Assembly (NCBI RefSeq): GCF_019038415.1
Contig: NZ_JAFKRG010000052.1
Coordinates: 1-54,971, forward strand
DNA from: Synechococcus sp. CCY 9618
Lineage (GTDB): Bacteria; Cyanobacteriota; Cyanobacteriia; PCC-6307; Cyanobiaceae
Length of the DNA: 54,971 nt
Direction of reading: 5' to 3'
This document shows, in pieces, positions 1 through 54,971 of the stretch (its first letter is position 1; the number at the start of each line of letters is the position of its first letter). A program made the position numbers and the translations under genes. The notes beneath the pieces were generated by a model, which did not search any database, was not told where the DNA came from, and was given only the letters and a program-made list of their open reading frames with translations.

Positions 1-94
1 GGCGTACGCCTATGGAAGTCCTCCAGCAATGGAAAGCGGCCTGATCACCCCACCAGCTCTCATAGGAACTGGACCACTGATGGGGGTCACGTCA
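1..94 (-). mobile_element. Terminus of an unidentified insertion sequence (IS3-like?)
   Basis: The istB reading frame stops resembling IstB at about base 94. From there, read on the minus strand, the sequence begins TGACGTGACCCCCATCAG and continues with TGGTCC. A 5'-TG start followed by such a string resembles IS3-family ends, but this is from memory and was not searched. Further in, a GGAGG motif stands six bases before ATAGGCGTACGCC, which looks like a ribosome binding site followed by ATA where an orfA start would be expected. The window edge hides the rest. It could equally be host sequence brought in by a deletion. Confidence 0.35.
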
Positions 95-729
95 ATCAGC
101 ACGCTGCCGCGCTGGTAGCAGCGCGAGATCAGCTGGAAGAACAGGTACGCCGCGTTTGGCTCCAGCGGTAGGTAGCCCAGCTCATCAATGATCAGCAGCC
201 GGCTCTTGGCGTACTGCGTCAGTCGGGCTTCCAGGGCGTGCTGCGCCTGGGCCTTGGCCAGGGCGCTGATCAGCTCCATGGCACCGACGTACTGGACGCT
301 GTGACCAAGCCGCACCGCCTCCCGGCCCAGCGCCACTGCCAGGTGGGTCTTGCCCACGCCCGGTGGCCCAAGCAGCAGCAGGGTGTCGCCATTGGCCACC
401 CTGCGGCAGGTGGCCAGCTCACGCATCTGGGCCGGGTCGATCGACGGCTGGGCCTTGAAGTCGAACGCCTCCAGCGTCCGGACATAGGGGAAGCGCGCCA
501 GCCGCAGGGCCATCTCCATCCGCAGCTGGTCCTTGCGGGCCACCTCGGCCGCACACAGCCAGGCCAGCGCCTCTCGGAGATTCAGCTCGCGCCGCGCGGC
601 CTCCTCCAGCAGCGCATCCAGGCGGTCGCGGATCGCGGGCAGCCGCAGGCGGGTGAGCATCGCCTCCAGCTCCTCGGTCGGCACCGGGGGTGTTGCCGCT
701 GTGGTTCGGGTGCGTTGTGGGTTGCTCAT
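10..729 (-). pseudogene. istB: IstB-type ATP-binding helper of an IS21 element, C-terminus replaced
   Basis: IstB is the AAA+ ATPase that loads target DNA for the IstA transposase. The Walker A motif GPPGVGKT lies at residues 121-128 and the Walker B stretch LLIIDELGYLPL at about 178-189, both intact. After residue 212 (GSVLI) the family normally continues with a TSN-type sensor 1 and a further 40 or so residues. Here 27 unrelated residues follow to the stop, coded by the adjoining element terminus. The frame is therefore open (239 aa) but the ATPase lacks sensor and lid parts and is unlikely to work. The ATG overlaps the istA stop as ATGA (726-729), the usual coupling in IS21 elements. Confidence 0.8.
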
Positions 730-2084
730 GCCGCCACCTCCCCGATCAGCTCGGCATAGACGGCCAGAGGCCTGGCCAGCTCAGAGCTGCGCACGGTGCG
801 CCGCTCTCGCTCCCCATCACGACTAGCGCTGGCGTCCTGCAGCGATCGCACGGCCTCGCGCCGCTGCCGCTGCGGCACCAGGCCGACCCAGTGACCGTCG
901 ATCACCTGGCGGCTGCGGCTACCGGGCCGCTGCCTCCTGTGCTCGGCCACGATCCGCCCGCCGTGGCGGATCAGCACCTGCTGGTCCCGCACCATCACGC
1001 TCACCCGCGCTCTGATCAGCGCCTGCGGCGCCGAATACCAATTGGCCTCCACTTCCACGCAGCAGTCGCTGTGCACGATCCGCACCAGCTCCCGCTCCGC
1101 CAGAAACGACGGCTTGGCCTCCAGCGGCTGCAGCGCCTGGGCTTCCTCCCGCAGAAAGCGCTGCAGCGGTTCCTCGCCGGTGGTGCCATGCACCCGCAGG
1201 TCGGCCACCTCGCGGCTCCAGCGCACCAGATGGGCCTCAAACTCCGCCCAGCTGCTGAACTCCCGCCCGGCAATGGCGTTCCTTTTCACGTACGCCACCC
1301 CTCGCTCATCCTTGCCTTTGGTCCTTGCCCGGTACGGCCGGCAGGCGCGAGGCTTGAACCCCCAGTAGCGGGCGAATCCCTCCAGTCGCTCGGCAAAAAC
1401 AAGAATGTTTCGCTCCGGATCGTGCTGGCTGACCAACGCCCGGGCGTTGTCCACCAGCACCTCCTTGGGCACACCGCCCCAATGGCGGAAGCCCTCCTCC
1501 AGTGCCGCGAGCCAGTGCTCCTGCTTCTCGCTGCGAAACGCCCGCACCAGCAACCGGCGCGAATAGCCCAGCGTCAGTACCGCCAGGTGCACCCGCACCC
1601 GCTCGCCGGCGATGCTCACCATGCACTGGCCAAAGTCAGCCTGCAGCTGCCGGCCTGGTGGCGTCTCGAATCGCACTGTCGCCAGGGCCGCGTTGCGCAG
1701 CTCCTGCCGCCACGGCTCCACGGCACGCTCCACCGTGCGCAGGCTCACCTTGATCCCTTTCTCACTCGCCAGCTCCTGGCGCACCACATCGGCATTGCCG
1801 CGGTGGGCCAGAAACCGCTGCCGCAGCCACTCCCTCTGTCCGTCAAGAACCGCGTGACGGCAAGGCTTTCCGTAGGGCTGCCAGCCGCCTTGCCGCAGGT
1901 ACTTGCGCACCGTTTCCGGTGAGCAGCCCAGTTCCCTGGCAATGCGCCGTCGGCCCCAGCCGACGGCCGCAAGCCGTCGCATCGCCTCCACGTCCTGAGG
2001 GGTCTGCACCGCCGTCTCCAGAGCCATCGGCTCCAGAGATGGCGCCCCTCCACGGCCCCTGTTGTGCTCGCTGGCTCGTTCCAC
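726..2084 (-). CDS. istA: IS21-family transposase IstA
   Basis: IstA is the DDE transposase that cuts and joins IS21 ends. The 452-residue frame has an N-terminal helix-turn-helix (about 29-64, GRRRIARELGCSPETVRKYL). An RNase H-fold catalytic core follows with Asp150 (LQADFGQ), Asp212 (VLVDNARALV) and Glu260 (GKDERGVAYVK). A C-terminal domain (about 330-420) is of the usual IS21 kind. The length is slightly short for the family. The listed GTG start lies beside the terminal repeats; an ATG at 2025-2027 (MALETAVQTP) is an equally good start. The stop overlaps istB by 4 bp. The transposase looks intact, but its partner IstB and one element end are damaged. Confidence 0.88.
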   Translation of the reverse strand: MERASEHNRGRGGAPSLEPMALETAVQTPQDVEAMRRLAAVGWGRRRIARELGCSPETVRKYLRQGGWQPYGKPCRHAVLDGQREWLRQRFLAHRGNADVVRQELASEKGIKVSLRTVERAVEPWRQELRNAALATVRFETPPGRQLQADFGQCMVSIAGERVRVHLAVLTLGYSRRLLVRAFRSEKQEHWLAALEEGFRHWGGVPKEVLVDNARALVSQHDPERNILVFAERLEGFARYWGFKPRACRPYRARTKGKDERGVAYVKRNAIAGREFSSWAEFEAHLVRWSREVADLRVHGTTGEEPLQRFLREEAQALQPLEAKPSFLAERELVRIVHSDCCVEVEANWYSAPQALIRARVSVMVRDQQVLIRHGGRIVAEHRRQRPGSRSRQVIDGHWVGLVPQRQRREAVRSLQDASASRDGERERRTVRSSELARPLAVYAELIGEVAA

Positions 2085-2089
2085 CGGGT

Positions 2090-2133
2090 GGACCAGTTTT
2101 CGTGTCGCCTCCGGACCAGTTTTCGCTGTCGCC
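2090..2133. repeat. Subterminal direct repeats of the IS21 element
   Basis: GGACCAGTTTTCGTGTCGCC (2090-2109) and GGACCAGTTTTCGCTGTCGCC minus its last base (2113-2132) are two copies differing by one inserted C. They are placed just inside the element tip at 2138. Multiple terminal repeats of about 20 bp are a hallmark of IS21-family ends and serve as IstA binding sites. Confidence 0.75.
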
Positions 2134-2138
2134 TGACA

Positions 2139-2509
2139 ACGAGAAGGGGCCGACCACGGTGGCCTTTCTGAGCCGGGCGGTGGCCTGGTTCAACGGCCAG
2201 GGGATTGAGTGCCGGCGGGTGCTCAGCGACAACGGATCGGCCTACAAGTCGCACGGCTGGCGAAAGGCTTGCCAAGTCATGGGTTTGAAAGTCAAGAAAA
2301 CAAGGCCCTACACCCCTCGAACCAACGGCAAGGCTGAGCGGTTCATCAAGACCCTGCTGGAGGAGTGGGCCTATGTGGTGCCCCACAGCACCTCAGCGGC
2401 TCGCAATGAGCTGCTGCCGGCCTACTTGCGGATCTATAACGGCCGCAGGTGCCACATGGCCCTGGGTGGCCTCACCCCCCAGCAGCGACTCGCTCAGCTG
2501 CAGGCATGA
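2139..2509 (+). pseudogene. IS481-family transposase, C-terminal fragment
   Basis: About 123 residues of an rve-type integrase core remain, including the second catalytic Asp in VLSDNGS, the Glu in TNGKAERFIKTLL, and the closing YNGRRCHMALGGLTPQQRL typical of IS481 transposases. The N-terminal half (helix-turn-helix and first catalytic Asp) is gone because the IS21 element inserted at 2138/2139. The open frame that runs upstream from 1919 is a chance fusion with antisense IS21 sequence. The stop codon (2507-2509) overlaps the element's terminal inverted repeat. Confidence 0.85.
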
Positions 2510-2536
2510 ACAACCTGGTGGGAAAGCACAACTAGG
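2508..2536. repeat. Right terminal inverted repeat of the IS481 remnant plus CTAG target hexamer
   Basis: 2508-2530 begins GAACAACCTGGTGG and ends in CA. It is followed at once by ACTAGG (2531-2536). Read in reverse complement and including the CTAG, it aligns without gaps to 54876-54903 at the other end of the window, with 23 of 28 bases the same by hand count. IS481 of Bordetella is known to insert at NCTAGN hexamers, so ACTAGG is probably the target site copy. Confidence 0.7.
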
Positions 2537-2831
2537 AACCTTCTCTCTGAAGGACGGTGCCATTAACGGGGGATTCCAGTCGGCAGACGTTCCCGCATCG
2601 GCTGCTGTTGTCGTGTCTAGCAAAGAATCAGTGCGAACAAGTGACCACGAAAAGAGGAGAACGCAAAACCATCGGGCCGGCGCATCTTCTCCAAGCCAAT
2701 CTCTGATTTCTGGAGAGTGCCCTCTCTCTTCCCAAACCGAGTGGTGAACTGAGCAACGGAAATCTGGATAGACGCCGATGACACGCCAATGGCATCCCTT
2801 GAGGAACACTTCAATAGCACGAAGTACCCCA
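2537..2831. other. AT-richer stretch with no recognisable gene
   Basis: About 300 bp lie between the IS481 remnant and the terminator of the next gene. Overlapping open frames of about 80-160 codons occur on both strands. None has a convincing ribosome binding site, a recognisable motif or the codon usage of the chromosome. Base composition is clearly lower in GC than the core genes. It may be decayed coding DNA or insertion debris. Confidence 0.5.
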
Positions 2832-2867
2832 TAAAATGAAAAAGGATGCATCCATAAGGATGCATCC
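2832..2867 (-). terminator. Rho-independent terminator of the PEP-CTERM-like gene
   Basis: On the minus strand the palindrome GGATGCATCC occurs twice (2858-2867 and 2844-2853), separated by four bases, so the two copies can pair as a 10-bp stem with a TTAT loop. The run TTTTTCATTTTAT follows directly (2843 to 2831). It lies 56 bp beyond the stop at 2923. Because each half is itself palindromic, the structure would also fold on the plus strand, but there it lacks a T-run. Confidence 0.85.
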
Positions 2868-2922
2868 AAGCAGGGAAACCGTTTGTGTGATTCGAAGACC
2901 TTGAGAAATTTTCCGGGGTCTC

Positions 2923-3705
2923 TCAGGCCTTGAGGAATGAAGCGTTAGCGCCCTTAACTCGCTTACGAAGACGACGGCTGTACCCGAAAGCAGCACCTGC
3001 ACCAAGGATGGGAAGAGGGCCGGGAACTTGAGCGGGCCTTTGAAGGCTGATGGACTGAGTGCCAAAGATAACGGTCTGTAGCAAAGAATCGCCAGTTTGA
3101 CCGTTAAAGAAGGTGGTGGAGACCGCGGGGCCTCCATTTGCTCCTGGAGTTGTAAGAGTGAAACTCACCAGTGTGGCCAACAGGTCAGCATCGCCATTGT
3201 TCGGCAATGCGGCGCCGACATCACCTGTGATGGGGCCAGGGAAGAAGAATGGGGCTTGAAGGCCACCAGTGATGAGCAATCCTGGGGTGTTACTCAGGGA
3301 AATAGTGTAGAATTGATCAATCCCTGAACCAGATGTAAGCGCTCCAGGAGGGACGCCCGGATCAGTCTCACAGGATGGATCGGCATTGCAGGCTGCAATT
3401 GATGCTGCATTGGGGTTCCACTCCGTGGAGTCAAAACCCAGTTCATAAGACAGGGCGGTCAGAGAGGATCCAGCAAATCCAAAGAATGGAAGCCCGAATT
3501 GGTTGAGATTGATCTGGAAGAAGAAGTCTTGAGTTGCCTGACCAAATGGAATTTCCAGGTCGCTGATGATGTCGGCGTCGAGATCGGCACCCACAGGGGT
3601 AAATTCAACGCCGAAGGCGTGAGCGCTGTTGGCGGATCCAAACAGAAAGGCTGCTGGCAGCAGAGCGGTTCCAGCCGCTCGGGCAAGAAGTTTGGTGAGG
3701 TTCAT
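2923..3705 (-). CDS. Secreted protein with cyanobacterial PEP-CTERM-like sorting tail
   Basis: A 260-residue protein of unknown function. An N-terminal signal peptide (about 1-30, MNLTKLLARAAGTALLPAAF, ending ANSAHA) is followed by a roughly 190-residue low-complexity beta-type domain rich in Gly, Phe, Asn, Thr and Pro. This contains three Cys (two in the AACNADPSCETDPG segment). The C-terminus reads VPGPLPILGAGAAFGYSRRL and then basic residues: a PxPLP-type motif, a short hydrophobic helix and an Arg cluster. That is the layout of the cyanobacterial PEP-CTERM variant recognised by exosortase-type enzymes (family knowledge). It has its own terminator and a long upstream region. GC content is well below that of the core genes, suggesting transfer. 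No exosortase gene is in this window. Confidence 0.75.
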   Translation of the reverse strand: MNLTKLLARAAGTALLPAAFLFGSANSAHAFGVEFTPVGADLDADIISDLEIPFGQATQDFFFQINLNQFGLPFFGFAGSSLTALSYELGFDSTEWNPNAASIAACNADPSCETDPGVPPGALTSGSGIDQFYTISLSNTPGLLITGGLQAPFFFPGPITGDVGAALPNNGDADLLATLVSFTLTTPGANGGPAVSTTFFNGQTGDSLLQTVIFGTQSISLQRPAQVPGPLPILGAGAAFGYSRRLRKRVKGANASFLKA

Positions 3706-4139
3706 GGCTTGTGGGGCCTGTTGGGTGGCGAAGTGAACGGCTGGGCTGAAATGGTGCGGAATGCCTCAGTTGGCAAGCTTGCTCACAATAGCACCAAGAG
3801 TGAAAGGTGGGTGAAGGCCTCCAAAGGACTTCAGCGTTTCCTCATGAATGGCCCTGGGTGGCCCGAGTTCAGACCCGTAAACGATCAAATTGTGACGATT
3901 GGTAAAGGATCTTCATTGGCCCTGCCCATTGATGCATGGTCGTGCCGATGAGGGGGCAACCCGCGCAGACAATGGCTTCAGGGTTCCAGGTTCCGGGTCC
4001 ATTAAACCGACAAAGCACGTCTGATCTGGACAGTCTCCTACCTGTCTGTGGTTTTGGACTGAACATAGCGGACGTTACGGCCTTCAGGCGCTAGTTTCCC
4101 CTAGACGTTCCAGGACCTCGACGAGGTTTCGGACTCACC
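3706..4139. other. Divergent intergenic region, 434 bp
   Basis: This separates the minus-strand PEP-CTERM-like gene from the plus-strand HpsJ-like gene and must hold both promoters, but no clear -35/-10 pair could be chosen with confidence. The short perfect palindrome CCTCGACGAGG lies at about 4114-4124, roughly 15 bp before the start codon at 4140. Open frames here (for example 3869-4066 on the minus strand) look accidental. Confidence 0.4.
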
Positions 4140-4967
4140 ATGCTCGATCCGCTCACCGGTGATGCCATCAAGCCGAACCCCTCTCCCGATGATGAGCCCT
4201 TGAATGCTGAGACCGCGGCGCGTACGGCAGGGAGCGATCTGCTCATGGCGATCGCCAGTTGCCTCTTCCTGGTCTTCCTCGCCAACACCGTGGTGGAATT
4301 GCTGCCTGTCCAGCTCCTCAAGCCCCAGTGGCAACTGGGCTTCGTGGCACGCCTTCTGGGCTCCAGCTCGATCGCCCTGGGTGGTTTTGCGTTCGTCCAC
4401 ATCGCCTCGACCCTGAACCCGGCCAACCCCTTCTACCGCCGACGGCTTGAGACTGTTCGCCGATTGGCCACCTTCGCCGCGATCGGGTTCTTTCTGCTTA
4501 TTCCTCTGCAGGGTTTCGCTACCTGGAAGTCTTACACCCAGTCGCAGACCACTCAGCAGGCACTCATTGAACAATCCGAAAAACGCCTGGCTCCCCTCAA
4601 ACAGGCCATCGAATCCGCCACCGGCACAGCCGATCTGCAGCAGAAACTTTCGCGTCTCCCTGAATTCCGCCTGCGGCTGGGACCCGACGATCTGGACAAG
4701 CCGCTGGATCAGGTCAGAACAGCGCTCCTGAACAACATCGCCCGAACTGAAAATCTCTATGCCGACCGCCTCGCGACCAAGCCCAATCAGATCTGGGCCG
4801 CCATTCAGGGCGGGACACGCACCCTTCTGACAGCTCTGGCGTATTCCTTTGCATTCGCCGCCGGCGCCCAACCTGGTCGGTCGTCGGTCACCCTGCTGGA
4901 CATGATCAGGATGAGCTTCCAGTCTCTGTTAGGTGGGCGCCGCAGACGTTCTCGGCCTTCCGCCTGA
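4140..4967 (+). CDS. HpsJ-like integral membrane protein
   Basis: A 275-residue protein. Two adjacent hydrophobic segments (about residues 33-50 and 68-88) are followed by a third after an Arg-rich loop (about 108-124, LATFAAIGFFLLIPLQGF). A mainly helical soluble region of about 80 residues comes next (QSEKRLAPLKQAIESATGTA onward), then a last weak hydrophobic segment (about 228-245) and a basic C-terminus (GGRRRRSR). This order of membrane segments, an FLLIPLQ-type third segment and a helical domain resembles HpsJ-family proteins, which in cyanobacteria are linked to exopolysaccharide export and cyanoexosortase loci. The match is from memory. Its position beside a PEP-CTERM-like protein fits that link. 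ATG 4140 is the only good start. Confidence 0.45.
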   Translation: MLDPLTGDAIKPNPSPDDEPLNAETAARTAGSDLLMAIASCLFLVFLANTVVELLPVQLLKPQWQLGFVARLLGSSSIALGGFAFVHIASTLNPANPFYRRRLETVRRLATFAAIGFFLLIPLQGFATWKSYTQSQTTQQALIEQSEKRLAPLKQAIESATGTADLQQKLSRLPEFRLRLGPDDLDKPLDQVRTALLNNIARTENLYADRLATKPNQIWAAIQGGTRTLLTALAYSFAFAAGAQPGRSSVTLLDMIRMSFQSLLGGRRRRSRPSA

Positions 4968-5207
4968 TCCAGGCAGCCGGCTCGATCCCTCGTCCTCAAC
5001 TTCTGCCACCACTGACGCAGCCCGACGACGACAATGCCTGACCACCCCGCCAGTCTCGACAAGTCCATCGCCAGCGTCAGCCGCCTGTTCGTCTGGAGCG
5101 GGGGTGCTCACGGGCAAGCGACCGAAGGACAAACGATGCACATCCTGATCCCCTCAGTGCGCTCTTCAGGTGGGCCGCTTGAATGGGCGCCACCGCATCC
5201 CTAGAGC

Positions 5208-6839
5208 TTGCCGACGACCAGGGCGCGGAGACCAAGACCACAGCGGCAGCGCAGGGCAGTGGCCGTCCTGGGCAGCCTGGGGCTGGCTTTGCCGCTGCTG
5301 GCCGGCTGCCAGCCGCCGCGCCCCGGCCTTTCCCTGGTCGTCGCCACCAAGAGCCGCATCGACTCCCTCGACCCTGCCCAGGCCTCCCGGATCGGTGTGA
5401 TGCAGGTGCTCAGCGGCCTGGGGGACCCCCTCTATGCCATCGACGCCAGCGGCCGCATCGAGCCGCGGCTGGCCACGGCCCTGCCGGTGCTCAGCCTCGA
5501 TGGGCTGCGGGCCCGCATCCCCCTGCGCCGGGGGGTGCTCTTTCACGACGGCACCCGCTTCGACGCCGAGGCCATGGCGTTCTCGCTGCGGCGCTTCATG
5601 GCCATCGGCACCCTCGGCTATCAGCTGAGCGAACGGGTCGAAGCCGTGCGGACCACCGGTCCCTATGAGCTCGAACTGGTGCTGAAGCGCCCCTTCAGCC
5701 CCCTGCCGCGGCTGCTGAGCGCCATCTTCCTGACTCCGGTGTCGCCGACGGCCTACCGGGAGTACCGCGACAAGCCCCTCAACGAACGCTTCGTGGGCAC
5801 CGGCCCCTATGCCCTGGCCTTCTTCAGCGGCCAGCAGCAGCGGCTGGTGCCCTTTCACCGTTACTGGGGCCGAAGGCCGGCCAACGGCGGCATCGACCTG
5901 GTCACGCTGAGCAATTCCACGGCCCTGTTCGGGGCCCTGCGCAGCGGCGAAGTGGATCTGCTGCTCAGCAGCGGACTGGAGATCGACCACCAGGAGGCCC
6001 TGCACCGCGATGCCGGCGCCGGTCGCCTGCGCGAGGCGGTGGGGCCCTCCCAGGAGATCGGTCTGGTGTCGCTGCTGAGCGATCAACCGCCGCTGGATCG
6101 CCTGCCCCTGCGGCAGGCGGTGGCCCTGAGCCTGGATCGCGGCACGATCAGCCAACGGGTAGCCCTGGGGCTGCGCGCGCCCCTGCGTCAGCTGATCCCC
6201 CCCAGCCTGCCGGGCTCCGATCCCAGCGCGTGGCCGACCTACGACCCGGCAGGGGCCCGTGCCCTCTACCGCCGGGAGGGCTACTGCAGCGGCCGGGTGC
6301 TCACCCTGCCGCTGACCTACCGCTCCGACATCCCCACCGATCGCCTGTTCGCCCTCACCTGGCAGGCCCAGCTGCGCCGGGACCTGGGCGACTGCGTGGC
6401 CCTGGAGCTGACCGGCATGGAATCGACCACCGCCTACGCCCAGCTGGACAAGGGCACCCTGACGATGCTGTTCTACGACTGGATCGCTGATTACCCCGAC
6501 GCGGAGAACTTCCTGATGCCGCTGCTGGCCTGCAGCCAGGCTGAAGCCGACCGCTGCCTGAAGGGCAACAGCGTGCTCGGCGGCACCTTCTGGACGGCAC
6601 CCGGCCTGCAGCAGCAGCTCGAACGCAGCAGCCAGCTGGCGGGCCCCGACCGGATCGCCCTGCTGGAGGCCATCCAGCGCCGTGTCGGGGCGGCCAGCCC
6701 CTACCTGCCGGTCTGGCTCAGCGCCCCGGTGGCCTGGGGCCGGCTGCCTGTCAGCCGGCCCCGCTTCGACGGATCCGGCCGGGTGCTGCTGGGCGAACTG
6801 CATCGGCTGCCGACCACCGCCGGGGGGTCGCCGCCGTGA
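5208..6839 (+). CDS. Peptide/nickel-type ABC transporter substrate-binding lipoprotein
   Basis: 543 residues of the SBP_bac_5 (DppA/OppA/NikA) family. It captures small peptides or similar ligands outside the inner membrane and delivers them to the permease. A basic N-terminus (RRPRPQRQRR) leads into a hydrophobic stretch and the lipobox LLAGC (Cys near residue 34), so it should be lipid-anchored. The body carries the family features DSLDPAQ, a VLFHDGTRFDAEAMAFSLRR segment and FVGTGPY. The listed start is TTG, chosen because it supplies the basic part of the signal peptide; a GTG at 5259 would omit it. The stop overlaps the next gene as GTGA, so the two are co-translated. The 240 bp upstream hold only a doubtful 56-codon frame (5034-5204). 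Confidence 0.85.
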   Translation: MPTTRARRPRPQRQRRAVAVLGSLGLALPLLAGCQPPRPGLSLVVATKSRIDSLDPAQASRIGVMQVLSGLGDPLYAIDASGRIEPRLATALPVLSLDGLRARIPLRRGVLFHDGTRFDAEAMAFSLRRFMAIGTLGYQLSERVEAVRTTGPYELELVLKRPFSPLPRLLSAIFLTPVSPTAYREYRDKPLNERFVGTGPYALAFFSGQQQRLVPFHRYWGRRPANGGIDLVTLSNSTALFGALRSGEVDLLLSSGLEIDHQEALHRDAGAGRLREAVGPSQEIGLVSLLSDQPPLDRLPLRQAVALSLDRGTISQRVALGLRAPLRQLIPPSLPGSDPSAWPTYDPAGARALYRREGYCSGRVLTLPLTYRSDIPTDRLFALTWQAQLRRDLGDCVALELTGMESTTAYAQLDKGTLTMLFYDWIADYPDAENFLMPLLACSQAEADRCLKGNSVLGGTFWTAPGLQQQLERSSQLAGPDRIALLEAIQRRVGAASPYLPVWLSAPVAWGRLPVSRPRFDGSGRVLLGELHRLPTTAGGSPP

Positions 6840-7855
6840 GCCGCCGTTCCGACCTGGCCCGCTATCTGGCCTCGCGCCTGGCCCTCGCGCCGCTGATGCT
6901 CTGGCTGATCGCCACGCTGGTGTTCCTGCTGCTGCGGGTGGCCCCGGGGGATCCGATCGATGCCCTGCTGGGGCCCCGCGCTCCCGCCGCGGCCCGGGCG
7001 GCCCTGCGGGCCCAGCTCGGTCTGGACCGTCCCCTGGGGGAGCAGTACGGGACGTTCCTGAGCCATCTCCTGCAGGGTGATCTGGGCACCTCCCTGGCCA
7101 ACGGGGAACCGGTGACCCGGATCATCCAGGCCAGCCTGCCCGCCAGCCTGGAGCTGGGGCTGACGGCCCTGCTGCTGGCGGCCGTGGTCGGTCTGGCGGT
7201 GGGGTTCAGCGGCATCGCCCGGCCCGAAGGCAGGATCGATCTGGCGGGCCGGCTCTACGGCATCGGCACCTATGCCCTGCCCCCCTTCTGGGCGGCAATG
7301 GTGGTGCAGCTGGTGTTCGCGGTCTGGCTGGGCTGGCTGCCGGTGGGGGGGCGCTTCCCGGCCACCCTGCTGCCACCGGAAGGCACCGGCTTCTACCTGC
7401 TCGACAGCCTGCGGGCCTCGGACTGGACCCAGCTGAGCGGCAGCCTGCGCCACCTCATCTTGCCGGCGGGCACCCTGGGCCTGCTGCTCAGCGGCATCTT
7501 CACCAATGCCCTGCGCCTCAACCTCCGGCGCGCCCTCGGCTCCGACTACGTGGAAGCCGCCCGCAGCCGGGGCCTCAGCGAGCGGCGGGTGGTGCTTCAC
7601 CACGCGCTGCCCAACGCCCTGCTGCCCGTGCTGACGATCACCGGCATCACCGTCGCCTCCCTGATCGGTGGGGCCCTGCTGATCGAGGTGACCTATTCCT
7701 GGCCCGGCATCGCCTACCGGCTGCAGGAGGCGATCGCCCAGCGGGACTACCCCCTGGTGCAGGGCATCGTGGTGGTGGTGGCCGCCCTGGTGGTGCTCGT
7801 GACCGTGCTGGTGGACCTGGTGGTGGCCCTGCTGGATCCGCGCATCCGTTTCTGA
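6836..7855 (+). CDS. DppB/OppB-type ABC transporter permease
   Basis: A 339-residue inner-membrane permease, partner of the lipoprotein encoded just upstream (GTG start overlapping its stop by 4 bp). The family N-terminus is clear (hydrophobic segment, then RVAPGDPIDALLG and a QLGLDRPLGEQYGTFL stretch). Several membrane helices and the EAA loop (DYVEAARSRGLSERRVVLHH, about residues 239-258) that docks the ATPase are also clear. It ends in LLDPRIRF, the usual OppB/DppB tail. The second permease (DppC) and ATPases (DppD/F) expected downstream are absent: the next gene, two bases away, is convergent and unrelated. The other subunits must be elsewhere for the importer to function. Confidence 0.88.
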   Translation: MSRRSDLARYLASRLALAPLMLWLIATLVFLLLRVAPGDPIDALLGPRAPAAARAALRAQLGLDRPLGEQYGTFLSHLLQGDLGTSLANGEPVTRIIQASLPASLELGLTALLLAAVVGLAVGFSGIARPEGRIDLAGRLYGIGTYALPPFWAAMVVQLVFAVWLGWLPVGGRFPATLLPPEGTGFYLLDSLRASDWTQLSGSLRHLILPAGTLGLLLSGIFTNALRLNLRRALGSDYVEAARSRGLSERRVVLHHALPNALLPVLTITGITVASLIGGALLIEVTYSWPGIAYRLQEAIAQRDYPLVQGIVVVVAALVVLVTVLVDLVVALLDPRIRF

Positions 7856-7857
7856 GG

Positions 7858-9462
7858 TCAGGGTCGCAGCCCGGCCTTCCAGCGACGGGCGGCGGCGCTG
7901 TCGAGCACATCGAGGGTGATCCCCTCCTGCCGACGTCGCTGGGCCGGCAGCAGCAGGGGCTGCTCCAGGGTCTGAAGGTATTCGGTGGTGAGGCGCAGCA
8001 GGGCCCCCTGCACCCGGGCCGGATCCACCCCCACCAGATCCTCATCAAGGCGGAAGAGCACCTCATCGGTGGGCAGCAGCCGCACAGGGGAGAAGTGGCT
8101 GCCGCCCTCCACCAGCACCAGTCGACTGCCGGGGTTTCCCCCGGGCAGGAACAGACGCAGCTGCTCCTCCAGCGGTGGCGTCACCAGATCCAGGCTGCCG
8201 CCCACCATCAGCACGGGCACCGGCAGGGGCGCCAGCCCCCGTTCGGGCCACAGCAGGCTGCCGAAGCCATTCAGCAGGACCAGTCCGCGCAGATCGGGGG
8301 GTGGGGCAGACAGCTCCGGCAGGCCGGTGCTGGGCAGCTGGCACTGAACCAACCGGGAGGGATTGGCGATCGGCAGGCGGTCGAGGGCCCTCCGGCAACG
8401 CTTCGCCAGGCCGGGCTCCGGCACCAGCCCCGCCGCCAGCAGGGCGGAGAGTCCTCCCATGGAATGGCCGACCAGCACCACGCCCTCACCGCGCACCGGC
8501 AGGGCACCCCGCCGCTGGGCCGCCAGCACCGCCTCCACGTCGGCCAGCCGGACGGCGAGGGTTTCCGCCCCCGGTGGCGCCTGCTGGCCTTCGAGGGCGG
8601 CCTTCAGGGCCGGCCCATCGCTGCCGGGGTGCTGGACCACCACCACCGGCCAGCCCCGTTCGGCCAGCTCGCTGGCCAGCCAGCCGAACTGGTTGGCATC
8701 GCCCCCCAGACCGGGCATCACCAGCAGCCAGGGACGACGGGGGGCCGGGGACCCGGGCAGAGTCCTGGGAGGCAGCGCCCGCCAGATCTCCAGGGGCAGG
8801 AGCTCGCGGCGGTGCGCCACCGCCAGGGTCTGCCGCAGGGGCAGCAGGGAGGTGCGGTCGCCGAAGGCCAGCGGCAGCGTGCGCCGTTCCGGCAGGGGCA
8901 GGGCCTGAAGGCCGCGCAGCGCCCGGCGCTGCAGATCCAGCTGCTGGCGCCACTGCAGGGCCAGGTCGTAGAGGCCATCGAGCCGGAGGCTCAGCCGCGG
9001 CACGGGCAGGGCCCGCAGCAGGCCGATCGTGGAGACGTCCTGGCGTCCCTCCAGCATCCGCTGCAGGGTGGTCTGCAGCACTGCCGTGGTGCTCTGGCCG
9101 TCCGGGGTAGTGAGCAGATCGCCGAGGCGGGCCATCATCTGGCTGCCGGCCCAGCTGTCGAGGAGCTGCTGGCCGAAGCCGGTGTCCCGCAGCAGGGGAG
9201 CCCGCAGCAGGATCTTCAGATCCCGGCGGCTGCCGGGCTCGAGCAGATTCAGCCAGACCGCCAGATCCCCACCGGCCCCCTGGCGCTCCCCGGTGCTGCG
9301 GGACCAGCCATCGAGCTGATCGAGGCTGACGGGGATCTCCAGCCCATCGAAGCGGAGCTCCAGCACCTCGGCGGCGGCGACCGGGCGGACCGCGGCCGGT
9401 GCCGCGATCAGCAGACTGGCCAGCAGGACCCTGAGATGGCGAAGGCGGTTTGGGACAGGCAC
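7858..9462 (-). CDS. Exported alpha/beta hydrolase with N-terminal DUF1400 domain
   Basis: 534 residues. A cleavable signal peptide (about 1-31, ending AAPAAVRPVAAA) precedes a roughly 130-residue helical DUF1400 domain, found almost only in cyanobacteria. An alpha/beta-hydrolase domain follows (about 240-500). The probable catalytic triad is Ser334 in VGHSMGG, Asp425 in GGSLDLVTPP and His456 in EGGSHFSPV; the oxyanion strand is VMPGLGGDANQFG. Substrates are unknown; related enzymes are annotated as lipases or platelet-activating-factor acetylhydrolase-like. The stop is two bases from the convergent permease stop. The start region overlaps by 13 bp the divergent MFS frame if that gene begins at its earliest start. 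Confidence 0.82.
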   Translation of the reverse strand: MPVPNRLRHLRVLLASLLIAAPAAVRPVAAAEVLELRFDGLEIPVSLDQLDGWSRSTGERQGAGGDLAVWLNLLEPGSRRDLKILLRAPLLRDTGFGQQLLDSWAGSQMMARLGDLLTTPDGQSTTAVLQTTLQRMLEGRQDVSTIGLLRALPVPRLSLRLDGLYDLALQWRQQLDLQRRALRGLQALPLPERRTLPLAFGDRTSLLPLRQTLAVAHRRELLPLEIWRALPPRTLPGSPAPRRPWLLVMPGLGGDANQFGWLASELAERGWPVVVVQHPGSDGPALKAALEGQQAPPGAETLAVRLADVEAVLAAQRRGALPVRGEGVVLVGHSMGGLSALLAAGLVPEPGLAKRCRRALDRLPIANPSRLVQCQLPSTGLPELSAPPPDLRGLVLLNGFGSLLWPERGLAPLPVPVLMVGGSLDLVTPPLEEQLRLFLPGGNPGSRLVLVEGGSHFSPVRLLPTDEVLFRLDEDLVGVDPARVQGALLRLTTEYLQTLEQPLLLPAQRRRQEGITLDVLDSAAARRWKAGLRP

Positions 9463-10673
9463 AGGGGGGGGCCAGGGCGTGGTCCTGGTTCACCCAGTTT
9501 CCCGCAGGCCTGCGAGAGGTCGCCCTGATCCGCCTGATCGCCATGGTCGGAGCGGGCGGCGTGCTCTATCTCACACCGATGGTGTTCCACCATGCCCGGT
9601 TCAGCGCCGTCCGGGTCACCGAAGGGCTGGCCCTGGCGGCCGTGACCGGCACCGTGGGCCGACTCCTGAGCGGCGTCCTGCTGGATCGGGGCCTGAACTG
9701 TTCGATCCCGGTGCTGCTGGCGGCCCTGATCGCGATCGCCGGCGACACCCGGCTGATGGGGACCGACAGCTTCGCCGGCTATCTCCAGGGGCAGGTGCTG
9801 CTCGGCGTGGCGGTGGGCTTCTACTGGCCGGCGGTGGAGCTGGCGGTGCCGCTGAGCTGCGCGCCGGTCAGCTCCGGGCGGGCCTTCGCCCTGATGCGCA
9901 GCGCCGATGCCCTGGGCATCGCCACCGGCGCCCTGCTGGGGGCCGGGCTCGCCTGGCGGGGATGGCTGCGGGGGATCTACGCCGTGGACATCGTCTGCAT
10001 GCTGACGCTCCTGCTCGTGCTGCAGCGCCGGACCCTGCCCGATCCCCGCCCCAGGGACCGGCTGGCCCACCCCAGTCCCTGGCGCCAGTGGCTGCCGGCC
10101 CTGCTGCCGCTGCTGGCGCTGGCGGTGCTGGCTACGGCCATGCCTGCCCTGATGCAGAGCGCCCTGCCCCTGGATCTGGTGCGGGGAGGCCTGCTGCGGC
10201 GCTCCCTGCCGGACAGTCTCGGGGCCCTCACCATCGGGCTGCAGCTGGGCCTGCTGCTGCTGCTGCAGTGGCCGGTGGGTCAGGCCCTGGCCCGGCGACC
10301 CGTGACGACGGGACTGAGCCTCAGCCTGCTGTGTTTCGCGCTGGGCAACCTGCTGCTGGCGGCCTCCGCCTTCAGCGCCCAGGGGCTGCTGGTGCTGCTC
10401 CTGGCCCAGCTGCCCCTGGCCCTGGGGGTGGCCGCCTTCCTGCCCACCGCCACCGAGGCGGTGGTGGAGCTCAGTCCGATCGAACACCAGGGGCTGGCCA
10501 TGGCCCTGCTCTCCCAGTGCTTCGCCATCAGTGGCTTCGGGGCGCCTCTGCTGGCCGGGCGTCTGCTGGACGGCCAGGGGCACGGGGCTGGCCTCTGGCT
10601 GCTGATGGCCCTGGCCTGCCTGGGGGGGTTGCTGCTGGTGCGGTACTTACACCCCGGCCGCAGGCTCCCCTGA
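9450..10673 (+). CDS. Major facilitator superfamily transporter
   Basis: 407 residues, almost entirely hydrophobic with about 11-12 membrane segments split by a basic central loop (RRTLPDPRPRDRLAHPSPWR, about 190-210), as in MFS carriers. A motif-A-like element is seen early (GRLLSGVLLDRG). A segment near the end (EAVVELSPIEHQGLAMALLS) resembles drug-efflux carriers. The substrate cannot be read from sequence. The start is uncertain: TTG 9450 gives a 20-residue polar leader and overlaps the divergent hydrolase, while the first in-frame ATG (9543) would remove part of the first helix. The 3' end overlaps the convergent small gene by 27 bp. Confidence 0.75.
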   Translation: MGQAQGGARAWSWFTQFPAGLREVALIRLIAMVGAGGVLYLTPMVFHHARFSAVRVTEGLALAAVTGTVGRLLSGVLLDRGLNCSIPVLLAALIAIAGDTRLMGTDSFAGYLQGQVLLGVAVGFYWPAVELAVPLSCAPVSSGRAFALMRSADALGIATGALLGAGLAWRGWLRGIYAVDIVCMLTLLLVLQRRTLPDPRPRDRLAHPSPWRQWLPALLPLLALAVLATAMPALMQSALPLDLVRGGLLRRSLPDSLGALTIGLQLGLLLLLQWPVGQALARRPVTTGLSLSLLCFALGNLLLAASAFSAQGLLVLLLAQLPLALGVAAFLPTATEAVVELSPIEHQGLAMALLSQCFAISGFGAPLLAGRLLDGQGHGAGLWLLMALACLGGLLLVRYLHPGRRLP

Positions 10674-10883
10674 AGCGGCAGTGGCCTGCTCGGCGGCGGC
10701 CTTCTCCACCCAGGCCTCATGGGGCAGGGGCTCGGTGCCGTACTCCCAGTCGTCGTAGTCGGGGTCGTTGCGGATCCGCCGGTGGATCCGCTTCTGGACC
10801 TCGAAATCATGGGGATGGTCGACGCCCTCAGCGGCGAGCTGAGACGGGGGGGACGGGGTCCCGGGATGGTCAGCTGCGGCCAT
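10647..10883 (-). CDS. Small hypothetical acidic protein
   Basis: 78 residues from ATG 10883. The central part (DFEVQKRIHRRIRNDPDYDD followed by WEYGTEPLPHEAWVEKAA) is well ordered in composition, with alternating basic and acidic patches and aromatic residues. The ends are rich in Ala, Pro and Glu. No known domain was recognised. A real gene is suggested by the non-random core and by good codon use; the longer frame up to 10979 runs into the next gene and is not needed. It overlaps the end of the MFS gene by 27 bp. Confidence 0.55.
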   Translation of the reverse strand: MAAADHPGTPSPPSQLAAEGVDHPHDFEVQKRIHRRIRNDPDYDDWEYGTEPLPHEAWVEKAAAEQATAASGEPAAGV

Positions 10884-10917
10884 GGCCCTGCGCTCCTGCT
10901 GGGGCCATCCTCGCCGA

Positions 10918-12105
10918 TCATCCGCCCCGCAGGCTGTCGAGGCGGTCGGCGTAGCCGGTGAGTTCGCCGTAGCCCACACCCCGCAGGGTCTGCTCCCCCC
11001 GGCGCCCCGCGTAGCGGAGGGCCCCTTCCCAGTAGGTGGCCGAGGTGGTGGCCAGTTCCTGGTCGGCCATCTGGGGGGTCACCTCCAGCCGCAGGTCGAG
11101 CCGGGGAATGGAGAGGGTCCAGGCGGCGGGGTAGCGGGCGCCGCTGTGGGGGCTGCGCCAGGTGTCGGTGATCTCCAGCCCGTACTCCTGGGGCCCCAGC
11201 TCCAGTTCTTCGGCGCCATGGATCCAGCGACCGCCGCTGAAGGGTTCCCTGCCGCCATCCTCCCGGCGCAGGTCGTAGAGCATCAGGGCCGATCCATCCT
11301 CGAACTGGGCCGAGAACCAGTCCCAGCCGACGGTGCCGGGGCTCAGGGCACTGGTGGAGAACTCATGGTCCTTCCAGCTGACCCCCTGAACGGCGTGGGT
11401 GCGTCCCGCCACGGTGAGCGATCCCTCGGTGGGCTGCTGCACCAACGAGTAGTAGTGCGAGGCATTGCCCGGTTCGGATCCCTTCCGGCTCAGACCGTCC
11501 CGGCCCTGGAGCACCGGCGGCCGGCTCTGGCGGAGGGTCAGATCGATGGCCATGGCGTCGGTGCTGGCCTGCAGCCGCACCCGACCTGGGCCGGCGGCGG
11601 CGATGCGCCAGTCATTGAGCCAGACCGCGTAGGGATCGGCCTCGGCTCCCGCCAGGCCCAGGGCCCCCCGGCCGAACCGTTCCTCCTGCAGGAAGTCGCC
11701 AGCGGCGATGTCGCTGACCGTGAAATGGGCGGAATAGATCTGGGGTGTGCGCCAGGATGACGGTTCGCCCAGGGAGGCAGGATCCGCCGCCGGAGCGGAA
11801 GCCGTGGCGGATGGGGGCCTCAGGGCCTGGCGGAAGATCGTGAACTGGTAGCCGAAGGGGCGCCCCTCTGCCGTTTCCAGGTTGCCGGTGTAGTACCACC
11901 ACTCGGTCTGGTAGGCGGGGTGGGCGCCGAAGTCGGCGGGGAAGTCCCAGTCGCGGGGGGTGAGGGCCCGGGCGAAACCTCCCGGGGCCGGCACCGCCCC
12001 CCAGTGCATGGTGGTGGCGGCCCCGACCGGCACCGGCCACGCCAGGCTGAGGGCCAGGGCCGCCACAAAGGCCAGCAGGATCCGCAGGAGCCGCCTGAGA
12101 GTCAT
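10918..12105 (-). CDS. Secreted AttH/CrtC-like lipocalin-domain protein
   Basis: 395 residues with a signal peptide (about 1-29, ending PVGAATT) and a two-lobed lipocalin-like fold of the AttH / carotenoid 1,2-hydratase superfamily. Recognisable parts are HPAYQTEWWYYTGNL (about 61-75), FGYQFTIFRQAL, SAHFTVSD, WKDHEFSTS, GWDWFSAQ and ALMLYDLRR. Family members bind hydrophobic molecules; in the classic att cluster of Agrobacterium, attE (ATPase), attF/G (permeases) and attH are contiguous. Here the gene starts inside the stop of the FtsX-type permease gene (ATGA, 12102-12105) and is the last of three coupled genes. A role in moving or binding a lipid outside the inner membrane is inferred. Confidence 0.8.
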   Translation of the reverse strand: MTLRRLLRILLAFVAALALSLAWPVPVGAATTMHWGAVPAPGGFARALTPRDWDFPADFGAHPAYQTEWWYYTGNLETAEGRPFGYQFTIFRQALRPPSATASAPAADPASLGEPSSWRTPQIYSAHFTVSDIAAGDFLQEERFGRGALGLAGAEADPYAVWLNDWRIAAAGPGRVRLQASTDAMAIDLTLRQSRPPVLQGRDGLSRKGSEPGNASHYYSLVQQPTEGSLTVAGRTHAVQGVSWKDHEFSTSALSPGTVGWDWFSAQFEDGSALMLYDLRREDGGREPFSGGRWIHGAEELELGPQEYGLEITDTWRSPHSGARYPAAWTLSIPRLDLRLEVTPQMADQELATTSATYWEGALRYAGRRGEQTLRGVGYGELTGYADRLDSLRGG

Positions 12106-14710
12106 TCCTGTCGCACCGCCGCGCTGATGTCCATCCGGCCGAGCCGCAAGGCCGGGTAGACCCCCGCCAGCACAGCAGCACCCACCGCGATCAGCAGGGA
12201 CTGGAGGAAGAACCGGGGCTCCAGGGCGATCTGCAGGGTCCAGCCGAAGGAACGGACGTTGATGACGTGCACCAGCACCCAGGCCAGCACGAAGCCCAGG
12301 GGCATGGAGCAGGCTCCGGCCAGCAGCCCCATCAGACCGGTCTCCAGCAGGGTGAGGCGCCCCAGCTGCCGGGGCGTCATGCCGACGGCCCGCAGCACGG
12401 CGAACTCCCGGCCCCGTTCCAGCTGCAGGCTCATCAGGGTGCTGAGAATGCCGATGAAGGCCACCACCACCGTGAGCACCTGGAGGGCCCCGGTGATGGC
12501 GAAGGTACGATCGAAGATCTCCAGGGAGCCCGCCCGCAGGGAGCCGTTGGTCTGCACCAGCAGGTTCTGGCGGCTGCGGAAGCCTTCACGCAGCTCACTG
12601 GCCACCGCATCGGGATCCACTCCCGGGGCCAGGAACAGCCCCAGGGAAGCCACGCTGTCGTCGTGCCAGAGCTCGGCGACCCGGGCCCGGTCCATCAGCA
12701 CGGAGCCGCGGTCGGAGGAATAGTCGTAGAACGCCGCGATCACCGGGAAGGTCCGCGGGCCGGTGGGGGTCTCGATCGTGACCGCCTCGGGGATGGCTCC
12801 ATCCCCGTCGCGCAGGTAGACGGCCTCGGAGAGGATCACCCCCTCATGGGCCTCCATGGCGGCGAAGGGATCGTCGATGCCCGGCCGGATCCAGGCGTAG
12901 GGCCGCCGGCCGGCGGAGACGTCGCCGCCGGCGGCGATCAGGGTCACATCCCTGGCCTGATCCACCAGATGCACATCGAAATTGTTGTAGGTCACCATCG
13001 CCCGCAGATCGGGGCGAGCTTCGATGGCCGCCACGATGGCGGGATCCACCTTGCCGAGCACCCGGTTGGCGGTGGTGCTGGGGGGGGAGACGAACAGGTC
13101 GGCCTGAAGGGTCTGGTCGAGCCAGGTGACCACCGTGCCCCGGAAGGAACCGATCATGATCGAGATTCCCACGATCACCGACACCGCCACCATCAGGGCC
13201 GCCACGGCCACGGCCGTGCGGCTGAGGGAGCGAAGGATGTCGCGGGGGGCAAGGCGGGCCAGCACCGGCAGGCCCCCGCCGGCCCGGCCAAGCCCCCGCA
13301 TGACGCCCGCCAGCACTGGCGGCACCAGCAGCGCGGCCGCCATCAGCAGGGCGAACAGTCCGGCGAAGGCGGGCACCAGGCCACCCGAGCGCCAGCGCAG
13401 CAGCAGGGCACCAAGAGCGCCACTGAGCACAGCCGCCACCAGGAACCAGGGCAGCAGCCGCTGCCAGGCCGCTTCGAGGCTGGAGCGCTGCAGGGTCATC
13501 TGGGGCGGGGTCGCCATGGCCTCCCAGGCGGGCAGCGCCGAAGCCAGCAGGGCCGAGGCCACCCCCACCCCCATCCCCTTGGCCAGGGTGAGACCGGACA
13601 GAGTGATCTGCCGCACCGAGACCACGAAATAGAAGTCGTTGATCGTCTGGGTGATCAGCCCGACGATCGTGCGCCCGAGCACCACCCCCAGCACCAGCCC
13701 CAGCAGCGAGCCCACCAGGCTGAACAGGGCCGCCTCCCCGAGGATCAGGGTGAACAGCTGGCCCCGGGTGACCCCGAGGCAGCGCAGCACCCCGAACAGG
13801 CTCCGGCGCTGCACCACGCTGAAGGTGACGGTGTTGTAGATCAGGAAAATGCCCACCACCATGGCCAGCAGGCTCATGGCGGTGAGGTTGAGCTCAAAGG
13901 CGGCGGTCATCTGCTGCACCGCATTACCGCGGGCCTCCGCCGGCTCCAGCTTCAGCCCAGGAGGAAGCCAGGCAGCGATCGCCGCCTCCTGGGCTGGGGT
14001 GTCGAGGATCAGATCGATGTGGCCCACCGCGTTGGCCAGGCCGTCACCGGCGGGATCGAGCAGCTCCTGGGCGGTGGCGATGTCCACCATCAGAAGATTC
14101 TCCAGGCCCCGGCGCTCCAGGGCGGTGTCGCTGCTGACGCTGCCCACCAGCCGCAACGCCGTCGTCCGCCCGGCCAGCTCCAGATGGAGCATTCCTGAGG
14201 CGTCATCCGCACCCGGGTGGAGCCCGAAGCGGTCGGCGGTTTCGCCAGCGATCACAGCGGTGCCGGGTTCGGTGAGGAAGGGGACAAAGCCACGGCCGCC
14301 GCCGTCGCCGCCGGCGAGGGTGCTGCGGAAAGGCGCCTCGCTGAACAGATCCACGCCCACCAGGCGCATCAGCTCACCGTCGAGTTCCTCGGCCCGGCCG
14401 TAGCCCTCGATCACCGGGGCGGCAGGCACCGCCGGGAAGCGGCGGCGCAGGGCCACGAAGCTGGTGTCAGGGACACCGCCCGGTCCGATCGCCACCAGCC
14501 GATGGGTGGCGCGGCCCGTGATGGCATCGGTGGACAGGGAAAAGGCGCGCTGGGCGGAGCCACTGGCCAGATCGATCGAGACCAGCATCGCCACTCCCAG
14601 GGCGATCCCGAGAATGCAGAGCAGATATTGCAGCGGGCGACGCCGCAGCCGGCGGGCCGCCAGGCGCCAGAGGGGGGCGTTACGGACCACGGAGGCTGGC
14701 TGCTCCTGGC

Positions 14711-14714
<4 letters not shown>
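12102..14714 (-). CDS. FtsX-family ABC transporter permease, double-domain
   Basis: An 870-residue inner-membrane protein with the MacB/LolC-type plan duplicated in one chain. An N-terminal helix (about 20-45) is followed by a large periplasmic domain (about 50-260). A block of helices comes next (FtsX domain 1, about 270-390, with [20 protein letters not shown]), then central helices. A second periplasmic domain (about 510-740) and a final FtsX domain (about 745-865, with [20 protein letters not shown]) complete it. Such exporters extract lipids, lipoproteins or amphiphiles. It starts with GTG inside the stop of the ATPase gene and its own stop overlaps the AttH-like gene, so all three are translationally coupled. 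The fusion corresponds to AttF plus AttG in one protein (inference). Confidence 0.87.
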
Positions 14715-15457
<743 letters not shown>

Positions 15458-15551
15458 GGAGGCGGATTCGAAGGAAACGGGGTGTGGAAGCCGATTCACG
15501 GTACCCGTCCCATCCCGGGGGTTGTGGCCGCTGGCTGAGGCAGCAACCCGA

Positions 15552-16508
15552 TCAGTCGCCACGCGCCAGGCGCCGCAGAGACCACAGGCCTCTTCGAAGG
15601 ACATCGATGACGACGTCCCATCGATGCATGAAGCCTTGCCTGATCCTCAGCAGAGGCAGATACAGAGCCATCGGGATCGGTGGCATGGGCTCGAACAGCG
15701 CCCCATAGCTGATTCCAAGCCGATCAAACATCAAGAGCATCGCCGGGATCTCCACCAGGCCCTCGAGTGTGAGAAAAGAATGGACATAGTCATACTTGCC
15801 CATCAGCAGATCCACGGCACAGTGAAAACAAAATCCCTGCTTCTCCCGATAAGCGAGCAGCGACCTTCTGGAAAAATCCTGCAAGATGCCGGAGAGATGC
15901 TGCTTGCTGCTGATTCTGTGGGGTCGGTAGGGCTTGTAATGGAATTCGAAATAAACAATTGCTGTGGACGTCTTGCGGTCGCCCAGCCTGGAGCGCCCCT
16001 GGTGGTAGCCATGGTCCAGATAGCCACAGGCTGCGTAGGCAAAAAAGCACTTGGGGCTCGACGTCGTGAGGGCGTAGAAGTCTTTGCGGCAGGGGTTATG
16101 CCAGTACTTGTGCTGGATCGTCAGAACGTCGTCGCTGCCGAGGAAAGGCTGTAAGGCCCCTTCGAGATCCTGCCGCCGACAGGAGGACCCGGCATCGGTC
16201 TGGCAGGCGAGGAACTCGTCACAATCCAGCAGGAAGTAGAAGTCGAAGCTGTCTTCCCGATCCAGGCGCTGAATCAGGTCGACGATCAGCGGGCCGCGCT
16301 CGCGATGATGCCGAGGACTCCCATACTCCCAGAACACATGCACGCCACTGCGCTGGGCCTGCTTCAGAGTCCGTACAACGGAGCGGGACGTGGAGCCGTT
16401 ATCGAAGATGAACAGATTTTCGTGGCCCACCAGATCAGCGTGGTAACGAATCCATGGATCCAGCAGAATCGTTTCGTTCTTCTGCATCATCACGCAGGCG
16501 AATCTCAT
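15552..16508 (-). CDS. Glycosyltransferase family 2-like (Glyco_tranf_2_4) protein
   Basis: 318 residues from ATG 16508 ([20 protein letters not shown]). The N-terminal segment MMQKNE, the FDNGSTS loop, and above all the DCDEF metal-binding motif (DXD-like, about residue 98) are typical of GT2-type enzymes of the PF13704 group, which often decorate surface polysaccharides. A basic, aromatic-rich second half includes HKYWHNPC and [11 protein letters not shown]. Composition is clearly lower in GC than the genes on either side, suggesting later acquisition. An earlier TTG (16535) is possible but not needed. No sugar-pathway partner adjoins it. Confidence 0.75.
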
Positions 16509-16577
16509 GCCGCGTCTGGCTGACCTCTGGGGCAAAGCATAAGGACCCAGGACGTCTGCACCCCCGCAGAGGGCTGA

Positions 16578-17486
16578 TCAGCCTGCGGATGACCCATCGC
16601 AGACCGACGGGAACCAGCGGGCCAGGGCCGACACATCCTCATCCCCGTACCCCGCCGCGATCAGGGCGTCCTCCATCGCTGCCACCTGGGCCGCCACAGG
16701 CAGCCCCAGACCGCTGGTGGCGGCAGCCTGAAGGGCGATGGCCAGATCCTTGCGGTGCAGCCGCAGCCGGAAACCAAGTGGAAACTCGCCCCGCAACATG
16801 GCGCCGGCCCGGTGTTCCAGGGCCCAGGAACCGGCGGCCCCCCCCATCAGGGACCGGCGCAGCGCCTCCATCGGCAGGCCGAGGTGCTGCCCCAGGGCCA
16901 TGGCCTCCGCCACGGCCGCGTAGCTGCCCGCCACCAGCACCTGATTGACGGCCTTGGCCTCCTGGCCAGCTCCCACCGGCCCGAAGTGACCGATGGAGCC
17001 GCCCACGGCCTCCAGCACGGGACGGGCCCGCTCCAGATCGGTGGCGGCACCACCCACCAGCACCGAGAGGGTGGCAGCCCGGGCCCCCTCCGTGCCGCCC
17101 GTCACCGGGGCATCCAGATAGGCCACATCCCGCTCGGCCAGGGCGGCGGCCAGGCGGCGGGAGGTGTCCGGAGCAATGGTGGAGAAGTCGATCACCAGGC
17201 TCCCGGGTGCCAGGCCTGCCACGGCAGCGGCCGCGGGAACGCCGCGGCCTTCCCCCAGCAACACCTCGACCACGGCGGCGTCGTCGCTCAGGCACAGGGC
17301 CAGCAGATCGGCGCCGTCCGCCGCCTGCGCCGCTGTGGCGGTCCGGCGGGCCCCGGCGGCGGCCAGCGGGAGCTCCCGCTGCCTGCTGCGGTTGTGGACC
17401 GTGAGGGGGAACCCCCCGGCCAGCAGGTTGGAGGCCATCGGCATCCCCAGGGCCCCCAGACCGATGAACGCGACGGGCTTGGTCAC
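16578..17486 (-). CDS. NAD(P)-dependent 3-hydroxyisobutyrate dehydrogenase-family oxidoreductase
   Basis: A 302-residue beta-hydroxyacid dehydrogenase. The N-terminal Rossmann motif FIGLGALGMPMASNLL (about 7-22) is followed by the substrate-binding DAPVTGGTEGA and the catalytic-Lys helix GPVGAGQEAKAVNQ (Lys near 174). The C-terminal helical domain has LHRKDLAIAL, the usual K-D-L segment. Members reduce or oxidise small beta-hydroxyacids such as tartronate semialdehyde or succinate semialdehyde; the true substrate here is not determined. It lies 11 bp downstream of ychF on the same strand, so it may be co-transcribed. Confidence 0.88.
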   Translation of the reverse strand: MTKPVAFIGLGALGMPMASNLLAGGFPLTVHNRSRQRELPLAAAGARRTATAAQAADGADLLALCLSDDAAVVEVLLGEGRGVPAAAAVAGLAPGSLVIDFSTIAPDTSRRLAAALAERDVAYLDAPVTGGTEGARAATLSVLVGGAATDLERARPVLEAVGGSIGHFGPVGAGQEAKAVNQVLVAGSYAAVAEAMALGQHLGLPMEALRRSLMGGAAGSWALEHRAGAMLRGEFPLGFRLRLHRKDLAIALQAAATSGLGLPVAAQVAAMEDALIAAGYGDEDVSALARWFPSVCDGSSAG

Positions 17487-17497
17487 GGTGTCCAGCC

Positions 17498-18589
17498 TCA
17501 GACGTTGAACAGGAACTCCATCACATCCCCCTCAGCCACCACGTACTCCTTGCCCTCGCTGCGCAGCCAGCCGCGATTGCGGGCCTCGGCCAGGGAGCCG
17601 GCCTCCAGCAGCTGGCCGTAGGCCACGGTCTGGGCGCGGATGAAGCCCCGCTCGAAATCGGTGTGGATCACACCGGCGGCCTGGGGGGCGGTCATGCCGG
17701 CGGTGATGGTCCAGGCGCGGGTTTCCTTCTCGCCGGTGGTGAAGTAAGTGCGCAGACCCAGCAGCTTGTAGGTGGCGCGGATCAGGCTCTGCAGGCCGCC
17801 TTCGCTCACTCCCAGGCCGGCCAGATAGTCGGCCCGCTCCTCGGCGGCCAGATCCACCAGTTCGGCCTCCACCTGGGCGGAGATGCGCACCGCCTCGGCC
17901 GCCTCCCTGGCTGCCAGCTCCTCCACCGCACGCACCCAGGCATTGCCGCCGGCCAGATCGTCCTCGCTGACGTTGGTGGCGTAGATGATCGGCTTGGCGG
18001 TCAGCAGGCCAAGCGTCCGCACCAGGACCTCCTCCTCCTCGCTCAGGCTCACCCGGCGCGCCGCCCCACCCTGCTCCAGTTCCGCCTGCAGCCGGGCCAG
18101 GGCTCCGTCCTCCAGCTGGGCCTCCTTGCTGGTGCGGGTCTGCTTCTTCAGCCGCTCACGCCGCTTCTCGATCTGGGCCAGATCCGCCAGGCCCAGCTCC
18201 AGGTTGATCACCTCCGCATCCCGCACCGGGTCGACGCTGCCGGACACATGGATGACGTCATCGTCCTCGAAGCAGCGCACCACGTGGACGATGGCATCCA
18301 CCTCACGGATGTTGGCCAGAAACTTGTTGCCCAGTCCCTCCCCCTGGCTGGCCCCCTCCACCAGTCCGGCGATGTCGACGAACTCCACCCGGGTGGCGAC
18401 GATCTCCTTCGAACGGGAGAGATCGGAGAGCTGCTGCAGCCGTTCGTCCGGCACCGCCACGACCCCCACGTTGGGCTCGATGGTGCAGAAGGGAAAGTTG
18501 GCGGCCTGGGCCTGGGCGTTGGCCACCAGGGCGTTGAACAGGGTCGACTTGCCCACGTTGGGCAGCCCGACGATTCCGGCTTTGAGCAT
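17498..18589 (-). CDS. ychF: Redox-regulated ATPase YchF (Obg family)
   Basis: A 363-residue Obg-family P-loop protein that prefers ATP. The G1 motif GLPNVGKST is at residues 8-16, followed by [20 protein letters not shown] (G3). The G4 site reads NVSED, the YchF variant of the canonical NKxD that relaxes base specificity. A coiled-coil arm ([13 protein letters not shown]-type, about 135-160) and a C-terminal TGS domain ([20 protein letters not shown] onwards) complete it; the end [14 protein letters not shown] is family standard. It is a housekeeping gene acting on ribosomes and stress responses, with length exactly as expected. Confidence 0.96.
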
Positions 18590-18743
18590 GGCCGGAATCT
18601 AGATGGCGCCGGCCAGGGGGCCTTCGGTCCTCCCCCATCGCCAAGCCGCGGGCGGGCGCGCGAAACTGGTCTGAGCGACACGTCGGTCCATTCCCTCCCT
18701 CACCCCCCTGCCGCAGGCACCCGCTCCGCCCCAGGATGCGCAA

Positions 18744-19868
18744 GTGCCGACAGCCCCCGTCAGACCACCTCGCCGCACCCGCCGTCGCCGGCTCTGGATC
18801 GGTCTGGCCGTCGGTCTGGCCCTGATCACCGCCGCCGGGATCTGGCAGCGGCAGCGGATGGCCACCGGCCGGGACCTGGCTCCGTTCACCGTTGTGGCCA
18901 AGGAGGGGTCCCTGCCCGGTGTGATCACCGCGAGCGGTGAACTCGATGCCGTCCAGCGGGTCAATGTCAGCCCCAAGCGTCAGGGGATTCTGGTGGAGCT
19001 GCTGGTGGATGAGGGCGACCCGGTGCGCAAGGGCCAGCCCCTCGCCCGCATGGACGACGGTGACCTGCGCGACCGGTTGATGGAACTGCAGGCCAACGTG
19101 CTCTCGGCGGAAGCGGAGCAGCGGCGCAGCGACAGCGAGCTGCGCCGCAACGAACCCCTCTTCCGCCAGGGGGCGATCAGCCTCAATGACATGAACCGGT
19201 TCCGGGCCGAGGCCCAGGTGCGACGCCTGGCCACCGCGGCCGCCCGGGAACGGCTCAAGCAGCGGCTGGTGGAGCGGGACGAACTGATCGTGCGGGCCCC
19301 CTTCGACGGGGTGATCAGCCAGCGCTACGCCGACCCCGGCGCCTTCGTCACCCCCACCACCACCGCCTCGGCCACCGCCGGCGCCACCAGCTCCTCGATC
19401 GTGGAACTGGCCGAAGGGCTTGAGGTGGTGGCCAAGGTCCCCGAGAGCGACATCGGCCGGCTGAAAGTGGGCCTGCCCGCCTCGGTGCGGGTGGATGCCT
19501 TCCCCGATCGCCGCTTCCAGGCGCGGGTGCGTCAGATCGCGCCCCGGGCGGTGAAGACCAACAACGTCACCTCCTTCGAAGTGAAACTGCAGTTCCTCGA
19601 ACCCGCCCCGGAGCTGCGCATCGGCATGACCGCCGACATCGACTTCCAGACCGGCACCCTCCAGGCCCGGACGCTGGTGCCGACGGTGGCGATCGTCACC
19701 GAGGACGGCCGCCCCGGCGTGCTGCTGGTCGGCAAGGGCCAGGAGCCCACCTTCCAGCCGGTGGAACTGGGGGCCAGCAGCGGCAAGGACACCCAGATCC
19801 TCACGGGCCTGGAGCGCGGCACCCGGGTGTTCATCGACCTGCCCCCCTGGGCCAGCAAACGCAGATGA
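18744..19868 (+). CDS. HlyD/MacA-type membrane-fusion adaptor protein
   Basis: 374 residues, GTG start. A very basic N-terminus (PPRRTRRRRLW) precedes one signal-anchor helix (about 18-34). A biotinyl-lipoyl half-motif (GELDAVQRVNVSPKRQGILV), a coiled-coil hairpin (about 115-185), the returning lipoyl half (LIVRAPFDGVISQRYADPGA) and a beta-barrel domain follow. This is the periplasmic adaptor of tripartite exporters. No transporter or outer-membrane partner adjoins it: the next gene is convergent. A MacB-like pump elsewhere, or the FtsX-type exporter at 12102-15457, could be the partner, but that is speculation. Confidence 0.88.
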   Translation: MPTAPVRPPRRTRRRRLWIGLAVGLALITAAGIWQRQRMATGRDLAPFTVVAKEGSLPGVITASGELDAVQRVNVSPKRQGILVELLVDEGDPVRKGQPLARMDDGDLRDRLMELQANVLSAEAEQRRSDSELRRNEPLFRQGAISLNDMNRFRAEAQVRRLATAAARERLKQRLVERDELIVRAPFDGVISQRYADPGAFVTPTTTASATAGATSSSIVELAEGLEVVAKVPESDIGRLKVGLPASVRVDAFPDRRFQARVRQIAPRAVKTNNVTSFEVKLQFLEPAPELRIGMTADIDFQTGTLQARTLVPTVAIVTEDGRPGVLLVGKGQEPTFQPVELGASSGKDTQILTGLERGTRVFIDLPPWASKRR

Positions 19869-19893
19869 GCCTCGATGGCCCTGAGGCCCTGCC

Positions 19894-21024
19894 TCAGGTG
19901 GCGACCGGTGTTCCCACACCGAGGAACCGCCCCGCCGCCGCCACGATCCGGCCGCTGGCTTCGCCGTCGCCGAAGGGATTATGGGCGCGGGCCATGGCGC
20001 CGTAGGCCTCCGGGTCCTGCAGCAGCCGGCTGGTCTCCGCCAGAATCGCTGCGCTGTCGGTTCCGATCAGCTTCGCCGTACCGGCCGTCACCGCTTCGGG
20101 CCTCTCGGTGGTGCGCCGCAGCACCAGCACGGGCTTGCCGAGGGCAGGGGCTTCTTCCTGCAGCCCCCCCGAATCGGTGAGCAGCAGGGTGCAGCCGCGC
20201 ATCGCCGCCACCAGCCGGTCATAGTCGAGGGGTTCGGTGAGGAAGGCGCGGGGATGGCTGCCCAGCAGCTCCTGCAGGGGCTCCCGCACCGTGGGATTGC
20301 GGTGCAGGGGCAGCAGCAGGGCAGTGTCGGGGAAGCGTTCGAGCACCTCCAGAAATCCCTGGCCGATGTGCTGCAGGCGATCCCCCCAGTTCTCCCGCCG
20401 ATGCACGGTGGCCAGCAGCACCCGCTGATGCTGCCAGTCGAGTCCCGCCAGGTCCCAGTCGGGAGCGGTGCGGGCCATCAGCAGCAGGGCATCGATCACC
20501 GTGTTGCCGGTGGTGAGGATCTCCCCCACCACACCCGATCTCCTCAGATTCTCCGCCGACTGCGCAGTGGGGGCGAAGTGCAGGCGGGCCAGCTGGGAGA
20601 TGAGGCGTCGGTTCGCCTCCTCCGGGAAGGGGTCGAGCAGGTCATCGGTGCGCAGGCCCGCCTCGACGTGGCCCACGGGAATCTGCTCGTAGAAGGCGGC
20701 AAGGGCGCTGGCGAAGGCGGTGGTGGTGTCGCCCTGCACCAGGACGAGATCGGGTGGATGGGCCTCGAACTCCTCTCTCAGCCCCTGCAGGGCCGCGCAG
20801 GTGACATGGGTGAGGGTCTGCTTGGGCGCCATCAGGGCCAGGTCGTGGTCGGCGATGAGGCCGAACAGACGCATCACCTGGGTGACCATTTCCCGGTGCT
20901 GCCCGGTGAGCACCACCCGGGTGCGGAACTCGGGAGCCCGCTGGAACGCCAGGATGACCGGGGCCAGCTTGATGGCCTCCGGGCGCGTACCCAGAACGAT
21001 GCTGACCAGAGGCAGTGGGGACAC
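19894..21024 (-). CDS. wecB: UDP-N-acetylglucosamine 2-epimerase (non-hydrolysing)
   Basis: 376 residues. It interconverts UDP-GlcNAc and UDP-ManNAc for surface-polysaccharide synthesis. The family start VLGTRPEAIKLAPV (about 11-24), LTGQHREMV, LVQGDTTTAFASALAAFYEQ and GHVEAGLRT are all present. So are the late LLTDSGGLQEEAPALGKPVL and LRRTTERPEA segments that bind UDP. The start is GTG. There is no neighbouring mannosaminuronate pathway gene in the window; an orphan nanE lies at 45052, so the cell may handle ManNAc derivatives by more than one route (inference). Confidence 0.93.
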   Translation of the reverse strand: MSPLPLVSIVLGTRPEAIKLAPVILAFQRAPEFRTRVVLTGQHREMVTQVMRLFGLIADHDLALMAPKQTLTHVTCAALQGLREEFEAHPPDLVLVQGDTTTAFASALAAFYEQIPVGHVEAGLRTDDLLDPFPEEANRRLISQLARLHFAPTAQSAENLRRSGVVGEILTTGNTVIDALLLMARTAPDWDLAGLDWQHQRVLLATVHRRENWGDRLQHIGQGFLEVLERFPDTALLLPLHRNPTVREPLQELLGSHPRAFLTEPLDYDRLVAAMRGCTLLLTDSGGLQEEAPALGKPVLVLRRTTERPEAVTAGTAKLIGTDSAAILAETSRLLQDPEAYGAMARAHNPFGDGEASGRIVAAAGRFLGVGTPVAT

Positions 21025-21128
21025 GATCCGGTGCGGTGGTGACCGATCCTAGGGAGGCCAGGTTCTTCTCCCCGCAGACCCGGATGGCGATGGGGCAACG
21101 AAGGAGTCGCAGGAAACGAATCCGCACC

Positions 21129-21134
21129 TAAGAT
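21129..21134 (+). promoter_or_regulatory. Possible -10 element for the PilT-type ATPase gene
   Basis: TAAGAT stands 55 bp before the ATG at 21189 and only 12 bp before the TTG at 21147. No good -35 is seen. If it is the -10 box, transcription would begin next to the TTG, which would favour translation from the ATG. Confidence 0.25.
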
Positions 21135-21146
21135 CATTCCCGACAC

Positions 21147-22346
21147 TTGAACGCTCCAGCTGGCCCCCAGGTTTTGCAGAGTTCTTCCATGCCACAGGCA
21201 CCCCCGCCGCCTCCACCGGAGGGAACAAGTCCTGGGTCGATGTTTCTCGCCGAAACGGCCCCGCCGATGCTCTTCAACGGGGGACCGCCGCCGAAGCTCG
21301 AGGACATCGTGCGGGTGGCGTTCGATCGTAATTTTTCCGACATTCACCTGGGCGTCGGCGAAGAACCCCGCTTCCGCAACCGTGGCGACATGCTGCCTGC
21401 AGGCCTCCCGGCCACCGACAGCATCACCTTCCGGGACTGGCTGCGGGAAATCATGGAGCCCGCCGAGATTGATCGCTTCATCCAGCAGAAGGAGCATGAC
21501 GGCTCCTTCGCCTTCGGCTTCGTGCGGATCCGGGTCAATCTGCTGGAATCGCTTCTGGGCCCAGCGATGGTCTTGCGGCTCATCCCCCAGACCATTCCCA
21601 GCATCGATGAACTGAACCTGCCCCAGGTGCTCAAGGATCTGGCCCTGCGGCCCAAGGGCATGCTCCTGGTGACCGGACCCACAGGTTCGGGCAAGAGCAC
21701 GACGCTGGCCGCGGTCATCGACCACATCAACCGAACGATGAAACGCCACATCCTCACCATTGAGGATCCCGTGGAATTCGTTCACAAGAGCCGCCAGTCG
21801 CTGATCCGTCAGAGAGAACTCGGTACCCACACCAAGTACTTCAAGACGGCCCTGCGGGCGGCGCTGCGCGAGGATCCCGATGTGATCCTGATCGGTGAGA
21901 TCCGCGACCAGGAAACCCTCACCACCGCCATCGAAGCCTCCCAGACCGGCCACCTGCTGCTCGGCACCCTGCACACCAATTCCGCCGTCCGGGCAGTTGA
22001 GCGCATGTTGGGGATGTACCCCCCTCAGGAACAGGATGGGGTGCGTCGGGCGGTGTCCGATTCGCTTCTGGGCGTGATCTCCCAGGGCCTGATCAAAACG
22101 GTCGATGGCAAGCGGACATCCTTTCACGATGTGTTCATCAACACCGATGCCTGCCGCGATTACATCCAGAGAGCCGATCTTGACGAGATCGAGTCGATCA
22201 TGGAGCGCAGCGGCTTCGATGGCATGATCACCTCCAACCAGTATCTGGCTCGCCTTGTTCAGGAGGGCAAGGTCAACGGTGAGGAAGCCATGGCTGCCAG
22301 CCACAAGCCCAGCGAGCTGGCCCAGACCTTGCGCGGAAGGACCTGA
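21147..22346 (+). CDS. pilT: PilT-type type IV pilus retraction/twitching ATPase
   Basis: A 399-residue secretion ATPase of the hexameric PilT class, powering pilus retraction (motility, DNA uptake). The N-terminal PAS-like domain with SDIHLGVGEEPRFR is followed by Walker A GPTGSGKST (177-185), Asp box ILTIEDPVEF, Walker B VILIGEIRD (246-254) and His box TGHLLLGTLHTNSA. The C-terminal helix reads SNQYLARLVQEGK in place of the AIRNLIREGK of classical PilT, so it could be a PilU-like or divergent paralogue. The start is uncertain: TTG 21147 or ATG 21189; the first 40 residues are a Pro-rich, poorly conserved leader. No other pil gene is adjacent. Confidence 0.88.
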   Translation: MNAPAGPQVLQSSSMPQAPPPPPPEGTSPGSMFLAETAPPMLFNGGPPPKLEDIVRVAFDRNFSDIHLGVGEEPRFRNRGDMLPAGLPATDSITFRDWLREIMEPAEIDRFIQQKEHDGSFAFGFVRIRVNLLESLLGPAMVLRLIPQTIPSIDELNLPQVLKDLALRPKGMLLVTGPTGSGKSTTLAAVIDHINRTMKRHILTIEDPVEFVHKSRQSLIRQRELGTHTKYFKTALRAALREDPDVILIGEIRDQETLTTAIEASQTGHLLLGTLHTNSAVRAVERMLGMYPPQEQDGVRRAVSDSLLGVISQGLIKTVDGKRTSFHDVFINTDACRDYIQRADLDEIESIMERSGFDGMITSNQYLARLVQEGKVNGEEAMAASHKPSELAQTLRGRT

Positions 22347-22421
22347 ACGAGAACCGCCGCTCTACTGAAAGGAGGAGACCTGGGGTGAGACCCGCTGGGT
22401 CAGGACATCGGCAAGGCTGGA

Positions 22422-22625
22422 TCAGCCGCCTGCAAGGCGAACCACCAGCAGCACGCTCAGTCCGACGGACAATCCGAGCATGGCCAGGCGGCCGTTCCAG
22501 ATCTCGGCCTGGGGGGTGAAACCGCGGCGCCAGGCATTGAGTTCCTGCTGAGAAACGGGTTCCGTCTCCACCAGTTCCGTCTCCACCAGGGGGGAGTCGA
22601 GTGGCAGGGGTTTCGCGGAGGCCAT
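22422..22625 (-). CDS. High-light-inducible (Hli/Scp) chlorophyll-binding protein
   Basis: 67 residues, one membrane helix. The chlorophyll a/b-binding motif EIWNGRLAMLGLSVGL (about 41-56, with the ExxNxR..M signature) marks the single-helix Hli family, which protects photosystem assembly intermediates and stores or delivers chlorophyll under stress. An acidic leader with an imperfect repeat (LVETELVETE) precedes it. It starts at ATG 22625, 38 bp downstream of the tsaD stop on the same strand. Confidence 0.92.
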   Translation of the reverse strand: MASAKPLPLDSPLVETELVETEPVSQQELNAWRRGFTPQAEIWNGRLAMLGLSVGLSVLLVVRLAGG

Positions 22626-22663
22626 GGGGCCGATCCTGCGGCGACCTACCCACCATAGGGGCA

Positions 22664-23719
22664 TCAAAAGGGTGGCTGCGGTGCATAGAGCCCTCCCGCC
22701 TGGTCCAGGGGCAGCCGGGCCGCCACCCCAAGAGCGATCCGGCTGCGGTTTCCGGCTTCGAACCGCTCGATCGCCGCCAGACCCACCATGGCCGCATTGT
22801 CGGTGCAGTAGGCCAGCGGAGCCAGGCGCCACTCCAGCCCCCGGGCGCCCGCGGCCACCTCCATCAGGCGCCGCAGGCGGGCATTGGCGGCCACGCCGCC
22901 CACCAGCACCAGGGTGCCCAGGCCCGCCTCGACCGCGCAACGGCAGCTGCGTTCCACCAGCACCTCGGCCACCACCTGCTCGAAACTCGCCGCCAGGTCG
23001 GCCACCGGCAGCTCCCCGCCCTGGTCGCTCAGCGTCCGGACCTGGCGGAGCACGGCCGTCTTGAGGCCACTGAAGCTGAAGTCGTAGGGATGAAAGCCCC
23101 CCTGGGGCAGGGACACCCTCCCCTTGGGGAACTGAAAGCGACGGGGATCACCGCCCACCGCGATCGCTTCGATCGCCGGTCCTCCCGGATACCCCAGGCC
23201 CAGCAGTCGGGCCACCTTGTCGAAGCATTCGCCGGCGGCGTCGTCGCGGCTGCGGCCCAGGCGGGCGTAGACCCCCGGGCCGTCGACCCGGATCAGTTCG
23301 GTGTGGCCGCCACTGACGAGCAGGACCAGGTAGGGGCCCGCCGGCAGGGGCTCGCCCAGATGCACAGAACAGAGATGGCCCTCCAGATGGTGCACGCCCA
23401 GGAACGGCTTGGCGTGGAGCCGCGCCAGGGTCCGCCCCGTCACCGACCCCACCAGGAGGGCCCCGGCCAGTCCGGGGGCCACGGTGGCGGCGATGGCGTC
23501 GAGGTCGGCCATGGCCAGGCCGCTCTCCGCCAGCACCCGGGCGATCAGGGCCGGCAGGGCCTCCACGTGGCGCCGGGAGGCGATTTCGGGCACCACCCCG
23601 CCCCAGCGGGCGTGTTCCTCCATCTGGGTGGCCACCGCCCCCGCCAGCACCCGCCGACCGGACACGATCGCCGCCGCCGACTCGTCACAACTTGTTTCGA
23701 GGGCCAGAACCGTGCTCAT
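22664..23719 (-). CDS. tsaD: tRNA N6-threonylcarbamoyladenosine transferase subunit TsaD
   Basis: A 351-residue Kae1/Gcp/TsaD protein that transfers the threonylcarbamoyl group to A37 of ANN-decoding tRNAs, with TsaB/TsaE. It shows the start [15 protein letters not shown], the iron-binding HLEGH (in [13 protein letters not shown], about 106-110), the phosphate loop [13 protein letters not shown], and [10 protein letters not shown] near the C-terminus. Start ATG 23719 is shared with the family. It is divergent from psaF (73 bp gap), an order known in marine picocyanobacteria. Confidence 0.96.
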
Positions 23720-23792
23720 GTGCCCCGGAGAGCTCCCCTACTGTCCGCACGAGCCATCCTGCCCCGCGGCAGTTCACCCGCGGCCCCTCTCC

Positions 23793-24302
23793 ATGCGCCG
23801 TTTTCTCTCCAGCCGTTCCTTCGCCACCGGACTGTTCGCCCTTGTGGCGTCCGTCTTCCTGCTCTTCGGCTTCGCCCCATCGGCCCAGGCCGACATCGGC
23901 GGGCTGACCCCCTGCAGCGAGAATCCCCGCTTCCAGCAGCGCGCCGCCGGAGCCAGCACCGACCAGGCCAAGGCCCGCTTCGCCATGTACGGCCAGGCCC
24001 TGTGCGGCACCGATGGCCTGCCCCACCTGATCGTCGACGGTCGCTGGAACCACGCCGGTGACTTCACGATCCCCGGCATCGCCTTCCTCTACATCGCCGG
24101 CTGCATCGGCTGGGCCGGTCGCTCCTACATCCAGGCCGTGCGGGGCGCCAAGGACGCCAACATGAAGGAGATCCAGATCGACCTGCCCCTGGCCTTCAAG
24201 AGCACCCTGGCCGCCGCCAGCTGGCCCCTGGCCGCCTTCAAGGAATTCACCGGCGGCAAGCTGCTCGAAGACGACAGCAAGGTGACCGTCTCTCCCCGCT
24301 GA
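23793..24302 (+). CDS. psaF: Photosystem I reaction centre subunit III (PsaF)
   Basis: 169 residues. A signal peptide (about 1-33, ending SAQA) directs the N-terminal domain to the thylakoid lumen, where it faces plastocyanin or cytochrome c6. The mature protein begins [20 protein letters not shown] with the two conserved Cys (8 and 41 or so of the mature chain: TPCSE and [17 protein letters not shown]). One membrane helix (about 93-113, [20 protein letters not shown]) and a stromal tail follow. It is followed 67 bp later by psaJ and a strong terminator, so the two form one transcript. Confidence 0.97.
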
Positions 24303-24369
24303 GGACGACCTCCCAAGCCGGAACCGTTCCGGATCTCTCAATCAGCCGCCCCTATCGCACCGCCTCTCC

Positions 24370-24486
24370 ATGAAGAAGTTCCTCACCACTGCCCCGGTCT
24401 TCGCCGCGATCTGGTTCGGCATCACCGCCGGGATCATGATCGAATTCAACCGATTCTTCCCCGACCTGCTCTTCCACCCCCTCTGA
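24370..24486 (+). CDS. psaJ: Photosystem I subunit IX (PsaJ)
   Basis: A 38-residue single-helix subunit that packs against PsaF and helps hold it in place. The chain starts [20 protein letters not shown], followed by [18 protein letters not shown]; the FLTTAPV start and EFNRFFPD segment are standard. A strong terminator lies 50 bp downstream. Confidence 0.97.
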
Positions 24487-24535
24487 ATCACCGGGCCTGC
24501 ACCGCAGCCGGATCGATTCCTCTGCTGAGGCTCTG

Positions 24536-24558
24536 GCGACCCTTCGGGTCGCTTTTTT
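24536..24558 (+). terminator. Rho-independent terminator of psaF-psaJ
   Basis: The stem GCGACCC / GGGTCGC closes a TTC loop and is followed by six T (24553-24558). This is the clearest terminator on the plus strand in the window. Confidence 0.95.
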
Positions 24559-24583
24559 CATGGCTGCCCCTTCCAGTGGAGCG

Positions 24584-25168
24584 TCAGGATCCTGCCGGCG
24601 ACGGTCCGAGACCGACCAGTCGTTCCAGCTCCACCACCGCCGCCTCCAGATCGGCGTTCACCAGCACCGCATCGAACTCGGCCTCGGCCTCCAGTTCCAC
24701 CCGCGCCCGGTCCAGGCGCCTGCGGATGGCCTCCTCGGCGTCGGTGCCGCGGCCGCGGATGCGGCGCTCCAGCTCCGCGAAGGAGGGGGGCTTGATCAGC
24801 AGCTGGAAGGCGGACGGAAAGGTCTGCCGCACCTGACGGGCCCCCTCCAGCTCGATCTCCAGAAGCACGGGCTGGCCCTGGGCCAGGTGGGCCTCCACCG
24901 GCCCCCGGGGAGTGCCGTAGAGGTGCCCCGCGAATGCGGCCCATTCCAGGAATCTCCCCTCGGCCACCCGACGCTCAAACTCCGGGCGCGAAAGGAAGAC
25001 ATAGTGCTGCCCATCGATCTCCCCGGCCCGGGGGGCCCGGGTGGTGGCCGACACCGAGAGCCAGAGGGCCGGATGGCGCTGCTGCAGCCGGGCCACCAGG
25101 GTTCCCTTGCCCACCCCGCTGGGACCGGTGATCACCGTGAGCCGGCCGGGAAGGGGGGAGGGTGCCAT
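24584..25168 (-). CDS. gmk: Guanylate kinase
   Basis: 194 residues. It phosphorylates GMP to GDP with ATP. The P-loop is GPSGVGKGT (about 15-23); [19 protein letters not shown] forms the GMP-binding region and [19 protein letters not shown] the CORE segment. A lid domain ([17 protein letters not shown]) follows. The start is ATG 25168; a longer frame (to 25237) runs into the divergent NFACT gene. It converges on the psaJ terminator. Confidence 0.96.
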
Positions 25169-25227
25169 GGATCGCGGGCGCTGGGGCGCACAGTAGGGGT
25201 GGACCGCACAGGACAGCATTCGAGGCG

Positions 25228-26937
25228 ATGGCCCCATCCCCGCCCATCCAGGCCATGGATGTGACCAGCCTGCGCGCCGTGCTGGCGGAAATGCGCCCGG
25301 TGGTTCTGCCCAGCCGCTTCGAGAAGGCCCAGCAAGCCGACAGCCATCGGCTGCAGCTGGGCCTGCGCAGCCTCCAGGGCAGCCGCTGGCTGGAGCTGAG
25401 CTGGCTGGCGGAGGCCCCCAGGCTGCTGCTCATCGACCCGCCGCCCCGCCAGGGGGATGGCAGCACCCTGGCCCAGCAGCTCCAGCACGGCCTGCGGGGC
25501 CTGGCCCTGGTGAGCCTCGAGCAGCAGGGCTGGGAGCGGGTGGTGGAACTGGGCTTCGCCCGCCGTCCCGGTGAGCCGCTCCAGCGGCAGCTGGTGCTGG
25601 AGGCGATGGGGCGCCACAGCAATCTCTTCCTGCTCGACGGCGAGCGGCGGGTGATCGCCCTGGCCCGCCAGGTGCGGCAGGACCGCTCCCGGCTGCGGCC
25701 CATCGGCACGGGGGATGCCTACGTCCCGCCGCCCCCCATGGCGGGGGAGCCCCCCCGGCTGGCGGAGCCGTTCGCCTCCTGGCAGCGCCGTCTCACCCTG
25801 CTGCCCCAGACGCTGGGCGAGGCTCTGATGGGCGCCTACCAGGGCATCGGGCCGGCCCTGGCCCGCCAGCTGGCCCAGGAGGGACTGGCCCGGCCGGTGG
25901 CCTCCCTGCAGACGGAGCAGTGGGAGCGCCTCTGGCAGCGCTGGCGCCGCTGGCTGGAGGCAGTGAGCGAGGAGCGGTTCCAGCTGGGCTGGGGCGGCCC
26001 CAGCGACTATCGCTGCTGGGACCCCGGGCCCACCGACGCGCCGGCGCCCCCCGATCCCTGGCCGATCAACCGTGGACTGGCGGGCTACTACGACGAACGG
26101 CTGGGACGCCGGGCCCTGGAGCAGCGGCGCACGACCCTGCGGCAACGGCTGCAGCACGCGGCGGACAGGGAGCGCCGCAACGCCGACCAGCAACGGGCCC
26201 TGCTGGCGGCGGTGCCCGGCAGCGAAGGGATGCAGGAACAGGCCGACGCCCTGCTGAGCCTGCCGGCACCGTCGCGGGAGCAGGTGGAGGAGGCTCAGAG
26301 GCTGTACCGCAAGGCCCGCAAGCTGCGCCGCTCGCTGGCGGCCATCACGCCCCGGCTGGAGCTTCACCAGCAGCGGCTGGCGGCGATCGAGGCCAGTCTC
26401 ACCTTCCTGGAGCAGGCGGAGAGCGCCGCCCAGCTGACCGCCGTGGAGGAGGACCTGCCGGCCCTGCTGCCGGCGCGGGACGGCCAGGGTTCCGGTCCCT
26501 CCCGGCGCACCCGGCGGGGATCGGCCGGCGGCGCGCCGACCCCCCTGGAGCTGCGCAGCAGCGGCGGCCTGCGGCTGCAGGTGGGGCGCAACCACCGCCA
26601 GAACGAATGGATCAGCCTGCAGCAGGCCCGCCGCGGCGATCTCTGGTTCCACGCCCAGGAGTGCCCGGGAAGCCATGTGGTGCTGAAGGGCTCGGAGGGC
26701 AGCCCCACGGAGGAGGACCTGCGCGAAGCGGCCGATCTGGCGGCCCACTTCAGCCGGGCAAGGGCCAACGCTCGGGTACCGGTGGTGATGGTGCCCACCG
26801 GGGATCTGCAGCGCATTGCCGGGGCCGGCCCCGGCACCGTGCGCCATCGGGGCGGTGAGGTGCTGTGGGCGGTGCCGGAGCGGGCCTCGGATCGGCTGGC
26901 GGAGCCCCCTAGGCTGCCCTCATCGGATCAGCCATGA
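25228..26937 (+). CDS. rqcH: NFACT-family protein (RqcH / Rqc2 homologue)
   Basis: 569 residues from ATG 25228 (ATG 25255 is an alternative). Domain order: NFACT-N (about 10-130, with [20 protein letters not shown] and [16 protein letters not shown]), a helix-hairpin-helix-like middle ([16 protein letters not shown]), long coiled coils (about 290-420), and NFACT-R (about 440-560, [44 protein letters not shown]). Bacterial RqcH adds alanine tails to nascent chains on stalled 50S subunits. The residue corresponding to the catalytic Asp of the DR pair appears to be Glu (QGWERVVEL), so activity should be checked. Its stop overlaps the tatC start (ATGA). Confidence 0.88.
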
Positions 26938-27692
26938 GCGACATCATCCCCGAGGACGATTTCCCCGGCGAGGTGCAGATGAGCCTGGTGGAGCACCTTG
27001 AGGAGCTCCGCAGGCGCGTGCTGCGCAGCCTCCTGGCCGTGGTGGTCGGAGCCGCCGCCTGCCTGGTGGGAGTGCGGCCGCTGGTGCGGCTGCTGGAGGT
27101 GCCGGCCGATGGGATCCGCTTCCTGCAGCTGGCCCCCGGCGAATTCCTGTTCGTGTCCCTCAAGGTGGCGGGCTACGCGGGCCTGACCCTGGCCCTGCCC
27201 TACGTGATCTTCGAAGCCCTGGCCTTCGTGCTGCCGGGGCTGAGCCGGCGCGAGCGGAAGCTGGTGGCGCCCGCCGTGGCCGGCTCCACGGTGCTGTTCG
27301 CAGCGGGGCTGGCCTTCGCCTGGTGGGCCCTGGTGCCGGCCGCCCTGCGCTTCCTGGTGTCCTACGGCGCCGACGTGGTGGAACCGATCTGGTCGATCGA
27401 GCGCTACCTCGACTTCGTGCTGCTGCTGATGGTGGCCACCGCCCTGGCCTTCCAGCTGCCGGTGCTGCAGCTGCTGCTGGGGGCCCTGGGGCTGATCGAC
27501 TGGCGCACCATGCTGGGCGCCTGGCGCTGGGTGGTGCTGGTGGCGGCCCTGGCCGGCGCCGTGCTCACCCCCTCCACCGACCCGATCACCATGCTGCTCC
27601 TCACCGGAGCGATCACGGCGCTCTACCTGCTGGGGGTGGGACTGGTGGCCCTGGCGGAGAGCGTGCGGCCCTCCCCGACGCCCTCCACCTGA
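26934..27692 (+). CDS. tatC: Sec-independent (Tat) protein translocase subunit TatC
   Basis: A 252-residue membrane protein with six hydrophobic segments. It is the core of the twin-arginine receptor that recognises folded cargo such as the Rieske protein encoded 0.5 kb away. Conserved parts are MSLVEHLEELRRRVLRSL (about 14-31), FLQLAPGEFLFVSLKVAGYA, ALPYVIFEALAFVLPGLSRRERK and LTPSTDPITM (loop before the last helix, read with VLTPSTDPI). It starts inside the stop of the NFACT gene. Confidence 0.95.
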   Translation: MSDIIPEDDFPGEVQMSLVEHLEELRRRVLRSLLAVVVGAAACLVGVRPLVRLLEVPADGIRFLQLAPGEFLFVSLKVAGYAGLTLALPYVIFEALAFVLPGLSRRERKLVAPAVAGSTVLFAAGLAFAWWALVPAALRFLVSYGADVVEPIWSIERYLDFVLLLMVATALAFQLPVLQLLLGALGLIDWRTMLGAWRWVVLVAALAGAVLTPSTDPITMLLLTGAITALYLLGVGLVALAESVRPSPTPST

Positions 27693-27711
27693 GCGGGGGC
27701 TGGGGACCCGC

Positions 27712-28041
27712 TCAGAGCATGAACTCGCTGGCGCGCCCCTGCGGCAGCTCCAGGGGCAGGGACAGGGCCTTGCCCAGTCGCGGCCGGTCGGCGGTGGTCT
27801 GGAGCCAGTGGCGCACCTGGGAGGCCACACCCAGGCCGTTGAGGGAGCCCACCAGCTCCTCGAGATGCTCCTCGTAGGCCTGGGGCGTGAGCGGAAAGGA
27901 CTGCTGCTCCAGATAGCCCCACATCACATGCAGGTAAAGGCGGCCGCGGCGCTGCACCAGCTGCAGGTCGTAGGAGGCCTGCCAGCGGGCCCGCAGCAGA
28001 TCCAGCAGCTCCTGGCGGCGAAGCGGCTCAGGCGAGGTCAT
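27712..28041 (-). CDS. DUF3067-family cyanobacterial protein
   Basis: 109 residues from ATG 28041. It is a soluble alpha/beta protein: LRRQELLDLLRARWQASYDL, LYLHVMWGYLEQQSFPLT, YEEHLEELVGSLNGLG and a closing GKALSLPLELPQGRASEFML. DUF3067 is restricted to oxygenic phototrophs (including chloroplasts) and is commonly found beside petC, as here (128 bp, divergent). A role linked to the Rieske protein or the b6f complex is a reasonable inference, not shown by this sequence. Confidence 0.85.
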   Translation of the reverse strand: MTSPEPLRRQELLDLLRARWQASYDLQLVQRRGRLYLHVMWGYLEQQSFPLTPQAYEEHLEELVGSLNGLGVASQVRHWLQTTADRPRLGKALSLPLELPQGRASEFML

Positions 28042-28124
28042 GGCGGATGGCGCACTCCACAACAGCATGTTGCAGCCCGCCTCAGGGGGATGGAACAGGG
28101 ACCCGGGCAGGGAAGGGCAAGGTT

Positions 28125-28130
28125 CATAAT
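28125..28130 (+). promoter_or_regulatory. Possible -10 element for petC
   Basis: CATAAT stands in otherwise GC-rich sequence 38 bp before the petC start codon. No matching -35 box is visible, which is common in these genomes. Confidence 0.35.
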
Positions 28131-28168
28131 GGGCGCCACGTCGTATCGGACACACCGAGCCGTTCCCT

Positions 28169-28729
28169 ATGACCCAGATCCCTGCGGCCTCCTCGAACGG
28201 TGGAGCTTCCGGAGATGTGCCCGGCATGGGCCGTCGGCAGTTCATGAACCTGCTCACCTTCGGCTCCGTCACCGGCGTTGCCCTCGGTGCCCTCTATCCG
28301 GTCGTCAGATACTTCATTCCCCCCAGGGCCGCCGGCAGCGGTGGCGGCGTCACCGCCAAGGACGAACTGGGCAACAACGTCACCGCCTCCGGCTGGCTCT
28401 CCACCCATAAAGAAGGCGACCGCAGCCTGGTCCAGGGCCTCAAGGGCGACCCCACCTACCTGCTGGTGGAAGGCGGCGACGCCATCGGCGACTACGGCAT
28501 CAACGCCATCTGCACCCACCTGGGCTGCGTGGTGCCCTGGAACAGCGGCGCCAACAAGTTCATCTGTCCCTGCCACGGCAGCCAGTACGACGCCGCCGGC
28601 AAGGTGGTGCGCGGCCCCGCCCCCCTCTCCCTGGCCCTGGCCCACGTCAGCGTCGAGAACGACAACGTGTTCCTCAGCCAGTGGACCGAAACCGATTTCC
28701 GCACCGGCGACAAGGCCTGGTGGGCCTGA
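28169..28729 (+). CDS. petC: Cytochrome b6f Rieske iron-sulfur protein
   Basis: 186 residues. It carries electrons from plastoquinol to cytochrome f. The N-terminal [20 protein letters not shown] is the twin-arginine signal anchor retained as the membrane helix. The [2Fe-2S] ligands lie in CTHLGC (about 112-117) and CPCHGSQY (about 131-138). The tail [18 protein letters not shown] is family typical. It is followed 56 bp later by petA, forming the usual petCA operon. Confidence 0.97.
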
Positions 28730-28785
28730 TCCGCACCTGAACCTCCCCCCCAATCCCCCCTCCGCCGCCCACCACCGCCAACCCC

Positions 28786-29733
28786 ATGCGCCGCTTCCTC
28801 TCCCCTCTGCTCGGCAGCCTCCTCACCCTCAGCCTCTCGGTGGGGGTGCTGCTTCTGGGGGCCAGCCCCAGCTGGGCCTACCCCTTCTGGGCCCAGCAGA
28901 ACTACGCCACCCCGCGGGAAGCCACAGGAAAGATCGTCTGCGCCAACTGCCACCTGGCCAAGAAGGCCACCCGGGTGGAGGTACCCCAGGCCGTCTTCCC
29001 CGACACGGTCTTCAAGGCGGTGGTGGAAATCCCCTACGACACGTCGGTCCAGCAGGTGTCGGGCAACGGCAGCCCCGCCGGCCTCAACGTGGGAGCTGTG
29101 GTGATGCTGCCCGACGGCTTCACCCTGGCCCCCCAGGACCGCCTCAGCGATGAGCTCAAGGAGGAGACCGCCGGCATCTACTACACCCAGTACAGCGACG
29201 ACCAGCCCAACATCCTGCTGGTGGGCCCCCTCCCCGGAGACCAGCACCAGGAGATCGTCTTCCCGATCCTGTCGCCGGATCCCGGCACCGACAGCGCCAT
29301 CCACTTCGGCAAGTACCAGGTGCATGTGGGCGGCAACCGGGGCCGCGGCCAGGTGACCCCCGAAGGCGAGAAGACCAACAACGCCATCTACACCGCCCCG
29401 GCGGCCGGCACGGTGAGCGCCATCACCGCTTCTGATGACGGCGCCACCACCGTCGTGGAGATCACCGGCACTGCCGGCAGCACCGTCACCGAAACGATCC
29501 CCGCCGGTCCCACCCTGACGGTGGCCGTGGGCGATGCGGTCGAGGCCGGCGCCCCCATCACCAATGACCCCAACGTGGGTGGCTTCGGCCAGATCGACGC
29601 CGAAGTGGTGCTTCAGAACCCGGTGCGCATCTACGGTCTGCTGGCCTTCTTCGCCGCCGTGGCCCTGGCCCAGATCATGCTGGTGCTCAAGAAGCGCCAG
29701 GTGGAGAAGGTCCAGGCGGCGGAGGGCTTCTGA
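28786..29733 (+). CDS. petA: Cytochrome f (apocytochrome f)
   Basis: 315 residues. The signal peptide (about 1-35, ending SPSWA) leaves a mature chain starting [20 protein letters not shown]; its Tyr1 amine is the axial heme ligand. The covalent heme site CANCH (about 62-66 of the precursor) follows. A large lumenal domain precedes the C-terminal membrane anchor (about 283-302, [20 protein letters not shown]) and the stromal tail [14 protein letters not shown]. Its stop lies inside the probable start of lgt. Confidence 0.97.
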
Positions 29734-30590
29734 GCTCCACCCTCGGACTGTTCACATCCCCGGGGCCGCTGGTCTTCCAGCTGGGTCCTGTCTCCATCCG
29801 CTGGTATGGCCTGCTGATCGCCATGGCGGTGCTGCTGGGGCTGCTGCTGGCCAGCTGGCTGGGCCGACGCCGGGGCATCGATCCGGCCCTGATCGCCGAC
29901 CTGCTGCCCCTGCTGGTGCTGGGCGCCGTGGTCGGGGCCCGCATCTATTACGTGGCCCTGGAGTGGCGCCAGTACCAGGACGACTGGCGCGGCGTCTTCG
30001 CCATCTGGCGAGGGGGCATCGCCATCCATGGCGCCCTGATCGGCGGCACCCTGGTCACCATTCTCTTCTGCCGCTGGCGCCGCCAGCCCTTCTGGGCCCT
30101 GCTCGACGTGCTGGTTCCTGCCGTGGCCCTGGGCCAGGCCATCGGCCGCTGGGGCAATTTCTTCAACTCCGAGGCCTTCGGCCTGCCCACCAACCTGCCC
30201 TGGGCCCTGACCATCCCGATGGCCAACCGCCCGGCCCAGTTCATCGAGCAGGCCTCCTTCCACCCCACGTTCCTCTACGAGTCCCTCTGGAATCTGGGCG
30301 TCTGCGCCCTGCTGCTGCTGCTGTTCCGCCTCGGCAGCCAGGGCCGCCTGCGGCTCCCGGCCGGAGCCCTCAGCTGCACCTACCTGATGGCCTACAGCGC
30401 CGGTCGCTTCTGGATCGAAGGGCTGCGGCTCGACCCGCTCTGCCTGTTCTCCCAGCCTCCCTTCTGTGCGGGCGGCCTGCGCATGGCCCAGCTGATGAGC
30501 CTGCTGCTCATCCTCCTGGGGGGCGCCGGACTGCTCTGGCTCTACCGCATCCGCCGTCCCCTCCCTGACCCTTCCGGTGTGAGCCCATGA
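29730..30590 (+). CDS. lgt: Prolipoprotein diacylglyceryl transferase, probable CTG start
   Basis: It adds diacylglycerol from phosphatidylglycerol to lipobox Cys of prolipoproteins in the inner membrane. Seen: a seven-helix protein with [44 protein letters not shown] (catalytic His-Gly), [13 protein letters not shown] (Lgt signature) and a tail with [15 protein letters not shown]. The first ATG (29823) would remove the conserved RWYG segment (29799-29810) and half of the first helix. The frame is open upstream to a CTG at 29730 that overlaps the petA stop as CTGA; no ATG, GTG or TTG occurs between. I therefore place the start at CTG 29730 (286 aa), with moderate certainty for the start and high for the function. 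Confidence 0.88.
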
Positions 30591-31351
30591 CCGCCACCGT
30601 CCAGATCGTGGGCGCAGGCCCCGGCGCGCCCGACCTGCTCACCCTGCGCGCCGCCCGGGCCATCGAAGCGGCGGAGGTGCTGGTCTGGACCGACTCCCTG
30701 GTGAATCCCCAGATCGCCGCCCTGGCCCCGGAGGGTTGCGAATCGGTGCGCACCAGCACCCTCACCCTCGAAGAGGTGATGGAGGTGGTGCGGGAGCGGG
30801 CCCTGGCGGGCCGGCGGGTGGTGCGCCTCCACGACGGCGATCCCTGCCTCTATGGCGCCCTGCAGGAGCAGATCTGCCGGCTGGCCGACGCCGGGCTGGC
30901 GGTGGAGGTGGTTCCGGGCCTGAGCGCCTACCAGGCCACCGCCGCCGCTCTGGGAACCGAGCTGACCATCCCCGGGAGGGTGCAGACGATCGTCCTGAGC
31001 CGGGCCGGCGGACGCACGGGCGTGCCGGAGCGGGAATCCCTGGCCCGACTCGCCGCCCTGCAGGCCTCCCTCTGCCTCTACCTGAGCGCCCGGCATGTGG
31101 AGGAGGTGCAGGCCGAACTGCTGCAGCACTACCCGGCCGACACGCCCGTGGCGATCGGCTACCGGGTGAGCTGGCCCGACCAGTGGCTGCAGGTGGTGCC
31201 GCTGGAGGCCATGGCCCGGGTCAGCCGGGAGCGGAACCTGATCCGCACCACCCTGTATGTGGTGAGCCCCGCCCTGCGGCCCGCCGAGGGGGCCCGCTCC
31301 CTGCTCTATTCCGCCGCCCACAACCACCTGTTCCGCGGCGGCGCGGAGTGA
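30587..31351 (+). CDS. cobM: Precorrin-4 C11-methyltransferase
   Basis: A 254-residue SAM-dependent methylase of cobalamin (or pseudocobalamin) synthesis. The uroporphyrin-methylase fold is marked by [20 protein letters not shown] (about 5-24), [38 protein letters not shown] and a late [12 protein letters not shown]. The start overlaps the lgt stop (ATGA) and the stop overlaps the next gene (GTGA), so it is part of the petC-petA-lgt-cobM-alkB run. Confidence 0.94.
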
Positions 31352-31929
31352 ATCCGGCCCGACCCGGCCTGCGCCACCTGCGCGGCTGGGTCGCAGCGGC
31401 GGAGGCCGATGGCTGGCTGGAGCAGCTGCGGCGGGAGGTGCCCTGGAAACAGGAGCACATCACTGTCTACGGCCGGCGCCATGCCATGCCCCGGCTCACC
31501 TGCTGGATGGCCGACCCCGGCTGCGGCTATCGCTATTCCGGCCTGGAGAACGCCATCGAGCCCTGGACGCCCCTGGCCGAGGCGATCCGCCGGCGCATCG
31601 GCGCGGCCGCTGGCCGGTCCTTCAATTCCCTGCTGCTCAATCTCTACCGGGACGGCCGCGATGCCATGGGCTGGCATGCCGACGACGAACCCGAGCTGGA
31701 TCCCGGTGCCCCCATCGCCTCCCTGAGCCTGGGGGCCAGCCGCACCCTGCGGTTCCGGAGCCGCCAGCGCAACGCGACCCCCACCGTGGCGGTGGAACTG
31801 GGCCACGGGGATCTGCTGCTGATGGACCCGCCCACCCAGCGGCACTGGCAGCATGGCCTGCCGAGGCGCCTGAGGGTCGCAGCCCCCCGGCTGAACCTCA
31901 CCTTCCGGGTGGTTCTGCCGACGACCTGA
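31348..31929 (+). CDS. alkB: AlkB-like 2-oxoglutarate/Fe(II) dioxygenase
   Basis: 193 residues from GTG 31348 (GTGA overlap with cobM). The fold is the AlkB/ALKBH2-3 type that removes alkyl groups from DNA or RNA bases. Recognisable parts are FNSLLLNLYRDGRDAMGWHA ending in the metal-binding HxD (WHADDE), SLSLGASRTLRFR, GDLLLMDPPTQRHWQHGLPR (second metal His) and the 2-oxoglutarate-binding RLNLTFR. An ALKBH2-like substrate segment MPRLTCWMADPGCGYRYSG precedes the core. It is placed last in a photosynthesis and cofactor operon; a short GC hairpin follows. Confidence 0.88.
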   Translation: MNPARPGLRHLRGWVAAAEADGWLEQLRREVPWKQEHITVYGRRHAMPRLTCWMADPGCGYRYSGLENAIEPWTPLAEAIRRRIGAAAGRSFNSLLLNLYRDGRDAMGWHADDEPELDPGAPIASLSLGASRTLRFRSRQRNATPTVAVELGHGDLLLMDPPTQRHWQHGLPRRLRVAAPRLNLTFRVVLPTT

Positions 31930-31945
31930 GGGCGAAGGCCGGTGG

Positions 31946-31965
31946 GGCCGCCCCCCTGGGCGGCC
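31946..31965 (+). terminator. GC-rich hairpin after the petC-alkB operon
   Basis: The arms GGCCGCCC and GGGCGGCC around a CCCT loop start 17 bp after the alkB stop. There is no T-run, so it may be an mRNA-stabilising or weak terminator structure rather than a classic rho-independent site. Confidence 0.45.
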
Positions 31966-32035
31966 GAGGGAGACGTCGGCTCAGCGGCTGGATGGCGACA
32001 ATGGATGCGTACCTCTGAGCGGAGTTCCGAGGGCG

Positions 32036-32692
32036 ATGGTGAGGCTCAGCGGCGACCGACAGAAACGAATCCTCCTGATGCTGCTCGGCGTCACCGTCCT
32101 GGCTGGCGGCTGCCAGTTCACCGGGGTCAGCGAGGGCGGCCGGGAGCGCTGCCGCCAGCGGGGTGCCGGGGCCGGTGATCCGGTGAGGGCGGCCCTGGCC
32201 TATGTGCGCTGCCTGCCCACGACAGATCGCAGCCTGGCGATCGAGAACGCAACGTCCAGGGCCGCTGCCGCCCGCCAGGCGGCGCTGGATGCCTGCCGCA
32301 GCCGCCAGCAGCGGATCAGCGCCCTGATGGCCTCCCTGCGGGAGGCGGAACAGGAACTGGCCGCGGCCAGGAACGCCCCGTTCCGGCCTTCCGAGGCGGC
32401 ACCTCCTCCCCTGGACGCCCGCAGGGAGGCCCGCTACCGCCAGGAGGACCAGCAGCTCGACCGCGAACGTTACGAGGCGGCTTTCGACGCCTGGGAGCAG
32501 CGTGTGGCCGGGCAGAGGGCCCGCTGGCGAGAGGAACGGGCCACGCGGATCGAGAGCGCCCAGGCACGGCTCGACCGGGACTTCCTGGCCCTGAAAACGC
32601 TCCAGCCCGATCTGTTCAACGCTCCTGAAAGCATCGAGTTCGATCCGGAGGTGGCCCGCCGGGTGACGAACGGCTGCGAAGGCACCGGTTAG
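32036..32692 (+). CDS. Hypothetical lipoprotein with coiled coil
   Basis: 218 residues of no recognised family. A basic start (MVRLSGDRQKR) and a hydrophobic stretch lead to LAGGC (Cys near 26), a lipobox. The mature chain carries a small Cys pair region (RERCRQRGAG, YVRCLP) and then long charged helices rich in Arg, Glu, Ala and Gln (about 70-190), likely coiled coil. A short C-terminal part has another Cys (NGCEGTG). It probably sits in the periplasm or at the outer membrane. The stop overlaps the convergent EcsC gene by 4 bp. Confidence 0.6.
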   Translation: MVRLSGDRQKRILLMLLGVTVLAGGCQFTGVSEGGRERCRQRGAGAGDPVRAALAYVRCLPTTDRSLAIENATSRAAAARQAALDACRSRQQRISALMASLREAEQELAAARNAPFRPSEAAPPPLDARREARYRQEDQQLDRERYEAAFDAWEQRVAGQRARWREERATRIESAQARLDRDFLALKTLQPDLFNAPESIEFDPEVARRVTNGCEGTG

Positions 32693-33408
32693 CCGATCAC
32701 CTCCACGTCGATCACATCCGCCTCCGTCCAGGAGGCCGGTACCCGCCGCCCCAGCTCCCGGGCGGCAAAGGCCCCGAGCCGCCGCGTCATGACGTAGTCG
32801 ACCCCCCCTCCCACCAGGCCTCCCAGTACGGGGACAACCCGGTGCAGCCGAACCAGGCCCCCTTCCCCGAACCGGCTGACCAGGCGGAAACCCACGGCCC
32901 GGTTGATCGCGGCCAGGACACCGGCCGGCAGGCGTCGCAACTGGGCCTGGGCGAACTGCTGGCTGGCTTTGACACCGATCTGCTTGAGCACCTCTCCGGC
33001 CTCCTCACCGATCAGGGTGAGCAGGATCTGGGTGCGCACCGCTTCATGCTCCAGATCGAATCCATGGAGCGCCGCGATGGCGGCCACCAGGCGGGTCTGG
33101 ATGACCCAGGTGGCCGTCACCGCGGCAGGCAACTGCACCGGCAGCAGGGCGAATCCCCCCAGACCGGTGAGGAATCCGGTGCCCCCGTTCCAGCGGGCCT
33201 GGTCCTCGATCATCTCCTGAACCGCCCGCTCCAGGCCCACCTGGGCAATGCGGGGCCCGTAGTCTCCGGCCACCTCCGCAGCCGACCGCAACCGGATCGG
33301 TGCTCCTCCCGGCAGGGGACTGGGCAGGGGGGCCCCCTCCACGCCCCAGAGCACCAGGCGGCGCACCAGCTCCTCCACCGGCAAGGGGGATCCAGGCACT
33401 GAGGCCAT
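32689..33408 (-). CDS. EcsC-family protein
   Basis: 239 residues. The EcsC domain is seen in GLERAVQEMIEDQARWNGGTG, LGGFALLPVQLPAAVTATWVIQTRLVAAIA (hydrophobic, Pro-split) and a helical region with GEEAGEVLKQIGVKASQQFA. A Gly-rich hydrophobic segment (LHRVVPVLGGLVGGGVDYVM, about 185-205) follows, and the end is TEADVIDVEVIG. The biochemical role of EcsC proteins is unknown; they are often membrane-associated. Start ATG 33408. Confidence 0.8.
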   Translation of the reverse strand: MASVPGSPLPVEELVRRLVLWGVEGAPLPSPLPGGAPIRLRSAAEVAGDYGPRIAQVGLERAVQEMIEDQARWNGGTGFLTGLGGFALLPVQLPAAVTATWVIQTRLVAAIAALHGFDLEHEAVRTQILLTLIGEEAGEVLKQIGVKASQQFAQAQLRRLPAGVLAAINRAVGFRLVSRFGEGGLVRLHRVVPVLGGLVGGGVDYVMTRRLGAFAARELGRRVPASWTEADVIDVEVIG

Positions 33409-33578
33409 GGCGGACCGCCAGAGGTCGGACGCAGCTTAGGCGGGGTCTGGCGCGGCCAGGAACAGAGTTCTGCGCCCCGGTGCTCGACGACCAGATGGCT
33501 CATGGACACGGTTTCCAGCCTGAGCCATGCGCCGGTGATCACCGGGCATCCCGCCGGAGCTGACGTGGCGGAAGGGAT

Positions 33579-33608
33579 TTGACAGTGAGATCGGCGACCG
33601 TGTAGGAG
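33579..33608 (+). promoter_or_regulatory. Possible promoter for tRNA-Val
   Basis: TTGACA (33579-33584), an 18-bp spacer and TAGGAG (33603-33608) could be a sigma-70-type promoter about 85 bp before the tRNA. The -10 is poor. The rest of the 33409-33692 gap holds nothing recognisable. Confidence 0.3.
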
Positions 33609-33692
33609 AGATCAGGCCATAAGGCCGGGACGACATCCAACCGGTTCAGGGAAAGATCACTTTCTCAGCCAGCTTGGGCCGAAATCCCTGAT

Positions 33693-33764
<72 letters not shown>

Positions 33765-33825
33765 TGTTTTCGGTCTTCCCGATGGCCCGATCCACTTTCT
33801 GGGATCGCTCTGCGGGATTGGATCG

Positions 33826-34716
33826 ATGGTCGTGTTCAGGTCGGGTCGCCATACTGCAAAGACCGCCGCGTCTACGGAGTCAACGCTCTTGTCCGATGTC
33901 CCTGCTGCAACGATGGCCGCAGAGGATGGAAGTGCTCCGATCCCGGAACTGATTCACCTGGGGGAACGGCTGAGCCGAGCCCGTCGTGAACAGGGTCTGA
34001 GTCTGGAGGACCTGGCGGGTCGGCTGCGGCTGGGCACAGAACAGCTGATGGCCCTGGAGGCCGGCGACCACGCCAACCTGCCGGAAGCGGTGTTCGTCGT
34101 CGCCCAGGCGAAACGGGTGGCAGGAGCCCTGCGGATCGACGTCAGCCAGCAGATCAGCGATCTGCAGGACAGCCGCATGATGCGGAAGGTGCGCAGACCG
34201 CCCTCCGCTCCCGTCCAGCGGCGGATCCCGAACCCTCCGGCCAGCCCGCCGGCCGGCAGATCCCACACCCGCTCCGCAGGACCCATCGGCTGGCTGCTGC
34301 TGCTCGGCGGCGGCGCCCTGGCCGTGGCTGCCCTGCAGGGGAAACTGCCCACCATCCAGGCCTGGCGCCTGCCGACGCCCTTCCCGGCTCCCGGAGCGGC
34401 GACGGCGCCGGTGCCACCGCCGGCCGCTCCCTCCGCTCCCTCCCCCGCCAGCCCGGTGGCGACGGCGCCTCCGGACCAGCTGCTGTTGCGGAGCGCGGAG
34501 CCCAGCTGGCTGGAAGTCCGCGACTCGGCCGGGGTGACCCTGTTCCGCGGCACGTTCAATGGAGAGAAGAGCTTCCCCCTGGGCAGCGGTCTGAGGGTGC
34601 TGGCCGGTCGGCCCGACTTGGTGACCGCCAGTACCGGCGGCCAGGCAGCCCGGCCGCTGGGACGGATCGATCAGGTGGCGTGGCGCACGTTCAAGGGGAC
34701 GTCTGCTTCACCGTGA
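33826..34716 (+). CDS. RodZ-like helix-turn-helix membrane protein
   Basis: Up to 296 residues. A cytoplasmic helix-turn-helix of the HTH_25 type is seen (LGERLSRARREQGLSLEDLA, RLRLGTEQLMALEAGDHANL, about 45-105). A basic linker, one membrane helix (about 152-167, GWLLLLGGGALAVAAL), a Pro/Ala-rich periplasmic linker (about 183-215) and a DUF4115-type domain (SWLEVRDSAGVTLFRGTFNG onward) follow. This is the layout of RodZ, which links MreB to the wall-elongation complex. Starts at 33826 (ATG), 33889 (TTG) or 33913 (ATG) are all possible; the conserved part begins after the last. The end overlaps the convergent ppx/gppA gene by 26 bp. Confidence 0.78.
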   Translation: MVVFRSGRHTAKTAASTESTLLSDVPAATMAAEDGSAPIPELIHLGERLSRARREQGLSLEDLAGRLRLGTEQLMALEAGDHANLPEAVFVVAQAKRVAGALRIDVSQQISDLQDSRMMRKVRRPPSAPVQRRIPNPPASPPAGRSHTRSAGPIGWLLLLGGGALAVAALQGKLPTIQAWRLPTPFPAPGAATAPVPPPAAPSAPSPASPVATAPPDQLLLRSAEPSWLEVRDSAGVTLFRGTFNGEKSFPLGSGLRVLAGRPDLVTASTGGQAARPLGRIDQVAWRTFKGTSASP

Positions 34717-36337
34717 GCCTCAGCCCCGTGGCTTCCAGCACCAGATCGGCGCAGGAGCGCAGACTCCACTCCTCAAGACTGAGATCCACCGTGGGCTCTC
34801 CGGAGACGAACGCCCTCGGCTGCAGGGTGATCGTGAAGCCCCGGGCCTGATCGGCCCGCTCAGAATCCGTCGCGGGATCCGCAGTCACCGTGATGGCCTC
34901 GATGCCGGGGGCCGGACGGCGGTCGAGGGAGGCCGCCAGCCGCAGCAGCAGGGCCATGGCGAACACGGTGTGGCGGTGCTGTCGGTCCTCGATCAGCTGC
35001 CACGACTCATGGCGCTTCTTCGGCAGGCTGCGGCGGTGGTAGCGGGCGATCGCCGCCACCATCAGGTGCTCGGCTTCCGAGTAGCCCAGCAACTCCCCGT
35101 GGCGGATCAGATACCAGGTGTGCTTGTGGTAAGCAGCGATGTTGACGTGCTTGCCGCAGGCATGGAGCTGGGCCGCCGCCCAGAGGAGGGTACGGCCGTC
35201 ACCATCGTCGTCGTGCAGGAGGCCACGGGTCTGGTCGTAGAGGCTGAGGGCGTGGCTCGCCACCCGATCAGCGCGGCTGGTGTCCACCCCGTAGGTGCGG
35301 GCCAGATGCTGCACCGTGCGGCGGCGGATCGTGCTCTGAAAGGTGAAGCGATCGACGAGCAGGCCGTTGCGCAGCATCCAGTCGACGATCAGGCCCTCCC
35401 GCAGGGCCCGCTCGCAGACCACCAGCTCCTTCGCCTGCAGGATCTCCATGGTGGTCTGGAGGATCAGGGCACCGGGCACAATGATTTCGGCCCGGCGCTC
35501 GTTGATGGCCGTCAGGGACCGGCGCTGCTCAGGTGTCATGACCACCAGCTGTTCCACGATCTCATCGAGGCGGGCGCGACTGAGCCGGTAGCCGTCGAGT
35601 TTCAGGGGCGGGTTGGGATCTTCTGCCGAGGCCAGCGACGCCATGGCCATGGCAGTGCCGCTGGTGCCCACCAGTACGGGGGTCTCCCCGGGCCGCAGGG
35701 CCCGCTTCACCTCGGCGGCGGCCGGGTCGATCGCCCCCTGGATGTAGGCCTCCAGGAAGCGGCGGCGCTCCGGCGGCAGGGGATCCTCCTGGCAGAACTC
35801 CCGCTGCAGGCGCACCGCGCCGATGCGGGTGCTGGTGAGGGCCCGGGAATCGCGGCCATCGGCCAGCACCAGCTCGGTGGAGCCGCCACCAATATCGAGG
35901 ATGTAGTAAGGCGCATCACCGAAGGAGAGGCCCGAGAGCACACCCAGGTAGATCAGCCGGGCCTCCTCCGGTCCGCTCACCAGATCCACCGCCAGCCCGA
36001 GCTGGTCCTGAAGATTCTGCAGGAAGGTACGGCCGTTCGGAGCCTCCCGTACGGCGCTGGTGGCGGCCGTGACGATCTGCTCGACCCCATGGCTGGTGGC
36101 CAGGTCGCGGCAATGGCGCAGGGTGAGGAAGGCCCGTTCGATGGCCTCGGGGGTGAGCTCGCCGCTCTCCGGATCCCGCTCCCCCAGCCGGGTGGTGGAC
36201 TTCTCCGCCACCACCACCGAGAAACTTCGCAGGGCCGGATCGATCGCCGCGATCAGCAGATGGATCGAGTTGGTGCCGATGTCGATGGCCGCCACCCGCC
36301 GTTCCGCGGTCTCGGCGGTGGCAGGGATCGGGGGCAT
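34691..36337 (-). CDS. ppx: Exopolyphosphatase / pppGpp phosphohydrolase (Ppx/GppA)
   Basis: 548 residues from ATG 36337. An ASKHA-fold ATPase-like domain is seen with AAIDIGTNSIHLLIA (about 15-29) and the second phosphate loop ILDIGGGSTELVLADG (about 150-165). A C-terminal HD-like helical domain follows (DRVASHALSLYDQT, LLWAAAQLHACGKHVN, HLMVAAIARYHRRSLPKKRH). It degrades inorganic polyphosphate and/or pppGpp; the two activities cannot be told apart by sequence. The open frame continues to 36853 antisense to ubiA, but that extension is not family-like. Confidence 0.93.
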   Translation of the reverse strand: MPPIPATAETAERRVAAIDIGTNSIHLLIAAIDPALRSFSVVVAEKSTTRLGERDPESGELTPEAIERAFLTLRHCRDLATSHGVEQIVTAATSAVREAPNGRTFLQNLQDQLGLAVDLVSGPEEARLIYLGVLSGLSFGDAPYYILDIGGGSTELVLADGRDSRALTSTRIGAVRLQREFCQEDPLPPERRRFLEAYIQGAIDPAAAEVKRALRPGETPVLVGTSGTAMAMASLASAEDPNPPLKLDGYRLSRARLDEIVEQLVVMTPEQRRSLTAINERRAEIIVPGALILQTTMEILQAKELVVCERALREGLIVDWMLRNGLLVDRFTFQSTIRRRTVQHLARTYGVDTSRADRVASHALSLYDQTRGLLHDDDGDGRTLLWAAAQLHACGKHVNIAAYHKHTWYLIRHGELLGYSEAEHLMVAAIARYHRRSLPKKRHESWQLIEDRQHRHTVFAMALLLRLAASLDRRPAPGIEAITVTADPATDSERADQARGFTITLQPRAFVSGEPTVDLSLEEWSLRSCADLVLEATGLRLTVKQTSP

Positions 36338-36437
36338 GGGGAACGGCCCGGGGAGCGGCGGCGCCACTTTGCCACCGGGACAGGAACGATGCCTGCGAGG
36401 GGTTGGATAGGGTGCCGCCAACCGACCTTCCCGAGCG

Positions 36438-37373
36438 GTGATCGTCCCCTTGGCAGCCGACCCGCCGGAACCAGCCCCGATGGCGGCCGGCCATGACCGG
36501 GCCTGGCTTGAGCTGCTGCGCTGGCACAAGCCCAGCGGCAGGCTGATCCTGCTGATCCCCGCCGGCTGGGCCCTCTGGCTGGGTCCGACCGTGCCGCCGC
36601 CGGCCCCCCTGGTGGGCTGGATCGTGCTGGGCGGCCTGGCGGTGAGCGGGGCGGGCTGCGTCGCCAACGACCTCTGGGACCGGCGCATCGACCCGCTGGT
36701 GGAGCGCACCCGCCACCGCCCCCTGGCCGACGGCCGCGTCGGCGTGGGCACGGCCGCGGTGCTGCTGCTGCTCTGCCTGGCAGTGGCCCTGGCCGCCCTG
36801 CTGGCCCTCCCGACCGCCAGCCGCCTGCTGTGCGTGGGGCTGGCCCTGGCCACCCTGCCCTTGGTGCTGCTCTACCCCTCCGCCAAGCGCTGGTTCGCCT
36901 ACCCCCAGCTGGTGCTCGCCCTCTGCTGGGGCTTCGCCGTGCTGATCCCCTGGGCCGCAGCCCAGGGGGGCCTGGCAGGCGCTCGGGGGGGCTGGCCCCT
37001 GTTGCTGACCTGGCTGGCCACCGTCAGCTGGACCTTCGGCTTCGACACCGTGTACGCCATGAGCGACCGGGACGACGACCGGCGCCTGGGGGTGCGCAGC
37101 AGCGCCCTCAGCCTGGGGGAGCAGGCGCCCCTGGTGGTGGCCCTCTGCTACGGGCTCACCTGCGTCGCCCTGGCCCTGGCGGTGGTGCTGCAGGGCCGGG
37201 ATGGCCCCGGCTTCTGGCTCCCCTGGGCCGTCGCCGCCGTGGCCATGCAGCAGCAGGCCACCCTGCTGGGCAGGGCCGACCTGCCCCGCAGCGCCTTCGG
37301 CCGCCACTTCGCCATGCAGGTGCGGCTCGGGGGCCTGCTGCTGCTGGCGGTGATCCTCTCCAGCGCGGCCTGA
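36438..37373 (+). CDS. ubiA: 4-hydroxybenzoate polyprenyltransferase (UbiA family)
   Basis: Up to 311 residues. A membrane prenyltransferase that in cyanobacteria attaches a solanesyl-type chain to 4-hydroxybenzoate on the way to plastoquinone. The two Asp-rich Mg-diphosphate sites are NDLWDRRID (about 75-83) and DTVYAMSDRDDDRRLG (about 202-217), within eight or nine helices. LRWHKPSGRLILLIPAGWAL is the usual first segment. Start GTG 36438 or ATG 36480 (MAAGHDRAWL); the conserved part begins after the ATG, so the shorter form may be the real one. Divergent from ppx with a 100-bp gap. Confidence 0.92.
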   Translation: MIVPLAADPPEPAPMAAGHDRAWLELLRWHKPSGRLILLIPAGWALWLGPTVPPPAPLVGWIVLGGLAVSGAGCVANDLWDRRIDPLVERTRHRPLADGRVGVGTAAVLLLLCLAVALAALLALPTASRLLCVGLALATLPLVLLYPSAKRWFAYPQLVLALCWGFAVLIPWAAAQGGLAGARGGWPLLLTWLATVSWTFGFDTVYAMSDRDDDRRLGVRSSALSLGEQAPLVVALCYGLTCVALALAVVLQGRDGPGFWLPWAVAAVAMQQQATLLGRADLPRSAFGRHFAMQVRLGGLLLLAVILSSAA

Positions 37374-37378
37374 TCCCC

Positions 37379-38326
37379 ATGGCCGCCGCCAGCCTGCCCC
37401 CCCAGCAGCCGCCGTTCCTGCGGGCGGGCGATCCGGTGCGGCTGGTGGCGGCCAGCTCCGCCCTGGCCGACCTGGAACGGCTGGAGGCTGGGCTGGCGGT
37501 GCTCCGGAGCTGGGGCCTGCGACTGGATGACGACCCCGCTCGCCTGGGGCAGCGGCACTGGGGCCACCTGGCGGGCACGGACGCCGAACGGGCCGGCGAC
37601 CTGTGCCCCGCCGGCGGCCGGAAGGGGGCGGCCCTGCTGGCCTGCGTGCGCGGGGGCTGGGGCTCGGCCCGGCTGCTGGAGCAGCCCCTCGCGGTGGCCG
37701 ACGGCTGGCTGCTGGGTTTCTCCGATGTCACCTCCCTGCTCTGGCACCGCCTGGCGACGGGACGGGGGGGCGCCATCCACGGCCCCCTGCTCACCACCCT
37801 GGCCGCCGAACCGGCCTGGAGCCGGGAGCGGCTGCGGGCCCTGCTGTTCGGCGAGCCCCTGGCCGAGCTGGAGGGGGAGGGCTGGACGGAAGGCGTGGCC
37901 GAAGGCCCGCTGCTGGCCGCCAACCTGACGGTGGCCACCCACCTGCTGGGCACGCCGCACCTGCCGGAGCTGGACGGGGCGATCCTGATCCTCGAGGACG
38001 TGGGCGAAGCCCCCTACCGGATCGAGAGGATGCTCACCCACTGGCGCCTCTGCGGCGCCCTGCAGCGTCTGGGGGCCATCGGCTTCGGCAGCTTCGAGGC
38101 CTGCGACGACCCCGACGATGACGACGGCCGCGAGGGTGGGGTATCCAGCCCACCGCGCTTCTCTCTGGAGGAGGTGCTCAGGGAACGCACGGCCGACCTG
38201 GGCATTCCGGTGCTGGCAGGCCTGCCGGTGGGCCACGGCCCGGGCAACGCCGCCCTGCCCCTGGGGGTGCGGGCCCGGCTCGACGCCGGCCGGGGGCGGC
38301 TCAGCATCCCGCCGCAGGCCGGCTAG
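37379..38326 (+). CDS. LD-carboxypeptidase (S66 family)
   Basis: 315 residues. The family cleaves the terminal D-Ala from muropeptide tetrapeptides during wall recycling (LdcA) or inactivates microcin-like compounds (MccF). The nucleophile Ser is in RGGWGSARLLE (about 90-100). The charge-relay residues are the Glu of LILEDVGEAPYRIERML and the His of GLPVGHGPGN. An unusual acidic insertion (CDDPDDDDGREGG, about 242-254) interrupts the segment between them. It starts 5 bp after the ubiA stop, so the two are likely co-transcribed; the end overlaps the convergent CpcT-like gene by 4 bp. Confidence 0.88.
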   Translation: MAAASLPPQQPPFLRAGDPVRLVAASSALADLERLEAGLAVLRSWGLRLDDDPARLGQRHWGHLAGTDAERAGDLCPAGGRKGAALLACVRGGWGSARLLEQPLAVADGWLLGFSDVTSLLWHRLATGRGGAIHGPLLTTLAAEPAWSRERLRALLFGEPLAELEGEGWTEGVAEGPLLAANLTVATHLLGTPHLPELDGAILILEDVGEAPYRIERMLTHWRLCGALQRLGAIGFGSFEACDDPDDDDGREGGVSSPPRFSLEEVLRERTADLGIPVLAGLPVGHGPGNAALPLGVRARLDAGRGRLSIPPQAG

Positions 38327-39420
38327 TCGGGCAGACGTTCCTCGTCGATCAGGGTGCGGCCCACCAGCCGGCCGTCCAGGAGCAGCTGGCTGGCCCGCCA
38401 GCGCCGGCCCCCATCCGGGGCGCAGCTGATGATCTCGTGCACATCCGGGATCCCGGGTGCCCGCCCCTGCATCACCACCAGGCTGCCGCCGGCGGGAGCG
38501 TCCCCGGGCAGGTCCATCGCCCAGCCCTCGTAGCGGTCGCTGCTGAACCACACACGGCCGGAGTGGACCTCCCCATGGGCCTCGATGCGCCGCACGGGCG
38601 CCGCCTCCGGCCCGTGCAGGCTGATCTGGTGGTAGCGCCAGCCGCCGGGCTGCCGGACCACCCGCACGGTGATCGTGCTGGGGAACGTTTCCAGCAGGTC
38701 CCCGTCCGGGCCGTAGCGGCGGAAGCGGCCCCGCCAGACCCCCTGCTGCCGCACCAGGGCCGGCAGATCGGGATCCAGCGCCGTGCCGGGCTCCTCCCCG
38801 GCGGCGGCCCGGTCGAAGAGCAGCCAGCTGAAGCCGTCGATCTCGCCGCGCACCGTGCCGTCGGCCAGACGCACGCTGCGGTCCCGGTACCAGAGCTGGT
38901 CGGGGTGGAGCAGCATTTCGAAATCGGCGCACACCTCCCCGTCGTGGGGATGGTGGTAGCGACAGGCGCCGGGGTCCATGCGGCCCCTGAAGCGATCCAG
39001 CTCCGGCTCGGCGGTGAAGAACAGATCGCAACCCGGATGGCGATCGAAGGCCTCCGGCCCCAGCACCGCCACCCGGGAGGCCTCCAGAGCTGGCCGGTCG
39101 TAGGTGGGGCCGCCCGTGAAGAACAGCTGCTCGGCCCGCACGGCCTCCCGCTGGGGATCCAGCCGCAGCACCACCACCCGCTGGCGGTGGGCGAGCTCCG
39201 GTGCGCCGGCGCGGAACTCCTGGAAGTAGAGCACCACCTCCCCCAGCTGGGGTGCCTCCAGCCGCTCCACCGCCATCCAGCGGGCTTCACGGCTGAGCTC
39301 CGGCGCCACCGGCCCGCCCCGGGCCAGGGTGGCGGCCACCTGGCGACGGTTGTGGAACCGCCCCTGCCAGCGGGCGGCGATCGTCTCCAGCTGGGCGGCG
39401 GCGTCCATGGCAGGACTCAT
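38323..39420 (-). CDS. CpcT/CpeT-like protein fused to a second lipocalin-like domain
   Basis: 365 residues. The N-terminal half (about 10-205) resembles the CpcT/CpeT chromophore lyase family: [58 protein letters not shown] and [13 protein letters not shown]. The C-terminal half (about 215-365) is another lipocalin-like beta-barrel ([49 protein letters not shown]), possibly DUF3598-like. True CpcT attaches phycocyanobilin to beta-Cys153 of phycocyanin and is about 200 residues; the fusion is unusual, so the ligand is uncertain. The start overlaps the ispD stop by 4 bp (ATGA). Confidence 0.65.
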
Positions 39421-40124
39421 GCCCCCCGGGCCGCCAGAACGGCGCCGGCGATGGTGAGGTCGAAGGGGGAGGTGAGCTTGATGTTCGAGGCCGGCGCCTC
39501 CAGCACCCGCACCGCCAGCCCCAGCCGCTCGTAGAGCGCCGCGTCGTCGGTGACGCTCCAGCCCTCCCGCTCGGCCCGCCCATGGGCCTCCCGCAGCTGG
39601 GCCACCCCGAAGCCCTGGGGCGTCTGAGCGGCCCACAGGCCGCTGCGATCGGGGGTGGCCGTGATGGCGCCGCAGCTGTCCACCTGCTTGATCGTGTCGG
39701 TGACGGGGGTGGCGGCGATGATGCCGGCCCCCTCCAGCATGGCCTCGCTCAGGGCGACGGCGCAGCGCTCCAGCAGCTCCGGCTCCGCCAGGCAGCGGGC
39801 GCCGTCATGGATCAGCACCGCCTCCGCCCCGGGGGGCAGGGCCGCCAGGCCCCGCCGCACGGAGGCCTGGCGGGTGTCTCCGCCGACGATCCAGGTCACC
39901 GGTTCGGCCAGGGAGCGGCGGGGCTCCGCCGCGGCCAGGATCGCGCCGATGGCCGTCTCGTCCTCGGGCCGGCCCATCACCCCGATCCAGCTGATCGCCT
40001 CGCAGGCGAGGGCGGCCTCCAGGGTCCAGGCCAGCACGGGACGGCCGGCCAGGGGCAGCAACAACTTGTTGGTGGCGGCTCCCATACGGCGGCCACTGCC
40101 GGCGGCGGCGATCAGCAAATGCAC
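39417..40124 (-). CDS. ispD: 2-C-methyl-D-erythritol 4-phosphate cytidylyltransferase
   Basis: 235 residues from GTG 40124. The third step of the MEP isoprenoid pathway: CTP + MEP gives CDP-ME. CTP-binding [20 protein letters not shown] (about 6-25) is followed by [47 protein letters not shown] and a final [15 protein letters not shown], all standard. The longer frame (to 40451) is antisense to the divergent gene. The CpcT-like gene overlaps its 3' end, so the two are coupled. Confidence 0.95.
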
Positions 40125-40203
40125 AAGCGATGGCCCGCCCGGGCGGAACCCTGGAGTCCCCTCCATACAATCAGCCCGCGAGGCCCGCCCGACCCAACGC
40201 CCG

Positions 40204-41046
40204 ATGCGCGCACTGTTTCTGATCCCGGGCGATGGCGTCAGCCAGCTGCAGAGCTTTCCGGCCGTGGCCGCCACCGCAGAGCAACTGCACTTCCAGATGC
40301 AGGTGGCCTGCCATCCCTCCCTGGCGGGGCTCTGGAAGCTGCTGCCGGCGGTGGAGAAGGTGATCCCCTTCAACTTCGACGACGCCAGCCTGGCCGACTG
40401 GGCCAACCTGCTGGGATCGGTGCGGGAGCCGGACTTCCAGGCCTGCATCAACCTGGCCAGCGGCCGTCAGGTGGATCTGATGCTCTCGATGAGCCATATC
40501 CCCAATCGGGTGGCCACCGGGGGGTTCTCCGCCACCGAAAAAGTGAGCGTGCCCGAGGGCCTCTGGCCCGCCCAGGCCCTGGAGGCCTACCTGCGGCCGA
40601 TCGGCGTGCGCCTGGAGGCGGACGCCTTCCGCCTCAGCCTGTCCAAGGCCGCCCTCGATGAGGCTGTTGCCACCCTGCCCCCTGGCGACGGGCCCATGCT
40701 GCTGCTGGCCCCCGCCGGCACCCCCGGCGACTGGCCGGACGCTGCCTGGCAGGAGCTCCCCGGCCACGTCGGCGCCAGCCTGAGCGGCCTGCGCTGCCTG
40801 CAGGTGCCTCCGGCGCCCCCCGCCGGCCTGGCCGCCCGGGCCGCCCTTGTCGCCGCGAGCGATGTGGTGCTGGCCAGCGACCCCGTCAGCATCGAACTGG
40901 CGCTGCTCTGCGGCACCCCGGTGGTGGCACTGGGTCGCAGCAGCGACAGCCTGCCGAGCCGGAGCGGAGTACAAGGGCTGGGTTCCGATGGCCACCTGCG
41001 TGACCTCCCCAGCAACGACGTGCTCAAGGCCCTCGGCCTGGGCTGA
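40204..41046 (+). CDS. Glycosyltransferase family 9-like protein
   Basis: 280 residues. [20 protein letters not shown] at the start and a late Rossmann half with [20 protein letters not shown] and [17 protein letters not shown] resemble heptosyltransferase-like GT9 proteins (two Rossmann domains, donor site in the second). It is shorter than typical LPS heptosyltransferases (about 330-350), so the acceptor and donor are open. It is followed 9 bp later by the potassium channel gene on the same strand. Confidence 0.65.
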
Positions 41047-41055
41047 GCAGCGCCG

Positions 41056-42991
<1,936 letters not shown>

Positions 42992-42994
42992 GGC

Positions 42995-45033
<2,039 letters not shown>

Positions 45034-45041
45034 GTCCCACT

Positions 45042-45067
45042 GGCCCTGGCCTCATCCGGCCAGGGCC
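45042..45067. terminator. Hairpin between convergent groEL and nanE
   Basis: GGCCCTGGCC and GGCCAGGGCC form a perfect 10-bp stem with loop TCATCC. It starts 9 bp after the groEL stop and includes the nanE stop codon (45052-45054). No T-run follows in either direction; it probably serves both genes as an end or stability structure. Confidence 0.6.
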
Positions 45068-45756
45068 TTCACATAGGCGGCCACCTGCAGATCCACTCCG
45101 GTGATGGCGGTGCCCACCACGACGGCATCGGCACCAGTGGCCAGGGCCTGGCCTGCCTGCTGCCTTGAGGCGATGCCGCCCTCGCAGATCAGCACCACCC
45201 CCTCAGGCAGCTCCCGCCTCAGCGGAGCCAGCAGGTCCCAGGCGGGAGGGGAAACGATGGCAGTGTCGACGGTGTAGCCGTACAGGGTGGTGCCCACCCA
45301 GGCGCAACCCAGGGATGCCGCCCGCAGCCCGTTCGCCACGCTGTCCACATCCGCCATCAGGGAGGCACCGAGCTCGTCCCGGGCACGGGCCACGAGCGAT
45401 TCCAGCCGCTGGCCCTCAGGCCGGGGGCGGTCGGTGGCATCGAGCGCGACCACATCGGCTCCGGCCGCCCAGACGGCACGGATCTCCTCCCAGCCAGGAG
45501 TGATGTACACCGGGCTGTCGGGGAAACTGCGCTTCCAGAGCCCCACGATCAGGGCCCCGGGACAACGACGGCGCACCGCCCCGATGTGCTCCGGACTCTC
45601 CAGCCGCACCCCGGCGGCCCCCTGGCGCAGGCTGGCCTCGGCCATCGCCGCGATCACGGCCGGATCGCGCATCGGCGAACCTTCGGGCGCCTGCACCGAG
45701 ACGATCAACCCGCCGGCCAGGTCGGCACGGCCGGGCAGGGGGCGGTTGGAAACCAT
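45052..45756 (-). CDS. nanE: N-acylglucosamine-6-phosphate 2-epimerase
   Basis: A 234-residue TIM-barrel protein converting ManNAc-6-P to GlcNAc-6-P. It shows GGLIVSVQAPEGSPMRDP (about 15-32), IVGLWKRSFPDSPVYITPGW, ADVVALDATDRPRPEG, LMADVDSVANGLRAASLGC, GTTLYGYT and ICEGGIASRQQAGQALATGA, all in family order. No other sialic-acid or ManNAc catabolic gene is next to it. Start ATG 45756, 20 bp downstream of the following minus-strand gene. Confidence 0.93.
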   Translation of the reverse strand: MVSNRPLPGRADLAGGLIVSVQAPEGSPMRDPAVIAAMAEASLRQGAAGVRLESPEHIGAVRRRCPGALIVGLWKRSFPDSPVYITPGWEEIRAVWAAGADVVALDATDRPRPEGQRLESLVARARDELGASLMADVDSVANGLRAASLGCAWVGTTLYGYTVDTAIVSPPAWDLLAPLRRELPEGVVLICEGGIASRQQAGQALATGADAVVVGTAITGVDLQVAAYVKALAG

Positions 45757-45776
45757 GGCGGGCTGGAAGGGGGAAA

Positions 45777-46280
45777 TCAGCTGGCCCGCCGATGCTGGGG
45801 GGCGCCGGAGAGCCAGGAGCGCAGGTCGGCCAGGGTGGCGGGCGCCGGTGCCGGCTGGGTGCTGGCGGGGATGGACCGGAGCAGGGACGCGGCGGGCAGG
45901 GCCGAGGCCCCCTGCCCGGTCCCGTCGGCCGCCGCCGGGTCGGGCAGGTCTGCCGGCAGGTTCAAGGGAGGAGGAAGGAAAGCGTCCTCGAGGGCGGCGA
46001 AGGCGTCCGCCAGGGCCGGAGCGGCAGGGGCTTTGCCGGCGGCGGGTGGGTCCGGGGTCAGGGGTGGTGGCGGCGCAGCATCCAGCTGGCCCTGCAGCCA
46101 GTCATCGGTGTCCTGGCCATGCTCGGCGACCAGGGTGTCGCGCCGGAACGCCGCCAGGGACCCAACCCCATGGCGATGGACCCACTGTCGGGTCAGCCTG
46201 CCGGTGGTGGCGGCATCCCGACGGCGGATGGCCTCCAGGAGCTGATTGGAGAGCTCGGGCCGGCGGGAGGACAGGGGCAA
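45777..46280 (-). CDS. Hypothetical protein with Pro/Ala-rich linker
   Basis: 167 residues, no known domain. The N-terminal 65 residues look folded and helical (PELSNQLLEAIRRRDAATTG, LTRQWVHRHGVGSLAAFRRD, WLQGQL). The middle is Pro/Ala-rich and probably disordered (about 69-150). The end (LADLRSWLSGAPQHRRAS) is a short helix. It lies between nanE and an ABC permease on the same strand (12 bp from the permease stop), so it may share their transcript. Confidence 0.6.
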   Translation of the reverse strand: MPLSSRRPELSNQLLEAIRRRDAATTGRLTRQWVHRHGVGSLAAFRRDTLVAEHGQDTDDWLQGQLDAAPPPPLTPDPPAAGKAPAAPALADAFAALEDAFLPPPLNLPADLPDPAAADGTGQGASALPAASLLRSIPASTQPAPAPATLADLRSWLSGAPQHRRAS

Positions 46281-46292
46281 GGTGGGGGGGCT

Positions 46293-47156
46293 TCAGGTGA
46301 GCTTGCGATCCAGCATCGGGCGGATCAGCAGGAACAGACCCGCCGCCAGGCCCGCCAGGATGGCGAGGCAGGCACCGGCGGTGAGGGAGCCGTAGGGGGC
46401 CACCAGCACCACATCGGTGAGGTGGAAGGATCCCGTGTAGGCGGCGCGGATCGGTTCAATCGCGAAGGTAAGGGGATTCAGGGCCGCAAGCCAGCCCAGC
46501 CAGGTGGGCATGAAGGAAATGGGAGCCAGGGCGGTGCTGGCGAAGAGCAGGGGAAGGTTGGCCACGAAGATCACCGCGATCAGCTCGATGTGACCCGGCA
46601 GAGCGAAGGCCAGCCCCAGGCTGAGTGCCGTGACCGCGAACACCAGCAGCAGCAGGGTCACCAGCACCAGCAGCAGACCGGCCCCCCCCGGCCAGCCGTA
46701 GCCCAGCAGGGCGGCGGTGCCCATGATCGCCAGGCTCTGCACCAGGCTGAGGCTGGTGATGTAAAGCACCGAGGCGAAGACGATCGAGCTGCGGGAACGC
46801 AAAGGGGCCACGAGCAGCCGGTTGAGGAAGCCGAACTCGCGGTCGAACATCACCGGCAGGCCGGCGTTCAGGGCGGCACTGAAGGCGGTGAACACGATCA
46901 CCCCGGCCCCCAGGAAGCGGCCGTAGCTCATGCCACCGGGCAGCAGACCCTCCGGCGCGTTGGCGAAAAGGGCACCGAACAGCACCAGCCAGATCAGGGG
47001 CTGCAGCACTCCCGCCACCAGGGTGGAGGGGCGCCGGGCCAGCTGAACGAACAGGCGCCGGGTGAGGGCCAGGGTCTCCTGGGCGATCTCGGCGAGGGCG
47101 GAGGGCTCACCGCCGCCGGCGGCCACGGGGGTGAGGGAAGGGCTTGCGCTGGTCAT
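46293..47156 (-). CDS. ABC-2 type exporter permease (DrrB-like)
   Basis: 287 residues from ATG 47156. Six membrane segments follow a cytoplasmic leader. The ABC2 signature segment DREFGFLNRLLVAPLRSRSS (about 106-125) is clear, as are PLLFASTALAPISFMPTWLG and ALNPLTFAIEPIRAAY near the end, typical of DrrB/NodJ-type exporters. The ATPase gene lies 20 bp upstream. Substrate unknown. Confidence 0.88.
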   Translation of the reverse strand: MTSASPSLTPVAAGGGEPSALAEIAQETLALTRRLFVQLARRPSTLVAGVLQPLIWLVLFGALFANAPEGLLPGGMSYGRFLGAGVIVFTAFSAALNAGLPVMFDREFGFLNRLLVAPLRSRSSIVFASVLYITSLSLVQSLAIMGTAALLGYGWPGGAGLLLVLVTLLLLVFAVTALSLGLAFALPGHIELIAVIFVANLPLLFASTALAPISFMPTWLGWLAALNPLTFAIEPIRAAYTGSFHLTDVVLVAPYGSLTAGACLAILAGLAAGLFLLIRPMLDRKLT

Positions 47157-47175
47157 GGGGAAGGGGTGAATCGGG

Positions 47176-48198
47176 TCATCGCATCGACTGCTTGCGTTCC
47201 TCCTTGAGGTCCCGGCGACCGGCCACGGAGAGTTCGGCATCGATCAGGGTGCGGCCGGTGGCCTGGAGATAGACATCGTCCAGGCTGGGGCGGCTCTGGG
47301 CCAGGGCGAACACCGGCAGCCGGGCGTCGACCAGCTGCCGGCGCAGGGTTTCGACCACCGAGGCGTCCTCCACCACCAGGTTGAGGGAGTAGCCCTGGGC
47401 CCGGTTCACCACCACCTGGCGCACGCCCTGGCAGGCCTGGAGGAGGGTGCGCACCCGGGAGGCCTCCTGCTCATCGCTGAACTCCCGTACCCGCAGGGTC
47501 ACCCTGTCGCCACCGAGGGCTCCCTTGAGCTCAGCGGGGGTGCCCTCGGCGATCACCCGGCCACCATCGATGATGGCCAGCCGGTCGGCCAGGGCGTCCA
47601 CCTCCTCGAGGTAGTGGCTGCTGAGCAGCACCGTGGTGCCCTGATCCCGCAGCTGGCGCAGCACCTGCCAGATGGCGCTCCGGCTCTCGATGTCAAGACC
47701 CACGGTGGGCTCATCGAGCACCAGCACCTTGGGGCGGTGCAGCAGGCCGGCGGCCAGGTCGAGGCGCCGGCGCATGCCACCGGAATAGGTGCCGCAGCGG
47801 CGATCGATCCAGTCGCCCATTCCCAGCAGGTCGATCAGTTCGGCGGAGCGGGCCGAGCGATCGGCGGCATCCATGTGATACAGCGCTGCCTGCAGATGCA
47901 GCAGTTCCCGGCCGCTGAGGATCTTGTCGATGGCCACCTCCTGGGCCACATAGCCGAGCAGGCGCCGCACGGACCGGGGTTCGGCCAGGGCGTCGACACC
48001 GGCCACCTTCACCGTCCCCGAATCGGGGGCCAGCAGGGTGCAGAGGATGCGCAGGGCCGTGGTCTTGCCCGCCCCGTTGGGGCCGAGCAGGCCGTAGAGC
48101 GAGCCCGCGGGCACGCTCAGGGAGAGGTCGTCCAGGGCCTGGACCGGCTGGGCCTTGCGGCCGCCGAAACGCTTGCTGAGGTGCTGGAGCTCGATCAA
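47176..48198 (-). CDS. DrrA-like ABC exporter ATPase
   Basis: 340 residues from TTG 48198 ([10 protein letters not shown] follows). It has Walker [12 protein letters not shown], a [21 protein letters not shown]-loop region, signature [15 protein letters not shown], Walker [13 protein letters not shown] and switch LLSSHYLEE. The C-terminal extension of about 100 residues ([26 protein letters not shown]) is that of the DrrA group. It pairs with the permease downstream. The open frame upstream of the TTG to 48366 is antisense to the ctaB end and not family-like. Confidence 0.88.
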
Positions 48199-48236
48199 GC
48201 CGGGGTCAATCGCGAAGGGCCGGAAGCGGGGCCAAT

Positions 48237-49238
48237 CTAGGCAGCCCCGCCGGAGGGCAGACGCACCACGGCGGCGAGCAGGGCCGCCGGATCGACGGAG
48301 GCGGCCAGGGGCGTGCGCGCCAGCACCAGCAGCAGACAGATGCCGAAGAGATAGAAGATCGACCACCGAAACATGCTGCGGGCCCGGCGCGGATCATGGG
48401 GATCCTGTCCGAGGCTGGCACTGAGCTGGAGCAGGCGGGCATTGAAGGGCAGCACCAGCAGGCCGTAGAGCCAGCCTCCGCTGGGCAGGGCGACCACCCC
48501 GGCCAGGCTCAGGGCCGCCGTGACCCAGCTGTAGCGGCCGATGGCCCGGGCCGTGACCCCCAGACCCTTCACCACCGGCAGCATCGGAATGCCCACCGAG
48601 CGGTAGTCATCGTGGAGGAGCAGGGCCAGGGCCCAGAAATGGGCGGGGGTCCAGACCATCACCAGGGCGAACAGCCACCAGCTGCTCCAGCCGAGATGGC
48701 CGGTGGCCGCGGCCGCCCCCACCAGGGGGGGAATGGCGCCGGCCATGCCGCCGATGACGATGTTCTGGGTGGTGCGGGGCTTGAGCAGGGCCGTGTAGAG
48801 GAGCACGTAGCTGCACAGGCCCAGCAGGGCCAGAGAGGCCGCCAGGGCATTGACGCCCAGCACAAGCACCAGCACCGAAGCGACGGTGAGGGCCACGGCG
48901 AGGGCGAAGGCCTGGCGCTGGGCCAGCCGGCCCGAGGGCAGGGCGCGGCGGCTGGTGCGCTGCATGCGCCCATCCAGCTCCTGCTCCCAGAGGCAGTTGA
49001 GGACACCGGCAGCGGCCGAGGCCATCGCTCCGCCCACCAGGGTGAAGGCCATCCGCAGCGGATCCAGCGGCCAGGCGGGGGTGAGGGCCATGCCGCCGAC
49101 CGTGGTGGCCAGGAGCAGGGGGATCAGCCGCGGCTTGGCGACCTCCAGCCAGGCCGGCAGCTTCACCGAGGGGCGGATCGGCGCCGGAGAGGGGGGGGCG
49201 GCAACGGCGCCGGCCGTCACGACACTGGCGCTAACCAT
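48237..49238 (-). CDS. ctaB: Protoheme IX farnesyltransferase (heme O synthase)
   Basis: 333 residues from ATG 49238. A UbiA-superfamily membrane protein that farnesylates heme b to heme O for cytochrome oxidase. Conserved parts: [40 protein letters not shown] (first Asp-rich site, N-x3-D-x2-D-x3-M-x-R), PYT-like [19 protein letters not shown], and [20 protein letters not shown] with GIPMLPV. It overlaps the ctaA 3' end by 8 bp. The long open frame to 49454 is an antisense artefact. Confidence 0.95.
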
Positions 49239-50211
49239 GGGCCACCTCGGGACGGGTTGAGAAGGTAGGGACAGGGATCGAGAGGCCCCAGAGCCCGCCC
49301 AGCACCGCCACCAGCAGGGCAGCGGTGAGCTGGTGGGCCACGGTGACAGCCGGGGCGGTGAGTTGAAGGCGCAGGGTGAGCACCCCGAGCGCCACCTGCA
49401 GAACCACGAGAGCGGCGGCTGCGAGGGCGAAGGTGCGGGACCTGGCCTGGTCACGGGGGAGGAACAGGGAACCGAGGGCCATCAGCAGCACGACCAGGGC
49501 CGCCGGGTAGGCCCCCTGGCGATGCAGGAGCAGCCAGCGACAGCCCTCGCCCGCCTGCAGACAGAGATCGGCCGCCCAGCGACTGGCCATGGCTCCTCCC
49601 AGCAGGCACTGACTGCCCACAAGAAGGGCAGCCAGGGGAGGGAGGGGCCACCACCAGCGCGGCGGCGGCAAGGAAGCGGCAGCAGGGACGGCGCGGCCGG
49701 AGGCCTCGAGCCCCTGGTGGGTGGCCGCCAGCAGCAGCACCAGAGTGAGGGCCGTGGCCAGGTGCAGGGTGACGGTGGGAGCCGCCAGCTGGCTGAGCAC
49801 CGTGAGGGCCCCAAGACCGCCCTGGACGGCCACCAGAACCAGGGCCAGGCCAGCGCTCCAGGGCAACCAGACCGGAAAGCGGGCGCGGTAACGCAGGCTC
49901 AGGCCGAACAGCGCCAGCAGGGCGAGGCCGACCAGAAAGGCGTCGAGGCGATGGAACCATTCCAGGAACACCTGGAGATTCATCTGCCGTCCCGGCAGCA
50001 GCACCCCGTAGCAGAGGGGCCAGTCGGGACAGGCCAGGCCCGCCTCCATCACCCGGGTGGCGCCACCGATGCCCACCAGCGCCACCAGGGCGACGACCAG
50101 GTGAGCGGTGAGCAGGGGCACGAGCCGGCCGGGCCAGCCCCCGTTGCTGGAGCGGAAAGGGGAGCTGGAGCCGACAGTGGAGAGAGCTGGCGCGGATGGC
50201 GCAACGGCCAT
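49231..50211 (-). CDS. ctaA: Heme A synthase CtaA
   Basis: A 326-residue membrane protein oxidising heme O to heme A. It has eight hydrophobic segments. [21 protein letters not shown] (about 49-69) with its Cys pair, [11 protein letters not shown] (heme-ligand His), a [18 protein letters not shown] segment with His pair, and a final [20 protein letters not shown] with His are the conserved features. The overlap with ctaB makes them one operon, divergent from ctaC-D-E. Confidence 0.95.
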
Positions 50212-50248
50212 GAACGAGTGCTGTTCTGGGGATTCAAGTTAGCGAGCT

Positions 50249-50279
50249 CGGGAAGATGTGCGATTCAGCACATCACCCG
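50249..50279. promoter_or_regulatory. Dyad between divergent ctaA and ctaC
   Basis: GATGTGC and GCACATC (50255-50261 and 50268-50274) form a perfect 7-bp inverted repeat with a 6-bp spacer. Outside them, CGGG (50249-50252) and CCCG (50276-50279) add a second matching pair. It is placed 38 bp from the ctaA start on the minus strand and 82 bp before ctaC, a fit for an operator or a hairpin. Confidence 0.45.
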
Positions 50280-50291
50280 AACTAAATGTGA

Positions 50292-50306
50292 AATTTCTCG
50301 GAAATT
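50292..50306. promoter_or_regulatory. AT-rich inverted repeat upstream of ctaC
   Basis: AATTTC-TCG-GAAATT is a perfect 6+3+6 inverted repeat in an unusually AT-rich stretch, 54 bp before the ctaC start codon. It could be a regulator site overlapping the promoter. Confidence 0.4.
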
Positions 50307-50360
50307 GCTTCCCTGGCTACAACGAACGCACGGGCCCTCAACGGCCTTCCATAAGCTGAC

Positions 50361-51293
50361 GTGCTGAGGGAGTCTCCGCTTCCTCCGACGTCCGTCCGTT
50401 CCCGAGCCGTGCCGATCCCCTCCGCCCTGGTCACCCTCCTGGTGGGCATGGCGCTCGTTCTGTCCGGCCTCTGGGTCGGGTACAACGTCAATGTGCTGCC
50501 CCTCGACGCGAGCGCGAACGCACCCGTCTACGACGCCTTGTTCCGGGTCCTGTTCAGCATCGGAACAATCCTCTTCGTCGGCATCGTCGGCCTAGTGCTG
50601 TTCAGCCTGGTCCGTTTCCGCCGCAGGGCCGGCGACATCACCGACGGTCAGGCGATCGAGGGCAACCTCCTGCTCGAGATCGTCTGGACGGCGATCCCCG
50701 CGATCGTGGTCCTGTTCGTCGGCCTCTACAGCTACGACATCTACGAGCGCATGGGCGGCATGAGCAGCCTCAACGACCACGCCGCCATGCACCGGATGGC
50801 CCCCACGGAGACCGAAACCATGGAAGCGTCGGTGGGAGCCGGATCGGCGGTCTCAGCCCCGGCGGCCAGGGTCTGGGGGGGCATCGGCGTGGCAGCCGAC
50901 GACGTCAACGTGCTGCCGGTGGAGGTGACGGCCATGCAGTTCGCCTTCATCTTCCACTACCCCGACGGGGACATCACCAGCGGTGAACTGCATGTGCCCA
51001 ACGGCCGTCCGGTGGAGTTGCGCATGAAGGCCAACGATGTGATCCACGCCTTCTGGGTGCCCCAGTTCCGGATCAAGCAGGACGTCATCCCCGGCCAGCC
51101 CACCGTGCTCACCTTCACACCCACCAAGTCCGGCAGCTACCCCATCGTCTGCGCAGAGCTCTGTGGCCCTTACCACGGCGGCATGCGCTCCACGGTGGTG
51201 GTGCACGAACCTGACGCCTACGACGCCTGGTTCGAGAAGAACAGCCCCCTGGCGGCCACCGTGGCCAGTGCTTCGCTCACTCCCACCGCCTGA
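50361..51293 (+). CDS. ctaC: Cytochrome c oxidase subunit II
   Basis: 310 residues, GTG start. Two membrane helices (about 15-32 and 58-77, then a third hydrophobic stretch IVWTAIPAIVVLFVGLYSYD) anchor a periplasmic/lumenal cupredoxin domain. The CuA site is seen in the HAFWVPQFRIKQDVIPGQPT segment (His) and CAELCGPYHGGM (two Cys, His, Met). A roughly 55-residue low-complexity linker with many Met, Ala and Ser lies before the domain (about 133-170). First gene of ctaCDE. Confidence 0.95.
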   Translation: MLRESPLPPTSVRSRAVPIPSALVTLLVGMALVLSGLWVGYNVNVLPLDASANAPVYDALFRVLFSIGTILFVGIVGLVLFSLVRFRRRAGDITDGQAIEGNLLLEIVWTAIPAIVVLFVGLYSYDIYERMGGMSSLNDHAAMHRMAPTETETMEASVGAGSAVSAPAARVWGGIGVAADDVNVLPVEVTAMQFAFIFHYPDGDITSGELHVPNGRPVELRMKANDVIHAFWVPQFRIKQDVIPGQPTVLTFTPTKSGSYPIVCAELCGPYHGGMRSTVVVHEPDAYDAWFEKNSPLAATVASASLTPTA

Positions 51294-51335
51294 TCCCGGC
51301 TCGTACCGATCCCCCCGCCAGATCCCCCAGACCCG

Positions 51336-53003
51336 ATGACCGTCGCCTCACCCAACGACTTTCAGGAGAGCCTCCAGCCCCAGGGCTGGCTGCGTTATTT
51401 CAGTTTCAGCCTCGATCACAAGGTGATCGGCCTTCAGTACCTGGTGACCGGGTTCATCTTCTATTTCATCGGCGGCGCCCTCGCCGGCGTGATCCGCGCT
51501 GAACTGGCCAGCCCGATCTCCGATTTCGTCGGTCGCGAAACCTACAACGAAGTGCTCACCCTGCACGGCACGGTGATGATCTTCCTGTGGATCGTGCCGG
51601 TGGTGAACGGCGGCTTCGGCAACTACCTGATCCCCTTCTACGTGGGGGCCAGGGACATGGCCTTCCCCCGGCTCAACGCCGTGGCCTTCTGGATGATTCC
51701 ACCGGCGGGAATCCTGCTGATCGGCAGCTACTTCATCACCGGCTCGGCCCAGTCAGGCTGGACGGCCTACCCCCCGCTGAGCATCACCACCCCGGCCCTG
51801 GGCCAGGTGGTGTGGATCGTGAGCGTGCTGCTGCTGGGGGGCAGCTCGATCTTCGGGGGCATCAACTTCATCGCCACGATCCTGAAGTTGCGCCGGCCCG
51901 GACTCAAGCTGATGCAGCTGCCGATGTACTGCTGGGCCATGCTCGGCACCAGCATCCTGGTGGTGCTCTCCACCCCGGTTCTGGCGGGCACCCTGCTGCT
52001 GCTGAGCTTCGACATCGTGGCCCACACCGGCTTCTTCAACCCGGCCATGGGCGGCAACGTGGTGGTCTACCAGCACCTGTTCTGGTTCTATTCCCACCCG
52101 GCGGTCTACATCATGGTGCTGCCGGCCTTCGGCCTGGTGAGCGAGATCCTGCCGATCCACTCCCGCAAGCCCCTGTTCGGCTACACCACCATGGTGTACT
52201 CGATCATGGCCATCGTGGTGCTGGGCCTGGTGGTCTGGGCCCACCACATGTTCACCAGCGGCACACCTCCCTGGATGCGGCTGTTCTTCACCATCGCCAC
52301 CTCCTTCATCGCCGTGCCGACGGGGATCAAATTCTTCAACTGGCTGGCCACCCTCTGGGGAGGGAAACTCGCCCTGAACAGCGCCATGCTGTTCTCCTGT
52401 GCCTTCATCGTCAATTTCGTCTTCGGTGGCATCACCGGCGTGGCCCTGGCCCAGGTGCCCTTCGACATCCATGTCCACGACACCTACTTCGTGGTGGGCC
52501 ATTTCCACTACATCGTCTACGGCGGCACGGTGTTCGTGATCTTCGCCTCCATCTATCACTGGTATCCGAAGTTCACCGGTCGCATGCTCAACGAGGATCT
52601 GGGCCGGCTGCATTTTCTGCTCACCTTCATCGGCTTCAACCTCTGCTTCGCCCCCCAGCACTGGCTCGGCCTCAACGGCATGCCCCGCCGCGTGGCCGAG
52701 TACGACCCCAGCTTCACCACCCTCAACCAGATCAGCAGCGTGGGGGCTCTGCTGATGGCCATCAGCAGCCTGCCCTTCCTCTACAACGTGCTGGTGAGCG
52801 CCTTCCGCGGCCGGGTGGCAGGCGACAACCCCTGGAACGCCCTCACCCCCGAGTGGCTCACCTCTTCGCCTCCTCCGGTGGAGAACTGGGTGGGTGAGGC
52901 GCCACTGGTGGAACACCCTTACGGTTACGGCGTCCCCGAAGACACCCTCAGCGTGGCGGCCGCCACCGGCAGGGACCTCTGGAGCGGCGCCGGCCGCCGC
53001 TGA
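51336..53003 (+). CDS. ctaD: Cytochrome c oxidase subunit I
   Basis: 555 residues, twelve helices. Heme a/a3 and CuB ligands are seen in LHGTVMIFLWIVPV (His), WFYSHPAVYIMVLPAFG (His-Tyr pair of CuB), VWAHHMFTSG (His-His), and HDTYFVVGHFHYIVYGG (heme ligands). The aa3-type terminal oxidase reduces oxygen in thylakoid or plasma membrane. It is 42 bp after ctaC and 36 bp before ctaE. Confidence 0.97.
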   Translation: MTVASPNDFQESLQPQGWLRYFSFSLDHKVIGLQYLVTGFIFYFIGGALAGVIRAELASPISDFVGRETYNEVLTLHGTVMIFLWIVPVVNGGFGNYLIPFYVGARDMAFPRLNAVAFWMIPPAGILLIGSYFITGSAQSGWTAYPPLSITTPALGQVVWIVSVLLLGGSSIFGGINFIATILKLRRPGLKLMQLPMYCWAMLGTSILVVLSTPVLAGTLLLLSFDIVAHTGFFNPAMGGNVVVYQHLFWFYSHPAVYIMVLPAFGLVSEILPIHSRKPLFGYTTMVYSIMAIVVLGLVVWAHHMFTSGTPPWMRLFFTIATSFIAVPTGIKFFNWLATLWGGKLALNSAMLFSCAFIVNFVFGGITGVALAQVPFDIHVHDTYFVVGHFHYIVYGGTVFVIFASIYHWYPKFTGRMLNEDLGRLHFLLTFIGFNLCFAPQHWLGLNGMPRRVAEYDPSFTTLNQISSVGALLMAISSLPFLYNVLVSAFRGRVAGDNPWNALTPEWLTSSPPPVENWVGEAPLVEHPYGYGVPEDTLSVAAATGRDLWSGAGRR

Positions 53004-53039
53004 TCGCTCCTGACCCTCCGCTCATCAGCTCCCTGTCCC

Positions 53040-53654
53040 ATGACCAGCATCGCCACCAGCACCAGCGCCAGCGCCAGCACCGGCGAAGCCGTTGTCGCCG
53101 AAGCCCATGGCGAACACGCCGACCTGAGGCTCTTCGGCCTGGCCACCTTCCTGGTGGCCGATGGGATGACCTTCGCCGGTTTCTTCGCGGCCTATCTCAC
53201 CTTCCGGGCGGTGAACCCCCTGCCGGCGGGCTCCACCTACGAACTGGAGCTGCTGCTTCCCTCGATCAACACCGTGCTGCTGCTGGTCAGCAGCTACACC
53301 TTCCACCGCTCGGGGCGCAACCTGCTGCTGGGCCGCATGGGTCCGTGCCGGGCCTGGCTGCTGCTCACGGCGGGGCTGGGGGCCGCCTTCCTGGCCGGCC
53401 AGATGGTGGAGTACTTCAGCCTTCCCTTCGGCCTGACGGACAACCTCTTCGCCAGCACCTTCTATGCGTTGACGGGCTTCCATGGCCTGCACGTGACCCT
53501 CGGGGTCATCTGCATCCTGCTGGTCTGGGTGCAGACCCGCCAGGGTGGCCGGGTCAGCAGCGGGGCTCCCTTCGGCCTCGAGGCGGCCGAGCTTTACTGG
53601 CATTTCGTGGATGGGATCTGGGTGATCCTTTACGGGATTCTTTACCTGCTCTGA
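53040..53654 (+). CDS. ctaE: Cytochrome c oxidase subunit III
   Basis: 204 residues. Five hydrophobic segments, a short Ser/Ala/Thr-rich leader, FFAAYLTFRAVNPLPAGSTY, FYALTGFHGLHVTLGVICIL (conserved H-x2-H type), and EAAELYWHFVDGIWVILYGI at the end are typical of subunit III. The Ser-Ala repeat STSASASTGEA at the N-terminus is not conserved. Confidence 0.95.
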   Translation: MTSIATSTSASASTGEAVVAEAHGEHADLRLFGLATFLVADGMTFAGFFAAYLTFRAVNPLPAGSTYELELLLPSINTVLLLVSSYTFHRSGRNLLLGRMGPCRAWLLLTAGLGAAFLAGQMVEYFSLPFGLTDNLFASTFYALTGFHGLHVTLGVICILLVWVQTRQGGRVSSGAPFGLEAAELYWHFVDGIWVILYGILYLL

Positions 53655-53724
53655 TTCCCTAACGCTTGCCCGTTCAGCACAACCATCGGCACAATTCAAA
53701 GAGAAGTATCCGGAATCAAGGCTG

Positions 53725-54150
53725 ATGGGAGCCCAGAAAGGTCCAGCCAACGAGGAGAGCCCAGCCAGCGCGGGCATGCTGGAGGGCCAGGCCCTGCTCG
53801 AACGGGCCCGTGCCCTCAGCAACCGCCCCGAAGACCAGATCGCCAGGGCCTGCGGCTACGTGGGCCCGAGCGGCCGGGTGCTGAAGAAGAGCTTCTATCG
53901 CGCCCTGGTGGCCGCCAAGGGATACACCTTCCCCTCCAGTGTGGCCAGCGGCACTCCCGGAGCGGGCAAGGGGCGCCAGGCCGAATTCCGCACCCGGGTC
54001 CATGGCAACGGCAACCTGCTGATCGGCCAGGCCTACACCCGGCGCATGGGACTCGAGCCGGGCCAGGAATTCAGGATCGAGATCCACAAGGAGACCGGCT
54101 CCATCTGGCTCCTGCCCCTGGAGGGCTCCAACGGGGACAGCCGCCCCTGA
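53725..54150 (+). CDS. AbrB-like transcriptional regulator (CyAbrB type)
   Basis: 141 residues. The cyanobacterial AbrB family, which controls carbon/nitrogen balance and hydrogenase genes in model strains. It is marked by an N-terminal helical segment (GQALLERARALSNRPEDQIA, RACGYVGPSGR, LKKSFYRALVAAKGYTFPSS) and a C-terminal AbrB-type swapped-hairpin domain (FRTRVHGNGNLLIGQAYTRR, MGLEPGQEFRIEIHKETGSI). The domain is at the C-terminus, as in CyAbrB, not the N-terminus as in Bacillus AbrB. It lies 70 bp after ctaE, and may have its own promoter. Confidence 0.88.
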   Translation: MGAQKGPANEESPASAGMLEGQALLERARALSNRPEDQIARACGYVGPSGRVLKKSFYRALVAAKGYTFPSSVASGTPGAGKGRQAEFRTRVHGNGNLLIGQAYTRRMGLEPGQEFRIEIHKETGSIWLLPLEGSNGDSRP

Positions 54151-54156
54151 CCGTCT

Positions 54157-54174
54157 CCAGGGCCGCGGCCCTGG
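54157..54174. terminator. 18-bp perfect palindrome between convergent genes
   Basis: CCAGGGCCGCGGCCCTGG is fully self-complementary and sits in the 28-bp gap between the abrB-like and hdeD-like stops. It has no T-run on either side. Probably a two-way terminator or stability hairpin. Confidence 0.5.
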
Positions 54175-54178
54175 CGCT

Positions 54179-54769
54179 TCAGTCCTCTTCCGGATGGAAG
54201 CTGGCGCTGAAGCGCAGCAGATCGATGCCGCTGAACAGGAAACTGATGCCCACCAGGGTGCCCACCACCCACAGCAGGCTCCAGAACTTCATGGTGAGGA
54301 TCAGCAGGCCCAGGGCGAGGGTCACCACGCCGTTCGCCAGTCCCCAACGCCAGCCGACGATCTGACGGTGGGTGGCGGACACCAGGATCGCCACCACCCC
54401 CTCCACCAGAAACACCACGCCGATGGCCAGGGCCAGGGCAGCCGTCTGCGCCGCCGCTGCCATCGGCCCGGAGGCCAGCTGCTGGATCATCCAGACCCCC
54501 ATCACCAGAAACAGGGTGGAGATCACCAGCCGCCAGAAAGTGATCGCCCGGCTCAGCCGCGTCGAGCGCAGCAGGGAACTGATCCAGCCCACAAGGCCCC
54601 CCACCAGAAAGGCGATGGCCACCATGGCGGTGACCCACTGGGAGGCCAGGACGGGAAACACCACCGCCAGCACCCCCAGCACCAGCAGCATCACCCCCTC
54701 CGCCAGGGTGAAGGCGCGCAGGGCGGCACCCATGGCCGGACGGGAGGGCGGCGTTCCGGGGCTGGGCAT
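54179..54769 (-). CDS. HdeD-like (DUF308) membrane protein
   Basis: 196 residues, six membrane segments in three pairs: VMLLVLGVLAVVFPVLASQW and VTAMVAIAFLVGGLVGWISS; VISTLFLVMGVWMIQQLASG and LALAIGVVFLVEGVVAILVS; GVVTLALGLLILTMKFWSLL and LVGISFLFSGIDLLRFS. This is the HdeD/DUF308 pattern, a family tied to acid resistance in enterics; the role in cyanobacteria is unknown. Start ATG 54769. Confidence 0.85.
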   Translation of the reverse strand: MPSPGTPPSRPAMGAALRAFTLAEGVMLLVLGVLAVVFPVLASQWVTAMVAIAFLVGGLVGWISSLLRSTRLSRAITFWRLVISTLFLVMGVWMIQQLASGPMAAAAQTAALALAIGVVFLVEGVVAILVSATHRQIVGWRWGLANGVVTLALGLLILTMKFWSLLWVVGTLVGISFLFSGIDLLRFSASFHPEED

Positions 54770-54874
54770 GGACCGGGTTCAAGGTGCCGCCAGCGTGCCA
54801 AGGCAGGTGGCCGCTGACAACGCTCCTTGATGTGTCGCAGCATCCGGAATGGCCCGCAGCCAAGGCCAGGCCGG

Positions 54875-54971
54875 GCTAGCTGTGTAGTGCCACCAGGTTG
54901 TTCCGGCTGACAAAGGGGTGTGAGGCCGACAGGGTTGTGGTGCGACCCAACAGCCCCAGACCTCACCCCCC
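54875..54971. mobile_element. Left end of an IS481-type element, continuing past the window
   Basis: GCTAGC (54875-54880) is followed by TGTGTAGTGCCACCAGGTTG (54881-54900) and TTC. From the CTAG on, it aligns without gaps to the reverse complement of the IS481 remnant end at 2508-2535, with 23 of 28 bases the same by hand count. The TG start and flanking NCTAGN hexamer fit IS481 ends. The transposase would lie beyond the edge on the plus strand. The remaining 68 bp contain no gene. Confidence 0.65.

Follow-up and report, generated by a model that had tools for sequence, protein, structure and literature searches.

Recurrent pairing of HpsJ-like membrane protein genes with genes for VPGPLP-tailed, presumed exosortase substrates in a cyanobacterial genus

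We have found that an exported-type protein with a C-terminal VPGPLP tail (P0001) and an HpsJ-like membrane protein (P0002), encoded side by side in the window (the whole analysed stretch of 54,971 nucleotides from Synechococcus sp. CCY 9618), represent a pairing of genes that recurs in a cyanobacterial genus. Across 20 genomes of this genus, a tail protein adjoins the HpsJ-like protein at no fewer than 162 of 183 HpsJ loci; the partners include many mutually dissimilar substrates, and the type of HpsJ-like protein goes with the type of substrate. We consider the chance about even that many exosortase substrates have HpsJ-like partners dedicated to them and share one enzyme, and an escort or adaptor role of the HpsJ-like proteins appears similarly balanced. 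The original prediction had placed two divergent ORFs here, and both are present (Table 1); the surface-protein module that it proposed, in the sense of tail-bearing P0001 with HpsJ-like P0002, is also supported.

Table 1. Features of the window discussed in the text
Feature	Position	Strand	Description
IS21-type istB (10-729) and istA (726-2084)	10..2084	-	Neighbours only
ORF with integrase-core (rve_3) fragment	1919..2509	+	Neighbour only
Intrinsic terminator of P0001	2844..2867	-	10-bp perfect stem, then TTTTT
P0001	2923..3705	-	260 aa, secreted-type, with a sorting-type VPGPLP tail at the C-terminus; presumably an exosortase substrate
P0001 tail	2950..3039	-	Match of the 30-position tail profile, E 5.5e-18; P0001 is among the seven sequences building the profile
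Divergent intergenic region	3706..4139	.	Between P0001 and P0002
P0002	4140..4967	+	275 aa, HpsJ-like membrane protein, four long predicted helices, stalk presumed periplasmic; presumably the dedicated partner of P0001
ABC solute-binding protein gene	5208..6839	+	Synteny marker; directly downstream of P0002

P0001 begins with a signal-peptide-like stretch (MNLTKLLARAAGTALLPAAFLFGSANSAHA, by eye). Its translated ORF ends in the tail VPGPLPILGAGAAFGYSRRLRKR, with the C-terminus reading VPGPLPILGAGAAFGYSRRLRKRVKGANASFLKA, and the VPGPLP motif is followed by a hydrophobic part and the basic cluster RRLRKR. This protein had been described as PEP-CTERM-like. On the one hand, the tripartite end of motif, hydrophobic stretch and basic cluster is present in all seven tails of the genome (by eye), and the genome encodes an exosortase. 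On the other hand, the Pro-Glu-Pro motif is absent: P0001 has VPGPLP, with G in place of the E of PEP-CTERM, and PEP occurs in none of the seven tails. The hydrophobic part of the P0001 tail is short, below the 19-residue hydropathy threshold, and the cyano_PEP model (TIGR04155), applied to the isolated tail, scored 14.6 against a curated cut-off of 21.6. Whole P0001 matched no Pfam or NCBIfam model up to E 10, and its structure prediction without an alignment (mean pLDDT 36) was set aside. The strong terminator attributed to P0001 was confirmed, with a folding z of -3.07 for its region and none of 200 shuffles equally stable; the whole scan gave three terminator-like sites against 2.8 in shuffles, and the P0001 site alone stands out, by its stem.

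The predicted resemblance of P0002 to HpsJ was borne out, although under the curated cut-offs. NF050013 (HpsJ-like, cyanoexosortase A-associated) matched P0002 with E 1.4e-20 and 73.9 bits against a cut-off of 140, and the alignment spans model positions 11-207 of 217, which is significant homology over most of the model. The HpsJ family model NF038305 gave 48.3 against a cut-off of 60. P0001 and P0002 therefore each show likeness to a known family, cyano_PEP and HpsJ respectively, but both stay below the curated cut-offs, and P0002 is, judged by sequence, a divergent HpsJ relative below all of them. Its four paralogs in the same genome pass the cut-off of NF038305 in two cases (66.7 and 69.1) and that of NF050013 in none. 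A scan of named genomes with P0002 as the lone query gave no matches. A sixth, distant HpsJ relative of this genome (L111 6574-7179, minus strand, corresponding to G000:C47:95573-96178; NF038305 103.8 bits, over the cut-off) lies among gyrase A-like and other housekeeping-type ORFs (by eye), and one weak match of the L111 kind occurs in each of six other genus genomes.

The P0002 model, built with 14 sequences (mean pLDDT 80.5, pTM 0.54), has long helices at residues 23-54, 62-92, 97-159 and 189-243. Considering the basic loop 91-108 and the basic end 244-275, we infer that the hairpin 130-218 may lie in the periplasm; a simple hydropathy count gave three to seven segments among 83 HpsJ-like proteins. 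A known fold for P0002 was rejected, since Foldseek searches of the model against the PDB and a viral library returned nothing under E 0.001 and the PDB gave no sequence relative (best E 0.17).

The genome of the window holds seven tail genes, so that the proposed check for other proteins with the same tail found six besides P0001, and five HpsJ-like genes, namely that of P0002 and its four paralogs. All five HpsJ-like genes lie near a tail gene, divergently on contigs C52 and C40 (with a 1.2 kb gap on C40) and in tandem on C43, C48 and C19; two of the seven tail genes have no HpsJ-like gene. The sorting enzyme had been expected elsewhere in the genome, and a single exosortase is indeed encoded on another contig (G000:C11:59263-60018). 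The best of its 16 matched NCBIfam models is cyanoexosortase A, TIGR03763, whose cut-off it misses (123.9 against 150), and it passes PF09721 (100.8 against 25.7). This protein contains GPCNGL, NTFR and FHEST (letters by eye), Cys, Arg and His stretches that we take to be as expected of the exosortase family. Its neighbours match polysaccharide-export and sugar-nucleotide models below the cut-offs.

HpsJ-profile matches number 4-22 per genome in all 42 genus genomes (E 0.001), counts that may be raised by draft assemblies, fragments and matches of the distant single-copy kind. When 200 genomes of the family were sampled at E 1e-15, the 19 genus genomes had from 4 to at least 11 HpsJ matches among the matches listed, and of the other 181 genomes, 12 had one or two and 169 had none. 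An exosortase match was found in 39 of the 42 genus genomes, exactly one in 33 of them. Two of 33 near-complete genus genomes, G009 and G035, have HpsJ-like genes and no exosortase match, and both assemblies comprise more than 200 contigs.

Pairing was counted in 20 of the 42 genus genomes as a VPGPLP-tail gene within 3 kb of an HpsJ-like gene, with the expectation taken from tail density. The first set comprised the window's own genome and nine good assemblies, and the second set comprised ten other genomes picked after the first result. Rows of the first set were filtered before counting: those with E >1e-6 were removed for HpsJ (9 of 92, comprising seven of the single-copy, distant kind and two G015:C1 fragments) and those with E >0.01 for tails (7 of 137). 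Of the 83 HpsJ-like genes left, 81 had a tail gene within 3 kb (2.4 expected; median 345 bp). In the second set, at least 81 of 100 were paired, counted with the best 150 of 166 tail rows (2.9 expected; median 232 bp). Seen from the tails of the first set, 80 of 130 were paired; the remaining 50 lacked an HpsJ-like gene within 3 kb, which means that some substrates have none nearby. The first set has 11 exosortase places, and a comparison of coordinates by eye put none of the 83 HpsJ-like genes within 10 kb of any of them. At G015:C1:644654-652356, a second exosortase (648045-648797) has three tail genes and two fragments of HpsJ as neighbours.

The two exceptions of the first set, L075 and L081, both belong to G008. 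At L075 a stop falls inside the HpsJ match, and a divergent tail gene (VPGPSALPALVLVYGQSRRLRRRL) is located about 3.1 kb away; the neighbourhood of L081 has no tail gene. In the second set, 19 of 100 HpsJ-like genes were unpaired among the tail rows listed, and a relaxed tail search around these 19 found none. L191 and L192 among them are partial matches, and for L183, L193 and L194 the contig ends on the upstream side. A hidden tail was accordingly rejected for these 19 genes and for L081. Loci L176-L190 of the second set are mostly full-length HpsJ-like genes, several of 350-400 aa, with no tail gene found nearby.

Among the 81 pairs of the first set, the tail gene is upstream on the same strand in 53, divergent in 18, convergent in 7 and downstream in 3, and the second set has the tail gene followed by the HpsJ-like gene on one strand in 65 of 81. 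Three pairs overlap by 4 nt. Because the layout varies, the link between tail and HpsJ-like genes appears to have outlived rearrangement.

The tail-less bodies of 81 tail proteins in the fetched loci form 27 BLAST groups (E 1e-8), 16 of them singletons. Nearest partners account for 72 of these proteins in 23 groups, or 21 groups without two short fragments; the 21 have no mutual BLAST similarity at E 1e-8, and remote homology between them may remain. In 59 of 81 cases, an HpsJ-like protein and its best inter-genome match have partners that fall into one group, against 10% by chance. Similarity of HpsJ-like proteins between genomes follows that of the partner bodies with r 0.78 (70 unique pairs, 21 groups), against a mean of 0.02 and a maximum of 0.15 in 500 within-genome partner shuffles. 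P0002 itself has as its best inter-genome match a G002 gene beside a tail protein of a different group, and its G011 ortholog ranks next. These similarities show tail/HpsJ pairs that, as far as sequences can tell, are kept as units; linked inheritance alone could give an r of 0.78, and contact is not implied by it.

A simpler account would be that tail and HpsJ-like genes are merely a linked cassette duplicating together, with interchangeable HpsJ-like proteins that have no substrate preference. Linkage would yield matching similarities, tandem clusters of several pairs occur (L066, L070), and within the family the HpsJ expansion is seen in one genus only. However, plain cassette duplication leaves the 21 dissimilar body groups unexplained and sits poorly with the coexistence of tandem, divergent and convergent layouts, and we consider this account improbable.

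The partner bodies bear on a further possibility. In a Pfam scan of 14 tail proteins, two were over the cut-off: one with an amidase body (L063 2247-3965, 236 bits) and one with a DUF1194 body (L056 2732-3754, 100 bits); both genes adjoin an HpsJ-like gene. Considering the amidase, and one partner whose metzincin-like match is weak and falls far short of the cut-off, an HpsJ-like protein could act as a brake or in the manner of an immunity protein, so that the adjacent secreted protein stays inactive, or free of aggregation, within the envelope. Such a role appears highly improbable to us, given that those two were the only bodies over the cut-off and that HpsJ relatives elsewhere go with exosortases.

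Within the 83 HpsJ-like proteins, P56, W64, P122, Q124 and F239 occur in at least 95%; conservation at 70% or more is absent for Cys, His, Ser, Asp and Glu and is restricted, among polar residues, to Q, R and one K position. An enzymatic HpsJ was rejected, as these proteins have no conserved catalytic-type residue. Between groups with different partners, identity is highest in the loop 56-66 (51%) and helix 3 (47%) and lowest in the stalk (23%) and the two ends (13% and 22%), a pattern in keeping with a membrane part common to all groups and a stalk specific to the partner. The HpsJ-like partner might instead act after the cut, passing the cleaved protein on to the machinery that exports polysaccharide or serves the outer membrane, or forming part of its anchor. 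The C11 exosortase is indeed near a gene matching polysaccharide-export models (below cut-offs), and one HpsJ model, NF050014, is named for hormogonium polysaccharide synthesis; but the best-conserved loop and the third helix fit recognition of a tail not yet cut from the membrane at least as well, and we regard a post-cut action as unlikely.

P0001 and P0002 are separated by 434 bp, in which a simple scan found no sigma-70-like promoter. As predicted, the GC of both genes (54% for P0001 and 61% for P0002) is below the 69% of the whole window, and IS debris, consisting of IS21 istB/istA and the integrase-core fragment, adjoins on the left. From these features a low-GC module transferred in beside IS elements had been proposed, a claim that comparison with other genomes did not support. 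On the right, the pair is flanked by the ABC solute-binding protein gene and then a permease. The ABC gene has one match each in 12 of 12 genus genomes searched. Counting the window, 11 of 13 genus genomes carry an HpsJ-like gene directly upstream of the ABC ortholog in the same orientation, and 10 of the 11 also have a tail gene next to that HpsJ-like gene; both are missing at this position in G013 and G008. Because of this conserved placement, the position is old within the genus. Low GC is moreover common among tail genes, the tail gene having lower GC than its HpsJ gene in 68 of 81 pairs (ten genomes), and no tie between the IS elements and the pair was found. Recent transfer by IS elements was rejected on the synteny and the common low GC, and we find a transferred islet barely credible. 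G011 has a window-type pair in the same divergent layout, with orthologs 52% (P0001) and 47% (P0002) identical; it holds two pairs in a row, the window pair matching the outer one, and the window may thus have retained one pair and lost the other. Elsewhere in the window, a second low-GC gene with the look of a glycosyltransferase (15552-16535, minus strand; by eye) lies beside an ABC ATPase gene, and a PilT-like ATPase gene (21147-22346, plus strand; by eye) has GC below its surroundings.

In the phylum, the HpsJ family was over its cut-off in 44 of 117 genomes, with one to four matches in the other 43 of these 44, and from those 43 genomes we took in 59 of the 64 listed HpsJ regions outside the genus. 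The exosortase profile came from CrtA-like proteins and the tail profile from the genus, and other kinds could escape this search, in which a CrtA-like exosortase stood beside the HpsJ gene at 11 of 59 loci and a VPGPLP tail near it at none of the 59. Because of these 11 loci, the HpsJ family can be said to go with exosortases elsewhere too. VPEP-type tail genes were found within 2 kb of HpsJ at two of the 59 loci under a strict pattern, both in G071, and the tail-gene pairing may therefore not be wholly confined to the genus. One of them, L140 (5980-9100), has two VPEP-tail genes upstream of the HpsJ gene on the same strand and no exosortase detected; it may be a counterpart of the pairing that uses canonical tails. 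In an uncultured cyanobacterium (L175, Umea1p2_bin-0011), HpsJ and a VPAPLP-tail gene were also seen as a pair in divergent arrangement.

In the mechanism that we propose, P0001 would be exported by Sec, directed by an N-terminal signal peptide, and the short tail from VPGPLP to RRLRKR would keep it in the inner membrane. The single cyanoexosortase A-like protease, encoded on C11 among polysaccharide-type genes, would cut this tail, and the cut P0001 would be released or linked to the surface matrix. P0002 would be a non-enzymatic inner-membrane partner dedicated to P0001 alone, whose transmembrane helices carry a helical hairpin into the periplasm, the presumed location of both the cut site and the body of the substrate. 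Processing by the exosortase, this membrane topology and physical contact are presumed here. Because many substrates have a partner gene beside them, the genus system may be one in which many adaptors and many substrates lead to one enzyme. We suggest tentatively, at somewhat less than even probability, that the HpsJ-like proteins of the genus grew from an enzyme-side accessory into substrate-specific escorts, one per substrate and each matched to its partner body, feeding one protease that reads a non-PEP tail.

The names of the HpsJ models come from association with exosortases or hormogonium polysaccharide, and adjacency to tail proteins gives the family a testable job. For a many-to-one sorting system, the pairing suggests how selectivity may be gained. 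Since the curated models tried miss the VPGPLP tail class, the annotation of surface proteins in these cyanobacteria may be incomplete.

In the open-access literature, we found neither HpsJ together with exosortase nor PEP-CTERM together with Cyanobium. Mentions of HpsJ with hormogonium are limited to a table and a figure legend, in papers that mention neither exosortase nor PEP-CTERM. The letters hpsj belong to other subjects among the matches listed, and HpsJ with tail proteins is absent from titles and abstract openings, again among the matches listed. HpsJ has 0 occurrences in the main text of PMC12188702, and exosortase has none in that of PMC8205485.

Among known systems, the cyanoexosortase A system (TIGR03763, NF050013) resembles the present one in that the single exosortase best matches TIGR03763 and the HpsJ-like proteins are nearest NF050013. 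It differs in that the HpsJ-like genes of the genus sit with the substrates and not with the enzyme and occur in many copies, and in that the scores fall below the curated NCBIfam cut-offs. Cyanobacterial PEP-CTERM tails (TIGR04155) share the C-terminal motif, hydrophobic stretch and basic end, as well as many proteins for few enzymes per genome; in the genus, however, VPGPLP replaces VPEP, the hydrophobic stretch is about 12 residues (by eye), and the model score stays under its cut-off. The CrtB/hps system of Nostoc punctiforme likewise combines an exosortase, many tail proteins and a link to polysaccharide. It differs in that passages of PMC12188702 describe only one exosortase, of the B type, together with 35 genes encoding putative PEP-CTERM proteins, and in that HpsJ does not occur in the main text of that paper. 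Similarly, passages of PMC3237569 describe rhombosortase/GlyGly-CTERM systems with many tags to one enzyme, and gene adjacency in dedicated one-target systems. In those passages the adjacent gene is that of the enzyme, whereas here it encodes a partner without conserved catalytic-type residues.
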